Of a stretch of DNA of 64,000 nucleotides, positions 1 through 64,000 are shown piece by piece; the first letter of the stretch is position 1; each line of letters starts with the position of its first letter. The position numbers were made by a program, and so were the translations under genes. Below the pieces are notes generated by a model. That model searched no databases. It worked only from the letters and a program-made list of their open reading frames with translations, and was not told the DNA's origin. The stretch lies in assembly GCA_002304345.1 (NCBI GenBank), contig NEUU01000001.1, positions 1 through 64,000 on the forward strand. Reading direction: 5' to 3'. Source of the stretch: Verrucomicrobia bacterium Tous-C9LFEB. GTDB lineage: Bacteria; Verrucomicrobiota; Verrucomicrobiia; Methylacidiphilales; UBA1321.

Positions 1-59
1 TCTCTCGTGAAAATCCCTCCTCTCCCTCAGACCTGAAAAATAATCCACCAAGACAGTTG

Positions 60-117
60 CTCTATCAAGAGGGAATGGAAACGTGCGGTAGCACCGCGTA
101 GCGCCGGGGTGTGTGAA
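60..117. repeat. Partial copy of palindromic repeat family A
   Basis: The segment holds CTCTATCAAGAGGG and, further on, GCGTAGCGCCGGGGTGTGTG. These match the right arm of the two complete family A elements at 42341-42453 and 52998-53111, with divergent bases between. No left arm is visible in the first 60 bases, so this is a decayed or half copy. Confidence 0.5.
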
Positions 118-148
118 GCCTTGGCATAGGATATGAGATTGTCCAGAT

Positions 149-170
149 ACCCCGTAGCTTGCTACGGGGT
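149..170 (-). terminator. Perfect 10-bp hairpin downstream of the methyltransferase gene
   Basis: ACCCCGTAGC (149-158) and GCTACGGGGT (161-170) pair perfectly around a 2-nt spacer, 28 nt past the stop of the minus-strand methyltransferase. There is no T run on either side, so termination is only a possibility. A small repeat hairpin is the alternative. Confidence 0.35.
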
Positions 171-197
171 GTGTTCATTCTCGCCACTTCCTTCTGC

Positions 198-854
198 CTA
201 GGCCGCTGAGATTTCGTTGGCGTTACGGACACCGGCGTCGACCGCTTTCAGGATCGCCTCCTTGTATTCAGGTCCCAGCGTGTAATCCACCTCGTGCTGT
301 AAGAGTCGCCAGTCGATCCGCCCTTCCCAGAAGTAATAACTATTCCACAAAAAGGCATCCTTTCTCAGGATGTTGGCGATCTCGTCATCGCTTAAGCAGA
401 GATACTCGATAAACGGATACTTCGCGAGGAAGCATAATTGCTTGGCTTCCGCCCATACCAAATAGCGGTGATGAACGTAGCCGCGCCATGAAGGCGAGTT
501 GCCGTCGATCCCGCGACAGACTTCGGAAAGCGGCGATGGCGTTTCGATATAGCCCGCCTTCGCGACGCGCGACATCTCATCGCAAGCCAGAAAAGGATTA
601 TACATATCCTCCAGCACGTGGCGGCAATAAACGAAGTCAAATTCCTTGTCCGCGAAAGGCAGGCGATCCCGGCACAAATCGCAAACCACGGTGTTTTTAC
701 CGGGGTGCCAATCGACAAAGTAGGTGGCTCGTGAAAACGGCGCTGCGCCGGGGCCGACTTCCAGAACACGCAAGCCTGCGGCAATGTGCCGATCGACTTT
801 TTCCAGCATCTGGGGGTTGGGCGTCCAATATTTTGTATCGGCGTTAGTTAGCAT
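198..854 (-). CDS. Class I SAM-dependent methyltransferase
   Basis: Predicted cytoplasmic methyltransferase of 218 residues; substrate unknown. Motif I of the Rossmann-like SAM fold is VLEVGPGAAPF (about residues 30-40). An acidic motif II region (VVCDLCRDRLPF, about 56-67) is followed by FDFVYCRHVLEDMYNP, the usual post-II/motif III stretch of the type 11 family. The C-terminal third (about 120-218) is rich in Trp and Tyr and matches no domain I recognise; it may bind the acceptor. A second, unrelated-looking methyltransferase lies 0.5 kb away on the opposite strand. Methyltransferases of this kind often decorate surface polysaccharide, but nothing adjacent proves that. The ATG start has no strong Shine-Dalgarno (SD) sequence. 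Confidence 0.8.
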   Translation of the reverse strand: MLTNADTKYWTPNPQMLEKVDRHIAAGLRVLEVGPGAAPFSRATYFVDWHPGKNTVVCDLCRDRLPFADKEFDFVYCRHVLEDMYNPFLACDEMSRVAKAGYIETPSPLSEVCRGIDGNSPSWRGYVHHRYLVWAEAKQLCFLAKYPFIEYLCLSDDEIANILRKDAFLWNSYYFWEGRIDWRLLQHEVDYTLGPEYKEAILKAVDAGVRNANEISAA

Positions 855-1038
855 GAGGGTGCTCGATTCTGCGATAGGTTTGACGTGTGCCCATAAATAA
901 AGTCCCGTATTCCCGAAATTGACATGACGTGATGTCTCCCGTGTCCCCCCGTTCTATCGACTACTCAGCGGGTTAATATTTAGGACGATTTCACGCTGGG
1001 ATAGGAAATAGGCATGAAAATAGGCATGAATGGCGTTA
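855..1038. other. Intergenic region between divergent methyltransferase genes
   Basis: First part of the 508-bp gap that separates the two divergent methyltransferase genes. It presumably carries the promoter of the minus-strand gene, but no convincing -35/-10 pair was found. A short direct repeat, ATAGGCATGAA, occurs twice within about 1009-1031. The rest of the gap is a palindromic element at 1039-1201 and a featureless leader at 1202-1362. Confidence 0.4.
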
Positions 1039-1201
1039 ATTCTAATTAGTCTTCAAGATTAGACTCATCTGCTTGTTCTTTTCAGTATTGGCTTCGTTTC
1101 TCCCCAGTTACAGATCCAATCTGGATATGCGCTTTCGTCGTGCCTTGCCAATTCTGAAAATTCCTGCGCATTTTAGTCCAATCTTGAAGACTAATTAGAA
1201 T
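1039..1201. repeat. 163-bp element with 27-bp terminal inverted repeats
   Basis: The left end (1039-1065) begins ATTCTAATTAGTCTTCAAGA and the right end (1175-1201) is its reverse complement with one mismatch in 27. The 109-bp interior is non-coding and AT-rich compared with neighbouring genes. Size and ends fit a MITE-like or REP-like element. No transposase is nearby and no second copy was seen in this window. Target-site duplication is unclear. Confidence 0.7.
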
Positions 1202-1362
1202 AAGATAAGGGCATTTTAGGATGATTCGATGAGGCGATGGATGATTTGGAGTGCGGCGGCTTGCCGCCGCACCGTTTCCCGAGGCGGCGCGATCAAGCCC
1301 AGAAATAACTCCGCATTATTGGTGTTGAATTTGGAACTTCATTTTGTAAGCCTGCATTAACC

Positions 1363-2070
1363 ATGTCATCTCCGGGCAATAAACTGATGGAGTATTATGC
1401 CTCCACGGCGAATGCATATGACGAGGCGCAGGTCCATCCCGATGATGAACACGCTAGAGCCCTGCGTTTTCTTTCGGGTTTCCTCTCTGATTATCCGGCA
1501 AAATCGATTTTAGATGTCGGCGCAGGAACCGGAAGGGGGATGCTGTATTTGACCCGCGCCTTGCCGCAACTGAATGTGGTCGGCATCGAGCCGTCACCGG
1601 AACTTCGGTCCCTTGCCATTCAAAAAGGAATTCCCGAAGAGAAGATTTTATCCGGAGTCGGGCAACGCTTGCCTTTTGCCGACAACTCGTTTGATTGCGT
1701 GATGTGTCTTGGCGTGCTTCACCACGTCGAAAATCCACGCCCGGTCATGGATGAAATGGTGCGTGTTGCCAAGGGCGTGATCTTCATCTCCGATCACAAC
1801 ATTTATGGCTGGGGATCTCCTTACACCACACGGTTCAAGCGTTTGATACGCTCGGTATTGGGTTTCAATGCCCTCAAATTTCTCATGACCCGAGGCCGTG
1901 GGTATCACGACACCGATTATGACGGTATTTTTTATCCATTCTCACTTTTGGATCACATCGAATACTTAAATCAGCATTGCAAACGCAATCACATGGTGAC
2001 TACGCGCGGAGTTTCCGGGAGAAACTATAACCTTGTTTCCCATCTCGCCTATCTAGGCGAAGTTTCCTGA
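1363..2070 (+). CDS. Class I SAM-dependent methyltransferase (type 11)
   Basis: 235-residue cytoplasmic protein. Motif I is ILDVGAGTGRG (about residues 48-58), motif II ends in GIEPSP (about 73-78), and LPFADNSFDCVMCLGVLHHV (about 103-122) is the signature of Methyltransf_11. The C-terminal part contains a Gly/Tyr-rich stretch (FISDHNIYGWGSPYTTR) typical of methyltransferases found in polysaccharide or secondary-metabolite loci. The substrate cannot be read from sequence. It shares only general fold features with the divergent methyltransferase at 198-854. There is no strong SD before the ATG; the next in-frame ATG is codon 9. Confidence 0.82.
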   Translation: MSSPGNKLMEYYASTANAYDEAQVHPDDEHARALRFLSGFLSDYPAKSILDVGAGTGRGMLYLTRALPQLNVVGIEPSPELRSLAIQKGIPEEKILSGVGQRLPFADNSFDCVMCLGVLHHVENPRPVMDEMVRVAKGVIFISDHNIYGWGSPYTTRFKRLIRSVLGFNALKFLMTRGRGYHDTDYDGIFYPFSLLDHIEYLNQHCKRNHMVTTRGVSGRNYNLVSHLAYLGEVS

Positions 2071-2160
2071 CTTGTTTTGTCCGGGCATCTTAGTAGCGGC
2101 GATTGTCCCAAGGAATGAAGAACCCGGTGCCATTTTTCATGCCGGTCAGGCTAAAATATC

Positions 2161-2195
2161 GCACACCTAGCTCACGTAGCTCACCTAAGCCTAAC
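2161..2195 (-). repeat. Family D repeat, inverted copy
   Basis: Read on the minus strand, this 35-bp segment matches 45862-45896 almost exactly, and the last 30 bp also match 10251-10280. The shared core is GCTACGTGAGCT flanked by GTTAGGCTTAGGT and GTGTGC. The three copies lie in unrelated intergenic regions. Confidence 0.6.
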
Positions 2196-2561
2196 GGTTG
2201 AGCGGTATCTGGGTTAGGATGGCGGCATGAATGGAGGTTTCCGTGTTTCGGAAGAAGGTCTTCGACCGGCGTTGCTCGATTCCGGTCGGGGCCATCGACA
2301 ACGACTGCACCACCCAACAGAGTGGGTAGGGTCTTGTAGCGCAACGTCGACGCTCTTTTTTTCAATAGAGAAAAAGCGCCAGCTTGACCTTGCGGAATGC
2401 GGATTATTTACGGTTAATAGTAGAATAACTTCTATCAAGTCACCCAATTGGCATGATTTAGTTATTGCGTTTCCCTAGTAACCCGGCTTAAATCGAATCG
2501 TTTTTGGTATTAGTTTCGTTAAACTCACAGAATCGTTACAACTATCAACCCAATAAGAGTC
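2196..2561. other. Intergenic region upstream of the pyrophosphatase gene
   Basis: No gene is supported here; short open frames have no recognisable content. Around 2350-2375 a T-rich/A-rich pair (CGCTCTTTTTTT and AAAAAGCG) could form a hairpin. The last 100 bp are AT-rich and presumably hold the promoter of the pyrophosphatase gene, but no clear -35/-10 pair was identified. Confidence 0.4.
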
Positions 2562-5015
2562 ATGACCCCCAAACCATTCGTAAATCTGAGCAGGGGAATT
2601 AAATCCCTCTGCCTGCTTCCGGCTTTAATGCTGGCCAGCAGCGTATCCACCTGGGCCGGCGATGCCGACCTGAAACTCCCCGATGCCGCCACACGCGCCG
2701 CCTACCAGGTCAATCTGTTTGGGGCGATGGTCAGCGGTGATGCGATCTTGGTCGCGGGTATTTTCGTGACCATTCTGGGTGCGTTGTTTGGTTTGTGGGG
2801 ATACAAGACCCTCAAGGCGATGCCGGCTCACCAGAGCATGCTCGACGTGTCGGAGTTGATCTACAGCACCTGTAAGACCTATTTGTTCCAGCAGGGCAAG
2901 CTCCTCCTCACGCTCTTCGTGCTCATCGGCGCGACAATGGTGTTCTACTTCGGTTACCTCAAGGGCTTCAGCTTCGGCAATGTGTCGTTGATCCTGGCGT
3001 GGTCGTTGGTCGGTGTGGCCGGTTCGTTCTCGGTCGCCTGGTTCGGTATCCTGATCAATAATCTCGCCAACAGCCGCATGGCCTTCGCCGCTCTCCGCGG
3101 CAAGCCGATGGATCTCTCCGAGATCCCGACCCGCTCGGGTATGTGCATTGGTATGCTCCTGATCAGTGTCGAGTTGATCCTCATGATCAGCGTGCTCCTG
3201 TTCGTTCCCCCGGACTACGCGGGCTTCAGCTTCCTCGGTTTCGCCATCGGTGAATCCCTCGGTGCGAGCGTGCTGCGTATTTGCGGTGGTATCTTTACCA
3301 AGATCGCGGACGTCGGCAGCGACATGATGAAGATCGTCTTCGGCATCAAGGAAGACGACGCCCGTAACCCCGGTGTCATCGCGGATTGCGCAGGCGATAA
3401 CGCCGGCGACAGCGTTGGACCAACCGCGGACGGTTTCGAAACGTACGGCGTCACCGGTGTGGCGTTGATCACTTTCATCCTGATGGCCGTGCCCAAGGAA
3501 TTCCAATGGCCGCTCATCATCTGGATCTTCACCATGCGTATCGCGATGGTGCTTGTGTCCTTCCTCGGCTGGGTCATCAATACCTTCGTGGCTCGCGCCA
3601 TCTGGGGTAGCCACAAGAAGTTCAACTTCGAACACCCGCTCACCTCGCTGATCTGGATCACCTCGATCCTCTGCATCGCGGTCACCTATCTCGTGACCTA
3701 CTCGATGCTCGGCAACACGGCGGCCTTCGGCGGCGTGTGGTTCAAGCTCGCGACGATCATCAGCTTCGGCACCATTGCCGCGGCGATCATCCCCGAACTG
3801 ACCCGCGTGTTCACCAGCACCAGCAGTGCGCATACTCGTGAAATCGTTGACGCCACCAAGGAAGGCGGCGCCGGTCTCACCATCCTCTCCGGTTTGGTTG
3901 CCGGTAACTTCTCGGCCTTCTGGATGGGATTGACCGTCCTCGGCTTGATGCTTGGCGGCTTCCTCACGGCCACCACGGGCGCGGGCACGGATGTGTTCAC
4001 GACCATGTTGGGTGGTTATCCTGCCGTCTTCGCCTTCGGCCTCGTGGCCTTCGGTATGCTCGGCATGGGACCGACCACGATTGCGGTCGACAGCTATGGA
4101 CCGGTAACGGACAACGCCCAGTCGGTGTTCGAACTCTCCACCATCGAAGCCATCCCGAACATCAGCGCGGAAGTCGAAAAGGATTTCGGTTTCAAGCCTG
4201 ATTTCGAAACCGGCAAGCTCTTCCTCGAAGAGAACGACGGTGCGGGCAATACGTTCAAGGCCACGGCCAAGCCGATGCTCATCGGTACTGCTGTCGTCGG
4301 CTCGACCACGATGATCTTCTCGCTCATCCTCCTGCTCAAAGAGCATTACGGATGGACGGACATGAGCGCGCTCAGCATCGTTGAACCGTGGGTTCTCCTC
4401 GGTATGCTCGCGGGTGGCTCGGTGATCTATTGGTTCACGGGTGCCTCCATGCAGGCCGTGACGACCGGCGCTTACCGCGCGGTTGATTACATCAAGAAGA
4501 ACATCAAGCTCTCCGACACGGAAAAGGCCTCGAAGGAAGACAGCAACGCGGTTGTCCGCATCTGCACGGTTTACGCGCAGTATGGCATGGTCAACATTTT
4601 CGTTGTCATCTTCTCGTTGGCGCTGGCCTTCGCCTGCGTCGATCCGGTCTTCTTCGCCGCGTACCTGATCTCCATCGCGCTCTTCGGTTTGTTCCAGGCC
4701 ATCTTCATGGCCAACGCCGGCGGTGCCTGGGATAACGCCAAGAAAGTCGTCGAGACGGAATTGCGCCAGAAGGGCACCGAACTCCACGCCGCCACCGTCA
4801 TTGGTGACCTCGTGGGCGATCCGTTCAAGGACACCTCCTCGGTGGCCCTGAACCCGATCATCAAGTTCACGACCCTCTTCGGTCTGCTCGCGGTGGAAAT
4901 CGCGATCACGGCTCCCGAAGGCCCGAAGCACATCGCCGCGGTGGTGTTCTTCCTGATCGGTCTGTTCTTCGTCTGGCGTTCGTTCTACCAGATGCGCATC
5001 AGCACCAAGCACTAA
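2562..5015 (+). CDS. hppA: Membrane-bound pyrophosphatase, PPi-driven ion pump (divergent type)
   Basis: Couples hydrolysis of pyrophosphate to pumping of H+ or Na+ across the inner membrane. At 817 residues with many membrane helices it is longer than typical bacterial enzymes (about 670-770), and it starts with a signal-like segment (residues 1-32). The substrate site is recognisable: DVGSD (250-254), EDDARNP (264-270) and DCAGDNAGDSVGPTAD (275-290) replace the usual DVGADLVGKVE and DNVGDNVGDCAG motifs. The first motif is one residue short and lacks its final Glu. The potassium-determining region reads GNTFKATAK instead of GNTTAAT or GNTTKAV. The Lys in the fifth position is the mark of potassium-independent pumps. 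The ion carried cannot be assigned from sequence. A strong terminator follows. Confidence 0.93.
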   Translation: MTPKPFVNLSRGIKSLCLLPALMLASSVSTWAGDADLKLPDAATRAAYQVNLFGAMVSGDAILVAGIFVTILGALFGLWGYKTLKAMPAHQSMLDVSELIYSTCKTYLFQQGKLLLTLFVLIGATMVFYFGYLKGFSFGNVSLILAWSLVGVAGSFSVAWFGILINNLANSRMAFAALRGKPMDLSEIPTRSGMCIGMLLISVELILMISVLLFVPPDYAGFSFLGFAIGESLGASVLRICGGIFTKIADVGSDMMKIVFGIKEDDARNPGVIADCAGDNAGDSVGPTADGFETYGVTGVALITFILMAVPKEFQWPLIIWIFTMRIAMVLVSFLGWVINTFVARAIWGSHKKFNFEHPLTSLIWITSILCIAVTYLVTYSMLGNTAAFGGVWFKLATIISFGTIAAAIIPELTRVFTSTSSAHTREIVDATKEGGAGLTILSGLVAGNFSAFWMGLTVLGLMLGGFLTATTGAGTDVFTTMLGGYPAVFAFGLVAFGMLGMGPTTIAVDSYGPVTDNAQSVFELSTIEAIPNISAEVEKDFGFKPDFETGKLFLEENDGAGNTFKATAKPMLIGTAVVGSTTMIFSLILLLKEHYGWTDMSALSIVEPWVLLGMLAGGSVIYWFTGASMQAVTTGAYRAVDYIKKNIKLSDTEKASKEDSNAVVRICTVYAQYGMVNIFVVIFSLALAFACVDPVFFAAYLISIALFGLFQAIFMANAGGAWDNAKKVVETELRQKGTELHAATVIGDLVGDPFKDTSSVALNPIIKFTTLFGLLAVEIAITAPEGPKHIAAVVFFLIGLFFVWRSFYQMRISTKH

Positions 5016-5078
5016 TCAGCGCACGCTGAGCCCGGTAACGCTTCACCACAAGTGAGGCTGAGCCGGGTGCTTAAAAGC

Positions 5079-5121
5079 AAACCCCGCTTTCACGCAATGT
5101 GAAAGCGGGGTTTCTTTTTTT
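5079..5121 (+). terminator. Rho-independent terminator of the pyrophosphatase gene
   Basis: A perfect 15-bp stem, AAACCCCGCTTTCAC (5079-5093) with GTGAAAGCGGGGTTT (5099-5113), encloses a 5-nt loop and is followed by CTTTTTTT. It lies 63 nt after the hppA stop codon. Confidence 0.92.
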
Positions 5122-5165
5122 GACCGCATGATGCGGCACGCAATTTAAATGGAAAAGGCTAGCTC

Positions 5166-6242
5166 TTAGGCTTGCGCTGCCCAGGTCGTAATACACTCGA
5201 TCTGCCCGGTGCGCGGGAAGAGATCAAGCGGCTGGACGGAAATTAATTTGTAATGCTGGATCAGCTTCTGCGCATCGCGCGCGAGGGTCGGCGGATGACA
5301 CGACACATAGGTCAGCGCGGCGGGACGCAATTCAATGAGCGTCCGCACAAGCGAAGCGGGCAATCCCTCGCGTGGAGGATCGAGCAGCAGACCTGCGCTG
5401 GCGAGATCGGTCTCGCGCAAAATCGATTCGAGTTCGAGCGCGACATCGCCTTCGACGAGCCGGAGATTATCCGCCGGAATGCGGCGCGCGTCCTTGAGGG
5501 AGCGGCCATCTTTTTCGATGCCGGTGACGCGGCCAAATTTTTTAACCAATTCGCTCGTGAAGAAACCGCCGCCGCAATACGCGTCGATCCCTTCCTTCAA
5601 TCCCGAAGGGAAGGTCGAGGCTACCGTTTGGCGCAGCGTCTCGAGCAGAAGGTGATTCACTTGAAAAAAAGCGCTGGGCGGAATGCCGGGATGCCGGAGA
5701 GAGTAATGGCCGGGTTTCGGATGGCTGAAGCGGAGTTGCTCCAGAGTTTGATTCACTTCCTCCGTGGCGAGGGCGCAACGTTCGATATCCACGATTTCGC
5801 GCGGGTCAGTGCCACGAAAGCCGATGAGCTGGTCTTCGGCATGAACGGTGATGCGGTTGCGGTAACCGTAGGGTTGTGGGCATCCGATAATCGGGCGAAT
5901 GGGGGGCTCGGGAATCCGGGCGATTCGAACGAGGGAATCGCGCACCTGCAGTTCCTTGGCACGGAGTTCTTCCTCGTAGGTCAGATGCTGGTATTGGCAG
6001 CCGCCGCAACGTTGGAAGTAAGGGCAAAGCGGTTTGGTCCGGGTCGATGCCGGGGAAAGAATAGAGGTAACTTTGCCGCGTGAATGGCGTGCGGATTTTT
6101 CCGTGATTTCCACTTCGACCGTGTCGCCGGGGGCCGTGAACGGTACGAACACGACAAACCCTTCGTAACGGCCTAGACCATCACCGCCAAAGGCAAGAGA
6201 ATCAATCCGCAGGGAAATGCGGTCGCCAACCTGAACAGACAA
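5166..6242 (-). CDS. RNA (uracil-C5)-methyltransferase, RumA/RlmD-TrmA family
   Basis: SAM-dependent enzyme expected to form 5-methyluridine in 23S rRNA or tRNA. The N-terminal TRAM RNA-binding domain covers about residues 4-62. Four cysteines in the 4Fe-4S pattern are visible: C73, C79, C82 and C156 (CPYFQRCGGCQY then IERCAL). The catalytic half contains YCGGGFFTSELV (SAM site, about 222-233), LLLDPPREG (286-294) and YVSCHPPTLARD (nucleophile C315), ending in DLFPRTGQIE. At 358 residues it is shorter than E. coli RlmD (about 430), mainly in the central region. Sequence alone does not tell RlmC, RlmD and TrmA specificity apart. It ends the minus-strand run that starts with the TIGR04073 gene 2 nt upstream. 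Confidence 0.88.
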   Translation of the reverse strand: MSVQVGDRISLRIDSLAFGGDGLGRYEGFVVFVPFTAPGDTVEVEITEKSARHSRGKVTSILSPASTRTKPLCPYFQRCGGCQYQHLTYEEELRAKELQVRDSLVRIARIPEPPIRPIIGCPQPYGYRNRITVHAEDQLIGFRGTDPREIVDIERCALATEEVNQTLEQLRFSHPKPGHYSLRHPGIPPSAFFQVNHLLLETLRQTVASTFPSGLKEGIDAYCGGGFFTSELVKKFGRVTGIEKDGRSLKDARRIPADNLRLVEGDVALELESILRETDLASAGLLLDPPREGLPASLVRTLIELRPAALTYVSCHPPTLARDAQKLIQHYKLISVQPLDLFPRTGQIECITTWAAQA

Positions 6243-6244
6243 AC

Positions 6245-6607
6245 TTAGTACCAGTTCTTGAGGTCGGCAGGAGGATATTCATTCACCACGCCCGTGTCGT
6301 AGGCTTGCAGCTTAAGCGACTGGTAGGGGGGGAAAGGGGAGGTCACGATTTCGTAGAAACCCATGCCCATATCCATGACCGTGCGGGAGGTGCCTTGAAC
6401 GAACAGACCCTTGAAAAGGCCAGCGGTGCCGCCTTCGGATTCGGTCACGGTAAATTGGGAGTCGAGAAAATTGGCGGGAGCTGTGGTGAGGTTCGCGAGC
6501 CCACGGCCCAGCTTGTCATAGAAATTGTCACCCTTTGGCATGGAGATGTCGGCGTGGGCAACCATCAAAGTAGCGGAGAGAGCCAGAATGGAGAGCAGCG
6601 GTTTCAT
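6245..6607 (-). CDS. Exosortase-system-associated protein, TIGR04073 type
   Basis: Small secreted protein of 120 residues. The ATG at 6607 begins a clean signal peptide (MKPLLSILALSATLMVAHA); an upstream in-frame start would add 13 residues without a leader. The mature part contains FYDKLGRGLANLTTAPANF, then a gap and FVQGTSRTVMDMGMGFYEIVTSPFPP. This matches the family that co-occurs with exosortase/PEP-CTERM systems. The biochemical role is unknown. An exosortase-EpsI fusion lies at 55490 and a PEP-CTERM protein at 20761, so the system is present but scattered. It sits 2 nt before the RNA methyltransferase gene on the same strand. Confidence 0.72.
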   Translation of the reverse strand: MKPLLSILALSATLMVAHADISMPKGDNFYDKLGRGLANLTTAPANFLDSQFTVTESEGGTAGLFKGLFVQGTSRTVMDMGMGFYEIVTSPFPPYQSLKLQAYDTGVVNEYPPADLKNWY

Positions 6608-6665
6608 AGCAATCACTTTAATTAAACATTTTCGAGTAAAAAGCAATCAGTTTTTGTTGTTGATG

Positions 6666-7844
6666 TTAAATTTCCGAAAAGAGAGCCAGGGAGGCGGTGA
6701 AGCTGTGGATGAAATTTTGATGGCCGATGGGTCCGACTTCGCCGTTGGCGAAAAAACCGGCAAGGGGCAGGTTGGGGAAATGTTCGTTGATCAGGTGGGC
6801 GTCGTGATTGGGCACGGTGAAGAGTTCGCGTCCGCGGCCATTGCAATTGCAGAGGATTCCGGCGAAGGGTTTGAACTTTTTCTTTTTTTGCGCTTTGTCC
6901 AGAAGCGCGGTGAGATCGGCCGCAGCGGCGGAGGCGTCGCGTAGATGGTACTGCATGGTCTGGCCGACGCGGGGGAGTGCATTGATGGCGACGGCACCGC
7001 TGGAGGGATCGGCGGCGAGAATGTTGCGGACGATGAAATCGCCCTGTTTGAAGTCCTCGACGTACTCGTTGAGGGCGAGGCCCGCCACGAGATGGCCGCG
7101 CGCTTTTTGGCGTTCGTCATCGGTGAGGGATTGGTAGACGTCGTTGAGCACTTCGAAAGCGGGCTTCGAGCCGATGGTGAGGAGGTAGTTTTCCTCGGCG
7201 TGTGTCACAGTGAGCGGTTCGCCGATGGGCTTGCAGCCTTGCGATACGACGGTTTCGATGTGAATGGCTCCGCTGAGCGCGATGGCGATGCCGTGCTCGA
7301 CGAGGCCGTCATTGAGGAACAGCCACGATTCGGCGGATTGGGTGGGACCGCAGGCGAGACCACCGAGGCAAGGGACGCCGGGGTAGGCGCGATTCCAGCT
7401 TTTGAGCCAGTCATCGAGCTGGCAGGTGAAGGGATCGGCAAAGACGAGCCATGCCTTCACGTCGTCGGGTTTCAGACCGGTTTTCTCATACCAGTAATCG
7501 GCCACGGTGGCTTCTTCGATCATGGCTTGGGTGAAGGGAACGGCTTTGACCTGACAGTCGGGGAGAGAGAGGAGCAGGAGGGAGAAACCGGATTGGGCTT
7601 CACTTTCCTCATTGGTGCCGATGATGCCCTGGGTGCTGCAACCGGTCAGGAGCGGGACGCGTGCGTTGAGGCGGATGATTTCGAGGACATCGTTGATGTG
7701 CTCGATGTAATCGACGCTGACGAAGAGAATGCCCAAGGTGGGATTCTGGCCGAGTTTTTCGCGCAGGGCGATGGCCGCTTCCTTGACGAGTTGTTCGGAA
7801 AAGCGGCCGCGGACGAGTTGAGAGACGGCCTTGGGCTTCATCAA
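6666..7844 (-). CDS. FIST N/C domain sensory protein
   Basis: 392-residue soluble protein built of a FIST_N domain (about residues 25-220, including VPLLTGCSTQGIIG) and a FIST_C domain (about 230-385, including GILCNCNGRGRELF and LAGFFANGEVGPIG). FIST proteins are thought to sense small ligands, perhaps amino acids, in signalling pathways; here no kinase, cyclase or receiver is fused. The closing EVGPIG and HSFTASLALF segments are typical of the family. Neighbours give no clue to the ligand. ATG start; a second ATG follows immediately (MMKP). Confidence 0.85.
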   Translation of the reverse strand: MMKPKAVSQLVRGRFSEQLVKEAAIALREKLGQNPTLGILFVSVDYIEHINDVLEIIRLNARVPLLTGCSTQGIIGTNEESEAQSGFSLLLLSLPDCQVKAVPFTQAMIEEATVADYWYEKTGLKPDDVKAWLVFADPFTCQLDDWLKSWNRAYPGVPCLGGLACGPTQSAESWLFLNDGLVEHGIAIALSGAIHIETVVSQGCKPIGEPLTVTHAEENYLLTIGSKPAFEVLNDVYQSLTDDERQKARGHLVAGLALNEYVEDFKQGDFIVRNILAADPSSGAVAINALPRVGQTMQYHLRDASAAAADLTALLDKAQKKKKFKPFAGILCNCNGRGRELFTVPNHDAHLINEHFPNLPLAGFFANGEVGPIGHQNFIHSFTASLALFSEI

Positions 7845-7894
7845 TAAACTTTCGATGGGGTTGAAGTAAAAGTCAACGTTTTGCCGGATGGATT

Positions 7895-9013
7895 TTAGCC
7901 GAAGATCAAATCATCCCGCTGCCCTTGGGGAGGGCGGAGGGAGTGCCGCCATTTTTCGAGCGGCTTTTCGCAAAGTTGATAGAAGAGCCAGCCGCCGAGA
8001 AGGCAACCGCCCCAGAGGAGAAGTTGAAGGGCGGCGGGTTGTGTGACGAGGGATTGCGCATAGCGCCGGACGAGGGTGGCGATCGAAATAGAAAGCGGGT
8101 CAAGGATCAGGTAAAGCGAGTAGGAGATGCTTCCAATCCAGCGCAGCGGGTGAAGGATTCGGGCTTGGCTGAGCGGCTGATCCCAGCGGTGGAGATAGTA
8201 CAGCATGAGGGCGAAGGCGGCGGTGAACGAAAAGAGCATCGCCATGTGGCGGTTGGACAGGAGCCAACTGGCGGCGGCCAGACCGGCGATGCCCGTGAGG
8301 CAAAGTCCTTCGTGAAAGCGGGAGAACCGCTGGTAGTAGAGCGCGAGAAAGAGCAATCCGCCCATGGTGAATTCCGGCCAGAGCTGGAGGACGTAGAGCG
8401 GGAGGAACCGGATTTGGAACAGGGCGATGACGGCCAGCCCGAGGCCGATATCGATGAGGAGGTGAACGGGGCAACCCATCCGGTAGAACCAGAAGCCCAG
8501 GCCGACCAAGAGATAGATGCCGACGCCGTAGATGAGTGGTTGACTGGCGGGCAGCAAGGGGAGGGCGTCCGCGTTGATTTCGATGAGCAGAAAGTTGGCG
8601 ATGGCGGCGTGTGCTTGGGAGGGCAAGGCCCGGTGCCATTCTTCAAAAAAGGGATTCAATCCCGCCACTCCGAGCGCGACAGTCAAGGCGCAGGCAATCC
8701 AGTAGATCGGGTAAAGGCGAAGGAAGCGGTGCCGGAGGAAGCTCAACGGTTGTTGGCCGGTTTGCACGAGATGGCAGACATGGCTGGCGATGCAGTAGCC
8801 GCTGAGCACGACGAAGAGATCGATTCCATAGGTGCCGAATTGGGCAAGCCAATAGAGGAAGCCTTGGCCCGGATAGGTGGATTCGGGGTTGCCTCCCAGA
8901 GCGGTATGGGAGAGCAGAATCATCAGCACGGCCACTCCCCGCCAGTGAGTGATCGCGGCGTAGTGGCCATCGAACGGCTCGGTCGGCGGGGTGGTGGGCG
9001 AGTTCGCGTTCAC
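7895..9013 (-). CDS. Acyltransferase 3 family membrane protein (OafA/YrhL-like)
   Basis: Polytopic inner-membrane acyltransferase that would move acetyl or other acyl groups onto surface sugars or lipids. The N-terminus has HWRGVAVLMILLSHTALGG, the R/H signature of the family, with the catalytic-type His in helix 1. About ten hydrophobic segments follow. A GTG at 9013 is the best start: it overlaps the TGA of the upstream hydrolase as GTGA, giving 372 residues, the family's usual size. A longer open frame extends into the hydrolase gene, but its extra 125 residues are Arg/Pro/His-rich shadow. The overlap suggests translational coupling with the alpha/beta hydrolase. Confidence 0.88.
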   Translation of the reverse strand: MNANSPTTPPTEPFDGHYAAITHWRGVAVLMILLSHTALGGNPESTYPGQGFLYWLAQFGTYGIDLFVVLSGYCIASHVCHLVQTGQQPLSFLRHRFLRLYPIYWIACALTVALGVAGLNPFFEEWHRALPSQAHAAIANFLLIEINADALPLLPASQPLIYGVGIYLLVGLGFWFYRMGCPVHLLIDIGLGLAVIALFQIRFLPLYVLQLWPEFTMGGLLFLALYYQRFSRFHEGLCLTGIAGLAAASWLLSNRHMAMLFSFTAAFALMLYYLHRWDQPLSQARILHPLRWIGSISYSLYLILDPLSISIATLVRRYAQSLVTQPAALQLLLWGGCLLGGWLFYQLCEKPLEKWRHSLRPPQGQRDDLIFG

Positions 9014-10017
9014 GATTCGCGGAAATCGTCGGCCCAGAGATCCTGGGCGAGCCGGAAGCTTTCCGGCATCAGGGTGTAACCGACATGACCCTGCTTGAAG
9101 CAATGGTAGTGGGAGCCCTCCCACTTTTGGTTCAACTGGCGGATCAATTCCGGTGGGGCGATGCGGTCGTATTCGCCCGCGAGGAGGAGCACATTGCGAC
9201 CTTCTGTCAGCGGTTTCTGGTGACTGGGACAGCAGAGGCGCAGATGCGGGCGCAAGTCTTCGCGTTTGATCCCGGCCTGGCGCATGTGCTGGCGGACGGT
9301 GATGGAGGCGGGCGATTCCCAAATGGCGGTTTCGATGTTGAGAATCGGTTCGACGAGAATAAGCCGTTGCAGCAGGGGATCGACACAAGCGGTTTGCGCC
9401 ATGATCCAGCCGCCGTAGCTGGTGCCCCAGCCGCCGAAGAGTTGACCGCCCATATTCTTGAGCGTGCGCAAGAGGACGCGGGCTTCCACCACGGCCTGAC
9501 GAATGCCCTCGGCGGTGCGCAGGGGGTGGGCGCTCACGGCGAACTCGCCGGTGAGGTGACGGCGCAGCCGGCGAGAATAATGGTAAGGAAGATGCATGAA
9601 GACGGCATTCCAGCCGCGTTCATTGAGTCGCTTGGCCCACAGGCGATAGCCCATGTCGCTGACGGACATCAAGCCATGCGCGAGGATCATGGTGGGAGCG
9701 CTCCAGCCTTTTTTGCAGGGGAAGAGGTCGAAGGCGGTCGTGTTGTTGTCGGAGTAGTCGCTGCGAATCGGGCTGACGAAACGCCAGGGACCGGAGTGCG
9801 GCATGGGGGGCAGCTCGTGGTCATCGGGGATCGCGTAGTATTCGGACGAGGAGCGCGCGGCCCAGTGGGAGGCGTATTGGTGCCAGCGTTGAAGGAGGTC
9901 CTTGGGAAGGCGGTGGCGGCGGGCGACGGTATTGACGAATCCGAAGCTGACGGCGTCGACGACGCCAGCGCGCCAGCGGTCAACCTTGTCGAGAAACGGG
10001 GAAGCAGTGTGGTTCAT
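9010..10017 (-). CDS. Alpha/beta hydrolase
   Basis: 335-residue hydrolase without a signal peptide. The fold signatures are in order: MILAHGLMS (oxyanion region, about residue 110), GGWGTSYGGW (nucleophile elbow with Ser), LLAGEYDRIAPPELI (acid Asp) and KQGHVGYTL (catalytic His). The substrate is unknown; the overall pattern resembles large-lid esterases of the ABHD18/DUF2048 kind, but this is a weak guess. It is translationally coupled (GTGA overlap) to the downstream membrane acyltransferase. An acyl donor-acceptor or deacylation/acylation pair is therefore a reasonable inference, not shown. Confidence 0.85.
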   Translation of the reverse strand: MNHTASPFLDKVDRWRAGVVDAVSFGFVNTVARRHRLPKDLLQRWHQYASHWAARSSSEYYAIPDDHELPPMPHSGPWRFVSPIRSDYSDNNTTAFDLFPCKKGWSAPTMILAHGLMSVSDMGYRLWAKRLNERGWNAVFMHLPYHYSRRLRRHLTGEFAVSAHPLRTAEGIRQAVVEARVLLRTLKNMGGQLFGGWGTSYGGWIMAQTACVDPLLQRLILVEPILNIETAIWESPASITVRQHMRQAGIKREDLRPHLRLCCPSHQKPLTEGRNVLLLAGEYDRIAPPELIRQLNQKWEGSHYHCFKQGHVGYTLMPESFRLAQDLWADDFRES

Positions 10018-10250
10018 GGCCGAATGGACGATAGTTTTATCAGGAAGCGGCGAAATGTCATCGTCGGAATTGGGGAGGCGGAATAAATAAATATCGACTA
10101 CAAGCCGCGACGAGTTTCTGCCGTCTCTGTTGGGTGGAGCGGTCGGTGTAGACGAAATCGAGCGATTTCAAATCTCAGATTTGAGATTTCGGAGGCAGAC
10201 AGCTCGTGCATGAGTCCTGTTCTAGCAGGAATCGCACGGAAGTGTTTGCG
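10018..10250. other. Intergenic region with repeats upstream of the hydrolase gene
   Basis: First part of a 496-bp non-coding gap. It contains a short AATCTCAGATTTGAGATT palindrome near 10170-10188, also seen in related form just before the family D copy near 45.78 kb. Family D (10251-10280) and family B (10349-10500) repeats occupy the remainder. No gene is supported. Confidence 0.4.
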
Positions 10251-10280
10251 TTAGGTTTGCTACGTGAGCTGTGTGTGCGA
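10251..10280 (+). repeat. Family D repeat
   Basis: TTAGGTTTGCTACGTGAGCT followed by GTGTGTGCGA. The same 30 bp recur with one change at 45867-45896, and in inverted, slightly diverged form at 2161-2195. Confidence 0.65.
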
Positions 10281-10348
10281 TATTTTGCAGCGAAATATGG
10301 GATCCTAGGTACTAGAGTGGATTTTAAGTCGATTGTCGCATCGTAAAC

Positions 10349-10500
10349 CATCCCAACCGATCCTTCGACAAGCTCAGGATGACAGGCTGGGGAGGTAACC
10401 TCGAATGATCGTGAGGAGTTCTCGTGAGAGGAGAAGTGTACCCTCAGACATTACTTTCACTCCACGTCATCCTGAGCTTGTCGAAGGATCGGTTGGGATG
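10349..10500. repeat. Palindromic repeat family B, copy B1
   Basis: A perfect 35-bp inverted repeat (10349-10383 and 10466-10500), with CGATCCTTCGACAAGCTCAG in the left arm, surrounds an 82-bp interior. The interior is homologous, in reverse orientation, to the interior of copy B4 near 57.8 kb. Copies B2 (48.2 kb) and B3 (51.6 kb) share only the arm design. Confidence 0.85.
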
Positions 10501-10513
10501 CTCTATAGTCATC

Positions 10514-10753
10514 TCATTCCCTTGGACGGGGAAGTGCTTTCCCAAGCCAAAGACGAATGCCCAAAAGCCCAATACCGCAGGAAATGGCCAAGCCAACAAG
10601 AGACTTCCAAAGGGGAGTGGGTGGACCGAAGGGATCATTGTCGTCAGCCATTTTGGCCGAGACCGGATCGGCAATTTCGACGAGCAGGACGAGAATGGCG
10701 ATCAGGCTGATGAAGATGAGAAGTGCGCCGAGAAATTTGAGGGCGATTTTCAT
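10514..10753 (-). CDS. Small membrane protein, function unknown
   Basis: 79 residues with two hydrophobic segments: residues about 5-28 (LKFLGALLIFISLIAILVLL) and about 52-69 (VGLAISCGIGLLGIRLWLG). The connecting loop (ADDNDPFGPPTPLW) is acidic and Pro-rich. The hydrophobic pattern looks like a real two-helix membrane protein. It starts with ATG, ends just beside family B copy B1, and is divergent from the carotenoid gene. No family was recognised. Confidence 0.55.
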   Translation of the reverse strand: MKIALKFLGALLIFISLIAILVLLVEIADPVSAKMADDNDPFGPPTPLWKSLVGLAISCGIGLLGIRLWLGKALPRPRE

Positions 10754-10841
10754 GCGGACCTGTGATCAGTATGTTGGGTTGCCTTTCCGGTGCAAGTCAG
10801 AAGCTGGCATGGCGTCGCGGGCTTTGGTAGCGTCGGGGCCA

Positions 10842-11483
10842 ATGAAGCATTGGTCGCGGATCGAATGGGTGTTGCTGGTGAGTTATGGGCTGGCGGTGGG
10901 AGCGGCGTTGGCAGGAATACGGGGCGTGACGGATACCCTCTTGATTCTGCTGGCGGCGGCGAACGCGCACGCGGTGATCGGTCATCATTGGGGCGTGAAG
11001 CTGGCGCGGCGCTGGGCGTTGAGCGTGCTGGTAATTCTGGCATTGGCGGTGGCGATTGGTACGAAGACGGGGCAGCCGTTTGGATCGTTCTATTTCACGG
11101 ATCGTCTCGGGCCGATGCTGCTGGGAGTGGTTCCTCTGGCGGTGCCGTTTTTATGGTATGCGGTGATCAGCAGTTTTCTGCTGCTGGCGCGGGCTTTTCT
11201 ACCGTGGGCGAGTGCGCGAAACGAAGCGCTGGCGGTCTCTGCGGGCGTGGTGCTCTTTGATTTTCTGACGGAACCGTACTGGCTCTGGACGCGCGGCGCG
11301 TGGTTCTGGAGCACGAACCGGGTGCCGGTGCAGAATTATATCGCGTGGGCGGCGATCACGTATCTGCTGGTGCGGTTGGTAGCGCCGAGCAGTGGGATGC
11401 GGTGGGAGCGGGAATGGCGGCCGGTGGTGATCGTGCTGGGATTAGTGGCGATCACGCTACGGCGGTACCAAGACCTTTTTTGA
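10842..11483 (+). CDS. Carotenoid biosynthesis membrane protein, CruF-like (DUF422)
   Basis: Polytopic membrane protein of 213 residues with about six helices. The central motif PFGSFYFTDRLGPMLLGVVP followed by VPFLWY is the signature of the Caroten_synth family, whose members include the CruF/bacterioruberin-type C-1',2' hydratases acting on linear carotenoid ends. FDFLTEPYWLW and the closing helix with charged C-terminus also fit. No other carotenoid gene is in the window. ATG at 10842 places the first helix near the N-terminus; ATG at 10809 (11 residues longer) is an alternative. The TGA stop lies within the left arm of a family C repeat. Confidence 0.78.
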   Translation: MKHWSRIEWVLLVSYGLAVGAALAGIRGVTDTLLILLAAANAHAVIGHHWGVKLARRWALSVLVILALAVAIGTKTGQPFGSFYFTDRLGPMLLGVVPLAVPFLWYAVISSFLLLARAFLPWASARNEALAVSAGVVLFDFLTEPYWLWTRGAWFWSTNRVPVQNYIAWAAITYLLVRLVAPSSGMRWEREWRPVVIVLGLVAITLRRYQDLF

Positions 11484-11631
11484 CGAAATTAACGGAATTT
11501 ACGGAATTGAAAGGCGGAGGAATTTTTTGAATCAGGAACTCAGGAAAGCAGGAATCTCTTTCAGAACCTTCTCCTGATTTTCCTGAGTTCCTGATACAAT
11601 CCGTTTTGCCTTTCCTTCAATTTCGTTAAAG
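11476..11631. repeat. Palindromic repeat family C, copy C1
   Basis: The left outer arm contains TTTTTTGACGAAATTAACGG and the right outer arm is a decayed complement ending near 11631. The inner arms AATCAGGAACTCAGGAAA (11529-11546) and TTCCTGAGTTCCTGAT pair well. The interior is nearly identical to that of copy C4 at 45.9 kb. The element contains the stop codons of both flanking convergent genes. Confidence 0.85.
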
Positions 11632-12549
11632 ATCGTTGGGATGTTTCTTGTTGTGAATCAGCGAGGCGACGACGGCGAGGGTGAGGATGGTCGCGACGAC
11701 GGCCAGCGCCAGCGGCGTGGGGACGTGGACGAAGTATTCGATCAACATCTTGAAGCCGATGAAGGAGAGGACGAGTCCGAGTCCGAGCTTGAGGTATTTG
11801 AAGTGCACCATGGCCTTGGCGAGAAGGAAGTAGAGCGAGCGCAGGCCGAGGATGGCGCAGACGTTGGAGGTGTAGACGATGAAGGCGTCCTGGGTGATGG
11901 CGAAGATGGCGGGAATGGAGTCGACCGCGAAGATGAGATCGGTGAATTCCACGACGATCAGCACCAGCGCGAGCGGGGTGAGCAGGATCTTGCCATTGAT
12001 CTTGGTGAGGAAGTCGTGACCGTGATACTTGTCGGAAATGGGCAGGTGCTTGCGGCAGAAGCGGAGGACGGGATTGTTCGCGATGTCCATTTCTTCGTCG
12101 CCGCTGAGCATCATCTTCACGCCGGTGACGAGCAGGAAAATACCGAAGAGATAAAGAATCCAATGGAACTGGGCGATGAGCGCCGCGCCGACACCGATCA
12201 TGAGGCCGCGCATGACCAGGGCGCCGAGGATACCCCAGAAGAGGACGCGGTGTTGGTAATGGGAGGGAACCTGAAAGAAGTTAAAGACGAGGACGAAGAC
12301 AAAGATGTTGTCGACGCTGAGGGAGTATTCGATCACGTAGCCGGTGAGGAATTCCATCGCCTTGCTGGACCCTTTCCAGTGCCAGATGTAGGCGCTGAAG
12401 AGGAGGGACAGGATGACGAACCCGGCACTGGTGATGGCTGCATCGCGCACCGAGACGGGCTTGTCTCCGCGATGGGCAAAGAGGTCGAGGGCCAGCAAGA
12501 CGAGTACGACGCCATTGAAAGCAATCCAGAAGATAATCGGTGTGTCCAT
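11626..12549 (-). CDS. TerC/Alx family integral membrane protein
   Basis: 307 residues with about eight or nine helices. The family signatures are clear: YSLSVDNIFVFVLVFNFF (about residues 75-92) and EFTDLIFAVDSIPAIFAIT (about 200-218), with Asp residues in helices thought to bind metal. TerC/Alx proteins export Mn2+ or insert metal-dependent membrane proteins; which applies here is not visible. A good SD (AAAGGACG) precedes the ATG. The leader shows no recognisable yybP-ykoY riboswitch core, which controls E. coli alx. The TAA stop lies in the repeat at 11476-11631. Confidence 0.9.
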   Translation of the reverse strand: MDTPIIFWIAFNGVVLVLLALDLFAHRGDKPVSVRDAAITSAGFVILSLLFSAYIWHWKGSSKAMEFLTGYVIEYSLSVDNIFVFVLVFNFFQVPSHYQHRVLFWGILGALVMRGLMIGVGAALIAQFHWILYLFGIFLLVTGVKMMLSGDEEMDIANNPVLRFCRKHLPISDKYHGHDFLTKINGKILLTPLALVLIVVEFTDLIFAVDSIPAIFAITQDAFIVYTSNVCAILGLRSLYFLLAKAMVHFKYLKLGLGLVLSFIGFKMLIEYFVHVPTPLALAVVATILTLAVVASLIHNKKHPNDL

Positions 12550-12882
12550 AAATTTAACGTCCTTTAAAGCGCAACATCACGCCTGCCGAAAGGCCGGAGG
12601 GCAAGCAAAAAGAGGTCTGATACGGAGGCCGACTGGAAAGATTGTGGGATGGCTCAGGGCCAAAGTATTAAAATGGTTATAACTCACCGCAAATAAAAAC
12701 AGACACCTTGCGGTCTTGGATAAGGCGGGAGTTTGGAACTCCATTCCGCTCTCTAAACCCAAGACACACACCGCGGCGCTCACGCGCCACCCCAAAAAGA
12801 TCGTAAACAGACTCTGAGGGAGGGCGCTTAAGATTGGACAGGAGAATGGGGCGGCGCTATCGATATTTCTGATACTTTTTTT
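12550..12882. other. Divergent intergenic region between TerC and ROK genes
   Basis: 333 bp presumably holding both promoters. AAAAAGATCGTAAACAGACTCT at 12795-12816 recurs at 21676-21697 as GAAAAGATCGTAGACAGGCTCT, a minor repeat of unknown meaning. No open frame with recognisable content lies here. The ROK start is preceded by an AT-rich stretch without a clear SD. Confidence 0.4.
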
Positions 12883-14112
12883 ATGAATGATACCCAGAGT
12901 ATAATCATCCAGCTTTTGCGTGAACATGGAGCGATGACGCACCAGCAGTTGTCCAGACGGCTGGGGTTGTCGTTGATGGGGATTAACAAATGCTTCGCGA
13001 CGCTGAAGCAGGCGGGGTTGATCGAGTTTGTGAAGAGCGCGCAGTTCGGCCCGGGGCGACCGGCGAGTTCTGCCTGTCTCGCGCCGGATGCGGGCTATGC
13101 GCTGGGGGTTTCGATCAAGCATCTGGAGGTGGAATTGGCGCTGGTGAACCTGCAAAACAAGGTGCTCGATTTCACTCGGGTGCCGGTGGCGTTTTGGGGT
13201 GAGAAGAAGAAAAGCTCAGATTTCGTGCCGCTGTTTGCTGCGATTAATAAAATGTTGAAGGCGGTGCCTCCGGGAAAATTGCGCGGTATCGGCATGAGTA
13301 TCAGTGGTACGTTTGATCTCGATACGGGCGTGATCACGGTGGCCAACGATTTCGAATCCGTGGAGCAGGCGAATGCCTTCCGTCTGCAACTGGAGCGGAA
13401 GTACCGGGCGGCGGTTTGGCTGGTGCACGATACGGAGACCGGCCTGATCTCGGAGCGGTGGTGTAATCCGTCCTTCCCGCCGCGACCGACGTTGTTGTAT
13501 GTGCGGGATCGGTTGGGCTTCAGCCTGATGCTGCAGGGAAAGTTGTTTCGCGGTTCGAACGTGTGGATGGCGTGGTTGGGCCGTGTGCAAGCACCTCAGA
13601 CGCCTCGCGAGGCGCCCGGCTTGCTGCCGGGGGCGCTGGCCTTTTCCGCGCGGGTGGAGTCGTGGAATGACCGGCTGCATGGTTTTGCGCCGGGCACCCG
13701 GACCGCGCCTTCTGCCGAGGTGGAGCGGGCGGAGATCGAGGAGCTGTTCAAGCGCTGGGATCAGGAAGATCCCGAGGTGCGCAAGATCGTCAATCGCGGG
13801 CTGCACAAGCTGGCGTTGGTGATTCGCAATGTGTGTCTGATTTTGCCTTTCGACCGGGTCATTCTCAACGGGTGGACGCCGGGAATCCTGACGCAGGCGA
13901 TCGCGGAAACCAGCGCCGTCTTGCAGGAGGGGTATGTCGTGCATGGAGCGCACGTGAAGGATTCCAATCCTCCCGTGTCGGCGGCCATTCTGGGAGATCG
14001 CACGGATGCGGTGGGGGCGGCGCTGTGGGCGTTTGATCAGCAATTGCAGACGCGGATCGCGCAGCGCGGTTGGAAAAAGAACTCGTCCAAGGACGAGGAC
14101 GATGAGGAATAG
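12883..14112 (+). CDS. ROK-family transcriptional regulator with degenerate kinase fold
   Basis: 409 residues. The N-terminal winged helix (about residues 5-60: LREHGAMTHQQLSRRLGLS) is the usual ROK/NagC DNA-binding part. The C-terminal ASKHA fold aligns with ROK proteins through GRPAS, the VHDTETGLISER segment and LGFSLMLQGKLFRGSN. Sugar-kinase marks are missing: the first phosphate motif reads LGVSIKH instead of DxGGT, and the HxCxxCGxxGC zinc motif is absent. It is therefore probably a pure regulator with an altered ligand site. The downstream plus-strand run encodes a pseudopilin, a secreted protein and a glycosidase, and a GH2 enzyme is convergent. These are plausible targets. The C-terminus is acidic (DEDDEE). 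Confidence 0.85.
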   Translation: MNDTQSIIIQLLREHGAMTHQQLSRRLGLSLMGINKCFATLKQAGLIEFVKSAQFGPGRPASSACLAPDAGYALGVSIKHLEVELALVNLQNKVLDFTRVPVAFWGEKKKSSDFVPLFAAINKMLKAVPPGKLRGIGMSISGTFDLDTGVITVANDFESVEQANAFRLQLERKYRAAVWLVHDTETGLISERWCNPSFPPRPTLLYVRDRLGFSLMLQGKLFRGSNVWMAWLGRVQAPQTPREAPGLLPGALAFSARVESWNDRLHGFAPGTRTAPSAEVERAEIEELFKRWDQEDPEVRKIVNRGLHKLALVIRNVCLILPFDRVILNGWTPGILTQAIAETSAVLQEGYVVHGAHVKDSNPPVSAAILGDRTDAVGAALWAFDQQLQTRIAQRGWKKNSSKDEDDEE

Positions 14113-14114
14113 AA

Positions 14115-14149
14115 GACCGTCGTTGCGGTGAAGTGACGGTCCTTTTTTT
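14115..14149 (+). terminator. Rho-independent terminator of the ROK gene
   Basis: GACCGTC (14115-14121) pairs with GACGGTC (14135-14141), followed by CTTTTTTTG. It begins 2 nt after the ROK stop codon, so the ROK gene is probably transcribed separately from the pseudopilin gene. Confidence 0.8.
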
Positions 14150-14290
14150 GCGATAAAAATTTCGAAGGCGAAGTGTGTTTGGTTCTATTATTAAACACTG
14201 TTGACAAATTCGGGATTAATGCCATTGTCGGGATAGTGGCGGTGATTATTCCTGCGAGAAGAATAGCTAAACTGAACCCCGATTTTTCCG

Positions 14291-15073
14291 ATGTGTAAGT
14301 ACCTTTGTGCCATGATGCCTGCCGAGACCCCAGGGCGTGTCGGACCCTCCTCCTTTGGGGACGGGGCTTTGCGCGGTCGACACACGGCGCGCGCTTTCAC
14401 GTTGCTCGAGCTTCTCGTGGTGGTGTCGATCATCGGCTTGCTGGCGGTGATGTCGGTGCCCGGAGTCAAGCGGGCGATGGGCTCGGTGAAGCAAGGGCAA
14501 TGCGCGTCGAACCTGCGTCAGATCGGGACTGGGCTCATGCTTTACGCTTCGGACAATGATGGCACGTTTCCGATGGATAACGATCCGGCCAAGGCCTCGC
14601 TTTATCAGGCGGCCTTCTGGTCGTCGGCAATCTGGACTTACGTGGGCTACCCGGCGTCCAAGTTCTCCTATCCCGAGAACGATGTGCAGGGAAACGTGGG
14701 TGCGGACAAGAATATGTTCCATTGTCCGGTGACGAAGTATTATCCCAAGAGCAAGTTCAAGGAAATCTGCGTACCCACCTCATGGAATGTGACGAACCGG
14801 CTTTCCTACGCGATGAATACCACGCCGTCGCGTACGGCCTTTGGTACGGGCAATGTTCCCATCAAGATGGCGATGATCAAAACACCCACTTCAACGGTCC
14901 TTGTGATCGAGCAACATGAGGAAGGTGGCGATCCGTGGTCCTACCATCAGGCGTTCGGCTTAATTCCGCATCGGGGCGGTTGTAACGTGTTGTTCTATGA
15001 CGGGCATGTGGACTGGTTCTTGTACAAGGACATTCCCACGACGACCGGGACATCCTTTTGGGGCGGTCTCTGA
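14291..15073 (+). CDS. Prepilin-like secreted protein with H-X9-DG C-terminus
   Basis: 260 residues. A class III prepilin leader ends in ARAFTLLELLVVVSIIGLLA (about residues 34-53), where the Phe after Ala is the methylated N-terminus and the Glu the conserved E5. The globular part closes with PHRGGCNVLFYDGHVDW, the H-X9-DG motif shared by very large pseudopilin families in Planctomycetota and Verrucomicrobiota. The function of these proteins is unsettled; many are single genes beside polysaccharide-degrading enzymes, as here. It is followed within 26 nt by the secreted protein gene and then a glycosidase gene. ATGs at 14312 and 14315 are alternative starts. Confidence 0.82.
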   Translation: MCKYLCAMMPAETPGRVGPSSFGDGALRGRHTARAFTLLELLVVVSIIGLLAVMSVPGVKRAMGSVKQGQCASNLRQIGTGLMLYASDNDGTFPMDNDPAKASLYQAAFWSSAIWTYVGYPASKFSYPENDVQGNVGADKNMFHCPVTKYYPKSKFKEICVPTSWNVTNRLSYAMNTTPSRTAFGTGNVPIKMAMIKTPTSTVLVIEQHEEGGDPWSYHQAFGLIPHRGGCNVLFYDGHVDWFLYKDIPTTTGTSFWGGL

Positions 15074-15098
15074 ACGTGGATTTAACCTTATCGATTTT

Positions 15099-15887
15099 AT
15101 GAAACGGATTACATCTCTTCGGTCACTTCGAAATGGTATTACCCTGCAGCTTCGTTTGCTCTTGTTCTGCGCCTTGCTGGGGCTCATCGCCAACGCCCCG
15201 GCGGAGGAGTTGAAACTGGGGCGGGACGTGACGGTGGTGTTTAACAACTTTGGCGCGATTGAAAACGTCACGTCGCAAAAATCGTTGTTGCTGGGCAAGT
15301 GCGTATTGACGGCGCGGTCGGCGAATCAAAAGACCGGGATGTTTCAGGATTGGTCCACCGTTCTCGGCAATAAGGTGAAGTGTGAGCTGAACGGAGACGA
15401 GATGGAGGCGGTGGGCGCGTTGGTGCTGAAGGAGAGTCCGAAGACGCCGCAGATCGAATTCAAAGTGAAGTACAAGAAGAAGGCGGAAGGGGTGTTGTCG
15501 ATCCAGGTGGAGGCGACCTTGCTGCAGGACGATAAGTGGGTGGAGCCGCTCTTCTTTCATCTGCTTTTTCCGACGTCGATTTATCAGGATGCCGTGGTGA
15601 CTCTGGAAGCGACGAACGGCACGGAGAAAAGTTATACGATTGGCGCGCAACCACTCGACATGCGCACGTATGGATCGCGCAAAGTGACGGTGACGAAGGG
15701 TAGTCAGAAGATAGTGGTAACGCCGTCGGAGACGACGCAGGTCAGTGCGTTGGACGGGCGGGCATGGGGCGGGGCGTATATTCGCGTGGACTGCGGCGTA
15801 CGGCGCAGTTGGGCGCAGGCGGTGCCGCTGAGTGGTGGTCAAAAGGAAGAGTTCGAAGTGACGGTCGCGTTCACGAGCGAAGAGTAA
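15099..15887 (+). CDS. Secreted protein of unknown function in glycosidase operon
   Basis: 262 residues starting at ATG 15099 (MKRITSLRSL), which gives a signal peptide with the hydrophobic core LRLLLFCALLGLIANAPA. The mature part is Lys- and Thr-rich with alternating hydrophobic residues, suggesting beta-sandwich folding, and holds a single Cys pair. No domain was recognised. It lies 26 nt after the pseudopilin and 24 nt before the GH-like gene, so it is very likely co-transcribed. Carbohydrate binding would fit the context but is a guess. Confidence 0.7.
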   Translation: MKRITSLRSLRNGITLQLRLLLFCALLGLIANAPAEELKLGRDVTVVFNNFGAIENVTSQKSLLLGKCVLTARSANQKTGMFQDWSTVLGNKVKCELNGDEMEAVGALVLKESPKTPQIEFKVKYKKKAEGVLSIQVEATLLQDDKWVEPLFFHLLFPTSIYQDAVVTLEATNGTEKSYTIGAQPLDMRTYGSRKVTVTKGSQKIVVTPSETTQVSALDGRAWGGAYIRVDCGVRRSWAQAVPLSGGQKEEFEVTVAFTSEE

Positions 15888-15911
15888 TTTTTGGTCACAC
15901 GAAAGACCAAT

Positions 15912-18224
15912 ATGAACGTGGCTTGTCATGTCTTGGGACTGGTGTTGTTGCTGACAGGAATGCTCCGGTTGTCGAGCGGGGCGGAATCCACTCCGTGGGT
16001 GGCCACGGCGAACGAGGAGTGGAAGGCGGCGGATCAGGGGGAGATCGAGGTAGTGCCGGGCTCGGCGCTGGATTTATCGAGCGTATTTCCACCGCCACGC
16101 GAAGCGGGCGCGGATGGTTTCTCGATGGTCAATGCGAAGGGTGATTTGGTTTTTACCAATAAGCCGGAAACCGTGGTGCGCTTCCGGTGCGTATCGGCAA
16201 CGCCGAATCGTGGCACGGTGCCGACGGCGGCGATGTTGACGAATGAGGAGTGCGACCGTTACGCGGATCAGTTGGTCCGGGGTGGGTTCAATGCGTGCCG
16301 ACCGCATTTTCTGGATCTCGCGTTGATGCATGGCAGCGCGGAAGACCTGGTGATGAATCCGGAGCGGCTCGACCGGTGGGATTATTTTACGGCGGCGCTG
16401 AAGAAGCGTGGTGTTTATTTATATATCGACGCGATGACGGCTCCGTCGAGTTACTACGCGGTGTCTGATCCGTGGAGCAAGGAGGCCAACGCGAAGAATC
16501 TTTCAACGCGGCTTTATTACGATGAGACGGCGCGCGCGCATTGGCGGGAGGGCGTGAAGCGGTTCTTTGAGCATGTGAATCCGTACACGGGCGTGGCGCT
16601 CAAGGATGAGCCGCAGGTGTTGGTCGTGCAGTTGCGCAATGAGTCGGGGTTGAACTTCAAGATGTATTTCCCAAACAGCGTGACGCCGGGAATCACGGAG
16701 GCGTTTCGGTCCTGGCTGAAGCAGCGTTACGGGACGACGGAGAATTTAAAGAAGGCCTGGACGCGTCCTGATGGTGACGCGCAGTTGTCGTTCCTGAAAG
16801 CGGGTCAGACGCTGGAGACGGTGGCGTGGCCGCGTTTCGACGGGCGCGGGCCGGACTCGCGCGATTTGCAGGCATTCTTTACGGATATCGAACGCGAGAC
16901 GACGGCATGGATGACGAAAGCGATTCGTGAGATCGGGGTGAAGGTGCCGCTGATCGAATACAATGTGGGGTACTCGCTGCAGACGTCACTGGCACGCGAT
17001 ATGATGCCGGTGGTGGACAATCACGCGTATCATGATCATCCGACGAAATACATCACGGAGGGTTCGAGCATCAATGGGACGAGTTCGACCCAGGGTGGCG
17101 TGACCTATTTTCAATTCATGGCGGGGACACGTCAATTGGGGCGTCCCTTTTTCTGCTCCGAGTGGGGGCATGTGTTCTGGAATCCATGGCGGCATGAAGC
17201 AGGCTTGACGTTGCCGGCCTATGCGTCGTTGCAGGGCTGGCAATTTGTCACGCAGTTTGCGCATCCGGTGCACCTGAGCAGCCGTTCGCCGATCAAGTCG
17301 TTCGCGATTTACAACGATCCGCCCCTGCGCGCGGCGGAATATATGTCGGCTTTTTTCTATCGACGCGGAGATGTGCGGGAGTCGCCGCACACGATCGAGG
17401 TGGTGATCGATCCGGCAGCGCTTCCGGAAAAAGTGTCGCTGCAGGATGCGCTGCCCGCATCGATCTCGCGGCTCTCGCTGCTGGCGCGTTTGGGCGTGCG
17501 GGTGGCGGAGTGGCCCGGGGCGGCGAAACGGGGCGTGTATCAAGCGGATTGGTCTCTGGTTCCGAACGAGGGGGAGAAGGTGTCGACCCGGGACGGCGTG
17601 CAGGAAATTCTGGAAGGCGGGAAGAGCGCGGGTTCAGATTTCAATCGCTGGGTGACGCAATTGCGGGAGAAATCCATCCTGAGCGCGGACAATGCAACGG
17701 ACGCCGCGCGGGGAATTTACGAGAGCGATACGCGCCAGATTTTGCTCGATGAGATGCAGCGGCAGATTCGGGTGGTGACGTCGAAAAGTCTCGGTGTAAG
17801 TCTGCCTCAAGGCGGTCCAGAAATGAAACTGGGCCCGGTTCAGGTGCGTAATCTCGGAGTGGACGCGACGTTCTTTGTCGGGTCGTTGACGGCGCAACCG
17901 GTGCCGGAGAGTTCGCGGTTGCTGCTGGTGGTGGGGACGGATGCGCTCAATACGGGCATGACTTTCACCGATGAGCGGAAGCTGAAATTGGTTTCGCTGG
18001 GGACATTCCCGGCATTGCTGCGCGTGGCGAAAGTGCAATTCAGTCTGACGCACCAGCAGGCGAATCGCTTGAAGATGTGGGCGCTTAGCGCGAACGGACA
18101 GCGACGGGAGGAAATTCCGCTGACGGTATCCGGTCAGACGGTGAGTGCGCTGATTGATACGGCCATCTTGACCAATGGGCCGACTCCGTACTTCGAATTG
18201 CAGGAGCAAGTAGCGGAAAAATAG
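15912..18224 (+). CDS. Secreted glycoside hydrolase-like protein (GH-A clan barrel)
   Basis: 770 residues with signal peptide MNVACHVLGLVLLLTGMLRL; an upstream in-frame start adds seven residues. The central region reads as a (beta/alpha)8 barrel. QLRNESG places an Asn-Glu pair (E244) at the end of a strand, the usual acid/base of clan GH-A. PFFCSEWGHVF (E417) is the probable nucleophile. DNHAYHDHP lies between, as in GH42/GH5-like enzymes. The C-terminal 250 residues look like beta-sandwich domains. The family and substrate are not assigned. Third gene of the run that begins with the pseudopilin; the GH2 enzyme is convergent 57 nt beyond. Confidence 0.75.
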   Translation: MNVACHVLGLVLLLTGMLRLSSGAESTPWVATANEEWKAADQGEIEVVPGSALDLSSVFPPPREAGADGFSMVNAKGDLVFTNKPETVVRFRCVSATPNRGTVPTAAMLTNEECDRYADQLVRGGFNACRPHFLDLALMHGSAEDLVMNPERLDRWDYFTAALKKRGVYLYIDAMTAPSSYYAVSDPWSKEANAKNLSTRLYYDETARAHWREGVKRFFEHVNPYTGVALKDEPQVLVVQLRNESGLNFKMYFPNSVTPGITEAFRSWLKQRYGTTENLKKAWTRPDGDAQLSFLKAGQTLETVAWPRFDGRGPDSRDLQAFFTDIERETTAWMTKAIREIGVKVPLIEYNVGYSLQTSLARDMMPVVDNHAYHDHPTKYITEGSSINGTSSTQGGVTYFQFMAGTRQLGRPFFCSEWGHVFWNPWRHEAGLTLPAYASLQGWQFVTQFAHPVHLSSRSPIKSFAIYNDPPLRAAEYMSAFFYRRGDVRESPHTIEVVIDPAALPEKVSLQDALPASISRLSLLARLGVRVAEWPGAAKRGVYQADWSLVPNEGEKVSTRDGVQEILEGGKSAGSDFNRWVTQLREKSILSADNATDAARGIYESDTRQILLDEMQRQIRVVTSKSLGVSLPQGGPEMKLGPVQVRNLGVDATFFVGSLTAQPVPESSRLLLVVGTDALNTGMTFTDERKLKLVSLGTFPALLRVAKVQFSLTHQQANRLKMWALSANGQRREEIPLTVSGQTVSALIDTAILTNGPTPYFELQEQVAEK

Positions 18225-18249
18225 ACGATTGTTTGGATCGCCAAACGGT

Positions 18250-18274
18250 GCGCTCATGTCGACGGCATGAGCGC
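18250..18274. terminator. Hairpin between convergent glycosidase genes
   Basis: GCGCTCATG (18250-18258) and CATGAGCGC (18266-18274) form a perfect 9-bp stem with a 7-nt loop. The position between two converging genes suggests a shared terminator, but neither side has a T run. Confidence 0.45.
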
Positions 18275-18281
18275 CATTTCA

Positions 18282-20543
18282 TTACACCGGTACGCTGATC
18301 AATTCCCGGCTGGGGATGCGTGCGGGATGTGCGGCGCGCGGCTTGGTCAAGGAACGAATGGTGATCGTAAGCTGCTGCGTGGCGAGTCGCGGCGTGGAGG
18401 CCGTCACGACAACTCGACCCGCCCGCCGTGTGGTGCGAAGGTAAAGCGCTCCACGACCAGCGGGCATGGGAAAAGGATTGTCGCCGACGAGTTGGGCGGG
18501 GCCCTGGATGGTGACGGTGACGGGTTGCGAGGCGTAGGGCAGAAAGTTGCCATGGGCATCGGTGATCGACAGGGAGAGCCGGGTCATGTCTGCACCATCG
18601 GCCAGGAGTTCAATGTCATCCGCCATCAGGCGTAGCCGGGCGGGAATGCCGTCGTCTGCCACGAGATGTTCGATCACCGCGCGGTCGCCGATGTAGCCGA
18701 TCAATTGCAGCGATTTCCAATGCGAACCCCAGAGGCTGCCCAGCCCGGAGAAGATAAAGGGCGGGTGTTCCAGATGCGGATACTGAGCGCAATCGGGGAG
18801 GGCGGTGGCGCGATATTCGGAGCCGACGTAGGCTTCGATTCTTTCCACATTGCTGAAGACCACGAGATGTTCCGGGGAGTCGCCATTGCGATCACCCATT
18901 TTCCAGTAGGTGGCAGGTTCGAGGACGAGGCGTTGAGCCGGGGAGATTTGCGACGCATAGAAATGCGCGGCGATTTTGGGTTGGCGGAAGATATCCATCA
19001 CGCCGTGATAACAGATGCGGTCTCCGGACCCGAAGCCGGCGTGTGTGTTGTAGTCGAACGCACACCAGCCGATGCCACCGGCGGATTTCAACCCGCCGAT
19101 GAGATTGTGGGTGCGGGCATGGCGCAGCGCGTGCTGGATGACGCGTTCTTCCGAATCAAACGATTTGGTCGGGAACATGTGTCCGCAGAATTCGGTGTTC
19201 AGATAGCGGGCGGCCTCGGGCGATTTCAGGTCGTAGCCGAAGTCATTCATTGTGTAGACGTCCTCGAGCAACTCGCTGTTCCAGATGCAGCGAATGCCGC
19301 CGGTCGGGCGCGTCGGGTCGAGCTGCCGTGCGAGCGCGTTGGTGCGGACGTAGAAATCGTGATGATCGGGCGATTCATTGATGCGCACGCCCCAGAGAAT
19401 GATGGAGGGATGATTGCGGTCGCGCACAATCATGGCTTCCACGTCGCGGACAGAAAGGTCCTGCCAGGCGCGGTCGCCGATGTGTTGCCAGCCCGGGATT
19501 TCCTCGAGGACCAGCAGGCCGAGCTCATCGCAACGATCGAGAAAATGGGGCGACTGGGGATAGTGGCTGGTGCGAACGATGTTGCAGGCGAGATCATACT
19601 TGAGAATTTCCGCGTCCTTGCGCTGCAGGCGGGCCGGTGCCGCCGCGCCGATGTACGGAAAGGTTTGATGCCGGTTCAAGCCGCGCAATTTGAGGGGACG
19701 GCCATTCAGATAGAATACGCCATCGTCGCGAAATTCTGCCTGCCGGAAGCCGATCCGAGTCGAGAGGGCGTCACCCTGATCGAGGGTTGCGCGAACTTGA
19801 TAAAGAGTCGGTTGGTCAATGTCCCATAGCTCGATATTCGAGAGAGATTCCAGCGCGAGCGTGACGGTGGTTTCCGCTTGCGCGGGCAGAGCTACGGAGC
19901 GGCGCTGGGTGTGGAGAACCTCACCCGACATGCGGCAGAGAGCAATGGTCAGATTATGTGTCTGAGCACGGTCCGTGGTGTTGGCCAGTCGAACGTCGAC
20001 GTCGAGCCGTTTCTGGGGAGAGAGCGCATTCCCCGGCTTCGCGAAGAGATTGCAGATATAAACAGGAGCCACCGCACGCAGATGCACCTCGCGGTAGATG
20101 CCGCCGAAGGTGAGGAAGTCCACCATCCCGCCGAACGGAGGAATGTCGGAGCGCTCACTGGAATCGACCCGCACCTCGATCAGGTTGTCCTCCCCGAAAT
20201 GAACGAGTGCGGTGATCTCGTAGGAGAAGGGAGTGAATCCGCCGCGATGCTCCGATCCGGCGGCGTGTCCATTCACATAGAGCGTGGCGGCGGTCATCAC
20301 GCCATCGAAATCCAGGAAGAGGCGGCGTCCCCGCAGGGATGCCGGGATCTTGAGCGTCTTGCAGTACCAACTGACAAACGCGAATTCCTTCTCGCTAAAG
20401 TTGTGATAGGGCAATTCTACATTTGTGTGCGGAAGGCTGACGCGCACCGGGGGGAGGGGATCGGGACCGGAGGTCGAGACAGAACGAATATCGTAGGTGT
20501 AGTAGAGCCAGTCCAGATTGAGATTTTGAGTCAGACGTTGCAT
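18282..20543 (-). CDS. Glycoside hydrolase family 2 enzyme (beta-galactosidase/glucuronidase-like)
   Basis: 753 residues, no signal peptide, so probably cytoplasmic. Domain order is that of GH2: sugar-binding jelly roll (about 1-160, with YVNGHAAGSEHRGGFTPF), an immunoglobulin-like domain (about 165-270), the TIM barrel (about 275-560) and C-terminal beta domains. IVRTSHYPQSPHFLDRCDEL is the GH2 signature 1. The acid/base is E390 in WGVRINESPD, where the common WSxGNE is altered. The nucleophile is E451 in NTEFCGH. The exact glycoside is unknown. It sits convergent to the secreted glycosidase and close to the ROK regulator. Together these look like a small saccharide-utilisation locus without its own transporter. 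Confidence 0.87.
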   Translation of the reverse strand: MQRLTQNLNLDWLYYTYDIRSVSTSGPDPLPPVRVSLPHTNVELPYHNFSEKEFAFVSWYCKTLKIPASLRGRRLFLDFDGVMTAATLYVNGHAAGSEHRGGFTPFSYEITALVHFGEDNLIEVRVDSSERSDIPPFGGMVDFLTFGGIYREVHLRAVAPVYICNLFAKPGNALSPQKRLDVDVRLANTTDRAQTHNLTIALCRMSGEVLHTQRRSVALPAQAETTVTLALESLSNIELWDIDQPTLYQVRATLDQGDALSTRIGFRQAEFRDDGVFYLNGRPLKLRGLNRHQTFPYIGAAAPARLQRKDAEILKYDLACNIVRTSHYPQSPHFLDRCDELGLLVLEEIPGWQHIGDRAWQDLSVRDVEAMIVRDRNHPSIILWGVRINESPDHHDFYVRTNALARQLDPTRPTGGIRCIWNSELLEDVYTMNDFGYDLKSPEAARYLNTEFCGHMFPTKSFDSEERVIQHALRHARTHNLIGGLKSAGGIGWCAFDYNTHAGFGSGDRICYHGVMDIFRQPKIAAHFYASQISPAQRLVLEPATYWKMGDRNGDSPEHLVVFSNVERIEAYVGSEYRATALPDCAQYPHLEHPPFIFSGLGSLWGSHWKSLQLIGYIGDRAVIEHLVADDGIPARLRLMADDIELLADGADMTRLSLSITDAHGNFLPYASQPVTVTIQGPAQLVGDNPFPMPAGRGALYLRTTRRAGRVVVTASTPRLATQQLTITIRSLTKPRAAHPARIPSRELISVPV

Positions 20544-20760
20544 GAAAGTAGGAGATGTTCGGCGGGTTAATTTTATATTAAACTAAGTTGTATAATAATT
20601 CACAAAGAGCATTTGTAAAGAGAATGTGATATTGCGGGAAATCGACTCGGGGGAGGTATCTTTCAGGTGTATTCGCAAGAACAACGAAAAAGAGCTTGCT
20701 GATTTTTCGGGATGAGATACATTTATTAAAGAAAGTTTAATAAGAAAGGTGCCCGTTTCC

Positions 20761-21570
20761 ATGAAATCATCCTCCTTCCATCGTGTATGCCTCTGGGGCC
20801 AGACGCTGGCCGTTCTCTTTGTGCTGGCTTTTGCCGAATCCACGGCGAATGCCCAGGTGCTCTATCAGCAGGTGTTTGGTAATTCGAGCGGCGGCTATGC
20901 GAGTTTGTCGGGTCAGGGGATCGACTGGAAAAGCTATTTTACGACATGGAACTGGGCGTTGGGCGTGGGTTGGGCCGGAGTGGGGTTGGCAGGATCGGCT
21001 TCGCTCACTACGACGGATGACAATTTCGGGGTGGCGCTGCCGGCCAATGCGACAAGCTTGACGATGGGCAAGTTCACCACCTCGGGCGGTGCGCAGAATC
21101 AGATGTCCCTCTACACCACTTCGCTGACGCTCGATCCCGCTTCTTATGGTGGACTGCAGTTCAGCTGGTATCAGCAGGGATTGACGGATTACACGCGAGT
21201 GCTCATTCGTGTGGGCACCGTTTGGTACCTGTCGGTGCAGCAGTTTGTCTCGCCCACGCTCTCGCAGCAGACCTTCACCTACACGGCTGACAACGATAGT
21301 TGGCTGGTATTGGGAACTGGCACGGGCAGTAATGGTGGCACCGACCCGTACAATGCCAATGTGCGCACTTTATCGACGGTGGCCGCCGCGGATCTGACAG
21401 GACCGATCAACGCCTTTGGTCTCTACATGGATACCGCTTCGGCGAACTATCTGTCGGTTGATACATTTGCTGTCACGGCGATTCCCGAGCCGTCTGCCGC
21501 GCTCTCGCTGGGTGTCGGCTTGGTGGGGTGGATCGCGCTGACGCTGCGTCGCAAGCACGCTTCGGCATAA
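20761..21570 (+). CDS. PEP-CTERM sorting domain protein
   Basis: 269-residue exported protein. It has a signal peptide (VCLWGQTLAVLFVLAFAEST, then ANAQ) and a Gly/Ser/Thr/Tyr-rich body typical of extracellular matrix proteins. The C-terminal sorting signal is IPEPSAALSLGVGLVGWIAL followed by TLRRKHA: a PEP box, one helix and a basic end. It is a predicted substrate of the exosortase encoded at 55490. The chosen ATG has AAGAAAGGTG about 10 nt upstream; a GTG within that sequence would add only four residues. The body resembles no named domain. Confidence 0.88.
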   Translation: MKSSSFHRVCLWGQTLAVLFVLAFAESTANAQVLYQQVFGNSSGGYASLSGQGIDWKSYFTTWNWALGVGWAGVGLAGSASLTTTDDNFGVALPANATSLTMGKFTTSGGAQNQMSLYTTSLTLDPASYGGLQFSWYQQGLTDYTRVLIRVGTVWYLSVQQFVSPTLSQQTFTYTADNDSWLVLGTGTGSNGGTDPYNANVRTLSTVAAADLTGPINAFGLYMDTASANYLSVDTFAVTAIPEPSAALSLGVGLVGWIALTLRRKHASA

Positions 21571-21577
21571 CCATGGC

Positions 21578-21604
21578 CGTACTTCCCATTTGAGGTGAAG
21601 TACG
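21578..21604 (+). terminator. Hairpin after the PEP-CTERM gene
   Basis: CGTACTTC (21578-21585) pairs with GAAGTACG (21597-21604). It starts 7 nt after the stop codon; there is no T run, so terminator function is uncertain. The remaining sequence up to the ppc start (21605-21856) shows no gene and carries one copy of the minor AAAGATCGTA repeat at 21676-21697. Confidence 0.4.
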
Positions 21605-21856
21605 AGGCCCTGCGGCAACTGGCGGTCAATTTCAGGCATTGCCTGTTGGTCCGCCCGGAGTAGGGCATTCCCCGAAAAGATCGTAGACAGGCTCTATGAA
21701 CTAGCGGTGTTGGTGGCGAAATCCGGGCAGCGTCTGGTCACATTCCCGTGACTTTGCTGGGCTAAGCGACAACCGAACTGACTCGGACTCAGGTTGGTAT
21801 GAAATTCGCTTCTTCGGTGTTGCAAAAACTTATCCAGCCGTCACTTTATCACCGCC

Positions 21857-24625
21857 ATGTCCGAATCCAGCGTTGTTTCCAGCTTTGAACGATTACAGGG
21901 AGAGATTTTTCGCCTCGGGTGCGCCCTCGGCAATGTGATCTCGAAGGTGGAGGGTCAATCGACTCTCGATCTGGTCGAAAAATTACGCGCTCTGGCCAAG
22001 TCCAGCCGGTCAGGCGACGCGGCAGCGGCCACCCAGTTGGCCAAGGAGGTGCGCAATCTCGACACGCATGAGGTGTTCGAGGTGGCGATGGCGTTCACGG
22101 TTTATTTCGAGTTGGTCAATCTGACGGAGGAAAACGCGCGCATCCGGCGTTTGCGCGCCAGTCGGGCGCAGGCGAACACGGGTCAGGCGGAGCCGCTGCG
22201 GGAATCGATCGAGGCGGCCATCATCGAATTGAAGCAGCGCAATGTGACGTCCGGCGAGGTGCAGGAAATCGTCGACCGGATTTCGATTGAGCTGGTGTTT
22301 ACGGCGCATCCGACCGAGGCGAAACGCCGGACGATGTTGACCAAGCTGACGCGTCTGGCGCGGATGTTGCGTCACCACAGCGCGCCGGAGGAGCATCGGT
22401 TGGGCGAAGTGGACGAGCGCGCCATCGAGCGGGAGATCGCGTCGCTCTGGTTGACGGATCGTTCGCGGACGCAACGGCCGGAGGTGACGGATGAAGTGCG
22501 CACGGGACTGTGGTATTTCGAGACGACGTTGTGGGAGACATTGCCGCGCTTGCAGGCGGATCTGGAATCGGCGCTGGCGCGGTATTATCCGCGGGTGAAA
22601 CCGCCGAAGCGGTGGTTGACGTTCGGCTCGTGGATCGGTGGCGACCGGGATGGCAATCCGAACGTGACGGCGGACATCACGGCGCGGACGATCACGCTGC
22701 ATCGCCGTCTCGCGCTCGATCTGTTGAACAAGTCGGCACACGTGGTCTCGCGCCTGCTGTCGATTTCCACCCATCGCGACCGGATCACGCCGGACCTGCA
22801 AAAATTGCTGGAGGAGCACGGTCAGATTTCCTCGCATGTGAAGGCATTGGCGGGCCGTTACCCGAATGAGCCGTACCGGTTGTTACTGGCGGGACTGCGG
22901 GCGCAACTGGACGAGGCGCACGAGGAGGCGGTGACGACGAAGGCGTTCGATCCTGCGACGGCCCCGGAACCGGCCTTGCAGGGAACCGATGTGGCGCAGT
23001 TGCTGGATCGGATGATCGATAGTCTGCGCCGGAGTCGCAGCGCGTTGCTGGCGGAAGGCGAGCTGAAGCATTTGCGGCAGCAGGTGGAGACGTACGGATT
23101 GCATCTGGCGACGCTCGATCTGCGGCAGCACTCATGGCGGCATGAGAATGCCATTGCGGAAATTTTGAAACCGCAACTCGGCGAGGTGGCGTACGCGTCG
23201 TTGAGCGAGGAGAAGAAAGTCGAACTGCTGTCGCGTGTGCTCGATGAGGGCATGGAGAAATTGAAGCGCGAGGCGGGGGAACTGAGCGCGGAGACGCGCG
23301 ATGTGCTGGACCCGCTGACGGTGGTGCGCCGGGCGCAGGCGATGTACGGTCCGCGCGTGGCGGGGCTGTACGTGATCAGCATGACGGACGCGCTTTCGGA
23401 TGTGCTGGAGGTGTTGATTTTCCTGCGCTGGAGCGGAGTCGATCTGGCGATTGCGCCACTCTTTGAAACGTTGGACGATCTGGAGCGCGCGCCGCAGATT
23501 TTGCAGGCGATGTTCACGCATCCGCATTATCGCGCTTACCTTTGGGCGCAGGACAAGCGGCAGACGGTGATGCTGGGGTATTCGGACAGCAACAAGGATT
23601 GCGGTTATATCACGGCGAACTGGGCGCTCTTCAAAGCGCAGGAGACGATTGTGGCGGCATGCCAGACGGAGGACGTGAGGCTGACGCTGTTCCATGGTCG
23701 CGGCGGTAGTATCGCGCGCGGGGGCGGTCCGGCCGCGAAAGCCATTCTGGCGCAGCCGGTGGGGCTGATCGATGGCGGTATCCGCATCACGGAACAGGGC
23801 GAAGTGCTTTCCACGCGCTATCATGATCCCGATCTGGCGTTTCGTATTCTGGAGCAGATGGCGTACGGTGTCCTGCTCGGCACGGAAGCGGCGCGGCGGC
23901 AACCGAAAGTAGTGCCGGTCTGGCGCGAAACGATGGAGCAGATGGCGCAGGCGGGATTCAAATCCTATGAGGCACTGGTGCACAAGGACCCGGATTTTCT
24001 GGCGTTCTGGCGGTTCGCGACGCCGATTGATGAGATCAGCGGATTGAAGCTGGGCTCGCGTCCCGCGTTCCGCAAGGCGACGAAGACGGTGGAGGATTTG
24101 CGGGCGATTCCGTGGGTGTTCTCGTGGACGCAAAGCCGCTTTGTGTTTCCGGGCTGGTTCGGACTCGGTTCCGCGCTGGAGTCGGTGCTGGCGCGAGGAC
24201 CGGAAGGTCTGGCGTTGCTGCAATCGATGTACCGCGAGTGGCCGTTCTTTCAGACGGTGATCGACAACGCGCAGCTCAGTTTATCCAAGGCCGACATGAG
24301 CATCGCGGCGCAATACGCGGGGTTGGTGCGCGAGGAGGCGATTCGCACGCGAATCTTTGGTGCGATCAAAGCGGAGTTCGACCGGTCGGTGGCGGCCATT
24401 CTGAAAATCACTGCGCAAAAGGCGTTGCTCGATAACGAGCCGGTATTACAGCGGTCGGTGCAATTGCGCGACCCGTACATCGATCCGCTGAATTACATTC
24501 AGGTGGAGGCGTTGCGCCGCTTGCGCAGCCGGGCGGATTTGCTGGCATCGGATGACGAGGCGTTGCGGTCCGTGATCGAACTGACGATCAACGGAATTAG
24601 TCACGGTCTGAAAAATACGGGGTGA
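21857..24625 (+). CDS. ppc: Phosphoenolpyruvate carboxylase
   Basis: Forms oxaloacetate from PEP and bicarbonate, an anaplerotic step in the cytoplasm. The 922 residues match the bacterial enzyme (about 880-960). Signatures: VFTAHPTEAKRR with catalytic H151, the GGDRDGNPNVT segment, GYSDSNKD (574-581) and HGRGGSIARGGGP with H613. The C-terminus ends TINGISHGLKNTG, close to the canonical NTG end. It appears to be monocistronic. Together with enolase and pyruvate phosphate dikinase elsewhere in the window it belongs to the PEP node. Confidence 0.97.
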   Translation: MSESSVVSSFERLQGEIFRLGCALGNVISKVEGQSTLDLVEKLRALAKSSRSGDAAAATQLAKEVRNLDTHEVFEVAMAFTVYFELVNLTEENARIRRLRASRAQANTGQAEPLRESIEAAIIELKQRNVTSGEVQEIVDRISIELVFTAHPTEAKRRTMLTKLTRLARMLRHHSAPEEHRLGEVDERAIEREIASLWLTDRSRTQRPEVTDEVRTGLWYFETTLWETLPRLQADLESALARYYPRVKPPKRWLTFGSWIGGDRDGNPNVTADITARTITLHRRLALDLLNKSAHVVSRLLSISTHRDRITPDLQKLLEEHGQISSHVKALAGRYPNEPYRLLLAGLRAQLDEAHEEAVTTKAFDPATAPEPALQGTDVAQLLDRMIDSLRRSRSALLAEGELKHLRQQVETYGLHLATLDLRQHSWRHENAIAEILKPQLGEVAYASLSEEKKVELLSRVLDEGMEKLKREAGELSAETRDVLDPLTVVRRAQAMYGPRVAGLYVISMTDALSDVLEVLIFLRWSGVDLAIAPLFETLDDLERAPQILQAMFTHPHYRAYLWAQDKRQTVMLGYSDSNKDCGYITANWALFKAQETIVAACQTEDVRLTLFHGRGGSIARGGGPAAKAILAQPVGLIDGGIRITEQGEVLSTRYHDPDLAFRILEQMAYGVLLGTEAARRQPKVVPVWRETMEQMAQAGFKSYEALVHKDPDFLAFWRFATPIDEISGLKLGSRPAFRKATKTVEDLRAIPWVFSWTQSRFVFPGWFGLGSALESVLARGPEGLALLQSMYREWPFFQTVIDNAQLSLSKADMSIAAQYAGLVREEAIRTRIFGAIKAEFDRSVAAILKITAQKALLDNEPVLQRSVQLRDPYIDPLNYIQVEALRRLRSRADLLASDDEALRSVIELTINGISHGLKNTG

Positions 24626-24694
24626 GCATTTCCAAATTCCAAATTTCAATTGCCAATTGAGGGAAGGGGAAATCTGCGGACTATCCCCGCTTCC

Positions 24695-25393
24695 TCAGCG
24701 GAGGGCGACGGGGACGTCGAGGATTTCCTTGGCGACGATGGCGCGGCGGATTTCCACGGGATTGCGCAGACGGGCGACGAGCTCCGGGACGCGCAGGCTC
24801 ACTTCGACGGGACGATACGCTTTCTGGATCTGACCGGCATTCGATGCTCCGGCGAATTTGGCGATGTTTTCCGCCGCGAGTTGGGATGCGGAAATTTCGC
24901 TGCCGATGTGGGTTTCAAACACCGGCTTGTTTTCTACTTCGGCGAGGGCGGCCTGCACGCGGGCGGTGTCATTTTCCGTGACCATCTCCGGTGCGGATTG
25001 GGAGAGGGAGGCGGGTTGGCGAACCGGTTCCGGTTGGGGAGCGGGTTTCGGCGGCGCGGGCACGAAAACGGGACGTTCCTGATAGGCCGGAGTCAGCGGA
25101 GGCAGGGGGCGGGAGGGTGCGGTTTGTTGCGGGGGATGGGGAAGTTGGGGCGGCATCTGGCCCGGCTTTTTTCCGAGGGCTTCGAGGAGTTCATCGAACG
25201 GGTCGGTGTATTCCTCGGGATCGCGCTGGGGCTGTTGCGGGGTGCGCTGGCGCGGAGGCGTGGGAGGCTGATTTGATTGGGCCTGCTTTTTCGCCTTTTC
25301 CTGGGCCGAGTTGACGAGATGGGAGATGATTTGAAAGATGACGACGCCCACAAAAATGAGCAGTCCGATCCAGTCTCCGGCGGCGTATTTCAT
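24695..25393 (-). CDS. Pro-rich membrane-anchored protein in the FloA/NfeD operon
   Basis: 232 residues. A single N-terminal helix (WIGLLIFVGVVIFQIISHLV, about residues 8-27) is followed by a Lys/Gln/Pro-rich linker to about residue 130. A C-terminal region (about 135-232) ends with EVSLRVPELVARLRNPVEI and RRAIVAKEILDVPVALR. The last segment resembles the conserved short tail of small PVC-group proteins encoded beside flotillins, but I cannot name the family. ATG at 25393 has AAGGA seven nucleotides upstream and is preferred over the longer frame. It is the last gene of the NfeD-NfeD-FloA run, 75 nt after floA. Confidence 0.72.
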   Translation of the reverse strand: MKYAAGDWIGLLIFVGVVIFQIISHLVNSAQEKAKKQAQSNQPPTPPRQRTPQQPQRDPEEYTDPFDELLEALGKKPGQMPPQLPHPPQQTAPSRPLPPLTPAYQERPVFVPAPPKPAPQPEPVRQPASLSQSAPEMVTENDTARVQAALAEVENKPVFETHIGSEISASQLAAENIAKFAGASNAGQIQKAYRPVEVSLRVPELVARLRNPVEIRRAIVAKEILDVPVALR

Positions 25394-25468
25394 GGGGTGT
25401 CCTTGTTGGAAAATAGAGTCGGGCATCTTCCCCTGCAACCGAAGGCCGCAGGGGAAGACGAGAGTCCG

Positions 25469-26482
25469 TTATTTCTTCGGCTGATCCTGCGTGTCGCCCG
25501 CAATGGTGCTGCGCATCTGGGTGTCGGCCTGGATGTTCTTCATCTTGTAGTAATCCATGAGGCCGAGATTGCCGGAGCGGAAAGCTTCCGCCATGGCGAG
25601 CGGCACTTGCGATTCGGCTTCGACCACCTTGGCGCGCATTTCCTGCACGCGGGCGACCATTTCCTGTTCCAGCGCGACGGCGGCGGCGCGACGCACTTCC
25701 GCGCGGGCTTGGGCGACCCGTTTGTCGGCTTCGGCCTGCTCGGCTTGCAGCTTGGCGCCGACGTTGTCACCGACGTCGACATCGGCGATGTCGATGGAGA
25801 GAATTTCGTACGCGGTGCCGGAGTCGAGTCCCTTCGCGAGCACGTTCTTGGAGATGCGGTCGGGATTCTCGAGCACTTCCTTGTAGGTGTTGGCGGAACC
25901 GATCGTGGTGACGATACCTTCGCCGACGCGGGCGACGATGGTTTCTTCCGTGGCACCACCGACGAAGCGGTCGAGGTTGGTGCGGACCGTCACGCGGGCG
26001 CGGGCGCGCAGGCCGATGCCGTCCTTGGCGACGGCGTCAATCGTGGTCTTGCCGGTGGCGGGATTGGGGCAGTCGATGACGCGCGGGTTGACGCTGGTGC
26101 GTACGGCTTCGAACACGGTCTTGCCGGAGCCGAGGGTGGCGAGGTCAATGGCACAACAACGATTGTACTCGAGCGGGATGCCGGCCTTGTCGGCGGCGAT
26201 CATGGCGCGGACGACCTGCTCGACGTTGCCGCCGGAGAGGTAGTGGGTCTCGAGCTGTTCGGTGGAGATGTTGATCCCGGCGCGAACGGCGGTGATGCGC
26301 GAATTCACGATCATCGTGTTCGGAATGCCGCGCAGGCGCATGAAGATCAGGTTACTGATGCTGACGTGCGCTCCCGCGATCCAGGCGCGAACCCAGAGGT
26401 TGAGGAAGTTGAAGAGGATGAACGCGACGACGAGGGCGATGATGCCCAGGACGACGATGATGATGAAGGTGAGACCTCCCAT
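25469..26482 (-). CDS. floA: Flotillin-like protein FloA
   Basis: 337-residue membrane-associated scaffold of functional membrane microdomains. The N-terminal hydrophobic hairpin (about residues 4-30) is followed by the conserved FloA core: [52 protein letters not shown] and [21 protein letters not shown] coiled coil rich in Ala/Glu/Arg follows (about 235-300). The length matches Bacillus FloA (YqfA, about 330). It is encoded directly after a short NfeD protein, the usual partner, and a ClpP-class NfeD further upstream. Confidence 0.95.
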
Positions 26483-26514
26483 ATGTGACTCCTTGGTTTT
26501 GTGTTTCTACGAAA

Positions 26515-26982
26515 TTATGCGGCTCGAACGATGATCTTGTTGCCTTCCACGGCCACGACCTTCACGGTCTGACCGGCGGCCAGGAATGACCCCTCACTAA
26601 TAACATCATATCGTTGTTTGGCAAACTCGGCGATGCCGCTGGGACGGCAGATGGAAATGGTGACGCCGCTTTGTTGCAGGAGGGCTTCCTTGTTGTCGAC
26701 TTGCGCGGCGGTGCCGGAGGCGGTGTGAAGAACGACTTCGCGCCCCATTTTTGTCTTGGGAAACCAGGCCACCCAGCGGGAGGCGATGACGATAAACGCG
26801 AGGATTTCAAACGCGAGCAGGGCGATGCCGAGGAGCGGACCGTAGAGCTTGAAGGTGAGAATCACCGAGGCGACGAGACAGAGCGTGCCTGACGCGGCGA
26901 GGACCATGCCCGGCACGAAGATTTCAAACCAGATGAGCGCTGCGCCCAGGACGACTAAAATTGGTATCCATTCCCAAGTCAT
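26515..26982 (-). CDS. Short NfeD-like membrane protein
   Basis: 155 residues. Three or four helices (IPILVVLGAALIWFEIFVPG, LCLVASVILTFKLYG, ALLAFEILAFIVIASRWVAW) precede a C-terminal OB-fold NfeD domain (about 75-155). The latter includes SGTAAQVDNKEALLQQSGV and ISEGSFLAAGQTVKVVAVEG. It lacks the protease domain, so it is the short NfeD class that pairs with flotillin-like proteins. The ATG at 26982 has no SD. Its upstream DNA is the left arm of a family C repeat, ending about 5 nt before the start codon. A longer TTG-initiated frame would translate repeat sequence and is rejected. Confidence 0.85.
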   Translation of the reverse strand: MTWEWIPILVVLGAALIWFEIFVPGMVLAASGTLCLVASVILTFKLYGPLLGIALLAFEILAFIVIASRWVAWFPKTKMGREVVLHTASGTAAQVDNKEALLQQSGVTISICRPSGIAEFAKQRYDVISEGSFLAAGQTVKVVAVEGNKIIVRAA

Positions 26983-26986
26983 ATGA

Positions 26987-27123
26987 TTTTTTTTGACGAA
27001 ATTAACGAAATTAAAAGACAAAAGGCTTTATCAGGAACTCAGGAAATCAAGAAAATGGGACGGAAGTTATGCGGAAGACTCCTGCTTTTCTTCATTGTAT
27101 GTGTTTGTCGAAGTTCTCTTTTT
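26987..27123. repeat. Palindromic repeat family C, copy C2 (right side decayed)
   Basis: It begins TTTTTTGACGAAATTAACGA and contains the inner arm ATCAGGAACTCAGGAAATCA. The right inner and outer arms are not recognisable, apart from CTCCTGCTTTTCTT, which resembles the interior of copy C5. It fills the space between the start of the short nfeD gene and the stop of the long one. Confidence 0.75.
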
Positions 27124-27127
27124 TCAG

Positions 27128-28516
27128 TCACGCCACGCGAACCACGATGCGCATGCCTTCCACGCGGTCAACGATAATGGGCGTGTTCTTTTCAATATAG
27201 GTGCCGTCGGAGACCACGTCGACAACGCGATCACCGAAACGCGCCGTGCCGGCGGGACGTAGCAACGTGATGGTCACTCCGGCAGAACCGACCGGCAGGC
27301 TGGTATTGGTGGTCATCGAGGGACCGGCCACGGTGGCGTGTTGGAGATGAGAGAAGGTCATCGTTTTCGGCAGGAACGAAGCCAGCAGGGCGACGCCGAT
27401 GATGGCGAGAATCATGCCGAGAGCGAGATTGAGGACGGGTACTTGCAGTTGGGCGAGGGTAGGGATGATGCTCTCGCCGGGATAACGGTCGACCATGGAG
27501 TAGAGGAGCGCGCCCAGTACGATGGCGAATCCCGTGATGCCGGGTAATAGCAATCCCGGTACAAGGAATATTTCCACGACAATGAGGGTCAATCCGAGCA
27601 GGAACAGGAGCAGGGGACCGTAGCCGCTGAGTCCGGCGACGTATTGACCGAGGAAAAAGATGGCGAAGCAGACAATCGCGAGGATGCCAAAGATACCGAA
27701 GCCGGGAGTCTTGAATTCGAGATAGCCGCAGATGAGACCCGCCGTCATGAGCAGCGGGGCGATCATGGTGAGGAAGCGGGCGACCTTTTCGTAGCCGGTG
27801 GTTTCGAAGGTGACGACCTTGACGGATTCGCCGCCGATTTTTTTCGTGAGTTCGTCGAGATCTTTCACGACGCCTTCCGCGAGAATCGGCTTGGCGGGTT
27901 TACCATAGGTGCGAGTCGCTTCCTGTGTGGTGAGCGTGAGGATGTCGCCCTTCGCGACGATTTCCTTGCCGTCGAGGACGAGTCCTTTTTGCTTGTTCAC
28001 CATGGCTTCGAAGACGAGCGGGTTGTGGCCGTTCTGTTCGGCGGCGGCGCGAATCATGCTGGCGTAGGCACTGACAAATTTCGGGGCCAGTTCCTGCGGG
28101 GCTCCGCCTTGCGAACCCATGATCACGGGCGAGGCAGCGCCGATCTTCGATCCCGGCACCATATAGATATGGCGGGTGGAAGCGGAGATGAAGGCTCCGG
28201 CGGAGAAGGCGTCTTTATCAACGAGGGTATAGGTCTGGTCGGCGGGGGAGAACTTGGCGAGCGATTCCATGATTTCCTGCATGGATTTGCCCTTGCCGCC
28301 GGGAGTGTTCATGTGGAGCACGAGCGCGGAGGCTTTCATGTCCATCGCTTCCTTTACGCCGCGACGCACTTGGTACGCGAGCGATTCCTCGATTTCATCG
28401 CGAATGGGCAGAACATAGATGACCCTGGCCGCAACGGCCACGGGTTCGGCGGCCTGTGCGGTGAAGGTCAACGCGAGAGTGAAGATTGCCCGGGTGAAAA
28501 AATGCCACATCCTCAT
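27128..28516 (-). CDS. nfeD: NfeD long form: ClpP-class serine protease with membrane and OB domains
   Basis: 462 residues. A signal peptide (about 1-22) is followed by a ClpP/SppA-like protease domain (about 30-235). Its catalytic Ser lies in DKDAFSAGAFISAS and the Lys in PGSKIGAASP. Four or five helices (about 250-390) and a C-terminal NfeD OB domain (about 400-462, GSAGVTITLLRPAGTARFGD) follow. Members cleave membrane-associated substrates such as stomatin or flotillin partners; the first gene of this run likely acts with FloA. HemW lies 79 nt upstream on the same strand. Confidence 0.92.
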   Translation of the reverse strand: MRMWHFFTRAIFTLALTFTAQAAEPVAVAARVIYVLPIRDEIEESLAYQVRRGVKEAMDMKASALVLHMNTPGGKGKSMQEIMESLAKFSPADQTYTLVDKDAFSAGAFISASTRHIYMVPGSKIGAASPVIMGSQGGAPQELAPKFVSAYASMIRAAAEQNGHNPLVFEAMVNKQKGLVLDGKEIVAKGDILTLTTQEATRTYGKPAKPILAEGVVKDLDELTKKIGGESVKVVTFETTGYEKVARFLTMIAPLLMTAGLICGYLEFKTPGFGIFGILAIVCFAIFFLGQYVAGLSGYGPLLLFLLGLTLIVVEIFLVPGLLLPGITGFAIVLGALLYSMVDRYPGESIIPTLAQLQVPVLNLALGMILAIIGVALLASFLPKTMTFSHLQHATVAGPSMTTNTSLPVGSAGVTITLLRPAGTARFGDRVVDVVSDGTYIEKNTPIIVDRVEGMRIVVRVA

Positions 28517-28595
28517 AATGGGAAGTATGCGGGGGATTTGGAAGTTGTCCAGTCGGCAGAGATAAAGCCTTTGGGTATGGAGGGCTCGAGGCGGT

Positions 28596-29705
28596 TCAGC
28601 AAAACTGCTCGGCGATGCTGTCCGCGACGAGACGACCGCGCGGGGTGAGGACGAGTCGCTTGCCGAGGGATTGGGCGAGGCCTTCCTCGATCAGGCGGCA
28701 GACGGTGTTGCCATGCTCGGTGACGAGGGAGAGATCGACGCCTTCGCGGGTGCGCAGGCCGAACATGATCCGCTCGCGTTGGCGAATTTCGGGCGTGACG
28801 ATCTCGATTTCCGTGCGCAGACATTCGTCGCGGTCGACGCGGCAGATGTAGGCTTCCGTGTCTTCGATGTTTTTCCAGCGCTGCGTGCCGATGGTCGAGC
28901 AGGCGCTCGGGCCGACGCCGAGGTAATCCTCCCCGCGCCAGTAGGCGAGATTGTGGACCGATTCGAAACCGTGCTTCGCGAAGTTCGAAATCTCGTAGGC
29001 GTCGAGTCCCGCTTCGCGCAGAACATCGAGCGTGGTGTTGAACATGCGGATCTCGCGGTCCTCGTCGGTTTTCCATTCGCCACTCTGGAGCCGCTCGAAG
29101 AACGGGGTGTCCTCCTCGTAACTGAGCGCATAGGCCGAGAGATGTTGCGGGCGGCAAGCCAGCGCCGCGGCGAGGGTGCGGTCCCACGTGGTGTCCTTCA
29201 TCATGGGGAGCGAGAACATCAGGTCGATGTTGATGTTGGCGAAACCGGCGCCGCGCAGCAGGGTGACCGTTTCGGGAATATCTTCGGGCGTGTGCTGACG
29301 GCCGAGGAGCTTGAGGTAGTCGGGGTCGAAGGATTGCGCCCCGAGGCTGACGCGATTGACTCCTGCCCATTTCCACGCGGCGGTCTTCGCTTCCGTGACG
29401 GTGGCGGGATTGGCTTCGAGGGTGAACTCACCGGGTTTGAAGTCCTGCAACGACTCGGCGATCATGAGGAAAAGATCGGCATTCAGCATCGAGGGGGTGC
29501 CGCCGCCGAAGTAAATCGTTTCCAGTTGGAGATCGAACTTTTCCCGGGCAACGGAAAGCTCCTTGCGCAACGCCGCGACGAAGCGTTTTTGCAGTCCCGC
29601 GCTGCCGCCGTGGACGTAAAAGGCACAGTACGGACACACCTTCGCGCAGAAGGGAATGTGAACGTAAAGATGGCGGATGAGGGGGCGCATGAGCGGTAAC
29701 GGCAT
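28596..29705 (-). CDS. hemW: HemW-type radical SAM protein
   Basis: 369 residues from ATG 29705. CAKVCPYC binds the 4Fe-4S cluster, and the CxxxCxxC motif is followed by Ala-Phe as in HemW. FGGGTPS, SLGAQSFD, GVGPSACSTIG and NLAYWRGEDYLGVG are also family marks. HemW-like proteins are heme chaperones; true HemN differs in the cysteine-rich motif. The C-terminal HemN_C domain covers about residues 310-365. The window also has a heme uptake operon at 58-64 kb. A perfect TATAAT overlaps the chosen ATG, so ATG 29690 (MRPLIRHLYV) could be the true start. Confidence 0.88.
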   Translation of the reverse strand: MPLPLMRPLIRHLYVHIPFCAKVCPYCAFYVHGGSAGLQKRFVAALRKELSVAREKFDLQLETIYFGGGTPSMLNADLFLMIAESLQDFKPGEFTLEANPATVTEAKTAAWKWAGVNRVSLGAQSFDPDYLKLLGRQHTPEDIPETVTLLRGAGFANINIDLMFSLPMMKDTTWDRTLAAALACRPQHLSAYALSYEEDTPFFERLQSGEWKTDEDREIRMFNTTLDVLREAGLDAYEISNFAKHGFESVHNLAYWRGEDYLGVGPSACSTIGTQRWKNIEDTEAYICRVDRDECLRTEIEIVTPEIRQRERIMFGLRTREGVDLSLVTEHGNTVCRLIEEGLAQSLGKRLVLTPRGRLVADSIAEQFC

Positions 29706-29709
29706 TATA
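29704..29709 (-). promoter_or_regulatory. Possible -10 box overlapping the hemW start
   Basis: TATAAT on the minus strand, preceded by TATGC (extended -10-like TG one base upstream), directly precedes and overlaps ATG 29705. No good -35 hexamer is seen 17 nt upstream. If used, transcription would start near 29697, within or just after the first ATG. Confidence 0.35.
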
Positions 29710-29844
29710 GCATGGGCCTTAAAGAATAGATAGGGAAGAGAGTGCTGGTACGCCGAGACAATCGACTGGCTTTTTAACAAGGGATTGCCAGTGTGCGAAA
29801 AGGATAAGCTGCGTTTCAATAAGCGACAACGGGAGAAAAAAGCT

Positions 29845-30552
29845 ATGAAGTTTGGGGCGTTACTGGCGAGGGCGTGGAATTTGTATCGTACGCACTTTGT
29901 GTTGATTGCAATGATTACGGTGATCGTGTGGTTGCCAGGAGATCTACTTGAAGGTTATCTGGAGAAGTATGTTTTTGGTGTGGATAATTTCCAGTTTTCG
30001 TTTCAATTCAGTAATTTTTATACCTGCTGCATCGGCATTATTGCCACGGGAGGAATTCTAGCACTTCTCGAACATGCGGCTATCGGCGAGAAACTGACCT
30101 TGGCTCAGGCCATGATCCAAGGTTTGGAGAACTGGGGGCGACTATGGTTCGCTGGGTTGGTTTTAGGTGTCTTATCGATTGCTGGACTTGTGTTGCTGAT
30201 CCTTCCAGGAATGATCTTAATGGTGCGGTGTTCTCTACTATCGGCGCTGGTGGTGAGGAATCGGGTCACGGGTATGAAGGCTGTCAGGCTTTCGTTTGCA
30301 TATACCAAGGGGTACTTTTGGAGGTTGCTCTGGTGGTTTGCTGTAGTGATTTTAGCGGGCATTTCATTTTCGATGATCATTTCATTTCTATCAAACCTTG
30401 CCTTTAATTGGTGGATTATAAATGTAGCGACAACGGTGCTAGGAGACATGGCTCTAGCTTTTTGGACCGTATTTATGTGGGTAGTTTACGATGAAATTCT
30501 AACGCATGGGGATGCTGAGGAATTAACTCCCAAGTCATGGCTGCCAATTTAA
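29845..30552 (+). CDS. Multipass membrane protein of unknown function
   Basis: 235 residues with about six hydrophobic segments. YRTHFVLIAMITVIVWLPGD begins the first; SIAGLVLLILPGMILMVRCS resembles the glycerophosphodiesterase-membrane/DUF975-like helix followed by Arg. RNRVTGMKAVRLSFAYTKGY is the conserved-looking amphipathic loop of such proteins. No enzymatic motif is seen. ATG at 29845 follows GGGAG, 9 nt upstream. Base composition is AT-richer than in neighbouring genes, which may mark recent acquisition or weak selection. It is divergent from hemW. Confidence 0.72.
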   Translation: MKFGALLARAWNLYRTHFVLIAMITVIVWLPGDLLEGYLEKYVFGVDNFQFSFQFSNFYTCCIGIIATGGILALLEHAAIGEKLTLAQAMIQGLENWGRLWFAGLVLGVLSIAGLVLLILPGMILMVRCSLLSALVVRNRVTGMKAVRLSFAYTKGYFWRLLWWFAVVILAGISFSMIISFLSNLAFNWWIINVATTVLGDMALAFWTVFMWVVYDEILTHGDAEELTPKSWLPI

Positions 30553-30615
30553 TGATTTGACTCCTGACATATTTCACGCGACAGGGACCAAATATCGGTG
30601 ATAATAGGGGACGTT

Positions 30616-30927
30616 ATGCCCGCCTTACATCCTGTGAACATGCAGCCGATCGGGGATGAACTGGCCATTGTGTGGAACGATGGCAGTGAATCCTATTTCA
30701 AACTCGAAGCCTTGCGCCGGGCGTGCCCTTGTGCCGCGTGCGGCGGGGAGCCGGATGTGATGGGCCATGTGGTGCGTCCACTGGTCACATATGTGGAGAA
30801 GAGTTTCGAGCTGCGCTCCTGCCGCCTGATCGGCGGGTATTCGGTGCAGCTCACGTGGAATGACGGTCACGATACCGGGCTGTACACGTACAAGTATTTG
30901 CAGCAGATCGCGGAGAAGACGGAATAG
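30616..30927 (+). CDS. DUF971 / GBBH-like N-terminal domain protein
   Basis: 103-residue soluble protein consisting of one DUF971 domain. WNDGSESYFKLEALRRACPC is the conserved core, with CPCAAC as the metal-binding-type cysteine cluster, then SYSVQLTWNDGHDTGLYTYK-like closing strands. In eukaryotes this domain sits at the N-terminus of gamma-butyrobetaine hydroxylases; stand-alone bacterial versions often neighbour Fe-S assembly genes and have no settled role. ATG 30616 has AGGGGACG just upstream. A family C repeat begins 15 nt after the stop. Confidence 0.85.
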   Translation: MPALHPVNMQPIGDELAIVWNDGSESYFKLEALRRACPCAACGGEPDVMGHVVRPLVTYVEKSFELRSCRLIGGYSVQLTWNDGHDTGLYTYKYLQQIAEKTE

Positions 30928-30941
30928 GAAAAGACCAAGGC

Positions 30942-31063
30942 TTTTGACGAAATTAACGGAATTTACGAAATTGTAAGAAATGAATTTTCGGTTTTTCTGA
31001 GTTCCGAATAAAATCCCTTTTGTATCCTTCCCATTTCGTAAATTCCGTAAATTTCGTCAAATT
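30942..31063. repeat. Palindromic repeat family C, copy C3 (short interior)
   Basis: The outer arms TTTGACGAAATTAACGGAAT (from 30943) and ATTTCGTAAATTCCGTAAAT (to 31061) pair with one or two changes. The inner arms are reduced to TTTCTGAGTTCCGAATA. It occupies nearly all the space between the DUF971 gene and the DciA-like gene. Confidence 0.82.
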
Positions 31064-31070
31064 TCTCCCC

Positions 31071-31784
31071 ATGGATACCAGCAAGGAAAAACGCGAGGAG
31101 TTCAAGACGTACAAGGCGCTCGGCTTTGGCCGGAGTCTGAAGTCGCGTTATCGCCGGGACCAGATCGATCACAAGCGGGTGAATCGCGTGATCGGCGGCG
31201 GGGACCGTCCTTTCATGGAGGTAAATCACCAGCGGTATCTCGTTTTGCGCCGGGAAGTGACGGCGGAACTGTTGCGCGAGGCGCAGGCCGCTGGCATTCA
31301 GGTTCCCATCGAAGCGCTTATGGCGTCGCTGCGGCATCGCATCGAGAAGGTGACTTACGAGCGGTTGGCACTGGAGCAGCAAGCGGCGGCGAAAGTAGAG
31401 GTCAGTTTTCTCGAGCATCACGGCCGGTTGCCGACGCATTTGGAGAAACAGCGTTTCGTCGAGAGCGCGTTGGTGGGAATCGAAAAAGTCGCGCCTACGC
31501 AGAATGCCCGGCGCGGCGGTATTCTGGACGAAGTGCTGTCGAAGATTCAGAGTAAGCAGGAGAATAATCCAGCACGGTTTCAGACCGCGTGGGCGCAGGT
31601 GGTGGGGCCGGACATTGCGCATCAATCGCAGCTCGACCGGGTGGATGCGACGTCCTGCACGGCTTATTTTCGTTGTTATAATAGCGCGCTGTCGTATCAG
31701 CTGCAGCGGCAGACTGATTTGCCCAAGAAGCTCGGCAAGGCGCTGGGCATGGTCATTCGCGCCGTGCGGGTGCGGCATGGTTAG
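31071..31784 (+). CDS. DUF721 / DciA-like protein
   Basis: 237 residues. The C-terminal part (about 145-235) contains WAQVVGPDIAHQSQLDRVDA followed by VDATSCTAYFRCYNSALSYQ. This matches the DUF721 fold of DciA, which loads the replicative helicase DnaB. The N-terminal 140 residues are Arg/Glu-rich and probably helical; I do not recognise them. Family C repeat C3 ends 8 nt before the start codon, so there is no SD. A longer frame into the repeat is rejected. Confidence 0.75.
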   Translation: MDTSKEKREEFKTYKALGFGRSLKSRYRRDQIDHKRVNRVIGGGDRPFMEVNHQRYLVLRREVTAELLREAQAAGIQVPIEALMASLRHRIEKVTYERLALEQQAAAKVEVSFLEHHGRLPTHLEKQRFVESALVGIEKVAPTQNARRGGILDEVLSKIQSKQENNPARFQTAWAQVVGPDIAHQSQLDRVDATSCTAYFRCYNSALSYQLQRQTDLPKKLGKALGMVIRAVRVRHG

Positions 31785-31840
31785 TTGACACTGGGTGACT
31801 TGCCAAGCGAATGGAGTTGAGGTAGGGTCTGTGCGTTCCC

Positions 31841-31948
31841 ATGAAATCGTCCCTGCGCACTAAACGAATCGTTTTGCCGGCTTCGCCTGCGAAGGCCGGG
31901 GCGATGTTGTTTCGTCGCGCGGCGGTCATGGAAACTCCTAAAATTTAA
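31841..31948 (+). CDS. Possible small basic protein (35 aa)
   Basis: A 35-codon frame from ATG 31841 to TAA 31948. The product starts MKSSLRTKRIVLPASP and ends AVMETPKI, with nine basic and one acidic residue. It is GC-rich, lies 56 nt after the DciA-like gene and is followed 26 nt later by a strong terminator, so it would fit as a last small gene. A GAGGTAGGG upstream is rather far (13 nt) to act as an SD. No homologue is known to me. Confidence 0.35.
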   Translation: MKSSLRTKRIVLPASPAKAGAMLFRRAAVMETPKI

Positions 31949-31974
31949 GTCATAGATAACGAGTCCTCCAGTCA

Positions 31975-32004
31975 CCGCCGAAAGTTTCCCTTCGGCGGTT
32001 TTTT
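31975..32004 (+). terminator. Rho-independent terminator
   Basis: CCGCCGAA (31975-31982) pairs with TTCGGCGG (31991-31998), followed by TTTTTT. It ends transcription coming from the DUF971/DciA-like genes before the MATE gene. Confidence 0.85.
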
Positions 32005-32063
32005 ATTCCCCGCCTTCGGTCGAAACGTTCGGCCCACTGGAGTTTCGAAACACAAGGAAATCG

Positions 32064-33389
32064 ATGCAAAAGGTTTGGAACGAGAACAAGCAGACGTTGA
32101 CGCTGGCCTTTCCGATGATGGCGGGGCAACTCACCTTTATGTTGCAGGGTATGTCGGACACGCTGATGATCGGTCACGTCGGCACGGTCGAACTGGCGGC
32201 GTCCGCATTTGTCAACGTGATGATGGTTTTGCCGGTGGTGGTGGGTGCCGGGTTGTCGTCGGCGATTTCCGTGCAGGTGTCACACGCCTACGGAGCAGGA
32301 GATCACCGGGGGATGGGCGAGGCGGTGCGTCATGGGTTGGCTTGGGCCATGGCTCTGGCGGTGGTTGTCACGGCTTTTCTCTGGAGTTTGATGCCGGTGC
32401 TGGACTGGTTCGGCCAGCCAGCGGAAGTGGCCGCGAAGGCGCCGCCGTTTCTGTTTTGGATGGCGGCTTCGATGGTCCCGATGATGCTGACGATGGCGCT
32501 GAAGAGTTACAGCGAGGGGCAGAACAAGGTCTGGCCTGTGTTCTGGATTTTGGCGGGCAGTGTGTTGTTGAATATCGTGCTGAACTGGTGGCTGATTTTC
32601 GGCGGTCTCGGCGTGCCTCCGCTCGGTTTGACCGGGGCGGGACTGGCGACCTTCCTCGCACGGGTGATCGCGCTGATCGTGCTGTGGTGGTACTTGCACG
32701 CGGAAGAAGATTTTGCGGAGAACCGACCGCAACGCTGGCTATCGAAGCTGGATCACGCCGAGATGTGGCGATTGGGCGTGATCATGGTTCCCATCATGGG
32801 GCAGATGCTGCTGGAGATGAGCGTATTTGCACTGACGGCGGTCATGCTTGGTTGGCTCGGGGCGGTGCCGTTGGCGGCGCATCAGGTGGCGATCACCTGC
32901 GCCGCGACGACGTTCATGTTGCCGCTGGGGTTGTCGCTCGCCCTGACGATTCGCGTCGGGCAGGCGGTGGGCTCCGGGGAGCGGGAACGCGCGGGGGCGA
33001 TCATTCTCGGCGCGCACGGCTTGAGTTTGCTCATCATGGGGATTACCGCGGCGTGCTTTTGTGTCTTTCGTGAACCGATCGCGCGGGCGTTCACCGGCGA
33101 TGCGGCCGTGGTGGCGATGGCGTCGTCGTTGCTGGTGCTGGCGGGAATTTTTCAACTCTTTGACGGCGCGCAGGTCGTGAGTATCGGTGCGTTGCGGGGG
33201 TTGAAGGACGTGCGTGCTCCGGCGGTGTTGGCGGGGATTTCTTACTGGGGTGTCGCGATGCCGCTCGGCGCGTGGCTGTGCTTCGGTGCGAAGTGGGGCG
33301 CGGTCGGTTTCTGGATCGGCTTGGCCACCGGGCTGGCCGTGGCGGCGGTGGTGCTGACGACTCGGGTTTGGGTGAAATTAAGGGAGTAG
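32064..33389 (+). CDS. MATE family multidrug/cation efflux transporter
   Basis: 441 residues with about twelve helices in two homologous halves. Each half starts with a typical segment: LTLAFPMMAGQLTFMLQGMS with DTLMIGHVG, and MVPIMGQMLLEMSVFALTAV. These fit the NorM/MdtK branch, which exports cationic drugs against Na+ or H+. Good SD (AAGGAAA) before the ATG. It is convergent with aat. The substrate is unknown. Confidence 0.92.
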   Translation: MQKVWNENKQTLTLAFPMMAGQLTFMLQGMSDTLMIGHVGTVELAASAFVNVMMVLPVVVGAGLSSAISVQVSHAYGAGDHRGMGEAVRHGLAWAMALAVVVTAFLWSLMPVLDWFGQPAEVAAKAPPFLFWMAASMVPMMLTMALKSYSEGQNKVWPVFWILAGSVLLNIVLNWWLIFGGLGVPPLGLTGAGLATFLARVIALIVLWWYLHAEEDFAENRPQRWLSKLDHAEMWRLGVIMVPIMGQMLLEMSVFALTAVMLGWLGAVPLAAHQVAITCAATTFMLPLGLSLALTIRVGQAVGSGERERAGAIILGAHGLSLLIMGITAACFCVFREPIARAFTGDAAVVAMASSLLVLAGIFQLFDGAQVVSIGALRGLKDVRAPAVLAGISYWGVAMPLGAWLCFGAKWGAVGFWIGLATGLAVAAVVLTTRVWVKLRE

Positions 33390-33415
33390 GGGAGGGGGCG
33401 GACTTCCCTTTTATT
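33380..33415. terminator. Possible bidirectional terminator between MATE and aat genes
   Basis: AAGGGA (33380-33385) pairs with TCCCTT (33405-33410), with AT-rich flanks on both sides (TTTTATT on the plus strand). The gap is only 21 bp between converging stop codons; the stem is short and imperfect. Confidence 0.35.
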
Positions 33416-34073
33416 CGCGCGGGAATTCAACTCGCAGTGCCGTGGCCGCAGCGAGTCGCTGGAGGTAATCCGATCGCGGAATTTCGAACGCGCCGAGTCG
33501 TTCGGTGAGGGGAGAAAGCACCTGCGTGTCGAAGAGTTGAAAACCCGCGTCGCGCAGGCGGAACAGAAGATGAGTGAGCGCGATTTTCGAGGCATCTGTC
33601 TCGCGATGAAACATCGATTCTCCGGCGAAGAAGCCGCCGATGCACACCCCGTACACGCCACCGACGAGTTTGCCCTCCTTCCACACTTCCACACTGTGGG
33701 CGTGGCCGGCGCGGTGGAGTGCCGTGTAGGCGTCGATGAAGGCGGGGCTGATCCAGGTGGTTTCGCGGCCCGGGGCGGGCTTGGAGCAATTCTGGATCAC
33801 ACTCGCGAAATCGCGGTCGAAGGTCAGCTCGAAGGGCCGCTTCTTCATTTTATCCGCGAGACGACGCGGAGGCTGGTAGGTCTGCAGATCAAAGATCGCG
33901 CGGGGATGAGGCGACCACCACGTGATCGGTTCATCGGTCCACGGAAAAATACCCGAGCGATAGGCCAGCAGGAGTCGCGGTACGGACAAATCTCCCCCAA
34001 TGGCCAGCAAGCCATCGCGATTGCAGCGGCTGGTGTCCGGAAATTGAATCGGACCGGGTAACAAAATCGTCAT
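33411..34073 (-). CDS. aat: Leucyl/phenylalanyl-tRNA-protein transferase
   Basis: Adds Leu or Phe to N-terminal Arg/Lys of proteins, marking them for ClpAP (N-degron pathway). 220 residues from ATG 34073; an in-frame TTG adds three. Family motifs: YRSGIFPWTDEPITWWSPHP (about 39-58), GGVYGVCIGGFFAGESMFHR and ASKIAL. The length matches typical Aat (about 200-240). Confidence 0.95.
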   Translation of the reverse strand: MTILLPGPIQFPDTSRCNRDGLLAIGGDLSVPRLLLAYRSGIFPWTDEPITWWSPHPRAIFDLQTYQPPRRLADKMKKRPFELTFDRDFASVIQNCSKPAPGRETTWISPAFIDAYTALHRAGHAHSVEVWKEGKLVGGVYGVCIGGFFAGESMFHRETDASKIALTHLLFRLRDAGFQLFDTQVLSPLTERLGAFEIPRSDYLQRLAAATALRVEFPRE

Positions 34074-34276
34074 CAATCGCAACAGTAGGGCGGAATCGCT
34101 TTTCCTGAAAATGGAAAATGACCGGAAATGTCCCGGCGCTGCTTTTTTCTGAAACCAAACGGCACTGGGCTACGTCTTGGCTTTCATAAGAAAAAAATCA
34201 CTCAAAATTAACAAAACTTCATCGCGCGAGCGTTGTTAGTACAAGACTTGCTAGTAGAGAATCTTAAAATCGCTCT
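34074..34276. other. AT-rich divergent intergenic region
   Basis: 203 bp between aat and the sulfotransferase gene, AT-rich compared with the flanks and presumably containing both promoters. Nothing else was recognised. Confidence 0.35.
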
Positions 34277-35395
34277 ATGACTGATGCTGCGGAATGTAGT
34301 ATGGAAGTATTTGATGTACATAAAGTTGAAAGATTGGTTCCCGTTTTTTTTGTGGGAGCCCCCAAGTCGGGCACCACATTCCTGTTTTCCCTATTTGATA
34401 ATCATCCTGCGACGGTGAGTCTACTTGAGACCGGTTTATTTGGCCTGAAATTGTGGGATGGCATGACGGAGGGCGAGTTTGAGCGTCAATTTGCAAAGTA
34501 TCTGAAGTATTGGTCGACGGCGGAAAATCCAAGTTCCGCAAATCTCGACATCGAGGCGGTCACGCAGCGGGCGATGGCATTGCGGCGGGAGTTTCCGGGA
34601 AGGTCGCTGCACCGGATCTGTCTGGAGGCGATTCTGGAAGGCGCGATTGAGCAGGTGGACGTGGCTCGTTACCAAGGGCTCACGCATTTTGTCGAGAAGA
34701 CGCCGCGCCATTATAATACGATTGAGGAATTATTCCGGGCCTATCCGAATGCCCGGGTGGTGCATGTGGTGCGGGATCCGCGGGACAATTACCTGGCATT
34801 GAAGCGTTGGATGCGACGTAAGAATGAGTTGGATTTTCATCCTCTGGCTTTTTTGCGGGACCGGGTGCTGAGCGGTTTGTCGCAAGCGCGGATTAATGCG
34901 GAGAAATATGGTCCGCAGTACAAAATCGTTTTTTATGAGGACTTACTCGTTCATCAGGATCGGTTGATCCGGCCGATCTGCGATTGGATTGAGCTGCCAT
35001 GGGATGACTGCCTGATGGAGCCTTCGATGCAGGGCCTGCCATACGGTGGCAATTCCGGCAAGGAGGAATTGGCCGGGAAACTGCATGCATTTGATCGGCG
35101 GCCGATCGGACGCTGGAAGAAAGAGTTATCCGCCCGGGAGGTGGTCCTTCTGGATCAGGTGATTCGCGCTTCGGGGCTTGAGGCCAAGTATGACGTGCGC
35201 GCGGGGGGATTCTGGGGGTGGTGGCGATGTTTGGGAAGCCTCTGGCGGAGATTCGAAGGAGAAAAATTTTGCGATGACATTCGTTTCCATCCCCGGCAAG
35301 TGGCGAATTACTTTACGCTGCGGTTTTGGTTGCTGTGGCAATTGGCATGTCGTCATGCGTTTCCCTTCCGGCAGGTTCTGCAGGCGAGGAATTAA
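34277..35395 (+). CDS. Sulfotransferase family protein
   Basis: 372 residues. The PAPS-binding P-loop (PSB) is VGAPKSGTTFLFSLFDNHP (about residues 27-45). The 3'-phosphate-binding segment (3'-PB) is VVHVVRDPRDNYLALKRW (about 155-172). It would transfer sulfate from PAPS to a carbohydrate or other acceptor. The C-terminal part ends with a Trp/Phe-rich stretch. No PAPS synthesis gene is in the window. The 5' end of the gene and its upstream region are AT-richer than surrounding genes. The substrate is unknown. Confidence 0.85.
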   Translation: MTDAAECSMEVFDVHKVERLVPVFFVGAPKSGTTFLFSLFDNHPATVSLLETGLFGLKLWDGMTEGEFERQFAKYLKYWSTAENPSSANLDIEAVTQRAMALRREFPGRSLHRICLEAILEGAIEQVDVARYQGLTHFVEKTPRHYNTIEELFRAYPNARVVHVVRDPRDNYLALKRWMRRKNELDFHPLAFLRDRVLSGLSQARINAEKYGPQYKIVFYEDLLVHQDRLIRPICDWIELPWDDCLMEPSMQGLPYGGNSGKEELAGKLHAFDRRPIGRWKKELSAREVVLLDQVIRASGLEAKYDVRAGGFWGWWRCLGSLWRRFEGEKFCDDIRFHPRQVANYFTLRFWLLWQLACRHAFPFRQVLQARN

Positions 35396-35525
35396 GAAGA
35401 GATGCCTGCATTGATTTTAACGCAGTATAAGCCTATTTAATAAAGTTATTCTGTAGGAAGTCGGGGAATAGTGCTGAAAACTCGTTGCAATTGCGGCGCT
35501 TTTCCGCAACGATGAACAGACGTCT

Positions 35526-37352
35526 ATGGATACCGATCTTTCATCGGGCTCGGCTACGGATAGCCTTTCGCCCGCCCTCGCTCAGAAATTGTCTCTTCTC
35601 ACCACTGGAACCTTTTGCTTTCACCGTAGTTGGGGTTACGGCCTGATCAAGGAAGTCACGGATGATGGTCGCTTGATCATCGATTTCTCCAGCAAGTCCG
35701 GTCACACCATGCAGGCACAGTACGCCGCCGAATCATTGGCCGCCTTGTCTTCTGACCACATTTATGTGCAGAAGGCGACCGATTTGGAGAATCTCAAGAA
35801 GCGCATCGCGACGGACCCCGTCTCGGTGGCGCGGACGTGCATCCTCAGTCTCGGCGACAAGGCGACCGCGCAGGCGATCGCGGAAGAGCTTTCTCCCTCC
35901 GTCATTCCTGCCAGTGCTTACAAAAAATGGTGGGATTCCTGCAAGCGCGCGCTCAAGAAGGATGGTCATTTCTATATTCCTTCCCGCAAGACGGAAGCCC
36001 TCCGTGTGCTCGACGCTCCGGCGGCACTGGGCGAACAGTCGCTCGAAGCTTTCCGCAATGCGGTGGGACCGAAGGCGATTCTCGCGGCTCTCGATACGTT
36101 GCGCAAATACTGGAGCGAACTGAAGAACGACGCGTTGGCCGACGAAGTCCTGGCCGCGATCAACCAGACCATTTCGAAGATTCCCCGCACTCAGCAGGCT
36201 TCCGCCATTGAGCTGGCCATTGCCCGCGACGAATTTCTCGCGGAAGTGGGACGCCCGAAGGAACAGGGCCCGCTGTCGGTGGTGACCTTGACGCCGAAGA
36301 CGGCGGATGAGTTTAGCGAAATTCTCGAAGAATTGCCCGGCCTGAAGCAGGTCAAGCTCATGAAGAGCTTGAAGTCGGATCTCGGCGAATACTGGTCCGA
36401 GCTGTACGTGGGTATTCTCTCCCGCGCCAATGGCCGCGTGACGGAAGCCATCGTGGAAGCGTTTGTGGAAGACGGTCGCGCCGACGAGATTTTCGTGGCA
36501 GTGAACCGCCTCCTGCGCGAGCGCAGCATCACCTGCGACTTCATGTTCTGGTTCTGTAAATCGCGGTTGGATATTTTCAAGGATCTGTTCGAACCGCACC
36601 TGATCATGGCGATCCTCTCGGTGCTCGAAGCGGACCAGTTCTCTGATTACAAGAAGGGCACCAAGCTGTATGAACTCGTTCTCAGCGACAAGGAGCTGAT
36701 TTCCGCGATCCTGAAGGCCGCGCCGTTTGAAGACGTTCGCGACGTCACCCGCGCGATTCTCCTCAGCCCCGTGTTCGAGGAACTCGACAAACGTTCGCTG
36801 CTGGCGACGATTGTGAAGCTCTTCCCCGAAGTGCAGAGCATGATTATCGGTGGTGAAAAGACTACCGAAGATGCCGCCCTTATCGTCTCGTGGGACAGCC
36901 TCACCCGCCGCAAGGCCGAGCTCGAGGAAATCGTCAACAAGAAGATCCCCGAAAATTCCAAGGAAATCGGCATCGCCCGTTCTTATGGCGATTTGCGCGA
37001 AAATCACGAATTCAAGGCCGCGAAGGAAATGCAGACTGTGCTCATGCGCCGCAAGGCCGAGCTTGAGCAGATGTTGACCCGCGCGCAGGGAACCGACTTT
37101 GCTAATGTTGACACCAAGGAAGTGAACATCGGCACCAAGGTCACCTTCGTGGACAACGAAAGCAAGGCCGTCTCCACCTACACCATTCTCGGTGCTTGGG
37201 ACAGCGACGTGCAGCAGGGCATCATCTCCTACCTGACGCCGGTGGCGAAGGCGCTCTTCAAGCGCGAAGTGGGCGAGGTCATCACCCTGCCGACGGAAAC
37301 GTCCGGCGAACGCAAGGTCACGATCCAGAAGATCGAGGCTTACAAGAAATAA
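35526..37352 (+). CDS. greA: GreA-type elongation factor with long N-terminal extension
   Basis: 608 residues, against about 158 for ordinary GreA. The last 160 residues (about 447-608) form a complete GreA: a coiled coil with the catalytic acidic tip YGDLRENHEF (D489, E492; canonical GDLxENAEY) and the C-terminal FKBP-like domain (VGEVITLPTETSGERKVTIQ). These stimulate RNA cleavage by backtracked RNA polymerase. The N-terminal 445 residues are mostly helical and of unknown function. Chlamydial GreA is extended similarly, which suggests an inherited PVC trait. It lies 54 nt before enolase on the same strand. Confidence 0.88.
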   Translation: MDTDLSSGSATDSLSPALAQKLSLLTTGTFCFHRSWGYGLIKEVTDDGRLIIDFSSKSGHTMQAQYAAESLAALSSDHIYVQKATDLENLKKRIATDPVSVARTCILSLGDKATAQAIAEELSPSVIPASAYKKWWDSCKRALKKDGHFYIPSRKTEALRVLDAPAALGEQSLEAFRNAVGPKAILAALDTLRKYWSELKNDALADEVLAAINQTISKIPRTQQASAIELAIARDEFLAEVGRPKEQGPLSVVTLTPKTADEFSEILEELPGLKQVKLMKSLKSDLGEYWSELYVGILSRANGRVTEAIVEAFVEDGRADEIFVAVNRLLRERSITCDFMFWFCKSRLDIFKDLFEPHLIMAILSVLEADQFSDYKKGTKLYELVLSDKELISAILKAAPFEDVRDVTRAILLSPVFEELDKRSLLATIVKLFPEVQSMIIGGEKTTEDAALIVSWDSLTRRKAELEEIVNKKIPENSKEIGIARSYGDLRENHEFKAAKEMQTVLMRRKAELEQMLTRAQGTDFANVDTKEVNIGTKVTFVDNESKAVSTYTILGAWDSDVQQGIISYLTPVAKALFKREVGEVITLPTETSGERKVTIQKIEAYKK

Positions 37353-37400
37353 CCCCTTTGACACGCATTACGTCAAAACAACCCTTAAACCTTAAACTAG

Positions 37401-39052
<1,652 letters not shown>

Positions 39053-39054
<2 letters not shown>

Positions 39055-39210
39055 AGTCAAAATTCAAAGGTCAAAAGTCAAAACCACAACTCAAAACTTA
39101 AAAGTTTGTCAACGAGGGGCGACGCATTGGAAAACCAAAAAGGGTGAAAGACAAAATCGTTTTTACTTTTGAATTGTAGCTTTGATTTTTGACCTTTGCG
39201 TTTTGACTTC
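39053..39210. repeat. Long imperfect palindrome upstream of the kinase gene
   Basis: The left arm (39053-39106, GAAGTCAAAATTCAAAGGTC onwards) and right arm (39160-39210, ending TTTGACCTTTGCGTTTTGAC) are reverse complements with a few changes over about 46 bp. The repeat is built of AAAAGTCAAA-like units. It ends 3 nt before the kinase start codon. No second copy was found in this window. Confidence 0.7.
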
Positions 39211-39213
39211 GCT

Positions 39214-40083
39214 ATGGCTCCTCACGAAACGACACGATTGCCCGATGTAGCGGGACGCTACGAACTCCAGAAGGTCATTGGCACCGGGGGCCTCAGTACT
39301 GTCTACGAGGCGTTCGATCGTCAACTGAACCGCACGGTCGCGCTCAAGCGCATGAACCGCGCGGACGATCAGAACGAGCGCAATCTCATCGAGCAGGCGT
39401 GGCGCGAATCCATAGCCGCTGCGAATCTCAAGCACCCCAACATCGTCCGCGTCTACGACCTCGGTTTCGATGCTACCGGCGCGTACATCGTCATGGAGCT
39501 CATCGAGGGCGAAAGTCTCGAGCAGGTGCTTGAACGCGGTCCGCTGCAACTGGTCGACTTCCTCCATTTTACCGATGAGACGTTGCGTGCTCTCGAAGTG
39601 GCCCACGAGCACGGCATCGTCCATCGCGATATCAAGCCGGGCAACTTCATGCTCGAGCACTTGGGCTCACCTTTGGGATTTACGGTCAAGATTCTCGACT
39701 TCGGTCTCGCGAAGTACGTCAACGCGCCGCGACCGCAATCGACCGACCAGATGAATTCCATCATGGGCTCCATCTATTACATGGCTCCGGAACAGTTCAG
39801 CCGCAAGCCGGTCGATCACCGCACCGATCTCTATGCTTTTGGTTGTGTGGTCTACGAAATTCTGACCGGATACAATGTCTTCTACGGCGACGCCGTTTCG
39901 CAAATCATCCACTCCCACCTCTACGATCATCCCGCGCCACTGCACCAACTCCGGCCCGAGATCAGTCCCCAGCTGGAAACGTGGGTGATGACCTTCCTCG
40001 AAAAGAATCCGCTGCATCGTCCCCAATCCGCGCTCGAAGCGCTGAAGACACTTCCGTCTTTGGAAGAGTGCACGGCGGTGTAA
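39214..40083 (+). CDS. Ser/Thr protein kinase (PknB-like catalytic domain)
   Basis: 289 residues: one kinase domain, no transmembrane or PASTA part. YELQKVIGTGGLSTVYEAFD is the Gly loop, VALKRM holds the ATP-anchoring Lys, HRDIKPGN has catalytic D139, and LDFGLAK and MAPEQ (APE) are intact. Catalytic residues are all present, so activity is likely. The domain ends near residue 275 with no recognisable sensor. The palindromic repeat at 39053-39210 lies immediately upstream and no SD is seen. A start 18 nt upstream would be within the repeat. Confidence 0.9.
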   Translation: MAPHETTRLPDVAGRYELQKVIGTGGLSTVYEAFDRQLNRTVALKRMNRADDQNERNLIEQAWRESIAAANLKHPNIVRVYDLGFDATGAYIVMELIEGESLEQVLERGPLQLVDFLHFTDETLRALEVAHEHGIVHRDIKPGNFMLEHLGSPLGFTVKILDFGLAKYVNAPRPQSTDQMNSIMGSIYYMAPEQFSRKPVDHRTDLYAFGCVVYEILTGYNVFYGDAVSQIIHSHLYDHPAPLHQLRPEISPQLETWVMTFLEKNPLHRPQSALEALKTLPSLEECTAV

Positions 40084-40093
40084 ATTTTCATAT

Positions 40094-40582
40094 ATGAATT
40101 CTGCAGGATTCCTCCTGAGAGTGATTGGGATCATGCTTTTGGCATGCGCTTCGGAGGCTAGGGAATTGCCGGGAGTGGGTGGCGCGCAATATGAAATAAC
40201 TCTTCTCATGCTGAAGAAATCAACAGATGTGGCGCGAATAAAGTTTTTGCCGGTTGCAGATAAGAACGAAATACTTATTGGTGGAGTTGTGACCGGCGAG
40301 AGGATTCATCCGCGTCTATATTGTGAGGTCAAAGTGACGATCAAGGGTGATCTGAAAGTCGGGGATCGCGTTTGGTTTGAGCAGGCTCAGGGCCCCAACC
40401 AATTCTTGAAAAAAAGATTGAAACCCGGTGATGAATACATCGCCTTCTTTACAACAGGCGAATGGGGCAAATTGAAAGGCCTCGTGCTTTTGGATAACTG
40501 GGTATCGCTTGTCCCTTACGATTCAAGCTTGGAAGAGGAACTGATCTGGATAGTTAAACACCCAGATAATACTTCCAATTAG
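40094..40582 (+). CDS. Secreted protein of unknown function
   Basis: 162 residues starting with a signal peptide (FLLRVIGIMLLACASEA). The rest shows a possible beta-barrel-like pattern: VTIKGDLKVGDRVWFEQA, then KPGDEYIAFFTTGEWG. This resembles short secreted proteins with one beta fold but no named domain. DNA is AT-richer than neighbouring genes. It begins 11 nt after the kinase gene and is followed by a signal-containing peptidase-like gene 18 nt later. Confidence 0.65.
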   Translation: MNSAGFLLRVIGIMLLACASEARELPGVGGAQYEITLLMLKKSTDVARIKFLPVADKNEILIGGVVTGERIHPRLYCEVKVTIKGDLKVGDRVWFEQAQGPNQFLKKRLKPGDEYIAFFTTGEWGKLKGLVLLDNWVSLVPYDSSLEEELIWIVKHPDNTSN

Positions 40583-40600
40583 CACTTACCCTTGCTTTCT

Positions 40601-41251
40601 ATGCGAGTCACACCTACTACCTTTGCTGGTAAAATTAGATTTGCGGGCTTGCTCGTGGTGTTGATTTTGATGGCGTACTTCTCGCAAGCGCAGGTGATTG
40701 CTTATCGCTTGGGCTATACGCCGGAGGAAGGGGACATCATTTTCCAATCCTTGCCGCATGCCGATCTGGTGGACGCGATTGAGGGTATCACGCATTCGCC
40801 GTACTCGCATTGTGGCGTGTTGCTGAAAGAGAAGGGCGAGTGGGTCGTGTTCGAATCAATCGGGCATGTGCATGGAACGCCATTGATGCTCTGGATGCAA
40901 CGCGGACGCGGAGCGGCGATGGCGGTGTATCGGTTGAGGCCGGAGTATCAGAAATACCGGCCTGAATTTCTCAAACAACTGCTCGCTTATGCGGGGTATA
41001 ACTACGATTACGACTACAAGATTTCGGACGACGAAATCTATTGTTCCGAGCTGCCGTATCAGGCTTATCTGAAAGCCACGGGCCAGCCGCTCGGCAAGTT
41101 GGAAAAACTGGGCGATCTCGATTGGAAACCGTACGAGGCTTTCATCCGTTCGGTCCAAGGCAACAAGCTCCCGTTGGATCGGGAGATGATCACGCCGAAA
41201 TCGCTCTCGGAAGCCTCGCAATTGCAGGAAGTCTACCGCCGGGGATTTTAG
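40601..41251 (+). CDS. YiiX/YebB-like permuted papain-fold hydrolase
   Basis: 216 residues from ATG 40601, with an N-terminal membrane segment (IRFAGLLVVLILMAYFSQAQ, probably a signal anchor or peptide). The catalytic pieces appear in permuted order: His in THSPYSHCGVLL and Cys in DEIYCSELPYQ. GDIIFQ precedes them. This matches the YiiX/DUF830 group of NlpC/P60-like cysteine hydrolases, thought to act on cell-wall or lipid amide bonds; the substrate is unknown here. Confidence 0.82.
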   Translation: MRVTPTTFAGKIRFAGLLVVLILMAYFSQAQVIAYRLGYTPEEGDIIFQSLPHADLVDAIEGITHSPYSHCGVLLKEKGEWVVFESIGHVHGTPLMLWMQRGRGAAMAVYRLRPEYQKYRPEFLKQLLAYAGYNYDYDYKISDDEIYCSELPYQAYLKATGQPLGKLEKLGDLDWKPYEAFIRSVQGNKLPLDREMITPKSLSEASQLQEVYRRGF

Positions 41252-41323
41252 CCAGCGACGTGAGCGCTGGCGATCGGATGACGGCAAGCTCGATTTTGGA
41301 GGGCGATCTGCTTTCATGGTCTG

Positions 41324-41953
41324 ATGGCACGCACGCTTCTGGAAATTTCGCGCGAACTGGCCGCGATGGCGCAGACGGGACTCGCGTATAGCCGCGATGT
41401 GTATGACCGGGAGCGGTTCGAGCGATTGCGGGAGGTGGCTTCGGAGTTGATTCAATCGCAGCCGGAGCACACGGCTTTCTCGTGGACGTTGGAGGCGGGT
41501 TATCCGACGCCCAAGGTGGATGTGCGGGCTCTGGTGATTCGGGGCGAGGAGATTTTGCTGGTGCGGGAGAAATCGACGCAGCGGTGGTCCGCGCCGGGCG
41601 GTTGGGCGGATGTGAACCTGACTCCGGCCGAAAATGCGGCGAAGGAGTGTCGCGAGGAGGCGGGGGTGGCGATCGCGGTCGAGCGACTGGTGGCGGTCAT
41701 CGATCGCGAGCGGGCAGGTTATCCGCCGATCGAGTGGTCGGTGTACAAACTGTACTTTCTTTGTTCGCCCGTGGACGATGGGTCGCCGTTGCCGGGACCA
41801 GAGGTGTCGGAGGCGCGGTACTTCCATCGCGACGCGTTGCCGGAAGATTTGGATACGGGCCGGGTGTCGCGTGAGGATATCGCGCGTGGTTTTCAGGCCC
41901 GGGCGAATTTCAATCAGCCAACGTTTTTCCAAGCTTTGGAGTCCGCACCGTGA
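41324..41953 (+). CDS. NUDIX hydrolase with NUDIX_N domain
   Basis: 209 residues. An N-terminal NUDIX_N helical part (about 1-65) is followed by the Nudix fold. The Nudix box reads GGWADVNLTPAEN then AAKECREEAGV. Compared with GX5EX7REUXEEXGU, the first Glu is Leu and the Arg is Lys, while the EExG core is intact. ADP-ribose-type pyrophosphatases of this subgroup are usual; activity may be altered. The stop overlaps the next gene's GTG (GTGA). Confidence 0.82.
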   Translation: MARTLLEISRELAAMAQTGLAYSRDVYDRERFERLREVASELIQSQPEHTAFSWTLEAGYPTPKVDVRALVIRGEEILLVREKSTQRWSAPGGWADVNLTPAENAAKECREEAGVAIAVERLVAVIDRERAGYPPIEWSVYKLYFLCSPVDDGSPLPGPEVSEARYFHRDALPEDLDTGRVSREDIARGFQARANFNQPTFFQALESAP

Positions 41954-42261
41954 TTGTGCTTTTGCTCGGCGGGTTGATTGGTCTGTGGGGAGTGGCTACG
42001 CTGATTGCGAACTGCTGTTGGCGGGGAGTTCTGATTTTATCGATACTGGCGTGGGCCCTGAGTGCAACGATTATTCTCTGGCTGGTGTATGGTCCGCCGG
42101 ATCAGCAAGTCTGGTTGCAGGTGCAGGGGCCGTCCGAGCTTTTTTACCCATACAATTTGATCATGCTCGCTGTGGGCTGCTTCGTGACCGGTTTATTGGG
42201 TGGGATTCTGTGGGGAATTGAAAAAACGAAGAATTACTACTCTCGGAAGAGATGTCTTTAG
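41950..42261 (+). CDS. Small membrane protein coupled to the NUDIX gene
   Basis: 103 residues with three hydrophobic segments (VLLLGGLIGLWGVATLIANC, GVLILSILAWALSATIILWL, LIMLAVGCFVTGLLGGILWG) and a basic C-terminal tail. GTG start overlapping the NUDIX stop suggests translational coupling. No family was recognised. Confidence 0.6.
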   Translation: MIVLLLGGLIGLWGVATLIANCCWRGVLILSILAWALSATIILWLVYGPPDQQVWLQVQGPSELFYPYNLIMLAVGCFVTGLLGGILWGIEKTKNYYSRKRCL

Positions 42262-42340
42262 AGCAGATTTGATTTAGATAATCGCAAGAAATCAGGAGCC
42301 ATGTGGAGTCAGCGATCACGAGAACTCTCGTGAAGATTGA
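42262..42340. other. Intergenic region before repeat A1
   Basis: First part of the 354-bp gap before the ppdK stop. No gene was seen. Repeat family A (42341-42453) and the ppdK terminator (42512-42545) fill most of the rest. Near 42555-42575 a GCAGTAGCTGGC motif followed by a short GGCCTGC/GCAGGCC hairpin recurs at about 49025-49060. Confidence 0.35.
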
Positions 42341-42453
42341 CACACCCCGGCGCTGCGCGCCACCCCTCTTGATAGAGGGGATTCATGCTCTCGAAACTCC
42401 CAGTTGCCGAAATCCCCTCTATCAAGAGGGGTGGCGCGCAGCGCCGGGGTGTG
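42341..42453. repeat. Palindromic repeat family A, copy A1
   Basis: A perfect 43-bp inverted repeat: left arm 42341-42383 beginning CACACCCCGGCGCTGCGCGC, right arm 42411-42453 ending CGCCGGGGTGTG, with a 27-nt loop. The second full copy at 52998-53111 has the same arms and a loop differing at about four positions; the flanks GTGAAGATTGA and TGAAAAGAA are shared too. Confidence 0.9.
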
Positions 42454-42511
42454 TGAAAAGAATGCGACTACCTAAACCGAAAAAAGTCTAGAGTTCGACG
42501 ATGGAATAACG

Positions 42512-42545
42512 AAAAGGCCGGTCACCCTTGCGGATGACCGGCCTT
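42512..42545 (-). terminator. Terminator downstream of ppdK
   Basis: AAGGCCGGTCA (42514-42524) pairs perfectly with TGACCGGCCTT (42535-42545). On the minus strand the stem is followed by TTCGTTATT, a weak U-rich tail. It begins 71 nt after the ppdK stop codon. Confidence 0.75.
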
Positions 42546-42615
42546 GTCCTAGCGGACGGCAGTAGCTGGCCTGCGTTGCAGGCCGCGGGCTGACGTCGCG
42601 CTATTATTTACAGTG

Positions 42616-45474
42616 TTACTTTTTCTTCTTGGCGGCGTTCAGTTCTTCGAGCGCGGCCTGGCCAGCGGCGAGGCGGGCGATCGGGACGCGGAACGGCGAG
42701 CAGCTGACGTAAGCCAGTCCGACCTTGTGGCAGAACTTGACGGAATCGGGGTCGCCACCGTGTTCGCCACAGATACCCATCTTGATATCGGGGCGGGTCT
42801 TGCGGCCCTTTTCGATCGCGATCTTGATGACTTCGCCGACGCCGGCGGTGTCGATGGTCGCGAACGGATTGCGCTTGATGATTTCTTCGGCCTGGTAGGC
42901 GGGGAGGAACGAACCGGAGTCGTCGCGGCTCATGCCGAGAGTGGTCTGGGTCAGATCGTTGGTGCCAAAGCTGAAGAATTCAGCGGTCTTGGCGATCTCG
43001 TCGGCCACAACGGCGGCGCGCGGGATTTCGATCATGGTTCCAATGGTGAAGGCGATCTTGACGCCGGTTTCCTTGATGACCTTGGCGGCGACTTCGCGCA
43101 CGAGGGCAGCCTGGAGTTCGAGTTCCTTGGGGAACCCGACGAGCGGGATCATGATTTCGGGCTTCACCTTGATGCCCGACTTTTGGACCTGGGCAGCGGC
43201 TTCAAACACGGCACGGGCCTGCATCTCGGAGATTTCCGGATAGACGATTCCGAGGCGGCAGCCACGGTGGCCGAGCATCGGGTTGAATTCGTGCAGGTCG
43301 TTGACGCGCTTGGCGACGGCTTCCGCGGAGACGCCGAGCTTGGTGGCGAGTTCCTTCTGCTGCGTTTCGGTGTGCGGCAGGAATTCGTGCAAGGGCGGGT
43401 CGAGGAAGCGAATGGTCGCAGGCAGGCCTTGGAGCGATTTGAAGATACCGACGAAGTCTTCCCGTTGGTAGGGGAGGAGCTTGGCGACGGCGGTTTCGCG
43501 GTCGGCCTTGTTGTCGGCGAGGATCATTTCGCGGACGGCGTCAATGCGGTCACCTTCAAAGAACATGTGTTCGGTGCGGGTGAGACCGATACCCTGGGCG
43601 CCAAACGCGACAGCGTTGACAACCTGGTCGGGTTGGTCGGCATTGGTACGGATCGCGAGCTTGCGATACTTGTCGGCCCACTTGAGGAGCAGAGCGTAGT
43701 TCTGATAGGTGACGCTTTGTTCCGGCTTGAGGGTCTTCGCGATGAGGACCTGGATGATTTCGGAAGGAGCGGTCTTGAGTTCGCCCGCATAGACTTCACC
43801 GGTGGTGCCGTCGATGGAGAGGAAGTCGCCCTTCTTGTAGGTCTTGCCGTCGACGGTGAGGATCTGAGAATCATAGTTGATGCTCAGGGCTGCCGCGCCG
43901 CAGACGCAAACTTTACCCATCTGACGGGCAACCAACGCGGCGTGGGAGCTGACGCCGCCACGAGCGGTGAGGATGCCTTCCGCCGCGAGCATGCCGCGGA
44001 TGTCTTCGGGAGAGGTTTCGTTACGGACGAGGAGGACCTTTTCACCGCGCGCTTCGGCCGCTTCGGCTTCGTTCGCGTTGAAGTAGATCTTACCGGTGGC
44101 CGCGCCGGGACCGGCGGGGAGACCCGTGGCGATGACGGTCGCGCTCTTGCGGGCGGCGACGTCGAAGATCGGGGTGAGGAGCTGGCTCAGCGAGTCGGGG
44201 GCGACGCGCAGGACGGCTTCTTCGGGGGTGATGAGCTTTTCCTTGACCATCTCGACGGCGATACGGACGGCGGCGACGCCGGTACGTTTACCGTTACGGG
44301 TTTGCAGCATGAACAGCTTGCCGTTTTGGATGGTGAATTCGAAGTCCTGCATTTCGCGGAAATGCTTTTCCAGCGTGGCGCGGACGGCTTCGAGGTCGCG
44401 GAAGGGCTGGGGCATCTTGACCTGCAGCTTGGCGACAGGTTCCGGAGTGCGGACGCCGGCGACGACGTCTTCGCCCTGGGCGTTGATGAGGAATTCTCCG
44501 TAGAACACCTTTTCGCCGGTGGCGGGGTCGCGGGTGAAGGCGACGCCGGAGCCGGAGTCGTCACCCGTGTTGCCGAACACCATGGCCTGGACGTTGACGG
44601 CGGTTCCCCATTCGGTCGGGATATTGTACTTGCGGCGATAGATGATCGCGCGTTCGTTCATCCAGGAACCAAACACGGCACCGACGGCGCCTTTGAGCTG
44701 GTCCCACGGATTGTTCGGGAATTCCTTGCCGGTACGTTCCTTGACGAGCTTCTTGAAGCGGGCGATGAGGGTCTTGAGGCCTTCCGCGTCGAGGGCGGTG
44801 TCTTCGGCGTGGGCATTGCCGAGGAGCTGCTTCTTGACGTCCTCGATGGTGGCTTCGAACGGATCGTGATCTTCGCCTTCGCGCTTTTGCACGCCCATGA
44901 CGACGTCGCCGTACATCTGGATGAAGCGGCGGTAACAGTCGTAGGCGAAACGCTCGTTCTTGCTGACGGCGACGAGGCCTTTGACGGTTTCGTCATTGAG
45001 ACCGAGGTTGAGGATGGTGTCCATCATGCCCGGCATGGAATCGCGGGCGCCGGAACGGACGGCCACGAGGAGCGGGTTGGTGGTGCTGCCGAAGGTGGTG
45101 CCGAGAGACTTTTCCATCTTCTTGACGGCGTCTTCGATCTGGCCCTGAAGTTCCTTCGGGTATTGCTTACCGTGATCGTAGAAATAGGTGCAAACTTCGG
45201 TGCTGATGGTGAATCCAGGAGGCACCGGCAGTCCAATGCGGGTCATTTCGGCGAGATTCGCGCCTTTACCGCCGAGGAGGGCCTTCATGGAACCGTCGCC
45301 ATCGGCGCGGCCATCGCCCCACGAGTAAACGTACTTGCCTTTTTTGGCTTTGCCGGCAGAGGCGGGAGCGGCTTTTTTGGCCACGGGCTTCTTGACGGAT
45401 TTCACAGCTTTGACTTTAGCTTTCGCTTTGACGACTGATTTTTTGAGGTCTTTTTTCTTTGTTTTCTTGGACAT
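42616..45474 (-). CDS. ppdK: Pyruvate, phosphate dikinase with Lys-rich N-terminal tail
   Basis: 952 residues; interconverts pyruvate + ATP + Pi with PEP + AMP + PPi. The N-terminal nucleotide-binding domain begins KYVYSWGDG at about residue 47, with SLGTTFGS and [19 protein letters not shown]. The phosphohistidine domain has [18 protein letters not shown] (His in SHAAL). The C-terminal PEP/pyruvate barrel ends [14 protein letters not shown] and [20 protein letters not shown]. Residues 1-46 are an unusual extension made almost only of Lys, Ala, Val, Ser and Pro ([13 protein letters not shown], then [13 protein letters not shown]). It resembles histone-H1-like tails; its role is unknown. Confidence 0.96.
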
Positions 45475-45858
45475 AAATTACCAATTTGAAGGTGGAAGAT
45501 TCCGACACTAACAGTCGCTGTGTTGGCGTCAAGTACGTGTGTATAAATAAAGCTTATTTTTGATTTGTGACGATTCAGAGAGGTGCGATCGCTTTGCCGG
45601 GAGGGATTTATTTTGCGATATGAAAAGTCTCATAAGTGAATCTAATTCAGAGTTTTAAGCGGGATCACGCTTTGTAAGCCCTTGTTGTGACGGAAAATAT
45701 CGGGTGCGAGCTCCGAACGGCTCCCAACGTCTCCAGTTCTTCGGTTCTCTTGGGACGCGTGCGTGTGAGTGGTATCTAAAATCTCAAATTTGAGATGGAA
45801 AATGGCCGAGGCGGAGGACCCATTCATGCGCCTATTTAAGCATGGATCGGGGCGGAGA
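45475..45858. other. Intergenic region upstream of ppdK
   Basis: First part of a 695-bp gap. It should carry the ppdK promoter. A short palindromic AAATCTCAAATTTGAGAT occurs near 45780-45797, echoing the sequence near 10.17 kb. No gene is supported. Family D and C repeats follow. Confidence 0.35.
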
Positions 45859-45896
45859 CGTTAGGCTTAGGTTTGCTACGTGAGCTGCGTGTGCGA
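45859..45896 (+). repeat. Family D repeat
   Basis: CGTTAGGCTTAGGTTTGCTA followed by CGTGAGCTGCGTGTGCGA. It matches 10251-10280 and, inverted, 2161-2195. Confidence 0.65.
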
Positions 45897-45913
45897 GAAA
45901 AGAGCGGAAAGGC

Positions 45914-46105
45914 GGGGATTTTTTTGACGAAATTAACGGAATTTACGAAATGAGAGAGAAAGGAATTTTTTGAATCAGGAACTCAGGAAAGCAGGAATCT
46001 CTTTCAGAACCTCCGCCCGATTTTCTTGATTTCCTGAGTTCCTGATTAATCAATCGGTTTGTTTTCGATTTCGTAAATTCCGTTAATTTCGTCAAAAAAA
46101 TCCCC
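45914..46105. repeat. Palindromic repeat family C, copy C4 (most complete)
   Basis: The outer arms are perfect over 38 bp (45914-45951 and 46068-46105). The inner arms are perfect over 18 bp (45973-45990 AATCAGGAACTCAGGAAA, and 46030-46047). The 39-nt centre reads GCAGGAATCTCTTTCAGAAC and onward, nearly identical to copy C1. The element would fold as a long two-part hairpin. Confidence 0.92.
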
Positions 46106-46169
46106 GTCTTTCATCGCGACTGCTCTAACTATTTCCGGGCATTGTGCCGTTGTAGGTAAGAGTTGCCCG

Positions 46170-47690
46170 ATGGTGAGGGGCGACGCCACCATGACTGCCG
46201 ACTTTGAGACGTTTATCACGCGGACGGATGCCGACTGGAAAGCGGCGTTGGTGGGCATTGCTTCGAGTCGCAAGGATGTCCTGTTGTTGTCGGGCGAGGT
46301 GACGGACCCGACGGAGGCGGGGCGTCGGTTGCAGGCGCATGCGTTGGCGAATGCGACGCTGGGGATCGTGGGGGCGACGACGTTGACGCCGTTCCCGCAT
46401 TTCGACCGGCGGGAGGTGCGCGTTTTTTCGGCGGGCCGCCGGATTCTTTCTCCACTGGGTGTCGCGGCGGAGCGGATCAATCGTTTTTGGGGCGAGGCTC
46501 CCGCCGTGGCGGAGGCGTCCCCCTTGACCGAGGTGGAATCGGTCTGGGGTTCGGCGGTGCTGGTGAAGCGCTCTTTGCTGGACAAGATCGCGGGTTTCGA
46601 TGCGGCCTATCTGGGCAAGGGGAAACCAGCGGTGCCGAATCTTTTGGTGGATGATTTGTGTGTGCAGGCGCGGCAGGCGGGATTCACGGTGGCGTGTGCG
46701 CCGGAGGTGACGGCGACAGTCTCCGAGACATCCGTGGAATATCCGCAGGAGTCGGGCCCGGCCTATGCGCATTGGCAAACGAAGTGGGGCTGGGACCCGC
46801 TGATCCCGAATATTTATCATTTGCGGCAGAAGTGGAATGGGTCATCGATCGGGCAGCCGATGATCGAGGATTTGCTGGATGTGTGGGATGCGGAGGAGCC
46901 GAGTGTGGAGGTGATTCTGCAGACGGGGAATTCGCTTTCGAATTTGCAGACGTGTTTGTCGAAGCTGGCGCAGGCGCAGTATCCGCGCTTGCGGGTGCAT
47001 CTGTTGTTGAATGGGAGCGGCGAGCCGGTGACGCGGTATTTGTCGAAGTTGACGGGCGCGGGGTATCCTTTCTTTCTCGATATCGTGCGCAGTCCGGTGG
47101 CGGTGGGTGTGCCAGCGGGGTGGAACTGGTTGTTGTCGCGGTGCACCGCGCCGGTGGTGGTGCGGATGGATGACGATGTGGAGTTGCCGCCGGAGGGGTT
47201 GCGGCATTTGGTGGGAACGCTGCGGCGTTTCCCTCTGGCGGGGGCGGTGTCGCCGGCGGTATTGGTGCCGCGCGAGGATGGGCAGACGGATTATCTGTCG
47301 CCGTTGCGGTTGTTTCCGAAGATGGCTTCGAGTCAGCCGTCGGAAAAAATGGCGCCGTGGCGATCGCTGTATCTGACGAATTTTTTGAGTGGCCCGTTGG
47401 TGGTCTATCGCAAGAAGGCAATCGATCGGGCGGGGGTGTTCGACCTGCATTTTTCGTCGATGCAAAACGAGAGCATGGATCACGGGTTGGCGGTGCGGGC
47501 GGAGGGGTACGACCTGATTGTGGATGGTCGTGTGACGGTGGTGCAGCACACGGCGGGGATCTCCGCCGGTGGGCAGCGCGGCGTGGAAGCGTGCCGGGCG
47601 CAGAGACAATTTTTCTGTCAGAAGTGGGGAATCGCTCCCGCTGTGCTGGAGTCGGCACTGGATCGGGATGGGCGGATTATCGAGGTCTGA
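46170..47690 (+). CDS. Glycosyltransferase, tandem GT2-like fold
   Basis: 506 residues, no signal peptide or transmembrane helix. The C-terminal half (about 240-500) is a complete GT2/GT-A domain: nucleotide-binding start SVEVILQTGNSLSNLQTCLS, the DxD-type motif in VVRMDDDVELPPEG, and the acceptor region LYLTNFLSGPLVVYRKK. The N-terminal half (about 35-190) resembles a second GT2 domain without its nucleotide-binding start: LGIVGATTLTPFP, then SVWGSAVLVKRSLLDKIAGF and DDLCVQARQAGF. The substrate is unknown; surface polysaccharide is likely. ATG 46170 follows AGGTAAGAG; ATG 46191 is an alternative. The GT is followed 29 nt later by an HPt gene. Confidence 0.82.
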   Translation: MVRGDATMTADFETFITRTDADWKAALVGIASSRKDVLLLSGEVTDPTEAGRRLQAHALANATLGIVGATTLTPFPHFDRREVRVFSAGRRILSPLGVAAERINRFWGEAPAVAEASPLTEVESVWGSAVLVKRSLLDKIAGFDAAYLGKGKPAVPNLLVDDLCVQARQAGFTVACAPEVTATVSETSVEYPQESGPAYAHWQTKWGWDPLIPNIYHLRQKWNGSSIGQPMIEDLLDVWDAEEPSVEVILQTGNSLSNLQTCLSKLAQAQYPRLRVHLLLNGSGEPVTRYLSKLTGAGYPFFLDIVRSPVAVGVPAGWNWLLSRCTAPVVVRMDDDVELPPEGLRHLVGTLRRFPLAGAVSPAVLVPREDGQTDYLSPLRLFPKMASSQPSEKMAPWRSLYLTNFLSGPLVVYRKKAIDRAGVFDLHFSSMQNESMDHGLAVRAEGYDLIVDGRVTVVQHTAGISAGGQRGVEACRAQRQFFCQKWGIAPAVLESALDRDGRIIEV

Positions 47691-47719
47691 GGGTTTGAGA
47701 TTTAAAAGGAGGCTGGAAG

Positions 47720-48073
47720 ATGAATGCGGATCTGGATGTGAAGGCGTTGGAGCAATTGCGTTCTCTCGATGCGCCGGGCTCGAACGAGTTGTTCAAGCGG
47801 TTGGTGGAGAGCTTCGTCAATGATACACCGAAGTTGCTGGCGAAACTGGACGATGCGATTGCGGCGCAGGATTGGAAGATGGCTTCGAAGCACGCGCATG
47901 CGGTGAAGGGGAGCGCGGGGAATTTCGGGGCACGCCGGTTGGCGGCCTTGTGCTTTGAGATCGAACAGGCCGGTCATAGCGACGACGCCGCCACGATTCT
48001 GCGGGCGGGGAGTCATGTGCAGGCGGAATATGAATCGGCACGCGACGCGCTGCTGATCATGAGCCAGCAATAG
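47720..48073 (+). CDS. HPt domain phosphotransfer protein
   Basis: 117-residue stand-alone histidine phosphotransfer protein, mostly helical. The phosphorylated residue is probably H60 in HAVKGSAGNFG (residues 60-70). LFKRLVESFVNDTPKLLAKL is the usual first helix. It would relay phosphate between a hybrid kinase and a response regulator; neither is encoded here. A near-perfect SD (AAAGGAGG) precedes the ATG. Its position just after the glycosyltransferase may indicate co-transcription. Confidence 0.85.
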   Translation: MNADLDVKALEQLRSLDAPGSNELFKRLVESFVNDTPKLLAKLDDAIAAQDWKMASKHAHAVKGSAGNFGARRLAALCFEIEQAGHSDDAATILRAGSHVQAEYESARDALLIMSQQ

Positions 48074-48188
48074 GGTGTGCGATCTGAGGGGGCGCCCTTT
48101 TGATTGTTGACCGAGCCTAGATCGCGTTGTCATGAGATGGTCGTCGGAAAGAGGATGTGAGGTGCTATCGAGCCAATTGCCTTTAAAA
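48074..48188. other. Intergenic region before repeat B2
   Basis: First part of a 314-bp gap between converging HPt and Lon-N genes. No gene or clear terminator was found; the rest is repeat B2. Confidence 0.35.
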
Positions 48189-48336
48189 CCGCCCCTTCCA
48201 CCCGATCCTTCGCTTAGCTCAGGATGACAGAGTGTAAAAGCGAATGTCTTTAGCGATTGGCGCAGCCAATCAGCAAGCGGGTCCAGCGTCACGCTGGTCA
48301 TCCTGAGCTAAGCGAAGGATCGGGTGGAAGGGGCGG
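48189..48336. repeat. Palindromic repeat family B, copy B2
   Basis: A perfect inverted repeat of about 40 bp (48189-48228 and 48297-48336), core CGATCCTTCGCTTAGCTCAG. The interior contains a TGGCGCAGCCA mini-palindrome and GTCCAGCGTCACGCTGG, both homologous to copy B3. Confidence 0.88.
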
Positions 48337-48387
48337 GTTGTTATTGGTTGGCTCTGCGAACGCGTCGTTGCTCATGGCGACACGCCA

Positions 48388-48978
48388 CTAGTCGATTTTC
48401 TTCAGGGCGAGTTCAACCTTGCGGAGACGCTTGCAGAGATCGAGTTCCTCGAGGATGGCTTGTTTGCGGCTGACGTCCTCGATGAAGCTGTAGGTGATGA
48501 TGTCCGCGAGCGCTTCGTAGTCGGTCAGCTCGTTGAGGAATTTGATAATCCCGTCGTTGTCGAGCGAACCGCCCTGATGCAGGCGGTTGACCTGCTGGAT
48601 CACGCGCGCGGCGAAGGCTTCCACCTGCTTCGGATTATTTCCCTGCGTTTCGAGCACTTCGATATCGCCCACGTAGTAGGGTTCTTTTTGAACAAAGTGG
48701 GTGAAACGCACACGGGAGACGCCTTGCAAAATGAGGTTCGAGGTGCCATCGGGCCGGTCGACACAGGCGCGAATGATTCCAATGCCGCCGATGTTGCGGG
48801 GCCGGGTGTGTGCGCCGGGCATGGCGATGGCGAACATGCGCTGTTGTTCGAGGGACTTCTTGAGCATGGCGCGGTAGCGCGGTTCGAAAATATAGAGCGG
48901 GAGCAACGCCTGCGGAAAAAGGATGGCGTTGGGCAGCGTCATGATGGGGATCTGCGCCGGCATTTTCATGGTTTTCAT
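48388..48978 (-). CDS. Stand-alone Lon substrate-binding (LON N) domain protein
   Basis: 196 residues consisting of a single LON_substr_bdg domain without the AAA+ or protease part. ILFPQALLPLYIFEPRYRAM (about residues 19-38) is the family signature, followed by the GVSRVRF strand and a helical C-terminus. Such stand-alone versions are common and of unclear role, perhaps protein-protein binding. ATG start; convergent with the HPt gene. Confidence 0.87.
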   Translation of the reverse strand: MKTMKMPAQIPIMTLPNAILFPQALLPLYIFEPRYRAMLKKSLEQQRMFAIAMPGAHTRPRNIGGIGIIRACVDRPDGTSNLILQGVSRVRFTHFVQKEPYYVGDIEVLETQGNNPKQVEAFAARVIQQVNRLHQGGSLDNDGIIKFLNELTDYEALADIITYSFIEDVSRKQAILEELDLCKRLRKVELALKKID

Positions 48979-49082
48979 GCTACTTATAACTAAGCATCAA
49001 TTGTGCCGAATACAAGCTGCTGGCGCAGGGCAGTAGCTGGCGGCACAGTGTGCCGCCGCTTCCATGGATTTCAGATCGCTAT

Positions 49083-50174
49083 CTAACTAAAGAAACCACT
49101 TTTCTTGGCCTTGAGATTATTGATGCGATTGGGATCGCGGGCGTTGATGAGCGCTTCTTCCTTGGTGATGAGACCTTTTTCGAGCAACTCGATGAGGCTG
49201 TCATCAATGGTGTGCATGCCTTCGCGGCTGCTGATTTCCATGAGGCCGATCATCTGCTCGCCGCGACGGTCGCGCAGGCAGGCGCGGATGGCGTTGTTGC
49301 AGACCATGATTTCGGTGGCGAGGACGCGACCCTGGCCGTCGGCGCGGGGGAGTAATCGCTGCGAGACGACGGCCTGCAGACAGTTCGCCAACTGGGCGAG
49401 GATTTGCGGCTGTTGATCGGGCGGGAAGCTGTCGATGAGGCGGTCGAGCGCCTTGGGCGCGTCGATGGTGTGAACGGTGGCGAGGACGAGGTGGCCGGTT
49501 TCCGCCGCACTAATCGCGGTCTGCATCGTTTCGCGATCGCGCATTTCGCTGATCATGATGATGTCCGGGTCCTGCCGCAACGCATGGCGCAGCGCGATGG
49601 GGAAGCTCTTCGTATCGGTGCCGAGCTCGCGCTGTTTCACGAGCGAGAGGCGATTCTCGAAAATGAATTCGATGGGGTCTTCGACGGTGATGATCACGCC
49701 CGAACGCTGGCTGCCGATGTGCTGGATGATGGATGCAAGCGTGGTCGTCTTGCCGGAACCGGTGATGCCGGTGAAGAGGATGAGACCTTGCTCGAGGTTG
49801 CACAGTTGCAGCAGGAACGGACGATGGCCGAGATTCTTGATGTCGGGAATTTCGCTGGGGATATGGCGGAAGGCGGCTTCGAGCGAACCGCGCGAGTAGT
49901 GGGCGTTGCCGCGAAAACGGCCGAGTCCGTCGACCTGCAGGGCGAAGTCGAGCTCCCATTCTTCTTCCAGCCGGGCGCGTTGATTTTCCGTGAGAATACC
50001 GAGGATGAGATCGCGGCAGTTGTCCGCGGTGAGATTGTATTCGGCGAGGGGAACGAGCGAACCGTGCAGTCGCGCCATGGGCGGCGAGCCGACGGCGAGG
50101 TGGAGATCGGAGGCGGAGCGGTTGACCGTCTCGGTGAGGAAGTAGACGACATCGAGGACGTTTTCGTTGGCCAT
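49083..50174 (-). CDS. pilT: PilT-type pilus retraction ATPase
   Basis: 363 residues. The order of motifs is that of PilT: N-terminal PAS-like part (SASDLHLAVGSPPMARLHG), Walker A TGITGSGKTTT, Asp box (ITVEDPIEF), Walker B DPDIIMISEMRD, His box TGHLVLATVHT and the AIRAC segment of the C-terminus (CNNAIRACLRDR). It would power type IV pilus disassembly. Family C repeat C5 lies between it and the pilU-like gene upstream. The ATG has no SD; the repeat arm ends 12 nt upstream of it. No other pilus assembly genes are in this window. Confidence 0.9.
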   Translation of the reverse strand: MANENVLDVVYFLTETVNRSASDLHLAVGSPPMARLHGSLVPLAEYNLTADNCRDLILGILTENQRARLEEEWELDFALQVDGLGRFRGNAHYSRGSLEAAFRHIPSEIPDIKNLGHRPFLLQLCNLEQGLILFTGITGSGKTTTLASIIQHIGSQRSGVIITVEDPIEFIFENRLSLVKQRELGTDTKSFPIALRHALRQDPDIIMISEMRDRETMQTAISAAETGHLVLATVHTIDAPKALDRLIDSFPPDQQPQILAQLANCLQAVVSQRLLPRADGQGRVLATEIMVCNNAIRACLRDRRGEQMIGLMEISSREGMHTIDDSLIELLEKGLITKEEALINARDPNRINNLKAKKSGFFS

Positions 50175-50186
50175 AGAGAAGGGGAT

Positions 50187-50355
50187 TTTTGACGAAATTA
50201 ACGGAATTTACGAAATTAAAAGACAGGGAACTTTTTTAATCAGGAACTCAGAGAATCAAGAAAATGGGTTATAGGTTTTGCAAGAGATTCCTGCTTTCCA
50301 GATTTTAAAAAACGGTTGTCTTTTAATTTCGTAAATTCCGTTAATTTCGTCAAAA
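50187..50355. repeat. Palindromic repeat family C, copy C5
   Basis: The outer arms pair perfectly over 39 bp (50187-50225 and 50317-50355): TTTTGACGAAATTAACGGAA onwards. The left inner arm ATCAGGAACTCAGAGAATCA is present, but the right is replaced by ATTCCTGCTTTCCAG. It fills the gap between the pilT and pilU-like genes. Confidence 0.9.
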
Positions 50356-50363
50356 TTTTCCGT

Positions 50364-51434
50364 TCAGGATTTGACCGTTGAACCGCTGGAGATGCCGCGC
50401 AGGACGCGGCTGAGTTCATGCGGATTTTCACAATACTGCAGCGCGACATCCTGATGGATGACGCCCGATTGCACTTCGGTGGCCAGGGAGGTCAGGAAAG
50501 AGCGCGAGGTGGCGTTGTCGCCGCGGGCGATGATGTCGGAGAGTTCGGGGTTGCGACCGTCCTGAATGTATTTGCGGCTGAGACCTTCGTTCTGGAGATA
50601 TTCGAGAACGGGGATGAGTCCGCCTTCCTTGGTGGGGACAAGTTGCTGGCAGAAGACGCCGACAAGTTGGCTGCTGAGAATGCGCTGGGCACCTTCGCGG
50701 TCGGTGGCGGGGAAGATCTGGACGAAGCGTTCGATCGTTTCCGCGACGTTCGCGCTGTGCAGTGTGGTGACGACGAGGTGGCCGGTCTCGGCCGCTTGCA
50801 GGGCGGTGGAGGCAGAGGCGTAATCGCGGATTTCGCCGACGAAAATCACGTCCGGACTTTGGCGCAGGGAGCGGCGCATGCCTTCGGCAAAGGAGTCGGT
50901 GTCGATGCCGACTTCGCGTTGGCTGAAGAGGCAGGCTTGATTCTGGAAGAGGTACTCGATGGGATCTTCAATGGTGACCACGTGTCGCGGCGTGTGCTCG
51001 TTCAGCCACTGGAGGCAAGAGGCGATGGTGGTCGATTTGCCGGAGCCGGTGCGGCCCGCGACGAGGAGGAGTCCCGCCGGACGGGAGACCCACGTGGTGA
51101 GCAGTTCGGTGGGCAGTCGGAGTGTGCCGAGATCGGGAATGGTGGTCTTGATTTCGCGCAGCACCGCGCCGCGACGGCCGAGGGTGCGGAAGAGATTGAC
51201 GCGGAAACGGCCGCCATCGGACGCGCAGAAGGCGGTGTCGCGGTCGAGGGTGGACGCGCTCGCGCCGCATTCGAGCCAGAATTGTTCGAGCAATTCGGGA
51301 GCCAGCGTGCTGTCGCCGAGATCCATCAGTTTGCCGTTGAGCCGGATTTGCGGCACGCCGCCTTCGTAAAGGAAAAGATCCGAGGCCTGATTGGCGCGCA
51401 TCGCGATGCAGAGTTTGTCGATGAGTTCGACCAT
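50364..51434 (-). CDS. pilU: PilU-like second retraction ATPase
   Basis: 356 residues, homologous to the neighbouring PilT but clearly diverged. Walker A is AGRTGSGKSTT; Walker B is SPDVIFVGEIRD; the His box is TGHLVVTTLHS. The N-terminal part is ASDLFLYEGGVPQIRLNG. PilU works as an accessory motor to PilT in several species. It is transcribed first, with pilT after the repeat; whether one mRNA spans both is unknown. The PilU label rests on arrangement and divergence and is tentative. Confidence 0.85.
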   Translation of the reverse strand: MVELIDKLCIAMRANQASDLFLYEGGVPQIRLNGKLMDLGDSTLAPELLEQFWLECGASASTLDRDTAFCASDGGRFRVNLFRTLGRRGAVLREIKTTIPDLGTLRLPTELLTTWVSRPAGLLLVAGRTGSGKSTTIASCLQWLNEHTPRHVVTIEDPIEYLFQNQACLFSQREVGIDTDSFAEGMRRSLRQSPDVIFVGEIRDYASASTALQAAETGHLVVTTLHSANVAETIERFVQIFPATDREGAQRILSSQLVGVFCQQLVPTKEGGLIPVLEYLQNEGLSRKYIQDGRNPELSDIIARGDNATSRSFLTSLATEVQSGVIHQDVALQYCENPHELSRVLRGISSGSTVKS

Positions 51435-51605
51435 GGGAATAGAGTGAAGCTAAGCGCATTGCGGGCCCGGGACAAGTCCGAGCTTGAAAAATTGAGAGGG
51501 TTAATGAGCGCGGCGCACGAAGCTCCCCCACGGCGCACTGGTCAAGGGACGGGAATATGTTAAGGTCTTGGGACAGAAATCGGTCGTGGCAAGATAAGGC
51601 CTGAA
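51435..51605. other. Intergenic region upstream of pilU
   Basis: Region holding the pilU promoter, with repeat B3 downstream. No gene was recognised. Confidence 0.3.
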
Positions 51606-51755
51606 CCTGCCCCCTTGCCCGATCCCTCGACTACGCTCGGGATGACGGAATGTGAATGCGAATGTATAAAGCGATTTGCATAGCAAATCAGCTACCGGGT
51701 CCAGCGTCACGCTGGTCATTCCGAGCGTAGTCGAGGAATCGGGCAAGGGGGCGGG
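51606..51755. repeat. Palindromic repeat family B, copy B3
   Basis: The arms run about 51606-51646 and 51716-51755, core CGATCCCTCGACTACGCTCG, with one or two mismatches. The interior is homologous to copy B2 and includes GTCCAGCGTCACGCTGG. Confidence 0.82.
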
Positions 51756-51790
51756 TAGTGGAAAAACGTGTTTCTGAATACGAGAATTCT

Positions 51791-52246
51791 ATGAGCTTCG
51801 ATAATCTGACGCCGCGGGCGAAGGTCGTGCAGCCGATCCGGTCCGAGGCCAAACTCGAAATTCGGTTCAACCAGGTGCTGGTGGAGCGGTGCGCCTCCGA
51901 TGCGCCCTACCGCTATGTTTTCGAAGCGGTGCGCTCGAAGCTGGCTGAAGTAAAATTGACCGAGGTGTCGCGGAATTTTGAGAAGGGCGAGATTGTGACG
52001 ACCTTTCGCTGGATGGGATTTGTTCCCGTGACGTTGCGGATGGCGTTTTATTCGGCGGGTCTTTCCACGATCATGGATGCCGACGCGGAGGCCGGGCGCG
52101 GGTGGTTCCACCGCGCGCGCGATCGCAAGGCGCGGCAACTCGTCGAGCGATTGACGGCTACGGTTTTTGCGGGGACGACATTGGCCGCCGCGGTGGCAGT
52201 TTACCCGGAAGAAACCCGCGCGCCGGAGCACACGGTTGGGTCATGA
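51791..52246 (+). CDS. Hypothetical protein coupled to a lipase-like gene
   Basis: 151 residues (MSFDNLTPRAKVVQ). It contains a hydrophobic stretch (TVFAGTTLAAAVAVYPEETR) near the C-terminus and an Arg-rich middle (HRARDRKARQLVERL). The first 80 residues look soluble and may form a small alpha/beta domain. No family was recognised. The stop overlaps the next ATG (ATGA), so it is probably translationally coupled to the alpha/beta hydrolase. Repeat B3 ends 35 nt before the start. Confidence 0.6.
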   Translation: MSFDNLTPRAKVVQPIRSEAKLEIRFNQVLVERCASDAPYRYVFEAVRSKLAEVKLTEVSRNFEKGEIVTTFRWMGFVPVTLRMAFYSAGLSTIMDADAEAGRGWFHRARDRKARQLVERLTATVFAGTTLAAAVAVYPEETRAPEHTVGS

Positions 52247-52878
52247 CGGAATCGCGTCAGGAAACGGTGGTGCTGGTTCACGGCATCTGGATGCTCGGCG
52301 TGGAGATGAAGTGGCTCGCGCGCCGGTTGCGCGAGGCGGGTTATCGCGTGCGCCAATTCCGCTACCCTTCGGTACGCGGCGAGACGGAGTCAAATCTGGC
52401 GGCGTTGCGCGCCTATGTGGACGCGTCGGAGGGCGAGACGGTGCACTTTGTCTGTCACAGCCTCGGCGGTTTGCTTACGCATGAACTTTTACAGCGGACG
52501 CCGTCTGCGCGGCCCGGCCATGTGGTGGCGTTGGGTTCGCCGTTCAATGGATCGTGGACCGCACAGCGGATTCAACAGCTCGGATTGGAACGGCCGATTC
52601 TCGGGAGAACGCTGTTGCCGCTGCTGCAACGGGGTCAACCGAGCTGGAACGGCGAGCGGCCATTTGGCGTGATCGCGGGGACTTATCCACTCGGCATCGG
52701 GCAGGTGCTGGGCTCCATGCCGGGACCGAATGACGGTACGGTGACGCTGGAGGAGACGCGACTCGCGGGAGCGACGGCGCATGCGGTCGCGCACGTGAAT
52801 CATTTTGGATTGCTCGTGTCGCGACCGGTATTTGGCCGGATCGTGCGGTTTTTACGGCACGGAAAATTTGAGATTTGA
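52243..52878 (+). CDS. Lipase/esterase-like alpha/beta hydrolase
   Basis: 211 residues without signal peptide. VVLVHGIWM is the oxyanion region, VCHSLGGLLTHELL the nucleophile elbow (Ser in SLGG), GPNDGTVTLEE holds the acid Asp and VAHVNHFGLL the His. It resembles PGAP1-like/lipase-2-type hydrolases that cleave ester bonds near membranes. The ATGA overlap with the hypothetical gene just upstream suggests they work together. The substrate is unknown. Confidence 0.82.
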   Translation: MTESRQETVVLVHGIWMLGVEMKWLARRLREAGYRVRQFRYPSVRGETESNLAALRAYVDASEGETVHFVCHSLGGLLTHELLQRTPSARPGHVVALGSPFNGSWTAQRIQQLGLERPILGRTLLPLLQRGQPSWNGERPFGVIAGTYPLGIGQVLGSMPGPNDGTVTLEETRLAGATAHAVAHVNHFGLLVSRPVFGRIVRFLRHGKFEI

Positions 52879-52997
52879 GATCGCAAATTTCAAAGAGGGA
52901 CGATCAGAAACTCGGAGTTCATGCCATGCAGAATCATCCGGTTAGCGGTCAGTGACAATGTAATGTCGTGGATAGCGAGATCTGCCGTGAAGATTGA

Positions 52998-53111
52998 CAC
53001 ACCCCGGCGCTACGCGCCACGCCTCTTGATAGAGGGGATTCATGCTAGTGAAACTCACAGTTGCCGAAATCCCCTCTATCAAGAGGGGGGGGCGCGTAGC
53101 GCCGGGGTGTG
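52998..53111. repeat. Palindromic repeat family A, copy A2
   Basis: Left arm 52998-53040 (CACACCCCGGCGCTACGCGC onward) and right arm 53068-53111 pair with one substitution and one extra G. The loop CATGCTAGTGAAACTCACAG is homologous to that of A1. The stop codon of the 53121 gene lies 9 nt beyond the right arm. Confidence 0.9.
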
Positions 53112-53120
53112 TGAAAAGAA

Positions 53121-53504
53121 TTACAGCAGTCCCTGCTTCTCGAGTTCGTCGAGGCGCTTGTCGTTGTGTTCCTCGATGATTTCGGTGACGCCTTCGAGTT
53201 CGATGAGGACGTCGAGGCAGAGGGAGATTTCTTCCGAGGGAATACCGGTGGTTTCGATGACCCGACGGTTCTGGGTGACGTAGACCCAGGTGAATTCGTC
53301 GCCGTTGACGACGCGGAATTGCAGGCTCGGTTCCCACATGATTTCCTCGCGCTTGGTAATGGCGAGGGCGGTGGCGGAGAGACCGGGTTCGGGTGTGACC
53401 TGCTCCACGCGTTCGAAGCGTTCCAGCCAGGATTCGACAAAGAGACTGATGGACTCCTTGTTCAGGGGGGCGTCGAAAATGGCGACGTAGCCTTTGCTAA
53501 TCAT
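53121..53504 (-). CDS. Hypothetical small protein
   Basis: 127 residues, acidic, no signal or helix segment. It contains GYVAIFDAPLNKESISLFVE, the ERFERVEQV repeat-like stretch and SLCLDVLIELEGVTEIIEEH. No family was recognised. Codon usage and composition match the neighbouring genes, so it is probably real. Its stop is directly next to repeat A2. Confidence 0.6.
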   Translation of the reverse strand: MISKGYVAIFDAPLNKESISLFVESWLERFERVEQVTPEPGLSATALAITKREEIMWEPSLQFRVVNGDEFTWVYVTQNRRVIETTGIPSEEISLCLDVLIELEGVTEIIEEHNDKRLDELEKQGLL

Positions 53505-53692
53505 CCGGAGAGTCTAGCGCACTGGTTTTGTTTCGACAACCCTATGTGTTTGCTGGGCGATTGCTTTATGTATTTTGCGCACAGTCCTCTTGATAGAGGC
53601 ATTGCTAGTAAATCATGCTGGCGGCTACACCGACATTCCCGGATAAAAATTAACCTGTGGCGAAGCGTTACCGGGTGCAGGGCTCAGCCCTG
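53505..53692. other. Intergenic region with decayed A-like half-repeat
   Basis: About 190 bp. CCTCTTGATAGAGGCATTGC and following GCTAGTAAATC near 53586 recall the inner part of a family A arm and loop. No gene was recognised. Confidence 0.4.
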
Positions 53693-55396
53693 CTAGCGCA
53701 GACCCTGGATGAGTTCGCGTTCCTGCGGCTTGAGGCGGTCGAGGGGGATCTTCGCGGCGATCTGTTTGGCTTCGGCGGCGCGGTTATTATGGGCGAGGGT
53801 GTTGGCGTAAATCGCCTGCCAGCCGGGGAGTAAATCGGCCGGGGAGAAGGTGATTTCCTGAAAGAGTTGCAAGGCTTGCGCGGGTTGATTGGCCTTCAGT
53901 TTGGCCAGGGCCAGCGTGACGCGAAAGGCGACGACCTTGGGTTGCTGCGCGAAGAGTCGCTCCGCGTTCGCTTGGGCGAGTTCGGTGTGTTCGCCGAGCA
54001 GGAGTTGGAGATAGGTGATGTCGTTGCGCGGGGCGGGATCTTCCGGGTAAGCCTTGGCGGCGCGGGTGATGATTTCCAGCAGGCGGGCGGTTTCGCCTTC
54101 CTGCTCGGCCATGCGGACGAGATTTTCGTACGCGCGTCGCGCCGTCACGGGATTCTGTGTGAGCCGGTCAAAAATCTTCCACGCTTGGGCGCGTTCGTTG
54201 ATGCGCAGGGCGTAGTCGGCGAGATACCAAAGGGTGTTCGGATTGGGATCGGCTGCCGCCTCCGCGATGGCGCGATTCCAGCGGGCCTCCGCATCGGCTT
54301 TCTGGCCAAGTTCCCGCGCGCAGCGGGCGCGGTAGAGTTCGCGAATCGGCGCGGTCAACGGCACCTTCGGGTTGGTGAGCAGGGTGTCGATTTCCTGCCA
54401 TTGTTTGAGCGCGGCCATGGCGTCGACGCGGACGAGGAAAAGATTTTGCGAGAGGAACAGCGTCTTGTCCGGAATGAGTGCAATGACGCGTTGATATTCC
54501 TTTTGCTGGTTGAGCCAGCGGGCGAGGGTGAGCCGCTCGTCATCGGTGCCGGAATATTGTTGGATCGCGGCGTCGAGAATGGCGTTGCGGTCGCTCGGCT
54601 TGAGGCGCATGTCGACCTGCAGGGCGAGCAGTTTTTGCGACAGCTGGCTCAGGGGATGGCGTTGCAGGGCGTCCGCCGCAAGCCGGGCATCCTCCTCGGG
54701 AAGATCAGCGAGCTGCGCCAGGATCTGCAGCGAGTCGAGACCGATCTGGTCCGCGCTCGGAATGGCGAGTGGAAGCAGAATCTTGGCGGCTTCGGCATGG
54801 GTCTTGGGGTTGAGCGCGAGGAGTCGGGCGAGTGTGAACAGCACGGTGCGGTTATGCGGATCGAGGCTGCGGGCGCGATTGGCGTAGGCGGTGGCGGCGT
54901 TGAGATCGCGCGTGGCGAGGGAGAGCTCGGAGGCGAGGAGGAGATTGTTGACGTTGGCGGGTTCGTTTTGCAGCAGCGCGTTGAGGGTGTTTTGCGCCAG
55001 TGGCAATTTGCCGAGTCCAATTGCCAGCCGCGTCAGTTCCCGCAAATCGTCCGGCTTCGCCGAGGGCAGTTGGGCGAGGGCGAGGTAGAGATCAAGCGCG
55101 TCCGGGGGCGACATGCGGGCTTGGAGCCGAGCGAGGATGCGCAGGGTCTTGGCATCGGTGGAGGCCATCTGGTAGGCAGCTTGCGCGGTTTGCAGCGCCT
55201 CGCGCCACTTTTGATCCTTGGCGTATTGCTCCGCCTGCCGGGCCAGTTGCTGGGCGCGGAACGTTTTCAGCGCGTGATAGGAGGGACGACCAAAGAAGAA
55301 GCCGAGTACGAGTAAAACGGCCACGAGGGTGAGAGTGACTCCGAGGTAGAGTCCTTTCCGGCTCGGCGGTTCATCGTAATCGTCGGGGGGATTCAC
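53693..55396 (-). CDS. Membrane-anchored TPR protein next to the exosortase gene
   Basis: 567 residues. One N-terminal helix (LYLGVTLTLVAVLLVLGFFF, about 16-35) anchors a long periplasmic region of degenerate TPR repeats (about 45-560), seen as repeating Ala/Leu/Trp-Tyr pattern such as AEQYAKDQKWREALQTAQAA. It is divergent from the exosortase-EpsI gene with 93 bp between, so it may belong to the same secretion/sorting function. It could also be an unrelated scaffold. No enzymatic motif was seen. Confidence 0.75.
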   Translation of the reverse strand: MNPPDDYDEPPSRKGLYLGVTLTLVAVLLVLGFFFGRPSYHALKTFRAQQLARQAEQYAKDQKWREALQTAQAAYQMASTDAKTLRILARLQARMSPPDALDLYLALAQLPSAKPDDLRELTRLAIGLGKLPLAQNTLNALLQNEPANVNNLLLASELSLATRDLNAATAYANRARSLDPHNRTVLFTLARLLALNPKTHAEAAKILLPLAIPSADQIGLDSLQILAQLADLPEEDARLAADALQRHPLSQLSQKLLALQVDMRLKPSDRNAILDAAIQQYSGTDDERLTLARWLNQQKEYQRVIALIPDKTLFLSQNLFLVRVDAMAALKQWQEIDTLLTNPKVPLTAPIRELYRARCARELGQKADAEARWNRAIAEAAADPNPNTLWYLADYALRINERAQAWKIFDRLTQNPVTARRAYENLVRMAEQEGETARLLEIITRAAKAYPEDPAPRNDITYLQLLLGEHTELAQANAERLFAQQPKVVAFRVTLALAKLKANQPAQALQLFQEITFSPADLLPGWQAIYANTLAHNNRAAEAKQIAAKIPLDRLKPQERELIQGLR

Positions 55397-55489
55397 AACA
55401 CCTGATCCTGAAACGGGAAGGCGATGGGGGCAATCTCAAAGTCGTGGGCCGCGCCTTGTATGCGCGACGGTCCATGGTATGGTGGCCGC

Positions 55490-57052
55490 ATGAGCGAACA
55501 GATGGGGTGGAGACGAGAGTGGCCGACCTTGGCGGGGTTGACCGTTTTGGGCTCGCTCTGGCTTTTTCTGGTGAACCAACTGCGTGTCGAGTGGTCGGTG
55601 AATGAGCAGTACAATTATGGCTGGTTCGTGCCGGGGCTGTCGCTCTACCTGTTCTGGGAGGCGTGGCAGACGCGACCGGCGGCGACACCGCCCGCTTCAA
55701 AAAAAGGATTGGGACTGGTGCTCGGTGGCTTGTTGATTCTGTTGCTGCCCGTGCGGTTGATGTTGGAAGCGAATCCCGATTGGCGTCCGGCGAGTTGGGT
55801 GCTGGCAATTCTGGTGGTGGGGATCACGTGGTGCGGACTTTACGCGCGCGGGGGAGTTCCGTGGTGGCGGCACTTTGCGTTTTCCACCGCGTTCATTTTG
55901 ACGGCGGTCCCATGGCCGTCGGTGATCGAGCAACCGCTGGTGCGGGAATTGATGAACTGGGTGGCGACGTTCAGCGTGGAGTTGCTCACGTGGCTGGGCA
56001 TCCCGGCGCAGGCGCGTGGAAATGTGATCGCGTTGCCCGGACAACTGGTCGGTGTGGACGAGGCGTGCAGCGGGGTGCGCTCGTTGCAGACGATTCTCAT
56101 GGCCGCACTCTTCTTGGGGGAGGTCTACCGACTGTCGGTGAAGCGGCGCGGTTTCCTGCTCGCGTTCAGTCTCGGACTGGCCTTCGTGGCGAATGTGGCG
56201 CGGGCTTTTGTGCTGGTGTGGATCGTGGCTCACGAAGGAGCGGCGAATTTGAGCAAGTGGCATGACCCGATTGGGTACACCGTCTTGATCGTTTCACTGG
56301 CAGGCGTCGCCGCGCTGGGACACGCGTTGCGGAACCGGACGGCTGTGAGCGCTCCTGTCGTGGAACCGCAGGTTGGAACAGAACGGTTGTTTACTCCCGC
56401 AATGGGTTCTCCGCGCGTGTGGGGTGCGATTTTTATCTGGCTTCTGGTTATCGAAGGAGCAACGGACGCGTGGTATCGCTGGCATGAATGGCATGCGGTG
56501 CAGGCGATGCCGTGGAGTGTGCAGTTGCCGACCGGCGCGGAGCAATTTCGGCCTGTGAAGTTGAGCGAGGTGGAATCTCGGCTCCTGCGGGTGAATCGCG
56601 TGGAAGCGGGCGCGTGGCTGGACTCCGGTGTGGAGGTGATGACCTATTTTCTGCGTTGGGAACCGGGCCGTACGGCGGCGCAATTGGCACGGTTGCATCG
56701 TCCGGAAATTTGTCTGCCGTCGGCGGGCTGCTTTCTGCGGTCCAATGAAGGCACGTGGATTGGCGAAGCGAATGGTGTGACGCTGCCGTTCCGGCAACTC
56801 GTGTTCGATTTCAACCGAACGCCTCTCTATGTCTTCTACTGTCTGCGCGAAGACCGGGTGATCGAAGGCGCGGAGGCCGGGGAAGATTGGTCGATTCGCA
56901 GCCGGTGGCAGGCGATGATCGAAGGCCGCCGGAATCAGGGGCAGCAAGTGCTCGAGGTGATTCTTCGCGGACCTCAGGACTCCTCGCAGGCCGAGGAGAT
57001 CATGCGTCGGCTCCTGCCGGTTTTGGTGAAAGCCGCACCGGTCAAAAATTGA
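55490..57052 (+). CDS. Exosortase fused to EpsI-like domain
   Basis: 520 residues from ATG 55490. The N-terminal half (about 1-285) is a multi-helix exosortase with the triad C193 (VDEACSGVRSLQT), R238 (NVARAF) and H258 (WHDPIGYT). It is predicted to cleave and anchor PEP-CTERM proteins. The C-terminal half (about 315-520) is an EpsI/DUF3485 domain recognised by HRPEICLPSAGCF and VFDFNRTPLYVFYCLR. Fusion of the two is common in exosortase systems. A substrate is encoded at 20761. A weak TTGTAT/TATGGT promoter (55456-55483) would place the transcript start at or very near the ATG. An upstream in-frame start is less likely. Confidence 0.9.
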   Translation: MSEQMGWRREWPTLAGLTVLGSLWLFLVNQLRVEWSVNEQYNYGWFVPGLSLYLFWEAWQTRPAATPPASKKGLGLVLGGLLILLLPVRLMLEANPDWRPASWVLAILVVGITWCGLYARGGVPWWRHFAFSTAFILTAVPWPSVIEQPLVRELMNWVATFSVELLTWLGIPAQARGNVIALPGQLVGVDEACSGVRSLQTILMAALFLGEVYRLSVKRRGFLLAFSLGLAFVANVARAFVLVWIVAHEGAANLSKWHDPIGYTVLIVSLAGVAALGHALRNRTAVSAPVVEPQVGTERLFTPAMGSPRVWGAIFIWLLVIEGATDAWYRWHEWHAVQAMPWSVQLPTGAEQFRPVKLSEVESRLLRVNRVEAGAWLDSGVEVMTYFLRWEPGRTAAQLARLHRPEICLPSAGCFLRSNEGTWIGEANGVTLPFRQLVFDFNRTPLYVFYCLREDRVIEGAEAGEDWSIRSRWQAMIEGRRNQGQQVLEVILRGPQDSSQAEEIMRRLLPVLVKAAPVKN

Positions 57053-57098
57053 CCGCGGAGAGCCGCGTTCCATGCCGCTCTCCACTACCGGTCACCTC

Positions 57099-57413
57099 CT
57101 AACGATGGTGCCTGTGATGTCCATGGCCGTAGCCGTGGCCCCGGTTGTAGTAGTAGGGCTGGGGCGCGGGCCGGTAGTACCCTTGGCGCCAGTAGTAACG
57201 GTTTCCGTCGTAACAACGTTGCGCGGGAATCCAGGTTGCACCGGGGTAGGGTGCCGGATAGGGGCGTCCATAATAGTAGTTCGGGCTGTTGCCAAAGGTG
57301 ACGCCAACACTAACAGATCCTGCTTTGGCCGGAATCGTTGTCGCGGCGAAGGCGAGCATGCCGGCCGCAATTCCCAGGATCAGGGGCTTGGCCCAGTGAG
57401 ATGTCATTTTCAT
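57099..57413 (-). CDS. Small secreted Tyr/Gly/His-rich protein
   Basis: 104 residues. It has a signal peptide (KPLILGIAAGMLAFAATTIP, then AKAG). The mature part contains GNSPNYYYGRPYPAPYPGAT and DGNRYYWRQGYYRPAPQPYY, and ends GHGYGHGHHRHHR. Such low-complexity secreted proteins are frequent in several phyla and have no known activity; the terminal His cluster could bind metal. ATG 57413 is preferred; a longer frame of low quality extends upstream. Confidence 0.7.
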   Translation of the reverse strand: MKMTSHWAKPLILGIAAGMLAFAATTIPAKAGSVSVGVTFGNSPNYYYGRPYPAPYPGATWIPAQRCYDGNRYYWRQGYYRPAPQPYYYNRGHGYGHGHHRHHR

Positions 57414-57605
57414 ACCGGTTATGACGCTACTCTCCGGTATGAGCTTCAGATAAAATCTTCGCGCGGCCCTAACTCGTTGGAATCGTGAGAGTGATAGCTT
57501 CTGAAAAAGTAAGAAGCTAAACGCCAGAATAAGACGAGCTAAAGTCTTTTTCTCTAGTGGATCATGTCTCGTGATGTGATGGGGTGTGCGAGCAGAATGT
57601 CTTTT

Positions 57606-57655
57606 TGTAGGGCGCAATTGCATCGCGCCGCGGCGCAATACAATTGCACCCTACA
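57606..57655. repeat. 50-bp palindrome TGTAGGG...CCCTACA
   Basis: TGTAGGGCGCAATTG at the left pairs with CAATTGCACCCTACA at the right with one change; the centre adds GCGCC/GGCGC. Similar palindromes are common in bacterial genomes. Only one copy was seen here. Confidence 0.65.
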
Positions 57656-57730
57656 GCAAAGCACTCGCAACTCTCATTTCATCTGACATGTTCCACTAGA
57701 TTGTCACAACTCTACAACTCATGGAGCACG

Positions 57731-57887
57731 CCAACTGATCCTTCGACAATCTCAGGATGACGTGGAATGAAAGTAATGTCAGAGGGTAAGCTTCTACTCT
57801 CACGATCAATTGAGATTACCTCCCCAACCCGTCATACTGGGTCCAGCGTCACGCTGGTCATCCTGAGTTTGTCGAGGATCGGTTTAC
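57731..57887. repeat. Palindromic repeat family B, copy B4
   Basis: The arms ACTGATCCTTCGACAATCTC (left) and GAGTTTGTCGAGGATCGGTT (right) are imperfect. The interior is homologous to copy B1 in reverse orientation, plus the GTCCAGCGTCACGCTGG segment of B2/B3. It may be a hybrid of the two subtypes. Confidence 0.8.
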
Positions 57888-58022
57888 CTTGGCACTGGAT
57901 GAGACTGTCAAAATAGAATTGGCTCAAAATATGATTAGGCGGTCTACTAAGTGCAATTAGAGAGAAATAAATAGCAATCCAGCCAAAGCACGATCTGGCG
58001 AGTTCTGAAATACTCCGCCCCC
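57888..58022. other. Upstream region of the heme operon
   Basis: AT-rich region that should contain the promoter of the TonB receptor gene. No Fur-box-like palindrome (GATAATGATAATCATTATC) and no clear -35/-10 were found. No SD precedes the ATG at 58023. Confidence 0.35.
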
Positions 58023-60467
58023 ATGAACGATTGCTTTGGGTGGGCGGTACGATTCCGCGGATTCTTTTTGGTCTGGTTATGCTTGGCCTGTTTGACGCTG
58101 GGCCAACCGGGGGCGCTGGCGCAAACGGCGACCGGCACGGCTTCGATCCCGACCACCACCGTCCAACAGGAAAACGCCGGCGAGGTGGCGCACAAGCCGA
58201 CCGCGCAAGAGCAGGCGGCGGCAGACAAGTTGAAGAAACCGATTCTGGACGAAGGAATCAAAAAGCCGGTGCGCCTGGATGAAGTGGTCGTGACGGCGAC
58301 GCGCACGGAGAAGTCGAAGAATGATGTGGCAGGCAGCGTTTCCACCTACACCGATGACAGCGTGCAGATGGAGCTGGCGCCGAATTTCCGCGATCTTGTT
58401 GCGGACGAACTCGACGTCAGTACCACGAACAATGTGGGCGGCAAGGGAGCGGGGGGCCGCAGTGGCGCAGGGCTGCAGGGATATAATATTCGTGGTATCG
58501 ACGGAAACCGTATCCTGATCCAGACCGACGGCATTCGGCAGGCGGACCAGTACACTTTTGGCGGCACGTACAGCATTGGCCGCAACTATCAGGACATTGA
58601 CTCGCTCAAGCGGGTGGAAATTCTGAAGGGTTCCGCTTCCAGTCTCTACGGCAGTGATGCGATCGGCGGCGTGGTGACATATATCACCAAGGATCCATCG
58701 GACTATCTCACCGGCAAAGCGGAACCGTATTACTTCGACGTCACGTCTGCGTTCGATAGCGCGAGCATGGAGTATGCGGAGACTGGCACGATGGCGCTGC
58801 GCGCGGGCAAGGATGTGGAATTGCTGGGTGTGTACACGCGCCGCGATGGTAACGAAACCCAGAACATGGGCAACTACGGTGCGAATCCGTTGAATTATCA
58901 CAGTAACAATGTCCTGGCCAAGGTGGCGTGGCAGGCAAATGAGTTCAATCGGCTCGTGCTGACCGGGGAGTATTTCAACCGTGACAACAACGCGGCGCTG
59001 AATAACCAGCTCGGTTCCTTTACGAATGGCCCTGTGAACATCAACCGCAGTTCGGTGACTCAGGACACTACGGCGGAACGTTGGCGGGCGAGTGTGAATC
59101 ATCGCTTCGAGCGGCCCGAGGCGACGCCGGTATTCGATGCGTTCACGTGGCAGGGCTACTATCAACCCACCTCAAGCAATGAGGACATCCGGGAACGTTA
59201 CGTCCGGCAGAACACAGTGCCGTTCCTGCGCTCATTCCAGCGCGATTACAGCGACAATATCGGTGGCGGCGGGATTCAATTCGAGAAGCGTTTCGATACG
59301 GGCGCGTGGGCGCACATGCTGACCTACGGCACCGAATTGTCCTATTCGCAGCTGGAGCGCAATGTCAACGGTTCCATCAAGAATCTCACGACGGGCGTCG
59401 AGTCCAGCAGCTTCGGCACGCAGCCGAGCGTCAACGGTCCCTACAAGATGCCGTACAAGGAAATCCCGGATTCGAACGTGGTGCGACTCGGTTTCTATGC
59501 GCAGGACGAAATCGATCTCGGTCCCGACAAGGTGTTCTCGCTCGTGCCCGGATTGCGCGTGGATTACTACGACCTCGATGTGCGCAACGATGATCTTTAC
59601 GGCAAGATGAGCAACACGAATGGCGTGAGCTATGACGAGTGGGCCGTGTCGCCGAAGCTGGCGTTGATTGGTCGCCCGGAAAAAGAGATCATGGTCTATA
59701 CGCAGTTCGCGCAGGGATTTCGCGCGCCAACGACAGAGGAGTTGAACGCGGTGTTCCTGAATCCCTCCGAGTTTTACACGGTGGTGGCGAATCCGAATCT
59801 GAAATCGGAGACGAGCTACAACTTTGAAACCGGTATCCGGGTGGATTACCCGGTGGTGAAGGCGAGCCTGGCGGGTTACTACAATTATTATCAGGACTTC
59901 ATCAACCAGCAGACCTTTGTGGGATTCAATTCGTCGGGGCAGCAGATCTTCCAGTCGACCAATATCGATCAGGCGCAGATCTATGGCACGACGTTGAGCA
60001 CGGAGTGGCCGCTCGTCATTTATAATCCTGATCTGGAAGGACTCTCCTTCATCGCGGGCACCGCGTTCGCGTGGGGCGACGATCTGCAGAACAATCAACC
60101 GCTGGACTCGGTTGATCCGTGGAAGCTGCGCACCGGCTTGCGTTATCGCAACGGCAAGTTTGGCGTGGACCTGACGAACACATTTGTCGGCGCGAAGAAT
60201 AGTGTCTCGGAGACGATGCCCACGCAGTTCCGTCCGCCGCAATACAACACGATTGACCTCGTGAGCTATGTGGACATCACCAAGCACGCGAAGTTTTCGC
60301 TCGGTCTCTACAACCTCACGAACCAGCAGTACTGGCTCTGGCAGGATGTGCGCAACGTGAGCAACAACGGCAGCGTGCCGTCGGGCGGTATCAATACGCC
60401 GAGCCAGATCGATATGTTCACGCAGCCCGGCTTCACCGTGCGCACGAGTCTGACCATCAATTTCTAA
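58023..60467 (+). CDS. hmuR: TonB-dependent heme/hemoglobin-type outer membrane receptor
   Basis: 814 residues with a signal peptide (about 1-34). The TonB box is DEVVVTATRTEK. The plug domain follows with NIRGIDGNRILIQTDGIRQA and KGSASSLYGSDAIGGVVTY. The 22-strand barrel ends in TVRTSLTINF with terminal Phe. Length and motifs fit the HmuR/ShuA class. The downstream HmuS, HmuT, HmuU and HmuV genes identify heme as the likely cargo. HmuS is 22 nt after the stop. Confidence 0.92.
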   Translation: MNDCFGWAVRFRGFFLVWLCLACLTLGQPGALAQTATGTASIPTTTVQQENAGEVAHKPTAQEQAAADKLKKPILDEGIKKPVRLDEVVVTATRTEKSKNDVAGSVSTYTDDSVQMELAPNFRDLVADELDVSTTNNVGGKGAGGRSGAGLQGYNIRGIDGNRILIQTDGIRQADQYTFGGTYSIGRNYQDIDSLKRVEILKGSASSLYGSDAIGGVVTYITKDPSDYLTGKAEPYYFDVTSAFDSASMEYAETGTMALRAGKDVELLGVYTRRDGNETQNMGNYGANPLNYHSNNVLAKVAWQANEFNRLVLTGEYFNRDNNAALNNQLGSFTNGPVNINRSSVTQDTTAERWRASVNHRFERPEATPVFDAFTWQGYYQPTSSNEDIRERYVRQNTVPFLRSFQRDYSDNIGGGGIQFEKRFDTGAWAHMLTYGTELSYSQLERNVNGSIKNLTTGVESSSFGTQPSVNGPYKMPYKEIPDSNVVRLGFYAQDEIDLGPDKVFSLVPGLRVDYYDLDVRNDDLYGKMSNTNGVSYDEWAVSPKLALIGRPEKEIMVYTQFAQGFRAPTTEELNAVFLNPSEFYTVVANPNLKSETSYNFETGIRVDYPVVKASLAGYYNYYQDFINQQTFVGFNSSGQQIFQSTNIDQAQIYGTTLSTEWPLVIYNPDLEGLSFIAGTAFAWGDDLQNNQPLDSVDPWKLRTGLRYRNGKFGVDLTNTFVGAKNSVSETMPTQFRPPQYNTIDLVSYVDITKHAKFSLGLYNLTNQQYWLWQDVRNVSNNGSVPSGGINTPSQIDMFTQPGFTVRTSLTINF

Positions 60468-60489
60468 CCCCCTAAAAAAGGAACATGCA

Positions 60490-61542
60490 ATGAAAACCGA
60501 AAATAACGAAAACCTGAAGACTCGCTGGAGCGAGTTGTTGACCCAAAACCCCAAGCTGCGCATTCGCGATGCGGCCCGCGCGTTGGGCGTGAGCGAAGCG
60601 GAATTGCTGGCAACCGATTGTGGCCGTCATGTCACCCGCCTCGAGGGGGACTGGACCGCGTTGATCAAGGAATTCCCGCGACTGGGTCGCGTGATGTGCC
60701 TGACGCGCAATGAATCCGCCGTGCACGAGCGCTATGGCGTTTTCACAAACGAGATCGCCTTCTTCCACGGCATGGGTCAGGTGGTGGGCGCGGATATCGA
60801 CCTGCGTTTGTTCATGAGCCACTGGCATGTCGGTTTCGCTATTGGCGAGACGGACAAGGAAGGCCGCTTGCGCCATAGCCTGCAGTTTTTCGACTTCGAT
60901 GGCACGGCGGTGTTCAAGCTCTTCCTCACGGAAGGCAGCGATCACGCGGTGTATTCCGAGTTGGTGACGAAATACACGTCGTCCAATCAATCGACCGAGC
61001 AGGTGACGGGCCCCGTCGAAAAAGCCGCCCCGGAAAAGCCGGACAGCGAAATCGACGTGACCGGTTTCCAGGAAGGCTGGAAGACCACGAAGGACACGCA
61101 CGAGTTCTTTGGCTTGATGAAGAAATTCAGCGTTTCGCGCGAGCAGGCGTTGCGTCTCGCTCCGGAAGGTTACGCGTGGCAGGTGAAACTGGAAGCGACC
61201 AAGTTGATGCTGGAACGGGCCGCTGCGGCGCAGACACCGATCATGGTTTTTATCGGCAGCCCCGGTTGCATCCAGATTCACACCGGTCCGGTGCACAACA
61301 TCAAACCGTTTGGCGCGGAATGGCTGAACGTGCTCGATGATGACTTCAACATGCACCTGCGCGAGCCCGACATCGCGACGGCCTGGGTGGTCAAGAAGGC
61401 GACGAAGGACGGCTTTGTCACCTCGTTGGAACTCTTCGACAAGCAGGGCGAGAACGTGGTGCTCTTCTTCGGCAAGCGCAAGCCCGGCCAGGCCGAGGAC
61501 GAAGCGTGGCGCTTGATTGTCCTGAACCTGCCAAAGGCTTAA
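60490..61542 (+). CDS. hmuS: HmuS/HemS-type heme-degrading or heme-carrier protein
   Basis: 350 residues made of two repeated halves, as in HemS/HmuS: LGVSEAELLATDCGRHVTRL, then AFFHGMGQVV and GADIDLRLFMSHWHVGFA (first half), and IMVFIGSPGCIQIHTGPVHN with FNMHLREPDIATAWVVKKAT (second half). The His and Arg residues expected at the heme pocket are present in these segments. Members carry or open heme in the cytoplasm. A strong AAAAAAGGAAC SD precedes the ATG. HmuT starts 4 nt later. Confidence 0.9.
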   Translation: MKTENNENLKTRWSELLTQNPKLRIRDAARALGVSEAELLATDCGRHVTRLEGDWTALIKEFPRLGRVMCLTRNESAVHERYGVFTNEIAFFHGMGQVVGADIDLRLFMSHWHVGFAIGETDKEGRLRHSLQFFDFDGTAVFKLFLTEGSDHAVYSELVTKYTSSNQSTEQVTGPVEKAAPEKPDSEIDVTGFQEGWKTTKDTHEFFGLMKKFSVSREQALRLAPEGYAWQVKLEATKLMLERAAAAQTPIMVFIGSPGCIQIHTGPVHNIKPFGAEWLNVLDDDFNMHLREPDIATAWVVKKATKDGFVTSLELFDKQGENVVLFFGKRKPGQAEDEAWRLIVLNLPKA

Positions 61543-61546
61543 GACG

Positions 61547-62419
61547 ATGAACATCGCCCATTGGAAACTGCCGCTGGTTCTTCCGGCGGCAGTCGCCCTG
61601 CTTTGGATGCCTGCATTAGCCGCGGAGAAAACCGAGCGCCTCGTAGCCATCGGCGGACCCGTGACGGAAATTGTCTACGCGCTGGGCGCGGGAGCGCAAC
61701 TGGTCGCGGTCGATTCGTCGAGTGTCTATCCCGAAGCGGCGACGAAATTGCCGCAGGTGGGGTATCAGCGCGCGTTGTCGGCGGAAGGTGTCCTCAGCGT
61801 GAAACCGACCCTGATTGTCGCGTCGACGGAGGCGGGACCTCCTCCCGTGGTGGCGCAATTGAAAGCGTCCGGCATTCCGTTCGTGCAGGCTCCGGCCGAT
61901 CATACGGTGGCCGGCGCGAAAGCGAAAATCGAGGCGGTGGCCAAGGCGCTGGGGAAGGAAAAAGAAGGGGCGGCGTTGTGCGCGGAACTGGATAAGAAAA
62001 TCGCGACGGTGGCGTCGCGGTTGCCGGCGACCGGAAGCAAGCCGAAGGTGCTCTTCATCTACGCGCGGGGCGCGGGGACGATGAACATCGCGGGCACGAA
62101 CACGGCGGCGGATGCGGTGATCGCCCTCGCGGGCGGTGTGAACGCGGTGACCGGTTACGACGGCTACAAGCCGATGACGCCGGAGGCGTTGGCGGCGGCG
62201 GCGCCGGATGTGATCCTGATTCCCGATCGTGGATTGGAAAGCATCGGGGGCCGGGACGGTCTGTTGAAACAACCGGGCGTGGCCTTGACTCCGGCGGCGA
62301 AGAACGGCCGCATCGTGGCGATGGACGACTTGCTGCTGCTCGGGTTCAGTCCGCGATTGGGTGATGCGGTGGATCAACTCTCCAAGGCGTTGCATCCTTC
62401 TCTCGCCAACTCGAAATAA
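61547..62419 (+). CDS. hmuT: Periplasmic heme-binding protein HmuT
   Basis: 290 residues. It has a signal peptide (LPLVLPAAVALLWMPALAAE). ERLVAIGGPVTEIVYALGAG and LVAVDSSSVYPEAA start the substrate-binding fold of the type III (FepB-like) class. IEAVAKALGKEKEG is the connecting helix. It would deliver heme to HmuU in the periplasm. HmuU starts 1 nt after the stop. Confidence 0.9.
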   Translation: MNIAHWKLPLVLPAAVALLWMPALAAEKTERLVAIGGPVTEIVYALGAGAQLVAVDSSSVYPEAATKLPQVGYQRALSAEGVLSVKPTLIVASTEAGPPPVVAQLKASGIPFVQAPADHTVAGAKAKIEAVAKALGKEKEGAALCAELDKKIATVASRLPATGSKPKVLFIYARGAGTMNIAGTNTAADAVIALAGGVNAVTGYDGYKPMTPEALAAAAPDVILIPDRGLESIGGRDGLLKQPGVALTPAAKNGRIVAMDDLLLLGFSPRLGDAVDQLSKALHPSLANSK

Positions 62420-62420
62420 A

Positions 62421-63470
62421 GTGACTCTCTCTTCTCCCAAAACGGTGGGTCCCGTGCTGCTATTGCTCGGGGCCGTGCTGGTCATTGGCGTGATCTCGCT
62501 GTCGCTGGGCGCGGTGGAGATCCGGCCGTTGGAAATCGCTGCGATCCTCGCGAACAAGCTGGGCCTGTCGTTGCCGGTTTCCTACGAACCGAGCGAAGAG
62601 GCGTTGCTGTGGACGATTCGTCTGCCGCGCGTTTTCTGCGGCCTTTTCGTCGGTGCGGGACTCGCGCTTTCGGGCGCGGTCCTGCAGGGATTGTTTCGCA
62701 ATCCGCTGGCGGACCCGACGTTGATCGGCGTGTCGAGCGGAGCAGCGCTCGCGGCGGTATCGTGTCTCGTTTTGGGCGAGACGATTCTGCGTCATGTCCC
62801 CTCGGGTCTGGCATTGTTCGTGGTTCCGCTCGCCTCGTTCGGGGGTGGCTTTCTCCTCGTGAATCTTGTTTGGCGACTGTCCCGTCAGGAGGGGCGGACC
62901 CAGATTTCAACGATGCTGCTCGCGGGCATTGCGTTGAATTCCCTCTGCGGCGCGGGCATCGGTGTCCTGACGTTTCTGGCCAATGACGCGCAATTGCGGA
63001 GCATTACATTCTGGAGTTTAGGCAGTCTCGGTGGCACGACCTGGCCGATCGTCGGTGTGCTGGCGGCGTTGACCGTGCTGCCTGCTTTGTGGTTGGCGCG
63101 GCAGGCGCGGGCGCTGAATGTACTGCTGCTCGGCGAGGCGGAGGCAGGGCATCTCGGCGTGAATGTGGAGCATCTCAAACAGCGGATCATTCTCGCGGCG
63201 GCATTGATCGTGGGCGTGTCGGTTTCGTTTGTGGGGATCATCGGTTTTGTCGGTCTCGTCACGCCGCACTTGATTCGTCTGTGGCTCGGGCCGGACTACC
63301 GGCGTCTGCTGCCGTGCGCGGCGTTGCTGGGCGCGTTCTTGTTGATGGCCTCGGATCTGGCGGCGCGGCTGGTAGTGACACCGGCGGAGTTGCCGATCGG
63401 TGTCGTAACGGCGTTGTTGGGCGCGCCTTTTTTCCTGTGGATCTTGCGGCGGGAAAGGCAGCAGTTATGA
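62421..63470 (+). CDS. hmuU: Heme ABC permease HmuU (FecCD family)
   Basis: 349 residues, GTG start 1 nt after the hmuT stop. About ten helices. FecCD features: RLPRVFCGLFVGAGLALSGA, LQGLFRNPLADPTLIGVSSG and FVGIIGFVGLVTPHLIRLWL, the last being the ATPase contact. An earlier in-frame start would overlap hmuT by 59 nt and is less likely. The stop overlaps the hmuV ATG. Confidence 0.92.
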   Translation: MTLSSPKTVGPVLLLLGAVLVIGVISLSLGAVEIRPLEIAAILANKLGLSLPVSYEPSEEALLWTIRLPRVFCGLFVGAGLALSGAVLQGLFRNPLADPTLIGVSSGAALAAVSCLVLGETILRHVPSGLALFVVPLASFGGGFLLVNLVWRLSRQEGRTQISTMLLAGIALNSLCGAGIGVLTFLANDAQLRSITFWSLGSLGGTTWPIVGVLAALTVLPALWLARQARALNVLLLGEAEAGHLGVNVEHLKQRIILAAALIVGVSVSFVGIIGFVGLVTPHLIRLWLGPDYRRLLPCAALLGAFLLMASDLAARLVVTPAELPIGVVTALLGAPFFLWILRRERQQL

Positions 63471-64000
63471 GCACGTCTCTCGTGAATTCGTTGCAAGCCG
63501 TCGATGTGACGGTGACGGTGAGTCAGCGTCAGCTGATCGACGCGGTTTCGTGCGCGATTGTCCCCGGCGAAATTTTGGCGGTGCTCGGGCCGAACGGCGC
63601 GGGCAAGAGCACGTTGATTCGTTCTTTGTCCGGCGAGATCAAACCATCCTCGGGGGAGATCCAGCTCAATGGTCGTTCGCTCTCCGCATATTCCTCCGAA
63701 GCGGTGGCGCGGCAGCGGGCCGTCTTGCCGCAAACCTCGCCGCTGGCGTTTCCCTTCGCGGTGCAGGAAGTGGTCTTGATGGGCCGCGCTCCGCATGTGG
63801 TCGGGGTTGAATCCGAAGTGGATCGCGAAATCGTGCGCGAGACAATGCGGCGCGCGGACGTCGCGCATTTGGCTGAGCGAAATTATCTGACCCTCTCCGG
63901 CGGCGAAAAGCAGCGGGTGCATTGGGCGCGGGTGATGGCGCAACTCGCAGGAGTGAGCGGCCCACGCTACCTGTTGCTCGACGAGCCGGTCTCGAGTCTC
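63467..64000 (+). CDS. hmuV: Heme ABC transporter ATPase HmuV (partial, window end)
   Basis: 178 residues visible; the gene runs past the window end. Walker A is LGPNGAGKST, the Q-loop region LPQTSPL, the signature LSGGEKQRVHWARVM and Walker B LLLDEPVSSL. The start ATG overlaps the hmuU stop (ATGA). It completes the hmuRSTUV order with HmuV as the energy source of heme import. Confidence 0.93.
   Translation, partial: MSTSLVNSLQAVDVTVTVSQRQLIDAVSCAIVPGEILAVLGPNGAGKSTLIRSLSGEIKPSSGEIQLNGRSLSAYSSEAVARQRAVLPQTSPLAFPFAVQEVVLMGRAPHVVGVESEVDREIVRETMRRADVAHLAERNYLTLSGGEKQRVHWARVMAQLAGVSGPRYLLLDEPVSSL

Follow-up and report, generated by a model that had tools for sequence, protein, structure and literature searches.

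What does a secreted protein without a recognised family do when its gene stands between those of a pseudopilin and a secreted glycoside hydrolase, behind a ROK-type regulator? A locus in the window, i.e., the whole 64-kb stretch of DNA that was analysed, raises this question (Table 1). The genes for the ROK protein, the H-X9-DG pseudopilin (PIL), the protein in question (UNK) and the hydrolase of clan GH-A (GHA) run in the same direction, with spacers of 25 bp between PIL and UNK and 24 bp between UNK and GHA. The gene for a cytoplasmic GH2 enzyme converges on GHA, and the two stop codons are separated by 57 bp. Open reading frames and domain searches place all these genes where the first-pass annotation had put them. 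The gene for a PEP-CTERM protein (PEP) lies past the interval 14291-20543 to which that annotation was confined, yet it is a member of the set.

Table 1. Genes and putative operator sites of the locus (positions in the window)
Feature	Position	Strand	Length	Description
ROK-family transcriptional regulator	12883..14112	+	409 aa	winged helix and ROK domain; lacks the phosphate and zinc motifs
Putative operator ATTAAACACTGTTGACA	14190..14206	+		upstream of PIL; overlaps a TTGACA hexamer; lies in 23 bp that the sister genome shares without change
PIL, H-X9-DG pseudopilin	14291..15073	+	260 aa	class III prepilin leader (ARAFTLLELL)
UNK, secreted protein	15099..15887	+	262 aa	beta-supersandwich, signature D-G-R-x-W; proposed GHA accessory subunit
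GHA, secreted clan GH-A glycoside hydrolase	15912..18224	+	770 aa	N243-E244 and E417 invariant in 29/29 aligned relatives
GH2, cytoplasmic beta-galactosidase-like enzyme	18282..20543	-	753 aa	four GH2-type domains above cut-offs
Putative operator ATTAAACTAAGTTGTAT	20577..20593	.		upstream of GH2; 2 mismatches to the palindrome
Putative operator ATTAAAGAAAGTTTAAT	20725..20741	.		upstream of PEP; conserved in the sister genome
PEP, secreted PEP-CTERM protein	20761..21570	+	269 aa	predicted exosortase substrate; start at ATG 20761

The PIL-UNK-GHA locus is a real unit, beyond chance, because ROK, PIL, UNK, GHA, GH2 and PEP recur together, within a single stretch, in a sister genome (G011, HJP_bin11), the one sister with UNK. 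There the genes for ROK (78%), PIL (69%), UNK (50%), GHA (78%) and GH2 (75%) share one direction, and two copies of PEP, 60-61% identical, lie beside the cluster. The joint conservation that had been claimed for these genes is thus seen in the sister. The adjacency of PIL and GHA is widespread, but the trio with UNK is narrow: among 62 genomes of the order it occurs in two, both of one genus. A profile of UNK found the protein in 6 of 387 genomes of the phylum, our own included, with distant matches being weak; five of eight distant loci contain an open reading frame that matches UNK at E up to 1. UNK is present in eight copies over two genomes, and directly next to it stands a GHA-family gene in five cases and another large glycosidase-like gene in three. 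Its paralogues adjoin glycosidases and pseudopilins, in line with the conserved unit first proposed.

The N-terminus of UNK is hydrophobic and signal-like. No Pfam family scored above its cut-off, PHROGs gave no match, and a sequence search of solved structures with the UNK profile gave none either. An ACP-like Pfam match was dismissed as weak (14 bits against a cut-off of 27.5). The predicted model (pLDDT 87) has the galactose-mutarotase-like beta-supersandwich fold. Its top Foldseek match is the putative aldose 1-epimerase 3nre (E 4.8e-8), as would be expected if UNK were an aldose epimerase working on sugars freed by GHA. However, YidC and domain 5 of LacZ match too, so the fold alone is not proof of an enzyme. 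The active site of GalM is built from conserved histidines and a glutamate, and the UNK family alignments (A3, A6, A9) hold no invariant histidine; we therefore regard an epimerase as extremely unlikely. UNK shares the supersandwich fold with domain 5 of GH2 beta-galactosidases (Z 18.3, rmsd 2.9, 203 residues aligned). In the two-subunit LacL/LacM enzymes, LacM works in trans, and by analogy UNK would do the same. It differs from LacZ domain 5 in being 12-13% identical, in that none of six UNK proteins matched the Pfam model for LacZ domain 5 or the small subunit, and in its partner, which is a secreted GH5/GH42-like enzyme and not GH2.

The genes that encode GHA relatives give a second indication. 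In 25 of 89 GHA open reading frames, as counted with a domain model built from 15 of those 25, the N-terminus of the enzyme carries a fused domain that is homologous to the C-terminal half of UNK. Profile comparison of UNK with the fused domain by hhalign gave 96.9-97.5%, as against 0.3% for a control with the ROK profile; the match spans some 145 of the 262 columns, and comparisons with single sequences give poor E-values (0.0039). In one further genome (G223), the UNK-like domain is fused to a different GH-A-like enzyme. A simple split of the fused form into UNK and GHA is not demonstrated, because fused forms and forms with separate UNK lie apart in the GHA tree. The supersandwich fold, together with the fusion of a homologous domain to GHA, suggests from sequence and model that UNK is a free-standing accessory subunit of GHA and not an independent capture protein. 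The first-pass annotation had instead suggested a possible surface saccharide-capture unit in which UNK, binding on its own, and PIL feed the hydrolase. That proposal would fit the secretion of UNK and PEP, the conserved gene set and the frequent binding of sugars by supersandwich folds, but it is at odds with the 25 fusions to the enzyme, with the lack of any lipid or anchor signal seen in UNK, and with PIL having a pseudopilin leader and a conserved H-X9-DG tail rather than a binding domain. We found no support for UNK as a capture protein in its own right and consider this reading unlikely. For the whole model, i.e., a locally regulated glycan-degradation unit with UNK as a subunit of GHA, we estimate a probability of about 0.5.

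The enzyme itself is a member of clan GH-A, having a TIM barrel with an N-E pair and a second glutamate that are invariant. We take N243-E244 to be the acid/base and E417 the nucleophile, and GHA is probably catalytically active, because both catalytic glutamates are invariant. Its profile matches GH5 mannanases and GH42, and its barrel superposes on 8gf3 with a Z of 24.5 over 310 residues and on 7bob with 21.5 over 379. Barrel fold and profile similarity thus relate GHA to GH5_7 mannanases and mannosidases, GH42 and GH164, including Op5Man5 of Opitutaceae TAV5 (7bob). The Pfam GH42 model (PF02449) exceeds its cut-off of 21 with 27.1 bits, but over residues 222-291 only, and the Glyco_hydro_42M (trimerisation) and Glyco_hydro_42C domains have no match at E 1. 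By contrast, a true GH42 enzyme at another locus (L133) matches all three GH42 Pfam domains. GHA belongs to none of GH5_7, GH42 and GH164 by these tests, because it is 14% identical to them and the additional GH42 domains are unmatched. Its substrate is presumably a glycan.

PIL is an H-X9-DG pseudopilin, scoring 23.5 with TIGR02532 (cut-off 16.3) and 23.2 with TIGR04294 (cut-off 19); with DUF1559/SBP_bac_10 (PF07596) it falls below the gathering score (23.0 bits against 23.3), and with an N-terminal fragment only. PIL adjoins GHA on the same strand in 30 of 79 named loci, in two of them with UNK between, as compared with 32 of 471 other open reading frames of at least 300 aa in the same loci. 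The distances of PIL and GHA correlate, with r 0.75 over 31 pairs (30 loci and the window) and 0 of 5000 permutations as high. This linkage bears on whether the genes are neighbours by chance, or merely co-regulated without a dedicated machine, in a genome where many pseudopilins and glycosidases are scattered. Such a loose neighbourhood would account for the 13 H-X9-DG proteins of the genome, for the 49 of 79 GHA loci in which a motif search found no adjacent PIL, and for the weak pairing within single genomes (r 0.62 over 28 pairs, a value reached in 243 of 5000 permutations). Yet 13 such proteins in 4.28 Mb amount to about 0.06 per 20 kb, the six-gene set recurs in the sister, and PIL does adjoin GHA in 30 loci, so that we find this explanation quite unlikely. 

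The dedicated role that we favour for PIL is in export, where it would most likely serve, as a component specific to its locus, in a type II secretion machine carrying GHA over the outer membrane. Pseudopilins are also able to assemble fibres, and a thin surface fibre bearing the enzyme outside the cell would be compatible with PIL varying by locus together with GHA. This is improbable in our opinion, since no fibre genes are evident in the PIL-UNK-GHA operon and the genome encodes T2SSE ATPases and one prepilin peptidase elsewhere, as judged by gene presence.

The ROK protein contains the ROK family domain (PF00480, 25.0 bits, cut-off 22.9) and an N-terminal winged helix (HTH_24, 32.4, cut-off 21.9), and among solved structures it matches PDB 2hoe (2.3e-14). 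This architecture is common to the repressors Mlc, NagC and Lmo0178. The kinase phosphate motif is missing, as noted in the first pass, and so is the zinc motif CxCGxxGCxE that is typical of the ROK family. Kinase-motif loss is ordinary in ROK repressors; loss of the zinc motif is less common. Judged by sequence, the protein is a member of a zinc-less ROK subfamily, because CxCGxxGCxE is absent in all eight members, unlike in Mlc, NagC and Lmo0178; the phosphate motif is absent in all eight as well. These eight members occur in 3 of 286 genomes, each with a pseudopilin that lies with it in one stretch of about 19 kb.

A 17-bp palindrome is found upstream of PIL, GH2 and PEP, and therefore in both the 14.1-14.3 and the 20.5-20.75 kb regions. 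Its conservation is partial: two of the three sites are kept in the sister, where GH2 sits within the operon and the GH2 site at 20577 has no separate counterpart. In a three-row alignment of the PEP upstream regions, misalignment of the row for the second PEP copy (the third) opens a gap within the conserved block, which cuts the longest identical run short at 14. The window contains five matches against 0.77 expected, a count that is no independent test as the palindrome was derived from three of these sites; the further two, at 626 and 12552, are without explanation. The sister stretch has three against 0.28 expected, which is only partly independent since the stretches are related by descent, and one of the three (15919) falls within the PEP coding region. 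Among paralogous loci, the palindrome does not occur at L023 or L024, and its two matches at L025 are both genic. Neither genome is enriched as a whole, with 63 matches against 96 for the reversed pattern in our genome and 75 against 116 in the sister. Because the reversed control is commoner in both, a genome-wide regulon was dropped and the claim is limited to the local sites. There, the palindrome is likely the operator of the local genes, and we infer that the ROK protein is its partner.

GH2 is placed in its family by PF02836 (96.4 bits), PF02837 (50.3) and PF00703 (39.5), and no signal-like N-terminus was seen. The sorting signal of PEP is borderline (TIGR02595, 16.5 bits, cut-off 16; Pfam PF07589, 17.9, below its cut-off of 20.7), and two exosortase genes are present in the genome. 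In the model that we favour, GHA and UNK would be exported together, and UNK would bind GHA and complete its active site or dock the substrate there, as domain 5 does within LacZ. PEP would be anchored to the surface by exosortase and may help to hold substrate or enzyme. Freed oligosaccharides would then enter the cell, where GH2 would finish them. The ROK protein would repress the PIL-UNK-GHA operon, GH2 and PEP via one palindromic operator until released by an inducing sugar, possibly a different one than for its zinc-type relatives.

Pseudopilins in saccharolytic operons of Verrucomicrobiota are already published (PMC13274419). In the alginate operon of Verruconatronum alginivorum (Opitutales; pgaptmp_000046-60), a gene for a PulG-like pseudopilin is co-induced with alginate lyases, and the authors, who counted 67 homologues in the genome, proposed type II secretion of the lyases (PMC13274419). 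The pseudopilin thus stands inside a saccharolytic cluster of a verrucomicrobial relative, as it does here. That operon encodes polysaccharide lyases and not GHA, and UNK, a ROK regulator and the palindrome are not described in the part of the article considered here (PMC13274419). What is new here is UNK, a secreted protein without a Pfam family, with a homologous domain fused to GHA elsewhere. Neither a name for the UNK family nor the UNK-GHA pairing was found in the literature searched, which covered freely available published articles.

Verrucomicrobiota, Lentisphaerota and Planctomycetota break down large amounts of polysaccharide and have crowds of pseudopilins without explanation. To our knowledge, they often lack SusCD-type loci. 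The locus is a small tractable case, with a single enzyme, a putative accessory subunit for which fused equivalents exist in other species, a linked pseudopilin and a predicted operator. Should UNK turn out to be an obligate subunit, assays on recombinant GHA-family enzymes that lack it would fail or give misleading results. More tentatively, UNK might found a family of detachable supersandwich subunits, fused or encoded by a neighbouring gene, that serve a new family of clan GH-A enzymes among PVC bacteria, each pair having a cargo-matched pseudopilin. If this were true, one type II secretion machine would be tuned to many glycans by pseudopilin swaps.

All genes named in the first-pass annotation were confirmed in presence and position. 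PIL (the pseudopilin), UNK (a secreted protein without Pfam family) and GHA (a secreted clan GH-A enzyme) are co-directional, with gaps of 25 bp and 24 bp, and 178 bp lie between the end of the ROK regulator gene and PIL. GH2, a beta-galactosidase-like enzyme, is convergent to GHA, their stop codons being 57 bp apart. GHA, UNK and the downstream PEP-CTERM protein (PEP) have a signal-like N-terminus; GH2 and ROK do not. The PEP gene, outside the span first annotated, belongs to the set.

In the sister genome, Verrucomicrobium sp. HJP_bin11, a single stretch carries ROK, PIL, UNK, GHA and GH2, in the same direction throughout, with identities to the window of 78%, 69%, 50%, 78% and 75%, respectively, and adjoined by two PEP copies. 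GH2, inverted in the window, lies there inside the operon after GHA, its ATG about a dozen bases past the GHA stop. The genes are conserved together in a relative, and the unit is real and conserved. UNK is narrowly distributed: within the family it occurs in 2 of 12 genomes and within the order in 2 of 62, while the genus has a third genome, 79% complete, without it. A profile search of the phylum matched 6 of 387 genomes, including UNK's own.

We suggest that a 17-bp palindrome, ATTAAACNNNGTTTAAT, upstream of PIL, GH2 and PEP with 1-3 mismatches, is a putative operator of the ROK protein. In the sister genome, the PIL site falls within a 23-bp identical block (a run reached in 0 of 10000 shuffles), while elsewhere the two sequences agree at roughly every second position (119 of 222 columns). 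The PEP site is likewise conserved, and a separate GH2 site is absent where GH2 lies inside the operon. Against this reading, the palindrome is not enriched genome-wide in either genome, and no such sites occur in paralogous loci. A three-mismatch copy between TerC and ROK is possibly autoregulatory or chance. Searching the 286 genomes of the class at E up to 1e-25 gives eight ROK relatives, in 3 genomes; all lack the zinc and phosphate motifs and keep the HD pair at the catalytic position. A pseudopilin lies in the same ~19 kb stretch for all eight, some 15 kb distant in two; the window's genome has 13 H-X9-DG proteins in 4.28 Mb, or roughly 0.06 for every 20 kb.

Of 79 named loci with GHA relatives, 30 have a pseudopilin next to GHA on the same strand (28 directly, two with UNK between). 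This is a lower bound because a motif script was used to call pseudopilins and because some contigs stop beside the gene, the 49 misses being counted; for other ORFs of at least 300 aa in these loci, the figure is 32 of 471. PIL and GHA distances correlate over 31 pairs, the window included (r 0.75, reached in 0 of 5000 permutations), but common descent accounts for much of this. Within single genomes, r is 0.62 (28 pairs), with 243 of 5000 permutations as high. The pairing is therefore old and frequent, though strict one-to-one matching is not proved. Pseudopilins in saccharolytic operons are an idea already published: Verruconatronum alginivorum carries a PulG-like pseudopilin, with 67 homologues in its genome, within an alginate operon whose expression rises on alginate, and export by a T2SS is proposed (PMC13274419). 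The likeness to our unit is the pseudopilin within such an operon. Two neighbouring T2SSE/PilT-type ATPase matches lie ~30 kb from the unit. The window that holds PEP also has an exosortase, and a second is on contig 4.

Genes, sites and related loci
Feature	Location	Position (strand)	Remark
Palindrome copy	window	12552-12568	
ROK	window	12883-14112 (+)	winged-helix
Palindrome, PIL	window	14190	
PIL	window	14291-15073 (+)	H-X9-DG
UNK	window	15099-15887 (+)	
GHA	window	15912-18224 (+)	
GH2	window	18282-20543 (-)	cytoplasmic
Palindrome, GH2	window	20577	
Palindrome, PEP	window	20725	
PEP	window	20761-21570 (+)	
ATPase match	window	49278-49814 (-)	
ATPase match	window	50634-51167 (-)	
Exosortase	window	55556-56326 (+)	PF09721 (6.6e-45)
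UNK-like	L029	1495-2247	~250 aa
UNK-like	L032	1489-2277	~250 aa
UNK-like	L035	1495-2247	~250 aa
UNK-like	L037	1084-1833	~250 aa
UNK-like domain on GH-A-like enzyme	L033	124-2220 (-)	699 aa
Large secreted protein	L023	14290-18306	
Large secreted protein	L024	11741-15463	Ig and fn3 domains
Large secreted protein	L025	3370-7098	

The GHA model (pLDDT 91.7) is a GH-A barrel. Its nearest structures are GH5 mannanases (Z 24.5, 310 aligned), with GH42 and GH164 also among the nearest; the TAV5 mannosidase 7bob gives Z 21.5 over 379. Both catalytic glutamates are invariant (29 of 29), and our best guess for the substrate is a beta-mannoside or beta-galactoside.

UNK fits no family in Pfam, NCBIfam or PHROGs. 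Its AlphaFold2 model, built from six sequences, is an all-beta supersandwich (mean pLDDT 87.1, pTM 0.82). The first Foldseek matches were a putative aldose epimerase, a YidC periplasmic domain and a GH2 beta-galactosidase; in VIA-align, LacZ-type domain 5 came top (Z 18.3, rmsd 2.9, 203 aligned), then a PL26 lyase and mutarotases (Z near 16-17). An epimerase is improbable, since no histidine is invariant in the UNK alignments. Four residues, Q83, P158, D219 and R221, do not vary across 11 members, distant ones included, and a D-x-R-x-(W/F) motif marks the family. Distant secreted relatives in four phylum loci keep D-x-R-x-W; long GH2-type or similar genes lie beside those of L029, L032 and L035.

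When the 3546 ORFs of the 79 loci were searched with a profile built from UNK together with its more distant relatives, the weak matches that scored below the true members came almost only from long GHA proteins, at their N-termini and over the same motif. Alignment of 15 GHA N-termini to UNK profiles with hhalign gave probabilities of 96.9 and 97.5% over ~145 columns, against 0.3% for a ROK control. A model from these N-termini detects the domain in 25 GHA ORFs, 15 of which built it, and in three others, including the UNK of L039. Of the 89 GHA ORFs in the tree, the 25 fused forms comprise 23 rows in one clade and two elsewhere; the window's GHA clade (12 rows) lies apart from the main fused clade, so either the fused or the separate state may be ancestral. 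In another genome (locus L033), a UNK-like domain is fused to a different, otherwise unassigned GH-A-like enzyme, whose GH30-like match is only at E 0.079.

Eight UNK genes are present in the window's genome and its sister taken together. Five of them stand immediately beside a GHA-family gene and three beside another large glycosidase-like gene; a pseudopilin lies directly beside four, and the regulator is ROK at some loci and LacI at others. Very large secreted proteins (1240-1340 aa) starting with a ...FSDTFENG-type motif are encoded near UNK and pseudopilin genes in three loci. The literature searched yielded no account of the UNK family, of its fold or of its fusion to GHA. The first-pass annotation had proposed saccharide capture at the surface; this reading gives way to another, and we favor, with moderate confidence, UNK as an accessory subunit instead of a capture protein.
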